Source of the DNA: a virus
Virus record (IMG/VR): IMGVR_UViG_3300029448_000278
Span: 2,034 to 29,464 of that record
Length of the DNA: 27,431 nucleotides
Direction: 5' to 3' (one strand)
Numbering within the stretch: position 1 is the first letter of the stretch; the number at the start of each line of letters is the position of its first letter. Positions 1-27,431 of the stretch are shown here, one piece after another. The notes beneath the pieces were generated by a model. That model searched no databases, was not told the origin of the DNA, and worked only from the letters and a program-made list of their open reading frames with translations. The position numbers and the translations under genes were made by a program.

Positions 1-109
1 GATAAAGAAGCTACTGTAGTAGAATCCCATGAAATTAAATGTTGCTTAAGGCGTGGGTCTGACTTATTTAATGTCACACATAACCCATTCCGCAAAACTA
101 GGAGAGAAA

Positions 110-2473
110 ATGCAGAATGTAATAGAGTATTTAGAGCAGAAAATTATGAATACACCTCAGAGGTGGGCAGTAAGGCTGGTGAACGAGCACAAGCTAGAAC
201 CTAAGAGAGTTGTGTATGATGCACTAACTATATTGCAGTACCATTTTAGAAAGACTTCAACATCTGAATCAGCAACATGTAAACTTACTGCAGCCTCAGT
301 AGCTATAGGTAAGAACGTGTTGCTTCAGAAAGGAGTTGAGTTAGGATTTAGAGCCGATGTAACAATCGGCGACCTAATTCTTGAGGCTTTCTATGAGTGT
401 GGTTACATTAAGATTGTAAGAGCACCAACAGAAGCTCAAATGAAATGGGAAGCAAACCCGGTTGGTAAGAAACCGTATAGCCGTGCACCATATATGATTG
501 AAACCTCTGATAAATGGTTAAACATAGGATCATTACCTGACCAAGTAGTTAATGAGCTTATACAAAACACTTCAACTACTAAAATAAAACGCGTAAATAA
601 CTTGTTTCAAGATAACGGATTCCCAGTAATAAAGCACTGGGGGTTCGATAAAAGCGAAGACTTTAAGTTATTGCTTGATCAACCATTTATTGATGCAATA
701 AACAAACTACAACGTACAGCTTGGACAATCGACTCCGACATATTAGAAGCTGTACTTAAAAACAAGAGTAAGTTTGTTAGTGAAACTCTAAAAGTTGCTG
801 ATGAAACCGGTAAGAACTATAGATACTGTATTTTCGGTAACAACGAAGAGTTAGAAGGTAAGGACTTATACTGGAATGAGGTTGTGTTTAAACCTGAGTT
901 AGGTAATAAGTCTCTTGAAAAGAAATACTATGGTGAACTACGACGACTAACTAATAAGCTTCGTAATAAATCTAATAAAAAGCCGCTGATACGAGCTCAA
1001 GCTAAGTATGACGAAGCTGCTACACATTGGAACGCTAAGTTAGTATTACTTAAAAACCGTAGTAAATTTGACGCGTATAATATGACTGTCCAAAAAGCAG
1101 AAGCATTGAAGGATAAAATATTCTTTCAGTATGTAGATGCAGATTATAGGGGGAGATTGTATTATCGTGAATCGTATTTAAACTACCAAGGTAAAGATAT
1201 GGAGCGAGGTCTATTGAAGTTTGCTAATGCACAACCAATGACCGAAGAAGGTTTGTATTACTTTGCTGTGCATACAGCATGTTCATACAACCAGGCGTAT
1301 TCAATCGATAATATACCGGAGTGGTGTGAAGCCGATTATAAATCAGCGTTAGAAAATGAAGGTCTTACAGATATTTCTGTAGACAAAATGACTATTGACG
1401 ACCGAGTTAAGTGGGTTGTTAATAACGAAGACTTCATTAGAAATACATGGATAAACCGTACTATCCATGAAAGAGCTGAGAAGCCTGTAGGTTTTCTCGC
1501 TTGTTGCAAGGCGTGGTGTAACCTATGGGACACGTCTAAGACCGGTGAGTTTTATTACAGCGATCTTCCTATTCCTATTGATGGCTCTAACAACGGCTGG
1601 CAGCACTTAGCTGCTATATCTAAGGATAAAAACGCCGGTGAGCTAGTAGGTCTAGTAAAAACTGACATACCTAAAGACTTTTATGTGCAAACAGCTAAAG
1701 CATTGATAGCTCGCGTGCCTGAGTGGTTCGCGCAGAGAGACATGCCTATGAAACACATAAGGAAAGGTATATCGAAACGCGGAGCGATGACTAGAGCGTA
1801 CTCTGCGGGCCACCTAGCCATAGCTTTGAACATGTATGCTGACTGTTATGCTGAAGGATTCCATAGTAAGTACAATATTACTATGTCTGACTGTAACGAC
1901 TTAGCATTTCAGCTCATAAAAGCTATTGATGAGGTGTGTCCAGGCCCGTTAGAAACTATGAGTTACCTACAAGCTATAGCAAACCACATTATTGCTGAGT
2001 TAAAGGAACCTGTAGTTGACTGGCAAACTCCATCTGGCTTTCCAGTACGATACGAAAACTACGTAATGGAAGACGTTAAGTGGAAAAGTTGGATCTCTGA
2101 TATGAGAATCCAGCACGTAGGTAAAGAACATAGGCTAGTGTACGGTAAAAAGATACCTAGTCCTGGTGGCTTTGCCTCAGGTATAAGTCCAAACTTTATT
2201 CATAGTATGGACGCAGCACATATGGCTCTGATTATTCATCACTGGGACGGAGACTTTGCTGCTATTCATGACTCATTTTCTACTCACGCTTGTGATGTAG
2301 CTAGCTTGTTAGATTTAACTAAGGAAGTGTTCATTAAAATGTACGATCATGATGATTTTTATAAAGACATAGCAGAAATGTTATTGCTTGAACCTAAAAA
2401 GTTTAATTACAACTACAAGTTAGGAGATCTAGATATAAAAGGAATAGCTAACAGTGACTATTTCTTTTCTTGA
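110..2473 (+). CDS. T7-like single-subunit DNA-directed RNA polymerase
   Basis: Phage RNA polymerase that would transcribe the phage's own promoters in the host cytoplasm. From the ATG at 110 it is 787 aa (T7: 883). Visible motifs: DYRGR (D345-R349, the DxxGR motif), motif A IDGSNNGWQH (catalytic D491), motif B KRGAMTRAYS (K556 and Y564, eight apart as in T7 K631/Y639), and motif C IHDSFST (H720, catalytic D721). The C-terminus ends in aromatic residues (YFFS), comparable to the FAFA end of T7. I prefer the start at 110 because AGGAG lies at 100-104, five bases before it; in-frame ATGs at 53 and 71 have no convincing ribosome binding site. It is the only large gene on the + strand and runs towards the late operon. 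The family is certain; only the exact start is open. Confidence 0.97.
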   Translation: MQNVIEYLEQKIMNTPQRWAVRLVNEHKLEPKRVVYDALTILQYHFRKTSTSESATCKLTAASVAIGKNVLLQKGVELGFRADVTIGDLILEAFYECGYIKIVRAPTEAQMKWEANPVGKKPYSRAPYMIETSDKWLNIGSLPDQVVNELIQNTSTTKIKRVNNLFQDNGFPVIKHWGFDKSEDFKLLLDQPFIDAINKLQRTAWTIDSDILEAVLKNKSKFVSETLKVADETGKNYRYCIFGNNEELEGKDLYWNEVVFKPELGNKSLEKKYYGELRRLTNKLRNKSNKKPLIRAQAKYDEAATHWNAKLVLLKNRSKFDAYNMTVQKAEALKDKIFFQYVDADYRGRLYYRESYLNYQGKDMERGLLKFANAQPMTEEGLYYFAVHTACSYNQAYSIDNIPEWCEADYKSALENEGLTDISVDKMTIDDRVKWVVNNEDFIRNTWINRTIHERAEKPVGFLACCKAWCNLWDTSKTGEFYYSDLPIPIDGSNNGWQHLAAISKDKNAGELVGLVKTDIPKDFYVQTAKALIARVPEWFAQRDMPMKHIRKGISKRGAMTRAYSAGHLAIALNMYADCYAEGFHSKYNITMSDCNDLAFQLIKAIDEVCPGPLETMSYLQAIANHIIAELKEPVVDWQTPSGFPVRYENYVMEDVKWKSWISDMRIQHVGKEHRLVYGKKIPSPGGFASGISPNFIHSMDAAHMALIIHHWDGDFAAIHDSFSTHACDVASLLDLTKEVFIKMYDHDDFYKDIAEMLLLEPKKFNYNYKLGDLDIKGIANSDYFFS

Positions 2474-2476
2474 TAT

Positions 2477-2662
2477 ATGAATATGTTTAAAATAAAACAA
2501 GACGGACAGATTGGCGTTGAAGAAGAAGACATAGCGTTTATATATAAGTATGGTGTGGTGTTTATGGACGGTAGTGAAATACACTTTCCTCAATACTTCA
2601 TTAAGAAATACTTAGATAAATATAATATGCATCACTTATATCTTCACGACATTTGTGGGTAA
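2477..2662 (+). CDS. 61-aa hypothetical protein downstream of RNA polymerase
   Basis: Small acidic protein of unknown function that starts three bases after the RNA polymerase stop, so it is probably co-transcribed. No membrane segment or known motif is visible; the middle is rich in Tyr, Phe, Ile and Val and could form a small beta-rich fold. The start is uncertain: no clear Shine-Dalgarno precedes 2477 or the second ATG at 2483, so translation may rely on coupling to the RNA polymerase gene. Its TAA stop lies at the left edge of the following terminator. The tight spacing and the full use of the gap favour a real gene. Confidence 0.6.
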   Translation: MNMFKIKQDGQIGVEEEDIAFIYKYGVVFMDGSEIHFPQYFIKKYLDKYNMHHLYLHDICG

Positions 2663-2706
2663 AAAAAAGGGTACCTTAGCTTTCGCTTTGGTACCCTAAT
2701 TTTTTT
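2661..2706. terminator. Bidirectional intrinsic terminator at convergent junction
   Basis: The arms GGGTACC (2669-2675) and GGTACCC (2690-2696) pair perfectly; inside them AGC and GCT pair around a TTTC loop, with a TT/TT internal mismatch. An A-tract (2661-2668) lies on the left and a T-tract (2701-2706) on the right, so the element looks like a rho-independent terminator on both strands. It separates the rightward RNA polymerase unit from the leftward late operon, whose last stop codon is at 2710-2712. Confidence 0.9.
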
Positions 2707-2709
2707 GTT

Positions 2710-5700
2710 TTAACCGGCATCAATCTGAAATACGTCATTAAGTCTTTTCATTAGTTCTTTAAAGTATTGTTCTTTTGCCTTATCGTTGCCTTCTACAAAA
2801 GCTTTGTTACGCTCTACTAGTTTTAATTCTCTAATCATTTTTCTAAAAATATAAAGCATTTGTTTAGCGTTTAACTCTTTACGTGGCTCAGCACCTATAT
2901 ACTTAAATCTACTATCTGCATTTAAATTTGCCTTTTGAATATCAACCGCAGGACCAGACTTCTTACCATCTATATTAACAGTCATAATCCTATCAGCCAT
3001 ATTCATAGCAGCTAATTTCTTAGCAAAGCTGTATTCGCTAATAGTTTCAGGACGAATATTTTTAGTTTCCTTATCAACCTTCTTTTTATCTCTAGGTCTA
3101 AACTCCATAGTATCTTCTAATAACTCAACTAAGTTATTTAAACTTAATTTACCTGGCTCAACATAAAATGTAGGTTTAGTTGCATGCATTAAGTTATAGA
3201 ACATTTTAAATGGTCCTAACTCAGTAGCTATAATTCTCATAGAATCTTCTCTAGTAAACTCCTCGTCAACAGCTTGATTTTTTCTAGCGAACTCTCGCGC
3301 AATAGCTAAATTAACAGCATCAAAGCTTACTACTTGATCACCCATATCTTCTAGCTTCTTTTCGAATCTAGCAATAGCACCTGGCGTCCAGTCCATCATT
3401 AAACTTTTATATGGGCTATAGGTTTTTGTAACCTCAGACCAGTTTTTATTTGCTTCTCTTCGAACTGCAGCTCCACCCTTTATATCTGTTTTAACAGCAT
3501 CCATAATAGGTAGCATGTATTGACCTTGCAACTTATTCCATGATGAACCTGTAAACATCTTGTTCATCCATGCACCATCGATAGCTTGTATTATAGCTGG
3601 TATCAGTCTGCCTCTTGCCCAACCTCCGGGTCTACCGTCACGAGGAGCACTACCAGAAGGAACAGATTCCCTCATCCCAATACCTTTTACAACGACCTGC
3701 TTACCATCAGGGTTTATCTTAGAAGTAAGAATAGATATATCAGACATAACTGGCTGCCCAGTATCTCTATCTATTTTCTTTATACTTTCTTTAGCTCCGA
3801 TGTAGCTCTTAAATCCTAAAGCATTTTCGATTTCCATAATATCGTTTGACATTGTAGCTACGATGTTATTAGCTCTTAGCAACTGACCTACTTCTAGTAC
3901 ACCTGGATGTAATTCAGAATCTATTGAATCAGCTAATATATTATGTAAGTAATCAATGACAAAGTGCTCTTCAGTCTGACCGTTCTTATGATCTAATTTT
4001 TTATCAAGTGCTTTAGTATTTTTTAGATCAGCAATAATATCTCTGATTGGTGAAGAAAAGTCTCCTGCGAGAACAGTTTGACGAACTTCTGCATCTAGTC
4101 TTTGTATTAACCGACCATACGATAGCGTCATAACGGGCTGCTTCAAAAAATTATCTCTATCTTGAATAGCAAGGTTTAATATTTCATACAGCTTTTGACC
4201 AGTAGTTCCATCAACACCAAATCCGTTTACAGCATATTCTAAACCATTAGACTCCATGTAATAACCCATAGCATCTCTAATATCACCAGCTCTTTTTTCT
4301 ATTTCAGCCGGGCTTAAACCTTCTACTTCAGCTAGTTCTGCAACAGGAAGTTCATCTAAGTTCTTTTCTGCTCCAGTCTTTCTAAATACACCAGTTCTAT
4401 ACCCTTGCTTTATTGCGCCTAACGTGGCTAAAAACGAAGAAACCCCATGTGTTTTACCATCGTATTCTATACCTATATTAGTGGTAAACTTTGTACCATT
4501 TTTTATAGCTTGCAAATACTTCTTCATTTCTATAGCAGCTTCGATTCTATGGACACCATCAAGGTCTTCACTAAGACCTGCGCTATCTCTAGTTCTAGCC
4601 ATTAAGCTATCAGGAATATTAAGTAAAGGTACGTTAGCTAACTGCTCAGGTACCTTAATATAAGTATTATCAGTAAGAGTAGCAGGTTCCATCTGTCCTG
4701 TCTCAGGGTTCATCATCATTTTATTTTGCTGACGAGGATTAACCGATGGACCAATCTCTCTAAGAAGTCCTAATGTTTCTTCATGAGCTTCAGCGTTCAT
4801 TAAGCTCTCTTCTACTACAGCACCTTCAGCAGCAATAGCATCAAACAAACTACCTGGCTGACCGCTTTCTGCCATAGCTTCATCAAACATTCTTTCACGT
4901 ACCTTAGGTAAAGCTTTCTTACCACCAGGAATAAAGAGTATAGCCATCAGTTCTTTAAACGTACCATGCTCTTCAGACGCTGCTTTGGGATTAAAGGTTG
5001 TAGGTTCTACACCTCCTGTTATGTATCGTACCCAAGGTATAAGTTGTGGATTAAATCTTGTTTGATCAACGTGCATACGGGTTGTTAGCTCTTGCAATAC
5101 AAAATCTAAATGGTAAGCTCCGTTGCTGTATCTACCTATTGTATTTAAAAACTCTAAAGCTCTAGTGAATTGCTTATCCATTTCGTAAGCAGGATCGTAT
5201 TCAGCATCTATTTCAGCTTTAGCTATTTCGTACAGATCACCGTCAAACGTAATTGATTTACTACCAGGCCCTGATAATTTTTGTACTCTTTCAGCAATCT
5301 TTCTATCTTTTTCTCCTTGGAAAGCTCTAAACTTTTCAGGTCCTAATTTAAAAAGATCACCGACAGGGTCAAGGTCTTGTTGGCTTTTAGCCTGGCGCAA
5401 CGCTTCAAATATTAATTGAATGCTAAGTTTAGATCGCAAAGTATCTATCTTATGAGGAATAGAGTTCATATTCAAGCGACCTTCTTCTACTTGCCTTAAC
5501 TTACGGTTGTATATAGCAGTAGTTCTAATGTTAGCTTGCTGATCACTAGGTAATACGTTAGGAGTTGTTACTAATCTTGGTTTTCTTTCTACATTTTTAA
5601 ATGCATCAGGGGCCGATTGAGCAGACGCTTCTAAAGCTTTTAATCCCCACTCAGTTAATTGATACTTAACTATATTACCTGTAGTTTCTTTTGTCATTAA

Positions 5701-7062
5701 GTCTGGGTTAGTCGATTGCCAAGCATCTCTAGCAAAAGCTCCTATAGTTTCGTATTGATCATTAGTTAAAGCATTTACATTGTAGTTACTAGTCGGTCTA
5801 CCTAAAGCTCTGTTCTGTTCTCGCTTCCATTCTTTGTATATTTCTCTACCAAGTCTTGAAGCACCTGCAACTCTGCTTGCGCCGCCTTGTTCAATCTGAG
5901 CTGGCGCTTCTCCTGAAGGACCATCTTCAAATAGCTCTAGCTGTTCAGGCCTAATCACTCCCTGATCTACAAGTTCTTGACTAGCTTCTGTTCCAAGTGC
6001 AGGAACATACTGAGTCTGCAATAAATGCTTTTCAGTAACAAAGTTCATAATCCTTATAAGCTTAGGGTCAACTAACATTTGATTCTGTTTAGTTCTAGTA
6101 AGCGGGTTAGGTAAAAATACTCCACCATTAAATCCGTTAGGATCAAAGAATATACCTTTTAAACTTAATGGATTAAAAGAAATACCAGGATGGTAGTCAT
6201 TAAGATAATCTAAAAAAGTTTTTGGTGCATCATTAGCCATTCGTTGTTCTGCATCCATCTTCTCATTAAACAATGCTTGTTCGTTTTGATTAAGATTAGC
6301 AGGCATTCTAAGAGTTTCTTCTCCGCCTCTTAGTACGTTCGATCTACCTCTGCCTTCATCTATAGCAGAAGCTATTGTAGCTTTTATCATAGATTTAGCT
6401 TGGGCTGGCTTAGCATACGCCATCTGAATATCTGTTCCGGCGCCTGCAATTTCAGGACTTACCTTACCCCATACTCCTGCAACAAGTTTATCACCACGCG
6501 CTACAGTCTGCCCAAAGCCATCGTTTAAAATGCTAGTAACTGACTCTCCTTGCGGTGCAATTTTGTTAACTAAGTTTTGTGTAGTAGGTGCAAAGGATTG
6601 GCCAGCAGCTTCTGCAGCTAATAGCTTTCTTCTTTCATTAGCATCTAAAGTTATCTCAGGTCTTATATCTGCAATAGGATCTACTGTTTCTTCTCGCTGC
6701 TGTTGAGCTGCGAGTTCGTCTATACCAGCTTCTTCTCTTCGCTTTAGATCTATAAACTCTTGTTCTTGTCTAACTCTCTCTTGATCTTGAAAGTTAAACT
6801 TAGTTGGCTTTATTGTATCAGGAAGATTAGGATCATCTTTACCTTGTCGGTAGTAAGCAAATGATTCATCTGAGTAAGGGTTAAACTGCTTATCAGTAAG
6901 CCTGCTAGTAGAATACCTGTACTGTAAGCTTTGTGGACCTTTCTCTTTTAGTCTTTCAATAGCAGTCTTAGGTCTTGTTTGCATACCTAACTCAGCTACC
7001 TGAGCTTCTCGTTCTCTTGTATCTTCTATAATTTTCGTTTGTGGGTTTACTCTTATTGCCAT
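2710..7062 (-). CDS. Giant virion protein with embedded second single-subunit RNA polymerase domain (vRNAP-like)
   Basis: 1450-aa last gene of the late operon. Residues about 550-1250 show diverged single-subunit RNA polymerase motifs: TTRMHV followed by FNPQ (R662, aligned with the T/DxxGR and NPQ motif), motif A IEYDGKTHG (D868), motif B KQPVMTLSYG (K974, Y982; T7 has KRSVMTLAYG with the same eight-residue spacing) and motif C QAIDGAW (D1162, with Ile where T7 has His). The A-B and B-C spacings (106, 188) are close to those of T7 (94, 181). The first 450 residues or so are unrecognised and charged, with a likely coiled coil near 92-125. Start 7062 has AGGTGA upstream and follows the preceding stop by three bases. 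Position and size suggest an ejected internal protein, as with the N4 virion RNA polymerase. Motif B is convincing; enzymatic activity and virion location are inferred. Confidence 0.82.
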   Translation of the reverse strand: MAIRVNPQTKIIEDTREREAQVAELGMQTRPKTAIERLKEKGPQSLQYRYSTSRLTDKQFNPYSDESFAYYRQGKDDPNLPDTIKPTKFNFQDQERVRQEQEFIDLKRREEAGIDELAAQQQREETVDPIADIRPEITLDANERRKLLAAEAAGQSFAPTTQNLVNKIAPQGESVTSILNDGFGQTVARGDKLVAGVWGKVSPEIAGAGTDIQMAYAKPAQAKSMIKATIASAIDEGRGRSNVLRGGEETLRMPANLNQNEQALFNEKMDAEQRMANDAPKTFLDYLNDYHPGISFNPLSLKGIFFDPNGFNGGVFLPNPLTRTKQNQMLVDPKLIRIMNFVTEKHLLQTQYVPALGTEASQELVDQGVIRPEQLELFEDGPSGEAPAQIEQGGASRVAGASRLGREIYKEWKREQNRALGRPTSNYNVNALTNDQYETIGAFARDAWQSTNPDLMTKETTGNIVKYQLTEWGLKALEASAQSAPDAFKNVERKPRLVTTPNVLPSDQQANIRTTAIYNRKLRQVEEGRLNMNSIPHKIDTLRSKLSIQLIFEALRQAKSQQDLDPVGDLFKLGPEKFRAFQGEKDRKIAERVQKLSGPGSKSITFDGDLYEIAKAEIDAEYDPAYEMDKQFTRALEFLNTIGRYSNGAYHLDFVLQELTTRMHVDQTRFNPQLIPWVRYITGGVEPTTFNPKAASEEHGTFKELMAILFIPGGKKALPKVRERMFDEAMAESGQPGSLFDAIAAEGAVVEESLMNAEAHEETLGLLREIGPSVNPRQQNKMMMNPETGQMEPATLTDNTYIKVPEQLANVPLLNIPDSLMARTRDSAGLSEDLDGVHRIEAAIEMKKYLQAIKNGTKFTTNIGIEYDGKTHGVSSFLATLGAIKQGYRTGVFRKTGAEKNLDELPVAELAEVEGLSPAEIEKRAGDIRDAMGYYMESNGLEYAVNGFGVDGTTGQKLYEILNLAIQDRDNFLKQPVMTLSYGRLIQRLDAEVRQTVLAGDFSSPIRDIIADLKNTKALDKKLDHKNGQTEEHFVIDYLHNILADSIDSELHPGVLEVGQLLRANNIVATMSNDIMEIENALGFKSYIGAKESIKKIDRDTGQPVMSDISILTSKINPDGKQVVVKGIGMRESVPSGSAPRDGRPGGWARGRLIPAIIQAIDGAWMNKMFTGSSWNKLQGQYMLPIMDAVKTDIKGGAAVRREANKNWSEVTKTYSPYKSLMMDWTPGAIARFEKKLEDMGDQVVSFDAVNLAIAREFARKNQAVDEEFTREDSMRIIATELGPFKMFYNLMHATKPTFYVEPGKLSLNNLVELLEDTMEFRPRDKKKVDKETKNIRPETISEYSFAKKLAAMNMADRIMTVNIDGKKSGPAVDIQKANLNADSRFKYIGAEPRKELNAKQMLYIFRKMIRELKLVERNKAFVEGNDKAKEQYFKELMKRLNDVFQIDAG

Positions 7063-7065
7063 TCG

Positions 7066-10000
7066 TCACCTATAATCCTGTGCTTCTAATGCTGATCTAC
7101 CACCGAAATCCCAGTACGACGGTTCTTTTAAATCTGAAAATGCAGGTGCTTGCTGCATAAACATCTGTGTTAATGGAGATATTTTAGCCAATGTTTCAGG
7201 TGGTTTCTCTCCGCTTAGTACATCGTATCCTATGCCACCGCCTCTTAATGCTTTACTTAATGAAGCTGATTCACCAGACACAGTACCAAACGCCCAACCT
7301 ACAGTAGTCTTATATCTCTTCTCGTACATTGGAAAAGCAAAGTCAAGTAGTCTTTCACCTGAACCTAACAATCCACTTGCAGCTATACCACGTCTCATGT
7401 ACTCTGACCCTTCAAAGTACGGAGTTGTTGTGCCATACTTAAGCAAGTCTTTTAAATGCTGAGATACAAAGCCTAACATTATCATAGTAGCAGCTGTTGC
7501 AAACATGTTGTATCTCATAGCAGGTGTACCACGTTTTACAAGATCACCCCACATTTTAGGTAAATGAAACGCTGTAAACGTAGATATAAAACCTTGGAAC
7601 TGCGTAAACAAAGCAAACCTAGGATCTTGGAATATCAGAGGTCTTATACCAGACTTAGGTAACACAACAGCCTCATTTACAAAAGCAAACTCAGCGTTAC
7701 GCATAAAGTCTCTGTATTGTCTTCGATCTTCCTGGTTAAGACCTACACCTCTTGTAGTTTTCTTTAAGTGTAATTCAACCATCCAGTCAGGATCAATACC
7801 AAGATTACGTAAAGCTTCTTTAGCTTCAGCTTGCTCGTTAGTAAACTGCGTACTCCTTGAAAGGATTTGGTTATCGTTATTTACTGACTGTTCTTGCGTA
7901 GGTCCTATAAAATCAGGTTCTACTCGGCCTTCGAGCAATGTAGCTATCTTATCTGTAATGTAATCGCCAGCAATAGAAGCTCGCCCAGCTCTCATAGCGT
8001 TAGTCCACTGTTGTAGTAGTACTATCTTAAAGTACATATCTAAAACACGTTGTCTAAATGCGCCAGTTTCACTAACACCTGTTGTATGCGCAGCACCAAC
8101 TTCCCAACTCATATAGCCTAGCTGTTTTGCTCTTCTATATCCTGGTGTAGATCGTTTGTGCGGTGTTACTTTACCTGTAGCAGTACCATAAAATCTGTTA
8201 GCTGTATTCTTTACTTCTTCTACAAAAGATCTAGCAAGTTCATTTAAACTTCCTTTAGTATTTGGCCCACCAAAAATCTGTTGTCTTGTAAGACCTCTTA
8301 ATCCTGTACCTATCTCAACCATATTAGATACAGTAGCAAGTGGTAACGATGTAAGTGCTGTTACAAACAGTAAGTTCTTTTGAGCCCATATCATTAAAGG
8401 GCTTAAGTTTCTTTTATAGTTACCTGACTCAGCATCAAAGTAGTTCTTCATATCAAAAGCAAATTTGTTTATAGCTTCAGAAACTTCTTCTGGATCCATA
8501 CCAGATTCTAAAAGCTCTTGCTCCATTTCAGCTAACTGCATATTTATTTTTTCGTTATTAGAACCTACAAACTCTTCTAATACTTTATATCTAATAGCAG
8601 ATTTAGAATGGTTAGATACATTAGTGAATAAATCTCCTTCCATAAACTCTGAAAACTTTTCGTTCTGAGCTAATCCTAAAGTTCTTTTACGATGACTGCC
8701 TGGTGTAAACTTAGATTTAGAGGTAACAGAAAAGTTACCATCAGCTGTATCGAATAAATTATTTAAACCATCTTGCGTTAGTATAGCTTCAGTAACTTCT
8801 CTAGCTTTAGTAGGAGTAAAGCCATATTCACTTATAAGCAATGATTCAAACTTACCTTGGTTAGAAGCAATAGCTTCTCTATCAAATGTTTTAGCTCTCA
8901 TTAAGTAGTTAGTAATAAACCCTAATTGCGGATTATGTACAGCTTGCATATCATGAAGCTTTTTACTAGTCTTATCTAACTTGCTTGCAAATGATTTAAA
9001 CTGTGGCATATACTGTCTAAAATAGTTTATGGCATCCTTAGTCTCTTGACTAACAGATCTATCTCTATCAACAGCTGCCCAGTCTCTATCAAAGTTAACT
9101 GCTCTTCCATCTCCAGCTTTCTTTTTAGCTGCGCCAAATGCTAGATAAAACATTTCACTAAACTTTTTTCTAGACTTTCTAGAATCTGTCATGTTAAATG
9201 CTGCAAGTATAGAAGTCGGGTCACCAAAGAACTGGTTTATCTTAGATATTTCATGGTGCTTTCTATCTTCATAAGACTCACCACTAGTACGCCTTTGTAG
9301 GTTACCATCTAAACCATCAATAAAAAGACTAAGTCGTCTTGAAGCATCTTGCAAGTACTCTTTACCTGCATGTCTAGTTATACCTCTCCATAAGCCTGGT
9401 ATACCTTTCCATAAATCTGTTGCAACTTCTTGCGCGCTTCTTTTCTTAATCCTTTTGCTATGTGCTTTAGCTCTATTATTAATGTCTACCTTTGCAGCTC
9501 GCTCTAGTATTTTTAATTCTCTAGCTAACTTTATTCTATCATTTCCTCTAGTTGTAGATCGATTAATTAAGTTTTTAATTTCTTTGATTCTTCGTTCAGC
9601 ATCATCAACTCTAGCTTTTGTTTTGCGGTTTTCTTCTTGAACATTAAACTGTCTTCCGTTATTTTCTTTTCTATCTCGTTCAGCTAATGCTCCCATCTTA
9701 GAACTGTGTTGCCCAGTACTCCTACCTGTTCTATGAGATACATCGTACCACATTCCATAATCGTATATAGTACCCGGCGTAGCAAAAGCTCCACCAAGAG
9801 AAGAACCTGCAATAGTTGCATCAATCATTCTATCTAAATATACGTTAGCATCCCAATCTCTAAATCCATTAGCTGTATGAGCAGCAGTATAACCAACAGA
9901 TTCTTGTAAAGCTTCTGTTGAACCTTCAGCAGCCATACCTAAGCCTACTCGTTTTGTAAAAGATCGCGCAACGTTTCTAGCTGTAAGCTGTTGCTTAGCA

Positions 10001-11298
10001 AATTTTGCAGCGTCTGTAGAAAACTTAGCAATTTCTTTTCTACTAACACGTAACAGTATATCTTGGGCGGCAGTAGGACTTAATGTTGTGCCACGAGGTA
10101 TAGCCATACTAGCAATACCTTTATTCCTAGCTGCGGTTCTTATATTTTCTATAGCTTCATTTCTAAACTCTTTGTTTAATAAAGTAGTTGCTCCTGTACC
10201 TTTAAACAACATTTGTACACCCAGCCTATCTAATACAGTCTGAGTTAATCCAGCTGCAACAGCTAATGTTGCGTTTTTATTATCGCCTTCTTGTTCGTTC
10301 CACACTGTACCTGTATATAAACTAATAGGCGCAAGTAACGAAAGACCTTTAGTAACAGGAGCTAACATCATACCAGCTATAGTTGTTCCCATGTAAGGTA
10401 AAGATATAGCACCCATGTTAGCTACATACTGTAAGAATCCCTCACGACCAAAAAATCCGTTGATGTCTTTATAGCTAGCTACAATTTCAGGTCTTGAAGC
10501 TAAATATTCTCTTTGCGCTTTAATTCTATTCTCACCTACGTTTTTAAGCCAGTCCCAACCAGTCTTTTCACCAAGCATATCTACAACGCCAAACCCACCT
10601 TCAATAGCACCATTAAGACCTATATCAATAGAAGTAGCAAACGGGCTAACAGCTTTATTATCTAATGTTCTGCTAGGATCTCTGTATGCTACCTGACCAG
10701 GAGCATAGAAGTTACCACCATAAGCTAGTTGCATTTCATCAAGAGCTACTTGCTTAAGTTGTAGTTCGTATTTAGTTTCTCTTTGTATAGCATCATTGAT
10801 AGCGTTTCTAGCTACGTCGTAATCTTCTCCCATACTTTCTGTGCCAAGCACATTAGATAGCTGTCTAGCTTTAACAGCATCATCACTACTATACTTAGTA
10901 AGATCTAGTATACCTGCTCGAGCTAGCTCAGTCTCAAAACTTCTACCTAAATTATCTCTAAGTTCTATAATTTCACGGTTCATTCCGTCAAACTCACCAG
11001 TCCTTATTACGTCGGTAAACCCTCTTTTACGAGCTAAGTTCATTAGTGCTGCGTTAGCCGTTCTTCCACCGGCAGTACCACTTTTAGGTCCTTTATCTTT
11101 AAAGTATCTAGTAACTTCAGGAGAATCTATGCCTTTAATTCTACCTCTCCAATTAGGCTCTGAGGAATCAGTAGAACGAAGAGTGTCGGCATCCATAAAA
11201 TCATAGTTTTCATTTAAGGCGTATGGGTTACCATTTACTACTCCCATTTCAGGAACTAGTTTAGAAGACTTCATTCTTTCTGCAAAAGATTTTGCCAT
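7066..11298 (-). CDS. Giant internal virion/ejection protein with N-terminal SNase-like nuclease domain
   Basis: 1410 aa. Residues 33-135 match the staphylococcal (thermo)nuclease fold: DADT (D38), RIKGIDSPE (R53, D58, E61) and DNLGR (R119), then ARAGI. These align with SNase D21, R35, D40, E43 and R87, and the R-to-E spacing of eight is kept, so an active Ca-dependent nuclease is plausible. The rest is unlike SNase: hydrophobic stretches near 289-330 and 970-990, a charged coiled coil near 545-622, and a hydrophobic segment near 1255-1285 before a Gly/Ser-rich end. Such long, partly membrane-active proteins next to the nozzle and transglycosylase genes are typical of podovirus DNA-ejection proteins (compare T7 gp15/gp16), which is how I read it. 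Start 11298 is preceded by AAGGA. The nuclease domain is well supported; the ejection role comes from context. Confidence 0.8.
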   Translation of the reverse strand: MAKSFAERMKSSKLVPEMGVVNGNPYALNENYDFMDADTLRSTDSSEPNWRGRIKGIDSPEVTRYFKDKGPKSGTAGGRTANAALMNLARKRGFTDVIRTGEFDGMNREIIELRDNLGRSFETELARAGILDLTKYSSDDAVKARQLSNVLGTESMGEDYDVARNAINDAIQRETKYELQLKQVALDEMQLAYGGNFYAPGQVAYRDPSRTLDNKAVSPFATSIDIGLNGAIEGGFGVVDMLGEKTGWDWLKNVGENRIKAQREYLASRPEIVASYKDINGFFGREGFLQYVANMGAISLPYMGTTIAGMMLAPVTKGLSLLAPISLYTGTVWNEQEGDNKNATLAVAAGLTQTVLDRLGVQMLFKGTGATTLLNKEFRNEAIENIRTAARNKGIASMAIPRGTTLSPTAAQDILLRVSRKEIAKFSTDAAKFAKQQLTARNVARSFTKRVGLGMAAEGSTEALQESVGYTAAHTANGFRDWDANVYLDRMIDATIAGSSLGGAFATPGTIYDYGMWYDVSHRTGRSTGQHSSKMGALAERDRKENNGRQFNVQEENRKTKARVDDAERRIKEIKNLINRSTTRGNDRIKLARELKILERAAKVDINNRAKAHSKRIKKRSAQEVATDLWKGIPGLWRGITRHAGKEYLQDASRRLSLFIDGLDGNLQRRTSGESYEDRKHHEISKINQFFGDPTSILAAFNMTDSRKSRKKFSEMFYLAFGAAKKKAGDGRAVNFDRDWAAVDRDRSVSQETKDAINYFRQYMPQFKSFASKLDKTSKKLHDMQAVHNPQLGFITNYLMRAKTFDREAIASNQGKFESLLISEYGFTPTKAREVTEAILTQDGLNNLFDTADGNFSVTSKSKFTPGSHRKRTLGLAQNEKFSEFMEGDLFTNVSNHSKSAIRYKVLEEFVGSNNEKINMQLAEMEQELLESGMDPEEVSEAINKFAFDMKNYFDAESGNYKRNLSPLMIWAQKNLLFVTALTSLPLATVSNMVEIGTGLRGLTRQQIFGGPNTKGSLNELARSFVEEVKNTANRFYGTATGKVTPHKRSTPGYRRAKQLGYMSWEVGAAHTTGVSETGAFRQRVLDMYFKIVLLQQWTNAMRAGRASIAGDYITDKIATLLEGRVEPDFIGPTQEQSVNNDNQILSRSTQFTNEQAEAKEALRNLGIDPDWMVELHLKKTTRGVGLNQEDRRQYRDFMRNAEFAFVNEAVVLPKSGIRPLIFQDPRFALFTQFQGFISTFTAFHLPKMWGDLVKRGTPAMRYNMFATAATMIMLGFVSQHLKDLLKYGTTTPYFEGSEYMRRGIAASGLLGSGERLLDFAFPMYEKRYKTTVGWAFGTVSGESASLSKALRGGGIGYDVLSGEKPPETLAKISPLTQMFMQQAPAFSDLKEPSYWDFGGRSALEAQDYR

Positions 11299-11310
11299 GT
11301 TAGTCCTTCC

Positions 11311-14300
11311 TTAATTGCTTTCGTTTCTTTTTTTAAGTGCCTCTTTCATTTCAGCATCTATTTTTTCTTTTAGAAATTCATAAAATCCACTAGTACCGGT
11401 TTTATAAGCATAGTTCCAATAGTCTTTTCTATCTGCTTTACTAAGGTTTTCGTCATCAAGCTTTTCACCTTCCATTCTTACACCACTCCATAGTTCTGCA
11501 AGATCTTCTATGTATAAGGCAGCTGCTTCATTTTTATCAGTAATTTCTGGAAATTCACTCATAGTTATATAAGCTGCCTCGTCTAAAGCTTTAGTAAACT
11601 TTATCATATCTACATGGTCTCGCTTTCCAGCTACTCCATCCCAGTCTTTTTCATGCTTCTTATCTGGTTGAGTTCTAAATAATTGATCCTGACCTGTGTA
11701 TTGTTTATATAATAACTCGCCTAATTGAGGTACTAAAGAATTAACCTTTTTTCTTTGTTCTTTTGGTTTATTAAATTCATTTTCAATAGCGGCTTTGTAT
11801 GCCATGGGTATGATAGTCTGTATTTGAGTTATGTCAGCTTTGTTATTAAGCATCCAGTTAATAACTTCACTAGCGGCTATTCCTGGAGTTAAGCCATCAA
11901 CTGCATCTAGTTGATCTCCGTATGTTCCTTCCAGTTCTACTTGTAGTTCTTTAATGTAACCACCAAAAGTTTTACTAAACTTATTTACTATTTCTAATCT
12001 ATCGTTAGATCCCTTAGAATAAATACCTGTTTCATCATATTCAGCTCGGTTATGAAACTTTCCGTCGGTTCCCAGAAATTTAACTTGCTTTGTATCACCA
12101 GTACCTTCATGTACTTCTTCAACTACCATTTTTTCACCAGTAATTTTATTATACCAGTTTCTAAATTTACCTTGTCTGTATATTGGTTTTCCTAATGGAA
12201 TTAGTTTTGAGTAATCACCAGTCCTTACGTATTCAGCTACACTTTCAGGAGTGTAGTTCTTAGCTTGAGCGCTTTGTGAAAACTTTATTCGTGACGCTTC
12301 AAGCGAATCTACTCTTGCTACATAGTTCTTAACTGCAAAGTTTAAACTACCTCCATGATCATAACCCATAAGACGAGATCCAAGATACATAACAGCCATA
12401 CGCTTAAGCTCATTCTTATTAAACAGACTTCCAAATATACCTTCTAAAAATCCAACAGCTTTATTCTTTTCTTCTTGAGAAGCTTTTCCTCCGGTTTCTT
12501 CTACTGTATTTTTGTTTGTGTTTTCAAGTTTTTCGTTTGCCTTAGTATTACTTGCAACTTCAGCTAGCTTACCCTTCTTTTCATCGATGCTAACTTCTTT
12601 AGTTCCACCTACTGTGGGAGGTTCTAGTTTACCTTCGTTTATAGTACCTCTAAACGTTTCAGTTTCTGTTTTAGGAAGAGTCGATATTCCCTGAGGATTT
12701 TTCTCATCTCTTGTAGGAGGAAAGAACATAGGTGCATTAATGTCTTTGCCTTGTTCTAAAGCTTTCGATAGTATCTTATCAGGATATACAGATTCTTTCT
12801 CTAATCTTTCATTATATCCAGGAAAAGATTCGTTAACTACTTCTTTAAAACTTCTGCCTGGTTCATTAACTTCAAGTGTAGTGTCTTGTTCTGTGGGCTT
12901 AACAGCTCTCATTACAGCATCTTGATACACAGGAGGCGGCTGAGGGATATACGCGTCTATATCGCCACTAAAGTTTTGATAGTCTTCTTCAGTTGCTCGA
13001 CGATCTACTCTTCCTCTAGGTATATTAGGTATAGCTTCTCCCATCCTTTCGCTCAACGTTTTTGTTTCAACGTTAGTTCCTTGAATAGGAGGCATTACTA
13101 TTTTAGGAGAGCCATATAATTGCTCTTCCATATTCATAGTAGATACGTCCGGTCTACCATCAGCATCCATATCTAGCGCGTACATTGGCTTTGTTCTTAA
13201 TAAATCATCAAAGCTTTCATAACCTATTCTTGGATTAGTCATGTTTTGAGAAGGGGTAAATGTTAATTCCCTATCAGATTCAGCAGGAGTGCTACCAGAG
13301 TAATTAGGAATGTTAGCAGAAAAATTATCCATAGGCACAGATTTTGCGTTGAATGCAGTATCACTTGGAAGATCTATTCGAGGTACCCCAGCGATGTTCT
13401 GTGCGCCACTCGTGTTAGATACAGGAACATTGCTAGCTACAGGCATAATATTACTTGGTGGTACCTGATCAGCAGCTTCGATAACTGTGCCTGGTATTTC
13501 TTTATTTATTTGTGCAAGGGCATTTCTAATATCTGAGTTATCCGATTGACTATCAGAATACTTTGCTATACTATCAAAAGTTAAGTTACCAGTTTCTTTA
13601 TCTATCCAATTTTTATTTTGCTTATAACCTCTACTATCTTTTTCGTAAGCAATCATATTTGGGTTAACGCTACCATCTTCAGAAGCGTTCTTAGCTTTAG
13701 TGTAAGCACCAGGAGCTGCTTGCATTATGCCTAAGTGAACGTTACCTTGGTAACCCCACATATCTAAATATTTTTCGTACAACTTTAGTTGTTCAACTTC
13801 ATCCATTGCTCTTATGTTAGCAGTCGTAAAGTCTTTAGGAACTATACCTAACCTTCTCATATCTTTAAGAGGTGTTTCAGTTATTTGAAATAAACCAGAC
13901 GCACTACCTTTATCGTACTTTTCACTGGTATCAGTCATGCTACTTTCACCAGCCATCATTTCATAAAGTCGTTCCTTATTAAAGTAAGGTCCCTTGTACT
14001 TTTCTAACATACTGTTTAATTGAGCTGTCCAGTTAGGGTTATCTTCTAATGCTAATATAGCTTCTCCTTTATTTGCGTACGTAACATCAGTCATTTTATC
14101 AGGAGCAGAACCATTTTGCTTTTGAATCTTTCTCCCTACGTTATTCATTTTTTCTATTACATCACCAAAAATATCTGTAGCTTCTTTATTAACTACAAAC
14201 TCGCCTGGTGTAAGCCAAGCTGGTACTGTATCGGTTCCTTTAGGATCACCTGGGTGGTTACTTGTATCTCCTCCCTTAGCAGAATACTTAGGTATTCTAG

Positions 14301-14454
14301 ATACTGGAGGTACATTAGATTCAGGAATATCAAACTCAAAAGACATTTTGTTCCCATGTCTATCTTTCAAGATCTTTTTCTTAAGAAACTTTCCATCCAT
14401 TTCTTGAGACATCATGTTGCCATGACGATCTGTTTGAGTATACTTTTTAAGCAT
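11311..14454 (-). CDS. Internal virion protein with lytic transglycosylase-like domain
   Basis: 1047 aa. Residues 59-92 carry a GG..NHPGDPKGTDTVPA-LTPGEFVVNK type motif that is widespread in phage tail and tape-measure proteins. Residues about 150-260 look like a lytic transglycosylase (lysozyme fold): AGESS with candidate catalytic Glu170, then SGLFQIT (187-192) and a later QAAPGAY segment. The enzyme would open peptidoglycan locally during genome entry, as the N-terminus of T7 gp16 does. Near the N-terminus DRHGN-MS occurs twice (about 9-15 and 31-37), a short internal repeat. Residues 260-700 are low-complexity, Pro/Asn/Thr-rich and probably disordered; the C-terminal 350 residues are charged and helical. 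Its ATG overlaps the upstream stop (TAATG). Domain assignment is by motif only. Confidence 0.8.
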   Translation of the reverse strand: MLKKYTQTDRHGNMMSQEMDGKFLKKKILKDRHGNKMSFEFDIPESNVPPVSRIPKYSAKGGDTSNHPGDPKGTDTVPAWLTPGEFVVNKEATDIFGDVIEKMNNVGRKIQKQNGSAPDKMTDVTYANKGEAILALEDNPNWTAQLNSMLEKYKGPYFNKERLYEMMAGESSMTDTSEKYDKGSASGLFQITETPLKDMRRLGIVPKDFTTANIRAMDEVEQLKLYEKYLDMWGYQGNVHLGIMQAAPGAYTKAKNASEDGSVNPNMIAYEKDSRGYKQNKNWIDKETGNLTFDSIAKYSDSQSDNSDIRNALAQINKEIPGTVIEAADQVPPSNIMPVASNVPVSNTSGAQNIAGVPRIDLPSDTAFNAKSVPMDNFSANIPNYSGSTPAESDRELTFTPSQNMTNPRIGYESFDDLLRTKPMYALDMDADGRPDVSTMNMEEQLYGSPKIVMPPIQGTNVETKTLSERMGEAIPNIPRGRVDRRATEEDYQNFSGDIDAYIPQPPPVYQDAVMRAVKPTEQDTTLEVNEPGRSFKEVVNESFPGYNERLEKESVYPDKILSKALEQGKDINAPMFFPPTRDEKNPQGISTLPKTETETFRGTINEGKLEPPTVGGTKEVSIDEKKGKLAEVASNTKANEKLENTNKNTVEETGGKASQEEKNKAVGFLEGIFGSLFNKNELKRMAVMYLGSRLMGYDHGGSLNFAVKNYVARVDSLEASRIKFSQSAQAKNYTPESVAEYVRTGDYSKLIPLGKPIYRQGKFRNWYNKITGEKMVVEEVHEGTGDTKQVKFLGTDGKFHNRAEYDETGIYSKGSNDRLEIVNKFSKTFGGYIKELQVELEGTYGDQLDAVDGLTPGIAASEVINWMLNNKADITQIQTIIPMAYKAAIENEFNKPKEQRKKVNSLVPQLGELLYKQYTGQDQLFRTQPDKKHEKDWDGVAGKRDHVDMIKFTKALDEAAYITMSEFPEITDKNEAAALYIEDLAELWSGVRMEGEKLDDENLSKADRKDYWNYAYKTGTSGFYEFLKEKIDAEMKEALKKRNESN

Positions 14455-15269
14455 TATTTTCCTCCGGATACTTGCCCGCCTTTATCAAAACTAAAACTAC
14501 CACTAAACAATCCACCAGGATCAAACACACTTTGTGTAGGTTGACTAAAATCAGGAATAGCATTCATAGCTGCGGTGCCAGGATCTACTGGAGCTCCTGT
14601 AAAGTTACCTGAACTATCAAATCCTGTAAAGTTTTCGTGATGAGCATTAATTATATCTGATGCGCTAGCTGTAGGATTATCATGAGTTAACTGCATAATA
14701 CTAGCTTGTACATCACCTGCATTATCTAGTATATTTTTCATTGGAGTAGAAGAACTATCTGGGTTATATTCATTAACTAACAAATCACTTACATCAGCAT
14801 TAGGACTACCAAACATTAAAGCTTTGTCGATCATATCAAATCGTTTAGGCATATACGTAGATCCTGGGTAACTGTATTTTGTAGATGGTTGAAACGATTG
14901 TGTAGCTGGATTGTAAACAGTTCCCTTTAGTACGGCTAATGCTTCTTCAGGATTTGTAGGCATCATACTATATGCGTTAGATTCGCTAGGAGGTTGCGTA
15001 CCACCTCCAATACCTGCTGCGTACCCTGGTCTCTTAGGTATTCTTTGAGAGCCATCAGGGTTTAAAGGAAAAGGATCTGCTAATATGTTTAGTGCAGATG
15101 TATTTACACCACTAGAATCTCCTCCACTTCCTGATAAAGGAGCACTTGAATATTGAAAGTCTTGACCTGTTTGGTCAGGGTTTTCATAATCTACTTCAGG
15201 AAGATCAGCTAAGTAATCGTAATTAATACCATCAAACCCTGATGATGATCTGTATCCTTGTAACGCCAT
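14454..15269 (-). CDS. Small virion-associated protein, Pro/Ser/Gly-rich
   Basis: 271 aa with no recognised enzymatic domain. It is rich in Pro, Ser, Gly, Asn and Asp, so probably largely disordered, and ends in DKGGQVSGGK, a Gly-Gly motif type also present in the neighbouring 323-aa and 1047-aa proteins. It overlaps both neighbours by one base (TAATG at each end), and its own ATG at 15269 has AAGGAG upstream. Its place between the GNAT-like/core-type genes and the giant ejection proteins suggests a structural or assembly role in the internal core or tail. That role is inferred from position only. Confidence 0.7.
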   Translation of the reverse strand: MALQGYRSSSGFDGINYDYLADLPEVDYENPDQTGQDFQYSSAPLSGSGGDSSGVNTSALNILADPFPLNPDGSQRIPKRPGYAAGIGGGTQPPSESNAYSMMPTNPEEALAVLKGTVYNPATQSFQPSTKYSYPGSTYMPKRFDMIDKALMFGSPNADVSDLLVNEYNPDSSSTPMKNILDNAGDVQASIMQLTHDNPTASASDIINAHHENFTGFDSSGNFTGAPVDPGTAAMNAIPDFSQPTQSVFDPGGLFSGSFSFDKGGQVSGGK

Positions 15270-16240
15270 TACTTTTTCTCCTTCATAGATTTATTAAACA
15301 TCATATTCCATATAGACGTAAATGGTAATACATCGTTTCTTTCATAACTAACCATTGCACCTTGTCTTTGTGGTGTAACATATACATTTGGTATACCAGT
15401 ACCTAACTGTCCTGTACGTTCAAACCTTTGAAAATAGCTTTCATCTTTGTTAGACTGTTGTTTAGGTTTAAACTCAGGCATTACAAATGATTTAGGTATT
15501 TTTTGACCTTCTTGAGCTCTTACCATTCTAGGACCAGGAGCTCCAAGTGCTGGCATCTTAGGATTAGGTATAGGAGATTCACCTCGTCCTTTTGATTTAA
15601 CAGCATCATCTAGCTCTTTTAATCCCATAAACTGACGTATCATTCCAGCAGGTGATAATCCACCAGGGTATTTTCCTGAATTACCGCCTATTTGAAAGTA
15701 TGGTACGTTACCGCCTTTATTATACCCACCAGGATCAGCTAATGGATGAAGCTCCATACCACCATACTGGTATTCGTACAGATTACCATAGTGCTCAGCA
15801 TCTTCAATAGATGCTTTAAAAGGATCTACTCCATAAAACTGTAATATTTGCATATCAGTTGAAGTAAGGCCTGGAGGAAGAGCTTGAGCTAATGGGCCTA
15901 TTGCTTGAGGTCGTGGAGCAGGTAGACGTGGTCCGGGTTTTTCGTATAACCGCGTAACTGGATCTTTATCATCATCAGTATGAGGTACTTCATCTCCTCT
16001 AGCTAAACCAACTACGTTACCTCCGTTTTTCATAAAGGGTATAAACCCCATAGCAGCTCCTACAGCCTTTTCCATAATCTTAGCTTTCATCATATCCCCA
16101 AACATTTTAGGTACGCTAGGGTTTTGTGGTTGCTGCTGTATTTGAGGTTCTTGTGGTCTAGGCGGAGGGGGAACCATAGTCGGTGTTACAAATTTTGCGC
16201 GCTCTTCTTCTTCTCTTCTTTTCTTTTCTTCAGGAGTCAT
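15269..16240 (-). CDS. Virion-associated protein with Pro/Gln-rich N-terminus
   Basis: 323 aa. The first 20 residues are highly charged (Glu/Lys/Arg), followed by a Pro/Gln-rich stretch (about 20-45). A possible amphipathic segment near 50-70 is followed by KNGGNVVGLARGDEV, and a second Gly-Gly motif (YNKGGNVPYF) lies near 174-183. These resemble short motifs that recur in virion proteins of marine podoviruses. Start 16240 overlaps the previous stop (TAATG), and the ribosome binding site GGAGGT lies inside the end of the upstream gene. Function unknown; a structural, tail or core role is inferred from the operon. Confidence 0.7.
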   Translation of the reverse strand: MTPEEKKRREEEERAKFVTPTMVPPPPRPQEPQIQQQPQNPSVPKMFGDMMKAKIMEKAVGAAMGFIPFMKNGGNVVGLARGDEVPHTDDDKDPVTRLYEKPGPRLPAPRPQAIGPLAQALPPGLTSTDMQILQFYGVDPFKASIEDAEHYGNLYEYQYGGMELHPLADPGGYNKGGNVPYFQIGGNSGKYPGGLSPAGMIRQFMGLKELDDAVKSKGRGESPIPNPKMPALGAPGPRMVRAQEGQKIPKSFVMPEFKPKQQSNKDESYFQRFERTGQLGTGIPNVYVTPQRQGAMVSYERNDVLPFTSIWNMMFNKSMKEKK

Positions 16241-16779
16241 TACTTACCTCCACCAGTTGTGGTTTGTACCTTCTGTTGTGGAGCACCTGTTAAGTATCCA
16301 AAATATCTTGAAGCGCCTAAGTGCGGAGCATCTAGCATTTTTTGTTTCTGTTGTTGTAACGACTGACCTACATCACCCATAAGCTTTCCACCAGCAAGCA
16401 CGTTCTGTTGTTGCTGCTGTAGGTAATTAGCTGATACATCTCCAAGAGCTTTTTGAGTGGCAGCCTGTGATCTAGCAGATCCTAACGCTCCGCCCATAGA
16501 TGCAGCGCCCATGCTTGTACCTAAAGTATTTCCTAAATCTTTTTGTAAATTACTAGATAAATCAAAAACTCCTTTACCTGTCATCATATCACTAGCCATG
16601 TTAGCTTGCGAATCTAATCCTAGTTTTTGCTCATCTGTTAGACCTGCAATTACATTTTCAGGGTTGCCCACATTAGCTTTATATTCTGTTGTTACGTTGC
16701 TGAGTACATCCTTAACCATCGGAAGAAACTCAGAAGCTATACCAGATGTCGCTGTTGTAGTTCCGCCACCTTTTGCCAT
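16240..16779 (-). CDS. Small ejection/internal-core-type protein, Gln/Gly/Ala-rich
   Basis: 179 aa, largely alpha-helical and rich in Ala, Gly, Gln and Met, with Q-runs near 120 and 145. A GASRYFGYLTGAPQQ segment near the C-terminus is a type seen in small internal or DNA-injection proteins of podoviruses. Both termini are Gly/Thr-rich (starts MAKGGGTTTAT, ends TTTGGGK). ATG 16779 has AGGAG 7 bases upstream, and that site overlaps the stop of the GNAT-like gene. The likely role is a component of the internal core ejected with DNA, by analogy with T7 gp14-type proteins. I cannot confirm homology by eye. Confidence 0.65.
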   Translation of the reverse strand: MAKGGGTTTATSGIASEFLPMVKDVLSNVTTEYKANVGNPENVIAGLTDEQKLGLDSQANMASDMMTGKGVFDLSSNLQKDLGNTLGTSMGAASMGGALGSARSQAATQKALGDVSANYLQQQQQNVLAGGKLMGDVGQSLQQQKQKMLDAPHLGASRYFGYLTGAPQQKVQTTTGGGK

Positions 16780-16788
16780 TGTTATCTC

Positions 16789-17262
16789 CTATTCAATACA
16801 ACCTCTTACTGAGACTTGTATATTACCTTTAAATCGTTTCTTTAAAAATTTAGCATATCGTAAAGCATCATCGTATTCTTGTACTGAATCTGCTCTCCAA
16901 TATTTTCCACCATGTTTCTTTGTATGCTCTATCATATAATTAAATAAAGCATATATTATACGTGGATTAGTTTGTTTGTTTTGTTTATCTACAATACAAT
17001 CTTTTACATCCATAATTACAGCATCATTATAATAACTATTAAATGTTGCTGCTGATAAAAATCCTTTAAGAGAGTTATCATAATAACCTATTACTAAAGC
17101 GTTAGGATCTTTCTTTTCTTGTTTATCTACTAAACTACAGAAGTAAGAGATCCAAGCTTTTTCATTATACTCTCCTAGGTTCTGGTAATCGTGTTGTAGC
17201 ATAGAATTTTTCATTAATAATATAGCTTCCAAAACATCATTCTGGCCTATAGCTTTTATCAT
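16789..17262 (-). CDS. GNAT-fold-like protein, T7 gp13-type position
   Basis: 157 aa. The alternation of helices and strands (VIGYYDNSLKGFLSA followed by a strand, then IYALFNYMIEHTKKHG and YWRADSVQE) fits an acetyltransferase (GNAT) fold, but a clear acetyl-CoA-binding R/QxxGxG/A motif is missing. In T7-like phages a protein of similar size and fold (gp13) precedes the internal core genes and is needed for virion assembly; here the gene also lies between the nozzle gene and the internal-protein genes. A structural or assembly role is therefore more likely than catalysis. Its start overlaps the stop of the 55-aa gene (ATGA). Confidence 0.6.
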   Translation of the reverse strand: MIKAIGQNDVLEAILLMKNSMLQHDYQNLGEYNEKAWISYFCSLVDKQEKKDPNALVIGYYDNSLKGFLSAATFNSYYNDAVIMDVKDCIVDKQNKQTNPRIIYALFNYMIEHTKKHGGKYWRADSVQEYDDALRYAKFLKKRFKGNIQVSVRGCIE

Positions 17263-17426
17263 TTTCTATCGATCCTTTCCTTTAGGTCTGCAAGGTCAGT
17301 GGCAGCGCGTATGTCTGCCAATAACCTTAAATGTTCTTCTTGTCTTAAGTTAACTTCTTTAATAATCTCTAGTAAAATAAAGTTTATATTAGGATCATCA
17401 GTCTGAGGAGGGTTACTGATTGCCAT
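17259..17426 (-). CDS. 55-aa small acidic helical protein between nozzle and GNAT-like genes
   Basis: I translated this gap directly. The ATG at 17426 overlaps the nozzle stop (TAATG) and the TGA at 17261-17259 overlaps the next ATG (ATGA), so it fills the gap exactly as a co-translated gene would. The protein starts MAISNPPQTDDPN and continues as a charged amphipathic helix with regularly spaced Leu/Ile (LRQEEHLRLLADIR), likely a coiled coil. The upstream GCGTTA region gives only a partial ribosome binding site (AGGTACGCG), so coupling to the nozzle gene is likely. Function unknown; an assembly-factor role is only a guess. Confidence 0.75.
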   Translation of the reverse strand: MAISNPPQTDDPNINFILLEIIKEVNLRQEEHLRLLADIRAATDLADLKERIDRK

Positions 17427-20400
17427 TAACGCGTACCTCCTTTCTTAACATCTAACTGAAGTCCAGAAACGTTCCAAGCTTTATTATTAGCAGCTGTAGC
17501 AGCCGCAGCAGTTTGAGCATCATCAACTCTAAAATTAATTAATCTACCAAAGGCTCTTATATCTGACTTATAATCGCTAGCAACTACAAAATCATTTACA
17601 ACTAGCTTATTAGCTTTAGCATTGCTTTGAGCATTATCTTCTGCTACTGTTAAATACGATAACTGTCCAGGGTTATTAGTAGTCCTAGCTCTTAACCGTA
17701 AAGTTGCTCTTACAGGTTCACCACCTACAGTTTCAATACTACCGCCATCAGCCCACAACGCTATACTAGTTAATTGTTCAGTATCAAATGTAGGACTAAT
17801 AGACATTTCTATTCTTTCAAAATAAGAAACATAGTTTGTACCAGCAAAGTCATGGCCTAAATCTCCAGCTCTAATACGGTTAGTTATAGTTCCATTAGCA
17901 GCTGTGACTGATTGCAAAAAGATCGGAAAGATTTTACTTGGGTTTATGTTTGTAGATTGCCAAGGTCTTATAATATTAAACGAAGTATTTATAACTGTTC
18001 CACTAGTACTAAACGTAGGATTACCTGTTGCAACGTCAGCTCCCTCTGTAGCACTGGTAAGTGCACTAGTCGTTGGCGCAACTTTACTAGCTACTACTTC
18101 AGTCACTGGCGCAAATGCTGTAACATAGTTAGCTGTTGCACTAAACTGAGTAGGTTCTAAAACAATATTAGTAGGTGACCCTGAGCTATCAGGTGTTAAC
18201 GATAATAAAGTATTATTAGTTAATGCAGTTAATATATCTAATAACGCTTGTTGCATGTTTTGCACGCCACCATTAGCCTTAGCAAGTTCTGTACTATTTT
18301 GTGTAGCATCAGTATTATAGTAAGCAGCTAAGTAAGCTGAGTTACTACCATGACCTGTTTGACCATAGTCGCTATCGTTTGCAGCTTTAACAAATGTAGG
18401 ATCTAAGAGTCGTCCAGGCCCCTCACCATAATGCTTATCAAATAGCACACTAGAGCCGCTAGCAGTATTTGCAGTAAGAGTAACACGGGTCCCTCTAGCA
18501 TAGGCAATATCTACCCCCTCAGTTGTGGCTATATTACTACCTGTAGAATTAGTTATTAGCCCGGTTAGTAACGTACCTGTTCTACTAGTACCGTTAACTA
18601 CTGTATACGCAAAGTTACCTGTTATAACTTTTCTACTTGTAGCAGTAAACGTTAATACTTCGTTACTTCTTGTTACAGTAAAATGAGTAGTATCAGTATG
18701 AGCTGCTTGCAATGCAGTAGCTATTTGTACATCAGTTACTTCAGCAGTAGTTTGTGAACCATCAGGCTCATAAGCTGGGTAAGCAGACAAATCATTAAAG
18801 TTAACTGTGATAGCATTGCCCAAAGGTGGCGTTAGCGTAACACTATCTGTAGTGCTAGCTGCGGCCACCCCAGCGCGCGTTTGTGCTGCCGTGAACGTAC
18901 TATTAGTAAAGCCTGTTGGTAATGACCCAGCGCATGTTAGAGCTACACTAAAGTTGTTTGTGACCACACCTACGGTAGAAGACGTAGCAGTAACTAATCC
19001 TGTAGCTGTAGCTGTTGTAAATCCTGATCCAGCATTTATAAGTCCTGCAACTTCAGTAACAATATTAGCTCTTGTAAATGTACCATCTAATATTTTGCTT
19101 TGTGTACTACCATCTGGAAATGTTGTGGTAAGTGTTATAATGTTTTGGCTATTATCTACACCAGCGGTAACTACACTTACACTAGAATTTAAGTTACCAC
19201 CAAACTCTGTTTCAGTATAGTCTGTTCCACCTTGAGAAGTTTTAAAGGTTATAGTTATAGGATTATGATTTCCGCCTATTCTAGAGGTAAGCCTAACGTT
19301 ATTAGAGCTAGCTGCAACACTATAAATAGAGCTATTGTTTCCATTAAATTCACCTAATGCTTGTAGTTTAGTTATTATATCATCTCGTATATCAGCAGCT
19401 GCCGTCTTATCTTTAGCTAATACTATTGTCTGGTCTATGGCTGCATGTATACCACCAGCTGCAGAGGATTGTATTCTCATAGATATTGCAGGGCTTATAC
19501 TAGCAGCAATACCATATACACCTACACCGGCTGTTGTGTTATTAGTTGTTAGGTTACTTGTTGATCCACCACTAATAGCAAATGTACTAGTATTAAACGT
19601 TCTAGGTCCTGGTACGTCTGAGGTTAGTGTTAATACGTTAGTACTAGCAGTAGCAGTAAAGTCTGATAACGCTGCGTTAGAGTTTATATAATCTCTTACA
19701 GCCGCAACAAATGTAGTCATATTAATTGTTGCGCCGTTAGCTTGATCATTTGCTAATATAACTTTAGCAGGAAAACTAACGTCACCTATACCATGCGATG
19801 CACTACCTTTTATAATAGCACTAGCACCACCATCAAGATAACTGCTTTGATCTCTATCATACACAAATGTAGCAGAAGAAGGAAATGTTAGAGTAGTTAT
19901 TTGATTAACGACATTAGGTCCTGTATCTCCTGTTATGGCTAAGTCAACAACTTCTCTTGCGTTTGTTGTAAACGTAGAAAATGAAGCTACAGCTATAGTC
20001 TTTTTAGCTTTAGTACCTACTGTACGTCTAGGTGTTTTACCATTTATAGTTACTGCAACACTTTCTTTTTTACCTCGGTTAGTATAACCAAAATTACCAC
20101 TGTTTCCTGTTAACGCAATGGTAGCTGTAGGTACTCCACCACCTTTTATTGGACCCATATCTGCTGACATAACACTTTCTAAGTCTCGTATAGTCCAATT
20201 ATTATTTCTATAGTTATATATTAAAGCTTCATCAAGTTCACCACCCAGTGAATCTAGTGTAGGATAGCAAACCCATATTTCATTTTCAGGATAATTATGT
20301 AATAGTTGTAATTGTTTTTCGTGAGTAGGATTAAGATTATCTTTAAAATAATTTCGTATTCTACCATCAGCTAATGATTGTATATTTCCTGGGTTACCTG

Positions 20401-21688
20401 AAAATAAGTATACATCATTACTACCTATTACAAAATGTTTACCATCGTATTCTATAATACCACCAGTAGTAAGACAACCATACTCGTCTGTTACAGGAGC
20501 AAAAGCCACAGGAGCATTTACGTTTCCTGTAAGTCTCATAACATGTATAGAATCTGCAGAGTAAATATACATATTACCTTGTAGTGATTTCATATCTTGA
20601 ATAACACTAGTATCTGACAAAGTAAATTCATCAGCCGTTGATACACCTGCTTTAAAAGGATTCCAGTTATTAGGTATACCACCCGGAGCAGCAACATCAG
20701 ATGTTCTAACAACTCCTGATAATCTTCGAACTATGTTTGCGGGAGTTACTGAATCTACTTCTGTTAAGTTTCCAGCAACTAATAAGTCTCCAAACGATTC
20801 TACAATACCACATCGTACAAGCACAGGGTTTCTAGATTTTATAGTTACCTTTATTGTATTGGTATTACTTAAGTTACCTATAACAATAACTGTAGTATTT
20901 GTTGCAGTATCTGTATAGGTTTGAAAGTTATCTCCCGTTACTGTTGGAATAGTTCCTGGTAAATCTCCAGGTACAAAATTAGTTCCGTTATGTGTTCCAC
21001 TTCCTGATGGAGATCCTGCTTGTGAAGACTTTGTGTTAGTTCCTGTTACTATAATAGAGTTATTAACAAAGTCTACTTTTTGTCCTAAGTCAAATACGTT
21101 ACTATCGCCTGTTACAAATGTATCATCGTATGTAACTGTTTCAGCATTATAGCTATCCCAACCAGGTAACTCTGCTAATACTATATTATTTATGTTTGTA
21201 TTGCCTGGCGTGTCTTGTATGTAGTGAGGCTTTTCTATTCCATTGTTTATAATAAAATTAAATCCACCACTAAATAATGTATGCTGCCATCCGCTTGTAG
21301 TAAACGTAAACCCATTACCACTATTTAAACTAGTAGGCGTAATATCTTTTTTAGTTCCAGTATGATCTTGTATATAAACTTTTTGTCCTACAATAATATT
21401 GTTATTAAGTAAATCAACTACAAATATATAGTAGCATCCAGTCGGTTGTAAGTTTGGATTTTGCCATACAGCAAAGTATCTTACTTTACCAAGAGACTTA
21501 GGACTACTTTGATCATCTGTAATATTATTAAGTAATAGTTCCCCTTCTATTTTTCTTATAGCCCCATCTTTAAATCTTACATTGCGTACGTCAGTAAATA
21601 TATTATGTGCTAAAGAAACCGGAGGAGTATCTTTAACAACGCCTTGGCTTGCAACGTCTGCAATTGTTAAACCTGGATCTTCTGCCAT
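17426..21688 (-). CDS. Tail nozzle / tail tubular protein B-like (T7 gp12 family) with large inserted beta-rich repeat region
   Basis: 1420 aa. The N-terminal 510 residues look like the T7 gp12/tail nozzle family: NVRFKDGAIRK near 37, a NNGIEKPHYI segment, ESFGDLLVAGN, a TSDVAAPGGIPNNWNPF segment and a Tyr/Ser-rich beta region. The C-terminal 185 residues also fit (IRPWQSTN, FERIEMSISP, RAFGRLINFRVDD and the end LDVKKGG). Between them, about 510-1235, sits a Thr/Ser/Ala-rich insertion of roughly 720 aa with repeated 110-aa units; a usual nozzle is 700-850 aa. The protein would form the lower tail tube through which DNA exits. AGGAGATAACT precedes ATG 21688. Family assignment is strong for both ends; the insertion is unusual. 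Confidence 0.85.
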   Translation of the reverse strand: MAEDPGLTIADVASQGVVKDTPPVSLAHNIFTDVRNVRFKDGAIRKIEGELLLNNITDDQSSPKSLGKVRYFAVWQNPNLQPTGCYYIFVVDLLNNNIIVGQKVYIQDHTGTKKDITPTSLNSGNGFTFTTSGWQHTLFSGGFNFIINNGIEKPHYIQDTPGNTNINNIVLAELPGWDSYNAETVTYDDTFVTGDSNVFDLGQKVDFVNNSIIVTGTNTKSSQAGSPSGSGTHNGTNFVPGDLPGTIPTVTGDNFQTYTDTATNTTVIVIGNLSNTNTIKVTIKSRNPVLVRCGIVESFGDLLVAGNLTEVDSVTPANIVRRLSGVVRTSDVAAPGGIPNNWNPFKAGVSTADEFTLSDTSVIQDMKSLQGNMYIYSADSIHVMRLTGNVNAPVAFAPVTDEYGCLTTGGIIEYDGKHFVIGSNDVYLFSGNPGNIQSLADGRIRNYFKDNLNPTHEKQLQLLHNYPENEIWVCYPTLDSLGGELDEALIYNYRNNNWTIRDLESVMSADMGPIKGGGVPTATIALTGNSGNFGYTNRGKKESVAVTINGKTPRRTVGTKAKKTIAVASFSTFTTNAREVVDLAITGDTGPNVVNQITTLTFPSSATFVYDRDQSSYLDGGASAIIKGSASHGIGDVSFPAKVILANDQANGATINMTTFVAAVRDYINSNAALSDFTATASTNVLTLTSDVPGPRTFNTSTFAISGGSTSNLTTNNTTAGVGVYGIAASISPAISMRIQSSAAGGIHAAIDQTIVLAKDKTAAADIRDDIITKLQALGEFNGNNSSIYSVAASSNNVRLTSRIGGNHNPITITFKTSQGGTDYTETEFGGNLNSSVSVVTAGVDNSQNIITLTTTFPDGSTQSKILDGTFTRANIVTEVAGLINAGSGFTTATATGLVTATSSTVGVVTNNFSVALTCAGSLPTGFTNSTFTAAQTRAGVAAASTTDSVTLTPPLGNAITVNFNDLSAYPAYEPDGSQTTAEVTDVQIATALQAAHTDTTHFTVTRSNEVLTFTATSRKVITGNFAYTVVNGTSRTGTLLTGLITNSTGSNIATTEGVDIAYARGTRVTLTANTASGSSVLFDKHYGEGPGRLLDPTFVKAANDSDYGQTGHGSNSAYLAAYYNTDATQNSTELAKANGGVQNMQQALLDILTALTNNTLLSLTPDSSGSPTNIVLEPTQFSATANYVTAFAPVTEVVASKVAPTTSALTSATEGADVATGNPTFSTSGTVINTSFNIIRPWQSTNINPSKIFPIFLQSVTAANGTITNRIRAGDLGHDFAGTNYVSYFERIEMSISPTFDTEQLTSIALWADGGSIETVGGEPVRATLRLRARTTNNPGQLSYLTVAEDNAQSNAKANKLVVNDFVVASDYKSDIRAFGRLINFRVDDAQTAAAATAANNKAWNVSGLQLDVKKGGTR
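17980..20160 (-). repeat. Degenerate ~110-aa protein repeats inside the nozzle gene
   Basis: At least four diverged units follow one plan: a strand, then a short helix with an I-x-x-x-I/L pattern, then F-T-A-T type strands and a second strand such as NVLTLTS. Helix segments fall near residues 656 (FVAAVRDYIN), 770 (DIRDDIITKLQ), 880 (NIVTEVAGLIN) and 990 (QIATALQAAH), a spacing of about 110. Units end in short Gly-Val-containing linkers such as TTAGV, VTAGV and TRAGV. The repeat is visible at protein level; DNA identity is low, so it is old or under diversification. Confidence 0.6.
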
Positions 21689-21700
21689 AGTTATCTCCTG

Positions 21701-23434
21701 TTATGCGCATTCCTTAACCCCAGTTTGTGGATCAATGAAACACGCTTCGACTTTATCTTCTTCTTGAATTGATTGAACCTCAGCCTTATCTTTCTTTTCT
21801 TCTTCCACGGCCGTGAGGATTCCGTATCTTTTACCACTGAGTCTGAACGTTGTACATCCTTTCGCCCCGCCTTTCCAGGCATCCACATAAACTTGTTTAA
21901 ATTTACTATACTCAACATCGTCCCCTACGTTACAGGTTTTTGAACAAGCACTATCAATATAATGCTGGGCTAATAGTAAAACAGATAAGTGCTCAACCAC
22001 AGTTACCTCGTTAGCTGTTTTACCTTCTACTCCTTTTGAGTAGGCATAATCTTCTACTCGCTCAACCTTAGGTCCATCAAAAGTTTGAATTGTTCTATCG
22101 TAGTAATGACTGAAGACGGGCTCAATCCCTCCTGAAACATTGTCAGCAACCAAGCTAATAGTGCCAGTAGGAGCGATAGACGTAAGGTGTGAGTTTCTGA
22201 TGCCATGCTGTTTTATTAGTTTCCTCACTGAATGTGGTAAACTTCTAACAAAATTTGATTTTAAATAAGCTTCTCTATATAGCGGGAACTCTCCCTTTTC
22301 TTTAGCTAACAATGCAGAAGCTTTGTAACAGTTGTCTCTTAAACAAGCAAATACTTTTTCTGCCCAATCCATAAATTCTTGAGATGCGTAAGGTAATCCA
22401 AGCATTTCACCTGCATTAGCAAGACCAGTAATCCCTAATCCCATACGTCTTTTATTCTTTGCTTCGTCTGATTGTTGTTTTAACGGATATATAGTTCTAT
22501 CAATAACATTATCCATAGCTCTTACAACATCAGGTATATCTTTTTTAAACTGATCGAAGTCAAATAGGTTTTGTATATCTTCTATAATGTACTTTGTTAA
22601 ATTAAAGCTACCTAATAAGCACGCTCCGTACGGCGGTAATGGTTGTTCACCACACGGATTTGTAGCTACTATTTCTTCGCAGTATTGTAAGTTATTCATT
22701 TCAGCTATGCGATCAATAAATAATACTCCTGGTTCTGCCCAGTCCCAGGTAGATTCCATTATCTGATCCCATAGTTTTTTAGCACATATGGTTTTATGTA
22801 CGTGATCTTCAAATACTAAGTCAAACGAGCTATCGCCTTCATTAGTTAAAGCTTCCATAAACTTATCGGTTATGCCAACACTAATATTAAAGCCAGTAAG
22901 ACGATCAGAGTTACGTTTAGCAGTAACGAACTCCTCAATATCCGGATGATCGACCCTGAGTACACCCATCTGCGCCCCGCGTCTGTGTCCCGAACTAGCG
23001 ATGGTTTGACAGATAGAATCAAAGATACCCATAAAGGAGACCGGACCACTAGCTTGGCTATCAAGCGATTTAATCTTATCGCCTCTTGGCCGGATCTTTG
23101 AGAAGTCATAGCCAATGCCACCACCTCTACGCATTGTTTCAGCTGCTTCACTTGCTTTCTCCATTATTGCATTCATACTATCTTCTATAGTTCCAGAAAC
23201 AAAACAGTTATAAGCTGTGGTTATACGGTTACTACCTACTGCGGATTGTACTCTACCAGCAGGTAGGAACCTCATATTACCTAGTATATTTTCTAATGCA
23301 TTTTTATGGTTTACATCGTCCATTAAAGCTCTTGATATTCTTTTTATTTTTTCCTCAAAGCTTTCACCTGTTTGTCGATATTTCATTTCATCGATCTCTA
23401 TAGATATAGGTGTTTCAGGTCCAGTATAATGCAT
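21701..23434 (-). CDS. nrdJ: Class II (adenosylcobalamin-dependent) ribonucleotide reductase
   Basis: 577 aa from the ATG at 23434. It reduces ribonucleotides to deoxyribonucleotides with a B12-derived radical, supplying DNA precursors in the infected cell. Key residues are present: C77 in YNCFV and C272 in YGACLLGS (the redox pair), C261 (thiyl radical site) and E263 in NPCGEQPLPP. The C261-to-C272 spacing of 11 equals C408-C419 in Lactobacillus RTPR. Glycine-rich RRGGGIGYDFS and the GCTTFR segment also fit. The C-terminus has a C565-x10-C576 pair, not the more usual closely spaced cysteines. I chose 23434 because AGGAG lies eight bases upstream; a GTG start at 23479 would have no ribosome binding site. 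It sits between structural and lysis-type genes, not in a replication module. Confidence 0.95.
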   Translation of the reverse strand: MHYTGPETPISIEIDEMKYRQTGESFEEKIKRISRALMDDVNHKNALENILGNMRFLPAGRVQSAVGSNRITTAYNCFVSGTIEDSMNAIMEKASEAAETMRRGGGIGYDFSKIRPRGDKIKSLDSQASGPVSFMGIFDSICQTIASSGHRRGAQMGVLRVDHPDIEEFVTAKRNSDRLTGFNISVGITDKFMEALTNEGDSSFDLVFEDHVHKTICAKKLWDQIMESTWDWAEPGVLFIDRIAEMNNLQYCEEIVATNPCGEQPLPPYGACLLGSFNLTKYIIEDIQNLFDFDQFKKDIPDVVRAMDNVIDRTIYPLKQQSDEAKNKRRMGLGITGLANAGEMLGLPYASQEFMDWAEKVFACLRDNCYKASALLAKEKGEFPLYREAYLKSNFVRSLPHSVRKLIKQHGIRNSHLTSIAPTGTISLVADNVSGGIEPVFSHYYDRTIQTFDGPKVERVEDYAYSKGVEGKTANEVTVVEHLSVLLLAQHYIDSACSKTCNVGDDVEYSKFKQVYVDAWKGGAKGCTTFRLSGKRYGILTAVEEEKKDKAEVQSIQEEDKVEACFIDPQTGVKECA

Positions 23435-23441
23435 TTGTAGT

Positions 23442-23477
23442 TCTCCTATTAAGAAAGTTTTGTCTCTAATAGGAGAC
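23442..23477 (-). promoter_or_regulatory. Hairpin that can bury the ribosome binding site of nrdJ, with an alternative stem
   Basis: Read on the - strand, TCTCCTATTA (23476-23467) pairs perfectly with TAATAGGAGA (23451-23442) over 10 bp with a 15-base loop; the second arm contains the AGGAGA ribosome binding site of nrdJ. A competing 5-bp stem, GTCTC (23477-23473) with GAGAC (23466-23462) around a 6-base loop, uses the first arm and would free the site. The two folds are mutually exclusive, so a translation switch is possible. The structure is visible in the sequence; its function is inferred. Confidence 0.6.
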
Positions 23478-23484
23478 ACTTTGG

Positions 23485-23610
23485 CTATTTTTTCTTCTTC
23501 ATTTTTTTAGATTTTGATATCTTTTGTTGTAGCATTTTGGGAAGAGTTTTTTGTTTACTTGTTAACTTTTTACCCATACTACCTTTACCTTTATTACTAT
23601 GATATGCCAT
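23485..23610 (-). CDS. 41-aa Lys-rich small protein
   Basis: Translated by me from the gap upstream of nrdJ. ATG 23610 overlaps the upstream stop (TAATG) and has AGGAAG eight bases before it. The peptide is very basic (about 40 percent Lys) and contains LTSKQKTLPKMLQQKI, a type of short motif I associate with small marine phage proteins; it ends in KMKKKK. It could bind nucleic acid, but nothing proves that. It is part of the run of tiny genes between the holin and nrdJ genes and ends just before the regulatory hairpin. Confidence 0.7.
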   Translation of the reverse strand: MAYHSNKGKGSMGKKLTSKQKTLPKMLQQKISKSKKMKKKK

Positions 23611-23765
23611 TATGATTTCTTCCTTTTCTTTTTGGATTGAGAGCGGATTAAAGCTTGTTTTGTTGGAGCACCTTTTGATCCAGGCTTTCTCATTTTTTCA
23701 CCACTGCCTGCTTTAATTCTTTTTCTTTTTGCGTGGATGTTATCCCATAAACCCCTTTTACTCAT
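23610..23765 (-). CDS. 51-aa basic small protein (GLWDNIHAKRKRIKAGSGEK type)
   Basis: Translated by me. The ATG at 23765 overlaps the holin stop (ATGA) and the TAA overlaps the next start (TAATG). It starts MSKRGLWDNIHAKRKRI and continues with a Gly/Lys/Pro motif (residues 20-35) that I recognise as a recurrent small protein in marine phage and metavirome genomes. It has no assigned function that I know of. The sequence is very basic and ends in a Lys/Arg run. Its recurrence in marine phages supports a real gene and a marine origin. Confidence 0.85.
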   Translation of the reverse strand: MSKRGLWDNIHAKRKRIKAGSGEKMRKPGSKGAPTKQALIRSQSKKKRKKS

Positions 23766-24157
23766 TTAGTTAACCCCTTCTGTTTTTCGTATGTACGTAA
23801 ACCACCGATACCTAACATGCCGCCAAGTACAGGTAATAACGTACCCATATCAAACTCAGGTAATTCAGGTATTGATACGTTAAACGTAGCTAGTATAAAC
23901 GTTAATAATGGTTGTAATATAAAATGATAAGCAAACGCTACTCCACATACCCAACCTATAAACGGTCTCCACCCTCCTTTAAAGAATGAACCACTAGCTG
24001 CTTCTGCTTTGTTTACTTCTATTTGTGATAGAGCTATTTGCTGCGCGTGCTTTTCTCCCATCGTTGCTATGTCGTGGGCTAGCTTCGCTTTCTGATCCTT
24101 GTCCTCTATGAACTTGTCCAATAGACCTGTTACTGGTCCTACCAAGGTTGTCAACAT
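23762..24157 (-). CDS. Holin of the 3TM (GTA-type) family
   Basis: 131 aa from ATG 24157, which has AAAGGA upstream. After an amphipathic, charged N-terminal part (1-55), residues 56-92 read SFFKGGWRPFIGWVCGVAFA plus a hydrophobic stretch, then VSIPELPEFDMG and a hydrophobic C-terminal segment ending GGLRTYEKQKG. This pattern (GWRP..GW, PLL, then LGxGGLRTYEK) fits the Holin_3TMs family. It would form the inner-membrane lesion at lysis. A longer reading from 24211 adds 18 residues but lacks a good ribosome binding site. The start lies inside the 3' part of the upstream 111-aa frame. Confidence 0.85.
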   Translation of the reverse strand: MLTTLVGPVTGLLDKFIEDKDQKAKLAHDIATMGEKHAQQIALSQIEVNKAEAASGSFFKGGWRPFIGWVCGVAFAYHFILQPLLTFILATFNVSIPELPEFDMGTLLPVLGGMLGIGGLRTYEKQKGLTK

Positions 24158-24329
24158 TTGTTTGTCCTTTAAATTTATTGTATATAGTTTTATCATTGCA
24201 AGCAATAACAAACTCTGTCATTGCATCACGTCTTTCCCCTTTAAACTTAAGCCAATTGTCTTTGTATAAAACTCCAGTATTGTCATATATTTCTATATGA
24301 TAATTTTTAAATTTATATCCATGCATCAT
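23994..24329 (-). CDS. 111-aa hypothetical protein overlapping the holin gene
   Basis: The first 57 or so residues (MMHGYKFKNYHIEIYDNTG onward, with a following KDNWLKFKGERRDAMTEF) look like a real small protein, and the start overlaps the previous stop by ATGA. From about 24157 to 23994 it is read in a different frame over the holin gene, where its sequence turns Arg/Ser-rich and low-complexity (SNRSIGQVHRGQGSES). Either it truly overlaps by 164 bases, or an ancestral stop near the holin start was lost. No function recognised. Confidence 0.55.
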   Translation of the reverse strand: MMHGYKFKNYHIEIYDNTGVLYKDNWLKFKGERRDAMTEFVIACNDKTIYNKFKGQTNVDNLGRTSNRSIGQVHRGQGSESEASPRHSNDGRKARAANSSITNRSKQSRSS

Positions 24330-24832
24330 TTCTTAAAACTATCATTTAATGAATCGACTACGCCATCAATGTTAGGTTCTTGGCCATTAGGATCATACTT
24401 ACATCTATACTCGCTAGGACAATGCCCTTCAACTACTAATGTATACGTATTGTTTGCGCCTTTATAAATACAAACTTGCTGTCCGCTTTTAGCTTGCTTT
24501 CTTTTATACCTACGGCATGTAATATATTTAGGGTCTTCTCTTATGCCTAGTCTTTTCTCTTGATCCCATGTCCAGTCACTAAACTTTTTTAGGAAGCAGG
24601 TATAGCAGTTCTTAATGTTATCAGACTGTGCTAATACTATTACGCCATCTTGATTACATAACCATTCAAATGTATATTGTCCGCCATCTTTACGAACACA
24701 CTTATCCGATTGTTCCTTGGTCGACCCCCACAAGGGTAGCAGTAAACAGCACCAAAGCACTAATACCAACAGCAAGAACCACTGCAATCGCGACATACCC
24801 AATAACTTTTTCTCTGAAGATTTTTTTGTCAT
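24326..24832 (-). CDS. Cys-rich secreted or membrane-anchored protein (possible lysis accessory)
   Basis: 168 aa with a positively charged N-terminus and one hydrophobic segment (16-36, including LVLWCC), then a hydrophilic domain with eight cysteines (45, 59, 76, 79, 106, 121, 138, 144). An even number of cysteines beyond an export signal suggests disulfides in the periplasm. ATG 24832 has AAGGA upstream. The first 44 codons overlap the preceding gene in another frame, an arrangement like the Rz/Rz1 spanins, but the family is not recognised and no clear lipobox is seen. A role in lysis or in the envelope is inferred from neighbours. Confidence 0.65.
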   Translation of the reverse strand: MTKKSSEKKLLGMSRLQWFLLLVLVLWCCLLLPLWGSTKEQSDKCVRKDGGQYTFEWLCNQDGVIVLAQSDNIKNCYTCFLKKFSDWTWDQEKRLGIREDPKYITCRRYKRKQAKSGQQVCIYKGANNTYTLVVEGHCPSEYRCKYDPNGQEPNIDGVVDSLNDSFKK

Positions 24833-25196
24833 AGATTTCCTTTTGCCTTCTCTTACGTATCTGTCCTTCCATTGCTAGTAAGTCGTCCCATGCTGCTGTA
24901 CCATGACTAAACTTTATAAACTGCTGTAATTCGTATCGTTGTTCTTCTAATCTCTTTTTAGCTGTAAATGCTTCTATAGCTTCCTGCTCTATAGATCCAC
25001 CACCTAATACTTTACGTAGCATTGTAGGGTTCTTAGCAGACTTATGAGCTGCATCTACATCTGATACAGCACCCATCCATCTAGACAAGTCTTGACTCAT
25101 AGCTTCTAAATCACGACCTGCCGCAAAGGCTCTTTTAATTCCGTTAAATGCTGTACTTGCAACGCCTAACGCTGCGCTAATCGTTACTGGATCCAT
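24702..25196 (-). CDS. Conserved marine-phage-type membrane protein with C-terminal TM segment
   Basis: 164 aa from ATG 25196 (MDPVTISAALGVASTAFNGI). An alpha-helical, charged body contains KNPTMLRKVLGGGSIEQEA (56-74), a KKRLEEQRYELQQF coiled stretch and a MEGQIRKRRQKEIYDKK segment, followed by one hydrophobic segment (about 131-155). I associate this plan with a recurrent small protein of marine tailed phages without an assigned function. I prefer 25196 over the longer reading from 25229 because 25229 lies inside the upstream gene and AGAGG precedes 25196. The C-terminal TM segment is encoded over the signal segment of the next gene. A lysis link (spanin or holin partner) is possible only by position. 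Confidence 0.75.
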   Translation of the reverse strand: MDPVTISAALGVASTAFNGIKRAFAAGRDLEAMSQDLSRWMGAVSDVDAAHKSAKNPTMLRKVLGGGSIEQEAIEAFTAKKRLEEQRYELQQFIKFSHGTAAWDDLLAMEGQIRKRRQKEIYDKKIFREKVIGYVAIAVVLAVGISALVLFTATLVGVDQGTIG

Positions 25197-25209
25197 ACTT
25201 GTTTGCCTC

Positions 25210-25452
25210 TTATGTTTCCTTCCACACAAACTGCGTTTTATTTATGCAACCAACTTGCAGCACCTGAGACTTAGGCTTACCTAGTTTGTTAAAGTGATCT
25301 TGTAAACTAAGGTTAATAGGCTCTGAGTTAAGGTGTAAGTAAGCTTCACACTGCTCTTGTGATTTAAAACTAATAGGTTTAAACTCTTGTGTGATGATTA
25401 CATCTCCAAAATTTATGACTGCGTAAATAATATATATTGCTATTGACTCCAT
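25210..25452 (-). CDS. 80-aa small protein with hydrophobic N-terminus
   Basis: Starts MESIAIYIIYAVINFGDVII, a possible signal or membrane segment, followed by a hydrophilic part with two cysteines (C35 in EQCEAYL and C69 in VGCI). This FKSQ..CEAYL plan recurs in small exported marine-phage proteins whose role is unknown to me. AAAGGA precedes ATG 25452. It lies in the lysis-type cluster between two membrane proteins. No function is assigned. Confidence 0.7.
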   Translation of the reverse strand: MESIAIYIIYAVINFGDVIITQEFKPISFKSQEQCEAYLHLNSEPINLSLQDHFNKLGKPKSQVLQVGCINKTQFVWKET

Positions 25453-25464
25453 CTCGGTCCTTTC

Positions 25465-25629
25465 TTATGGCATTATTTGTGTAAATATGCTTATTGTAAA
25501 TGCGACATAACCACCTATTAAAGCGATTAATATCATTTCTAATCTATGTAAACGTTTTTCTAATGACTGCATTCTCGTATGCATAACAGCCATATCAGTT
25601 ATTACTTGTTGTGCCTGAGTATTATCCAT
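25465..25629 (-). CDS. 54-aa XhlA-like membrane protein (coiled coil plus TM)
   Basis: Translated by me from the gap. It starts MDNTQAQQVITDMAVMH, has a short coiled coil with heptad Leu (SLEKRLHRLE, about 22-31) and then one hydrophobic segment (32-50). This coiled-coil-then-TM plan is that of hemolysin XhlA-type proteins, which act with holins. Its ATG overlaps the upstream stop (TAATG), with AAGGA upstream. It fits the lysis-type cluster. The gene is well supported by junctions; the family is by architecture only. Confidence 0.7.
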   Translation of the reverse strand: MDNTQAQQVITDMAVMHTRMQSLEKRLHRLEMILIALIGGYVAFTISIFTQIMP

Positions 25630-25805
25630 TAGTCAGCGTCCTTAATTGTTAGCGTACCTGCTTTCACTTGTTTTAGTATCTCTGCGTAGTGTCTGTTTTT
25701 TTCTGATAGGGGTATTGTAGAAATAAGACCATCAACAATTGCTGAAATAGATATTTTTGTAACGCCATCTAAATCATATATATATTTTGGGTTTTCTATT
25801 TTCAT
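25629..25805 (-). CDS. 58-aa small protein associated with tail genes
   Basis: Translated by me. It starts MKIENPKYIYDLDGVTKISI and ends AGTLTIKDAD after YAEILKQVK. This DGV..SI...VDG....P.....YAEI..QVKAGTLTI.DAD plan is familiar from small proteins beside tail-fibre genes of marine phages. AAGGA stands upstream of ATG 25805 and the stop overlaps the next start (TAATG). Function is unknown; a tail-fibre assembly or accessory role is inferred from the gene order. Confidence 0.8.
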   Translation of the reverse strand: MKIENPKYIYDLDGVTKISISAIVDGLISTIPLSEKNRHYAEILKQVKAGTLTIKDAD

Positions 25806-25820
25806 TACACTTCCTTATTT

Positions 25821-26906
25821 TTAAGTTCCTACTTCTGCGTCTGCATGAATATATTCAGATGCTTTCATTTGTATCAAACACCCTTGACCATTTGTGCCTG
25901 TTGACACCATAGCTAGATTAAATCTACAAGAAATCGTAGAAAGAAGGTCAAAAGGAGAGCTACTGTCATTAGCATCTGACGCACCTGCTGCCAAGTATCC
26001 TTTTACAAAATCAGCAGAAGAAACAGACATCGTAGGTTCATTGCACATATTTTGTCTTAATTCTAAATGCCCTAACACTTGATTTGCACTGAACCATAAA
26101 CCTGTTCCTACAGCAGTTTCCAAGTCCCACTTTTGAAAATATCGTTCACATTTGTGTAGTGTTGTTGCAAAAGGCTCATGCTCAAACTCTGTTGCGTTCT
26201 GCCCTACTTCTAATTGTAAGCCTGTAAGATACCATTCATTAGCAACGTCATCTGCAAGATTAACTTGACCCACTGCGTTATTAGCATTTGTTACTGATGC
26301 CCATGTTGTAGCTAAAGTTCCAGAGGAGTTATTACTATTTGCTGACAACCAAAGATATATTTCTAAACTAGGTCCATTATCATTATTAAGTGCTCCAGAA
26401 GTATCAGCAGGAAATGTTATCTTTTTATGCTCCCATGTATTTGCTGATGAGATTGTATAAGATTTAGAAACATGCCTTGTATTATCATTGTCTAAAAGTG
26501 TTGCAATATAAGTTCCAGTTTTGTTTGACCTAACCCAAAAAGATAAGGAAAAAGGTTTAGCATCAGAAGTTCCTTTAGCAAATCCTTGTAGATTTTGACC
26601 TTCCATTCTATGTTGAATATACATTGTATCCGCTGACCCTGTTGCAGTACAATCTAGTTTCATGCTGTTTGCAAAGCCTTGACCAGATGGAACAGTTGTT
26701 GATTGACTCCATGTCCATGTACCTGGCACTGCTCCACCAAGTCTATGTCTATCTAATACTTTATATCCTGCTCCTGTTATAGATGCTACAGAAGTTGCCC
26801 TCTGACTAACGCTCATATTTCCATTTATGACAAGATTCCTGTTTACTCCACCACCCCCTGCGTTGATGTTGCCTATTAAGCTGGCTAGCTCTGCTGCTTT
26901 ACTCAT
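25821..26906 (-). CDS. Tail fibre / receptor-binding-type protein
   Basis: 361 aa. NLVINGNMSVSQRATS near 24-39 followed by a ..LDRHRL segment is the start of a common phage tail module. The body (about 45-230) is beta-rich, as expected for a jelly-roll carbohydrate-binding domain: FSLSFWVRSNKTGTY, AADTSG-type turns, WYLTGLQLEVGQNATEFEHE. It ends with a CERYFQKWD segment and a divergent C-terminal part. The QLEVG...FE....ATTLHKCERYF pattern recurs in phage tail proteins. It probably binds a host surface glycan. TAGGA precedes ATG 26906. It follows the C1q-like protein by four bases. Confidence 0.8.
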   Translation of the reverse strand: MSKAAELASLIGNINAGGGGVNRNLVINGNMSVSQRATSVASITGAGYKVLDRHRLGGAVPGTWTWSQSTTVPSGQGFANSMKLDCTATGSADTMYIQHRMEGQNLQGFAKGTSDAKPFSLSFWVRSNKTGTYIATLLDNDNTRHVSKSYTISSANTWEHKKITFPADTSGALNNDNGPSLEIYLWLSANSNNSSGTLATTWASVTNANNAVGQVNLADDVANEWYLTGLQLEVGQNATEFEHEPFATTLHKCERYFQKWDLETAVGTGLWFSANQVLGHLELRQNMCNEPTMSVSSADFVKGYLAAGASDANDSSSPFDLLSTISCRFNLAMVSTGTNGQGCLIQMKASEYIHADAEVGT

Positions 26907-26910
26907 GTTA

Positions 26911-27426
26911 TTATCCTACTAAGTATCCACTAAAATATGATGTTATGTCTGTTGCGCCACCACCACCATGATAAATGTTAGAAGCATCAGTAGCATGAGC
27001 ATAGACTTGCACTTCATCATTTGCTGTTAAATTATGGAGCATATTTCCTGTTGATGAATTTGGGTTTCTATTGTCTCCAACCATTACGTTTGTGATTCTG
27101 TAAATTCTTGTTCCATTTATGTAAAAATTCACATTTACTGAATCTGTATTATACATATAGATGTGGGTGTTAAATTGATAAATTCCTGTTATAGGAGCAG
27201 TAAATTTTCCTGTACTCGTGCTATAACAACTTCCTATATTAAAATGTGTAGCATTCCATGTAACTAATTGATATGCGTTTGCTGATCCATAGCTGACTTG
27301 TGCTGTAAGGTAAGCTGAAAACGCAGGTCTTGCAGGTGTAAGGATACGACCAGAACTGTCAATAGTTTGAGCCGTATTAGAGTTCGTTGCGTCTTGTATT
27401 GTATTTACTTTTAATATTGATGCCAT
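26911..27426 (-). CDS. Tail protein with C1q-like domain
   Basis: 171 aa. The N-terminal 30 residues (SILKVNTIQDATNSNTAQTI) are a common start of marine phage tail fibres. From about 33 on, the pattern is a C1q/TNF-like beta sandwich: RPAFSAYLTAQ, SCYSTSTGKFTAPITGIYQF, VNFYINGTRIYR, a LHNLTANDEVQVYA segment and the ending YFSGYLVG. Such domains trimerise and bind surface ligands, so this is a likely adhesin at the tail tip. Only five bases remain before the start; CAGTAATG suggests a TAATG overlap with an upstream gene outside the window. The domain is recognised by pattern, not by search. Confidence 0.8.
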   Translation of the reverse strand: MASILKVNTIQDATNSNTAQTIDSSGRILTPARPAFSAYLTAQVSYGSANAYQLVTWNATHFNIGSCYSTSTGKFTAPITGIYQFNTHIYMYNTDSVNVNFYINGTRIYRITNVMVGDNRNPNSSTGNMLHNLTANDEVQVYAHATDASNIYHGGGGATDITSYFSGYLVG

Positions 27427-27431
27427 TACTG

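Follow-up and report, generated by a model that had tools for sequence, protein, structure and literature searches.

The window, i.e. the whole stretch of 27,431 nucleotides analysed here, covers positions 2034-29464 of a 29,464-base IMG/VR virus record. Near its left end, the gene for a T7-like RNA polymerase of 806 aa (P0002; 53..2473, + strand; PF00940, E 2.2e-55; phrog_414, E 2e-102) is convergent with P0001 (2710..7062, - strand), the final gene of a minus-strand late/structural cluster. P0001 encodes 1450 aa and was classified as a compact virion-type RNA polymerase gene from its open reading frame, family, profile and predicted fold. The initial annotation had described this reading frame as encoding a second, highly diverged single-subunit RNA polymerase (RNAP) of virion type that would not reach half the size of the N4 virion polymerase and was likely to be called hypothetical. 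The reading frame is present as described, and the protein has about 40% of the length of N4 gp50. Its unannotated status was likewise borne out: single-sequence searches with P0001 gave no meaningful Pfam or PHROG match and no match to PDB sequences, and tblastn found none in 50,697 phage records. Residues 1-289 (6196..7062, - strand) are a poorly conserved N-terminal part according to the family alignment and lie outside the structural model described below. The single-subunit RNAP core comprises residues ~493-1450 (model residues 204-1161; 2713..5586, - strand) and corresponds to residues 302-1063 of the N4 mini-vRNAP, as delimited by VIA-align to structure 3c2p.

Upstream of P0001 on the same strand lie two further genes for large proteins. 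The adjacent P0003 (7066..11298, - strand) encodes a giant protein of 1410 aa, which over a stretch of 70 columns is similar to the N-terminal (ejection) domain found in N4-type gp50 (hhalign, E 2.6e-4). Homologs of P0003 adjoin the vRNAP homolog in the relatives too, and in Roseobacter phage CRP-7 the homolog is gp34. That P0003 takes over the function of this gp50 domain is a conjecture. P0003 was also considered as the missing gp50 C-terminal domain, which is unsupported (E 0.11), the match being confined to the short segment resembling the N-terminal domain. By eye, the N-terminal 150 aa of P0003 have a staphylococcal-nuclease-like start (DADTL...RIKGIDSPE); the homolog in the relative G002 scored below the cut-off against PF00565 (E 0.0078). 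P0004 (11311..14454, - strand; 1047 aa) is a probable ejected transglycosylase, judged by eye and from an SLT transglycosylase domain in its G002 homolog (E 2.5e-5, above the curated cut-off). In the phages Zuri and ZX86, too, the vRNAP gene is preceded by a gene for a lytic transglycosylase or lysozyme.

Some further observations concern the surroundings. A ribonucleotide reductase gene (PF02867) is located at 21701-23479 of the window, within the cluster of late structural genes. A small ORF directly ahead of the T7-like RNAP gene (L004 1857-2237; the end of L004 overlaps window positions 1-204) has unread or masked bases and looks GIY-YIG nuclease-like by eye (YCVYFH...VIYVGKG). For three relatives (G002, G006 and G007), a TGA and a TAG were counted within the T7-like RNAP match, yet an open frame of 807 aa was reported.

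Family, sequence profiles and predicted fold

Two scans of IMG/VR yielded 21 loci including one duplicate (L007 and L017 encode the same protein), and the family set consisted of 21 distinct sequences, i.e. the window and 20 further IMG/VR sequences. The relatives, which belong to an uncultured marine phage group, show ~38-47% identity to P0001 in the region covered by the structural model, and complete family members have 1,163-1,599 aa. Among the 84,980 species genomes of the GTDB collection, no relative was confirmed. For comparison, we used N4 gp50 and 14 divergent vRNAPs of N4-like phages, most of which are classified as Schitoviridae. The P0001-family profile matched the polymerase-domain profile of these 15 sequences over 540 columns with an E value of 7e-13 and a probability of 97.8% (hhalign, E for a single comparison), and with E 3.5e-14 when the window sequence was left out. 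Reversed and block-shuffled controls gave E values of 0.045-0.16, and the N- and C-terminal domains of gp50, taken as thirds, were not matched (E 0.08 and 0.11). At the level of sequence profiles a chance resemblance to vRNAPs is excluded because of this difference between 7e-13 for the polymerase domain and 0.045-0.16 for the controls and the non-polymerase domains. A global hhalign comparison with the single N4 mini-vRNAP was uninformative. When the P0001 family was compared by profile with the phage group's own T7-like RNAP, no significant sequence similarity emerged (E 0.045).

In a tree of the polymerase domain, which has no outgroup and from which the direction of change cannot be read, the compact proteins and the Schitoviridae vRNAPs form two groups with 100/100 support and a very long branch between them. 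Comparison of neighboring genes of the window and the relative L001 showed 87% identity for the T7-like RNAPs and 44% for the vRNAPs, i.e. either very different evolutionary rates in adjacent genes or a swap.

An AlphaFold2 model of P0001 residues 290-1450, calculated from the 21-sequence alignment, reached a mean pLDDT of 74 and a pTM of 0.66. In a Foldseek search of the PDB, the best 50 matches listed were all single-subunit RNAPs (yeast or human mitochondrial, T7, N4), with a best E value of 6.5e-14 and E 2.8e-11 for N4 9pnq; among predicted viral structures, T7-like RNAPs and N4-type vRNAPs were listed. VIA-align superposed the model with N4 mini-vRNAP 3c2p at Z 20.9 (4.9 Å over 563 residues), tied in Z with T7 1s76 (Z 20.4) and human mitochondrial 6erq (Z 20.1). 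T7 1cez (Z 17.8, 3.9 Å over 502 residues) and the yeast and human mitochondrial RNAPs were also matched. A confident unrelated fold, which would have spoken against a polymerase, was thus looked for, and the model shows the single-subunit RNAP fold instead. To the extent that a prediction can show this, the core of P0001 has the right-hand palm/fingers fold of these enzymes. The assignment to the N4 type comes from the sequence profiles, by which the P0001 family is an N4-type vRNAP rather than merely T7-like. Profile comparison and predicted fold together support the proposed second, highly diverged RNAP of virion type.

Catalytic motifs and the position of motif C

The motifs quoted in the initial annotation were found at the residues given there (R662, D868, K974, Y982 and D1162). 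The R662 segment TTRMHVDQTRFNPQ (residues 660-673; 5044..5085, - strand) is by hhalign the counterpart of N4 TRVGRMQMLGKYNPQ with R424, where N4 residue numbers here and below are mini-vRNAP positions. Motif A, EYDGKTHG (4444..4467, - strand), forms a strand in the model, and its D868 corresponds to N4 D559. In motif B, RDNFLKQPVMTLSYG (4114..4158, - strand), K974 and Y982 correspond to N4 K670 and Y678; for both motifs, hhalign and a MAFFT merge were used. The near-identity of motif B to that of T7 had been emphasized. The motif is indeed found at these residues, but the motifs are closer to N4 gp50 than to T7, as seen in the N4/P0001 pairs VEADGVTNGP/IEYDGKTHGV, KNPLTITIYG/KQPVMTLSYG and TRVGRMQMLGKYNPQ/TTRMHVDQTRFNPQ. 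An insertion between the R662 region and motif A is present as claimed, the distance from R662 to D868 being 206 residues versus 135 in N4 and about 112 in T7. In the motif B pattern Rx3K, the R is shifted by one residue in the P0001 family and is not invariant. P0001 also fits the motif ExDGxxxG (E866, D868, G869, G873), which is conserved and used for recognising N4 vRNAPs (PMC10654107).

Motif C had been placed at AIDGAW with D1162, and this assignment proved wrong. The helix IPAIIQAIDGAWMNKMF containing D1162 (3553..3603, - strand) is by hhalign and model the counterpart of N4 GTGDGMMM and T7 SQDGSH. D1162 lies within a long helix of the AlphaFold2 model (model residues 858-880) and aligns with D929 in N4 IGTGDGMMM and with the T7 helix NFVHSQDGSH. 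Local BLASTP against the phage's own T7-like RNAP P0002 pairs P0001 RLIPAIIQAIDGAWM with ISPNFIHSMDAAHM and matches the D1162 helix to P0002 PGGFASGISPNFIHSMDAAHM. D1162 was therefore rejected as motif C and is the "QDG"-type Asp in the helix preceding it. The catalytic motif C aspartate is D1188 (codon 3499-3501) in YMLPIMDAVK (3490..3519, - strand). D1188 is located between two predicted strands (model residues 894-897 and 900-904), as expected of motif C, and pairs with N4 D951 (IFDGMN) both by hhalign and by the independent MAFFT merge.

Several details change with this correction. The interval 3577-5079 originally given for the polymerase stops short of motif C, and a D1162A mutant would not probe the metal-binding aspartate. 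The A-B spacing of 106 residues stands (N4 111), whereas the B-C spacing of 188 has to be corrected to 214 (N4 281). The residue replacing the motif C His is not Ile: the true neighbor before D1188 is Met, at a position that Phe, His, Tyr or Trp occupies in the sampled Schitoviridae.

In total, hhalign pairs R662/R424, D868/D559, K974/K670, Y982/Y678, D1162/D929 and D1188/D951, and in the MAFFT merge D868/D559, K974/K670 and D1188/D951 share alignment columns. R424, D559, K670, Y678 and D951 are known as the functional residues of the N4 enzyme. The catalytic Asp residues of motifs A and C and the Lys and Tyr of motif B are thus in N4 register and conserved: where sampled, R662 (17/17 sequences) as well as K974, Y982, D1162 and D1188 (21/21 each) are invariant, and D868 is kept in 17 of 18 sequences. 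The sole replacement of D868 is a His in the partial relative L002 (1-1269), where the surrounding stretch seems shortened; this may reflect degeneration of the copy, faulty assembly or misalignment close to the end of the contig.

Hairpins ahead of early genes in the relatives

The contig of the window has no early region, and hairpins were observed in the three relatives that carry this region, namely G001 (58,114 bp with a 55-bp terminal repeat), G002 and G003; hairpins are therefore a prediction for the window's own phage, where they would be expected on the early strand, with one at 25-45 nt ahead of the DNA polymerase gene. Scanning for stems of at least 6 bp revealed four hairpins in G001 with the loop ARAA closed by ATG/CAT, four in G002 with the loop ACAAG closed by AG/CT, and six in G003 with the loop ATYC closed by AT/AT. 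Genome-wide, all hairpins with these recurrent cores are intergenic (intergenic sequence making up 7-9% of each genome), lie on the early strand upstream of a gene, and occur nowhere else, with none at the ends of late operons. In shuffled genomes, the largest hairpin group mostly had one or two members and once three. Outer stem pairs change on both sides in a compensating manner while the loops are constant within each genome; for example, in G003 the loop ATTC is found on both GCGCGAT/ATCGCGC and AAATTTTAT/ATAAAATTT stems. No group of recurrent hairpins was seen in the contigs G004-G007, which apparently are fragments lacking the early region.

A perfect hairpin of 7-10 bp was present upstream of the DNA polymerase gene in 9/9 distinct regions versus 5% in shuffles. 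These nine regions are related sequences and not independent draws, and the stems differ in most pairs. Upstream of the exonuclease, RNAP and vRNAP genes, a hairpin of at least 7 bp was found in 0/20 regions. Ahead of its DNA polymerase gene, G002 has one further hairpin with the loop ATAAA (L055 10548-10566 = G002 30548-30566), and this loop is common to four relatives at this position (G002, L006, L009 and L001). The two loop classes of G002, ATAAA and ACAAG, might represent two timing classes. Unlike the recurrent hairpins, a 12-bp hairpin in the early region of G003 (AAAAATAACCCC-loop-GGGGTTATTTTT; 25712-25739, L058 5712-5739) is perhaps a true terminator. In two early regions, neither sigma-70 promoters nor terminators were predicted in marked excess over shuffled sequence.

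Early promoters of N4 are short DNA hairpins, which the vRNAP reads once supercoiling driven by gyrase has extruded them (PMC4496689). The N4 hairpin sites AAGAAGCTCCGCTTCTT (557, before gp2) and AAGCTGCTCCGCAGCTT (about 4546, before gp15) are alike in kind to those described here. They were found by their loop, and the scan for stems of at least 6 bp recovered no recurrent group in N4 itself, where the inner pairs of the hairpin stems differ. By analogy, the early-gene hairpins of the relatives are probably start sites for the compact vRNAP.

The hairpins could instead be terminators, RNA processing sites, protein-binding sites on mRNA or sites of the T7-like RNAP. This is unlikely in our view, albeit to be taken seriously, as the hairpins would form in RNA too and some are only 27-32 nt away from a start codon. 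A terminator scan, however, called none of the hairpins in the stretches of G001 and G003 that it covered. Also, AT-only stems occur, the G002 sites have no T run, and late-operon ends are free of such hairpins. Constant loops on changing stems would not be tolerable to readers of double-stranded DNA such as T7-like RNAPs, and the N4 precedent likewise argues for promoters.

Proposed role and comparison with known systems

With a probability of roughly 80%, P0001 is a compact stand-alone vRNAP of the N4 type, which is injected and starts early transcription from hairpins. We infer that an RNA-synthesizing P0001 would be made late and packaged beside the other large internal proteins P0003 and P0004, be ejected with the DNA and begin early transcription by itself. 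It would read hairpins with a stem of 6-10 bp and a loop of 3-6 nt with phage-typical sequence upstream of early and replication genes, and, as in N4, negative supercoiling would probably cause these hairpins to extrude on the template strand. The T7-like RNAP gene P0002, which lies downstream of the DNA-polymerase operon in the same direction, would likewise be switched on from the hairpin ahead of that operon, and P0002 would later take over from P0001. DNA polymerase is a middle gene in N4, so that its transcription from a vRNAP hairpin would set the present group apart from N4. Other points that speak against this reading are the Met before the motif C Asp, the His of L002 in motif A, the shifted R of motif B, the location of the hairpins in relatives and not in the window, and the lack of recurrent hairpins in G004-G007 and in the CRP-7 genome.

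Improbable, by our judgment, is a single-subunit RNAP descendant that turned into a structural or ejection protein and no longer makes RNA. The very long branch separating the family from the Schitoviridae vRNAPs, the Met before the motif C Asp, the motif A Asp missing in one partial relative and the fast divergence (44% identity to L001 versus 87% for the T7-like RNAPs) would be in line with such a loss of activity, but the catalytic residues are invariant across proteins of only ~40% identity (D868 in 17/18), and the N4-type hairpins of these genomes would then have no polymerase to read them. There is also little likelihood that P0001 is an active polymerase made during infection, e.g. for late genes, instead of being packaged. 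That no packaging signal is known would fit this; against it stand the location of P0001 as last gene of the late structural cluster beside genes for giant internal proteins, as for N4 gp50, the restriction of the candidate promoters to early genes, and an ordinary phage RNAP already present with P0002. A T7 gp16-like ejection protein resembling a polymerase by chance would fit the position of a large internal virion protein and the lack of a meaningful Pfam or PHROG match, but is highly implausible given profile, fold, motif order and conservation, and already refuted at the level of fold prediction.

If P0001 is an injected vRNAP, early transcription by an injected polymerase from hairpin promoters would extend beyond Schitoviridae to a separate marine lineage, with a polymerase of ~40% of the gp50 length, the ejection function in P0003 and a loop code of each species' own, and the N4 giant may be a later fusion; for this whole picture we see clearly less than even odds. 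The passage of giant vRNAPs through the tail and the role of their outer domains are standing questions in the field. A natural version without the outer domains shows what the same chain can spare and offers a smaller enzyme to work with. The finding also leads on to testable ideas about the architecture of ejected polymerases. In addition, species-specific hairpin loops together with divergent polymerases are a data set for the reading of a DNA hairpin by a polymerase.

A vRNAP of about 3,500 residues has been described as unique to Schitoviridae (Bellis et al. 2025; PMC12633501). In a 2023 survey of N4-like viruses, IMG/VR was searched with vRNAP profiles and hits under 2,500 aa were removed (PMC10654107); this filter would discard the compact family, which illustrates how such enzymes are overlooked. 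Our full-text literature search, of incomplete coverage, yielded no description of a compact vRNAP from phages other than Schitoviridae. Large internal proteins of StenR_269 and Zobellviridae type have been proposed as vRNAPs because they are large, helical and free of cysteine, with neither motifs nor fold being used (PMC10747016). That proposal shares with ours the idea of a vRNAP outside Schitoviridae and is set beside P0001 by description only.

With CRP-7, a podovirus of the same wider phage group that was isolated on Rhodobacteraceae FZCC0042 and is reported without significant synteny to known phages (PMC6918029), G001-G003 share capsid, scaffold, DNA polymerase, primase, RNAP and the P0003 homolog gp34 (phmmer, E 1e-34 to 1e-159), the exception being gp33 at the vRNAP position. 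CRP-7 gp34 matches P0003 with E 5e-28. CRP-7 gp33 (QBQ72826.1, hypothetical protein; L025 17859-21566) is unannotated, comprises 1235 aa, belongs to a family of 10 sequences and is located like P0001 in the genome, flanked by gp34 and the convergent gene of the T7-like RNAP. It contains an ExD segment (EADARQSNAG), RGLVVAGLYGK and QGGDST...AIHDALITG in polymerase-like order, and VIQGGDST...AIHDALITG resembles N4 GTGDG...IFDG. Whole-length similarity of gp33 to P0001 or N4 vRNAP was not significant (E 0.006 for a 70-residue segment), the structure prediction for its family had a pLDDT of 36, and the CRP-7 genome showed no recurrent hairpins. As a proven vRNAP, gp33 is thus not established, given the insignificant overall similarity and the low pLDDT of its predicted fold.

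When 21 N4 proteins were compared with G001-G003 by phmmer, only gp16 (RNAPII) matched below E 0.05. Judged by these hallmarks at the phmmer level, phages with the compact vRNAP would not belong to Schitoviridae, as none of the remaining N4 hallmarks searched for (DNA polymerase, capsid, portal, terminase and tail genes) was matched. T7-like and mitochondrial RNAPs have the same fold as P0001, without significant sequence similarity between P0001 and the T7-like RNAP of the same group. With N4 gp50 (PDB 2PO4/3C2P; 9PNQ) and its Schitoviridae homologs, P0001 shares the predicted single-subunit RNAP fold and the signature R / ExDGxxxG / Kx7YG / motif C, and with N4 and the sampled Schitoviridae the location of the polymerase gene at the end of the late cluster, at a convergent junction with the early/middle cluster. 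The three relatives with an early region also have hairpins ahead of early genes, as N4 does, with other loops and often longer stems. The compact vRNAPs have 1.16-1.60 kaa, whereas N4-type vRNAPs have 2.8-3.8 kaa (2,842-3,820 aa) in a chain of N-terminal domain, RNAP and C-terminal domain (PMC10654107). They form a long separate branch and, unlike gp50, carry the polymerase in a chain in which neither the N- nor the C-terminal domain of gp50 was detected.

Follow-up and report, generated by a model that had tools for sequence, protein, structure and literature searches.

Ejection proteins have been viewed as channel builders accompanied by peptidoglycan cutters and, in phage N4, by an RNA polymerase. 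The N4 polymerase is ejected along with two further ejection proteins (PMC12633501), and the ejection proteins of both N4 (gp50, the virion RNA polymerase or vRNAP, with gp51 and gp52) and T7 (gp14, gp15 and gp16) are encoded by three adjacent genes. A nuclease goes unmentioned in the N4 ejectosome paper (PMC12633501), unlike the situation in the protein described here, which carries a domain of the staphylococcal nuclease (SNase) type. Polyvalent proteins are likewise large, are thought to be injected and sometimes contain DNases, but the DNases named in the paper concerned are ParB-like, and SNase appears nowhere in it (Iyer et al. 2017, PMC5512222). In the open-access literature that we searched, a set outside which many papers lie, no SNase on an ejection protein was described; the initial annotation of this DNA, which knew of no such fusion in the T7 or N4 ejection proteins, is in agreement with this.

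A further described system is that of the LUZ24-type phages, whose proteins LUZ24 gp50 and tf_51 (phrog_6958) resemble the core of our protein from approximately residue 221 and share its distal place in the late operon. Nine virion proteins of LUZ24 have been found by mass spectrometry (PMC3517423), and gp50 is counted here among those nine by its database name, 'phage particle protein'. The three LUZ24-type proteins examined are of 927–1039 aa and, unlike our protein, are without an SNase domain.

The DNA analysed here (the window) is a stretch of 27,431 nucleotides, positions 2,034 to 29,464 of the 29,464-base IMG/VR virus record IMGVR_UViG_3300029448_000278. It encodes a protein of 1410 aa, P0001, made up of an SNase-type domain at the N-terminus and a LUZ24 gp50/tf_51-type virion-protein core. 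Both halves are of known kinds; as far as the papers searched go, it is their combination that is new.

Identification of the SNase-type domain

Gene order and late-protein orthologues held in common identify the virus as a podovirus of the CRP-7 type, a group of which the short-tailed Roseobacter phage CRP-7 is a cultured member. The P0001 gene and the parts of its N-terminal domain are as follows.

7066..11298, minus strand: giant protein P0001, 1410 aa (single uninterrupted ORF, ribosome-binding site, homologues)
10879..11202, minus strand: SNase-type nuclease domain, residues ~33–140 (profile and fold matches, conservation)
11182..11193, minus strand: motif 1, D36-A-D38-T39, equivalent to SNase D19-x-D21-T22 (D36, D38 and T39 invariant, 23/23)
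11116..11142, minus strand: motif 2, R53 ... D58-S-P-E61, equivalent to SNase R35 ... D40-T-P-E43 (R53 and E61 invariant)
10975..10989, minus strand: motif 3, D104 ... R108, equivalent to SNase D83 ... R87 (R108 in 23/23, D104 in 22/23)

A clear, strong ribosome-binding site, GGAAGGA, stands five bases before the P0001 start (GGAAGGA-CTAAC-ATG), directly past the stop of the upstream gene. Positions 10894–11202 of the minus strand correspond to residues 33–135, and hydropathy analysis of the protein gives two hydrophobic stretches, at 307–325 and 976–994. An antisense ORF over the domain (10841–11206, plus strand) was set aside as a mirror of the coding sequence. An internal start parting the domain from the core was also considered and is not proposed, since the alignment contains no conserved Met between the two.

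With P0001 alone as the query, searches of Pfam, NCBIfam and the PDB gave no match to SNase, so that relatives were needed for detection of the domain. These came from overlapping sets of IMG/VR loci: 18 found with alignment A1, seven with CRP-7 gp34 and 19 with a domain profile. The N-terminus of one relative scored 17.2 bits (E 0.0073) against Pfam SNase (PF00565), so that even the best relative falls under the cut-off of 21 bits, and its matches to SNases in the PDB were also weak. A profile built from the domains of 15 relatives, however, placed staphylococcal nuclease at the head of its PDB matches (E 0.009–0.07 among those listed), with 174 sequences under E 1, and the alignment pairs SNase residues D19, D21, R35, D40, E43, D83 and R87. 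The same profile matched a separate, annotated SNase of mycobacteriophage Adler (a 203-aa open frame, E 3.8e-6) and CRP-7 gp34, which lies outside the profile (4e-20), and gave no match in three LUZ24-like phages. The SNase-like positions of one relative's domain are also found in phrog_8809 (2317 positions, function unknown; E 1.6e-5); the match covers profile positions 1101–1192, and phrog_8809 may perhaps represent another giant phage protein, with an internal SNase.

An AlphaFold model of the domain, made from the relatives' alignment, was of medium confidence (mean pLDDT 74.6, pTM 0.67). Its strands (32–36, 39–42, 51–54, 96–103 and 109–114) and helices (59–69, 75–91, 121–127 and 139–148) follow the SNase order, strand-strand-strand-helix-strand-strand-helix-helix, and the model shows an OB-type fold of five strands together with three helices, again in that order. 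The fold search that the initial annotation had proposed gave SNases as the top structural matches of this predicted model: all 50 Foldseek matches listed from the PDB were SNase entries, with a probability of ~1.0, and VIA-align gave a Z score of 7.6, which is under 8, over 109 residues. In a viral structure library the best match was a protein of 1368 aa, the same length as translated CRP-7 gp34, and the third was an uncultured-phage protein of 1342 aa (A0A6J5NQ80) labelled SNase-like in UniProt. On the strength of the model and the profiles, we regard an SNase fold for the N-terminal domain of P0001 as near certain. The SNase domain that had been placed at this N-terminus from the window alone is thus borne out by the relatives' profile, the predicted fold and residue conservation.

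Each of the CRP-7-type records searched (18/18) has the domain exactly once, and always at this N-terminus. No relative was found in the bacterial genomes searched, and tblastn with the complete P0001 sequence as query gave no match among 50,697 phage records; the CRP-7 match surfaced only when a relative's N-terminus was the query. CRP-7 gp34 (QBQ72827.1, 1368 aa) is an orthologue with the same fusion, the full catalytic set and the same gene order, although only 21% identical to P0001 overall. The CRP-7 record labels it 'hypothetical protein', and in the text of the CRP-7 paper (PMC6918029) the word nuclease appears only within compounds such as endonuclease and exonuclease. The two genomes also differ at the B12-dependent ribonucleotide reductase, which in CRP-7 (L005:1390-4008) is annotated as two genes with gp45 between them and in the window is one 592-aa frame (21701–23479); an inserted element is possible in CRP-7.

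Conservation of the catalytic residues

The P0001 domain is like the staphylococcal/micrococcal nuclease superfamily (PF00565) in its fold, in the order of its strands and helices and in the residues equivalent to D19, D21, T22, R35, E43 and R87. It differs in that the P0001 family is very divergent, in that D40 is not fixed and in being fused before a giant phage protein. Conservation was counted over 23 distinct sequences; as these are related to one another, the column counts are not independent. Eleven positions of the domain show no variation (D36, D38, T39, R53, E61, L88, A89, G93, F94, R108 and G118), and six of the 11 are the SNase positions D19, D21, T22, R35, E43 and R87, the catalytic set being kept between clades that share as little as 21% identity. 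The D38 position is that of the SNase Ca2+ ligand D21. At D58, the position of the second Ca2+ ligand D40, the residue is D in 14, E in seven, N in one and S in one of the 23 sequences, while P0001's own copy has the full catalytic set, D58 included. Relatives read D-x-x-G-R-E at 104–109 ('DRFGRE', 'DPNGRE', 'DPHGRE'), position 107 (SNase G86) is variable, and Y136, which lies close to SNase Y113/Y115, is kept in 22 sequences and replaced by F in one.

The alignments agree with the initial annotation in equating D38, R53, D58 and E61 with SNase D21, R35, D40 and E43. Its choice of R119 (10942..10944, minus strand) as the equivalent of R87 was wrong: R119 is replaced by Q in 5/23 sequences and in the model lies after strand 5, in the loop between that strand and the next helix, and the true equivalent is the invariant R108 (23/23).

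Because the catalytic set is conserved, nuclease activity of the P0001 domain is likely. Some relatives' domains may be weak or inactive, since 9/23 have E, N or S in place of D40. These same replacements, together with the variation at position 107 and the danger of enclosing a nuclease in a capsid, would fit a domain that is no longer a nuclease and serves as an SNase-fold nucleic-acid-binding or structural cap, its phosphate-binding arginines holding DNA. We consider this rather unlikely, as the residues with a part in catalysis and Ca2+ binding and not in gripping DNA, E43 and D21, are invariant along with R35 and R87, and P0001 itself retains the full set.

The P0001 core and the neighbouring genes

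The core and the genes around P0001 are arranged in the window as follows.

7066..10638, minus strand: P0001 core, from ~residue 221 (homologous to LUZ24/tf 'phage particle protein')
11311..14454, minus strand: P0004, 1047 aa, upstream ejection-protein candidate (relatives' SLT or Pesticin/lysozyme-like domain)
2710..7062, minus strand: P0003, 1450 aa, downstream giant protein, candidate virion RNA polymerase (motifs, relatives' matches)
53..2473, plus strand: T7-type RNA polymerase (Pfam RNA_pol 2.2e-55, phrog_414 2e-102)

A profile of the whole P0001 family matched the LUZ24/tf 'phage particle protein' with the match starting at residue 221 (hhalign probability 99.9%, E 4e-31), and an HMM matched tf_51 with an E value of 7e-33. 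As for the LUZ24 gp50 type, the P0001 gene is a distal late gene that is convergent with the early genes. Because the LUZ24/tf homologue of the core is without the domain, the marine lineage would have acquired SNase at the N-terminus, loss elsewhere being less likely. The domain tree and the core tree agree on well-supported groups, which argues that the fusion is old and has been inherited with its protein. As judged by sequence comparison, the domain is under purifying selection: its dN/dS lies at 0.02–0.39 for all pairs that show changes, much as for the remainder of P0001.

One of the 18 loci found with alignment A1 matched weakly and in the core only. This locus (L021:5755-12441, IMGVR_UViG_2654587552_000001) encodes a protein whose length is at least 2229 aa and which has the polyvalent-protein domains LPD5 and LPD1; the weak match is to P0001 core residues 250–405 and hints at a module common to podoviral ejection proteins and polyvalent proteins.

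P0004 is 37–57% identical, in stretches, to a protein of the related locus L002 that has a transglycosylase SLT domain, whereas its counterpart in CRP-7, gp35, has a Pesticin/lysozyme-like domain in place of SLT. The two loci (L005:10193-13861 in CRP-7 and L002:3087-5936) thus show an apparent swap of muralytic domains. P0004 opens with an imperfect repeat, DRHGNMMSQEMD ... DRHGNKMSFEFD (window 14331–14454), which is single in the L002 orthologue; after the repeat comes a 'PAWLTPGEFVVNKEA' motif, within the stretch matched by the tape-measure profile phrog_25241.

P0003 has motifs A (D868-G-x-T-H-G), B (K974-x-x-x-M-T-x-x-Y-G) and C (I-Q-x-x-D-G...P-I-x-D1188) of the single-subunit RNA polymerase type, at approximately 4444–4461, 4114–4143 and 3484–3594, and its orthologues have them too. 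Relatives of P0003 matched the 'virion RNA polymerase' profile phrog_2206 over the motif A region in 4/5 genomes, one of these matches also covering the motif C region, in order, and the relative in one genome matched phrog_414 (1.2e-10). CRP-7 gp33 gave no match to the virion RNA polymerase profile, and profile searches of the PDB with P0003 found no polymerase. The model of the polymerase region is poor (mean pLDDT 51); it nevertheless matched single-subunit RNA polymerases best, with POLRMT and N4 RNAPII among its first four matches. The separate T7-type RNA polymerase gene is convergent with the late genes, and CRP-7 is arranged alike.

P0004, P0001 and P0003 are three large, adjacent proteins, one of them muralytic by the SLT domain of its L002 orthologue, and the long third gene is present in 14/14 loci examined. 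They are likely to form a three-protein ejection cassette, laid out like those of N4 and T7; the RNA-polymerase-like member resembles N4, and the transglycosylase member resembles T7 gp16. The description of P0001 as a giant ejection protein, already made in the initial annotation, is supported by the homology of its core to the LUZ24/tf proteins and by this context, and from homology and synteny P0001 is probably both present in the virion and ejected. A late-gene position would suit any virion protein, and P0001 might accordingly be an external tail or assembly protein whose SNase has a late role, but the homology to a protein that LUZ24-type phages encode distally in their late operon and the company of transglycosylase and RNAP-like proteins make it improbable that P0001 is not ejected.

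Possible action of the nuclease at infection

Our working model, the most likely of the readings considered, is that P0001 is an ejection protein of the LUZ24 gp50 type that has gained an SNase, so that the ejectosome brings a Ca2+-dependent nuclease with it; for this model as a whole we put belief and doubt at equal weight. P0001 would be packed in the virion and at infection would enter the cell envelope before the DNA, together with the muralytic P0004 and the RNA-polymerase-like P0003. Kept in place at the channel through which the DNA enters, the SNase domain would act as a Ca2+-dependent, largely sequence-independent phosphodiesterase, cutting nucleic acid other than the protected incoming genome, either the host's or a competing phage's DNA, at the entry site and within the first minutes. 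That the target is host or rival nucleic acid is a tentative part of the model.

The phage's own DNA is a quite improbable target, although one with some points in its favour. Nicking or trimming of the genome in the capsid or upon entry might, for example, free or open an end for a co-ejected polymerase; the core family is a virion protein, so that packaged DNA should lie close to the domain, the adjacent gene encodes a putative virion RNA polymerase, and the N4 vRNAP requires single-stranded promoter DNA. SNases are, however, without sequence specificity, LUZ24-like phages manage without the domain, and the genome of tf has site-specific nicks, yet tf is without SNase.

Ca2+ levels bear on where the domain would act. 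Seawater contains ~10 mM Ca2+ and the bacterial cytoplasm well under 1 µM; the periplasm is rich in Ca2+ and the cytoplasm is not. The activity of an SNase should therefore be much higher in the periplasm than inside the cytoplasm, and this speaks for the envelope as its place of action, or for an attack on host or rival nucleic acid where the DNA enters. The suitability of periplasmic and seawater Ca2+ for SNase chemistry would equally serve a nuclease that clears extracellular or periplasmic DNA at adsorption, or that brings about superinfection exclusion by degrading, in the periplasm, the DNA of a second phage, and its N-terminal placement is like that of the envelope-acting domains of ejection proteins. 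The entering DNA of the same phage would then need shielding, and we consider such a role unlikely. The working model, too, requires some restraint: as long as the virion is in seawater, with its abundant Ca2+, a non-specific nuclease enclosed with the packaged DNA would have to be kept from cutting.

A broader and doubtful proposal is that at entry these phages inject a three-part kit. One part would be a protein that cuts the cell wall, the second a channel protein bearing a Ca2+-switched nuclease of the secreted type, and the third a virion RNA polymerase, besides the T7-type polymerase. The nuclease of this kit would stay silent while in the capsid or the cytoplasm and become active in the periplasm, where Ca2+ is plentiful. 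If this is true, it would be the first virion-delivered SNase, and P0003 the first virion RNA polymerase outside the N4-like and crAss-like phages to occur alongside a T7-type RNA polymerase.

The group concerned consists of widespread marine phages with a cultured member, CRP-7, and across the whole group probable ejection proteins carry a cargo that standard annotation has missed. A nuclease conserved on an ejection protein would let attack on nucleic acid precede phage gene expression, and how the capsid keeps such a nuclease off its own DNA becomes a testable question.
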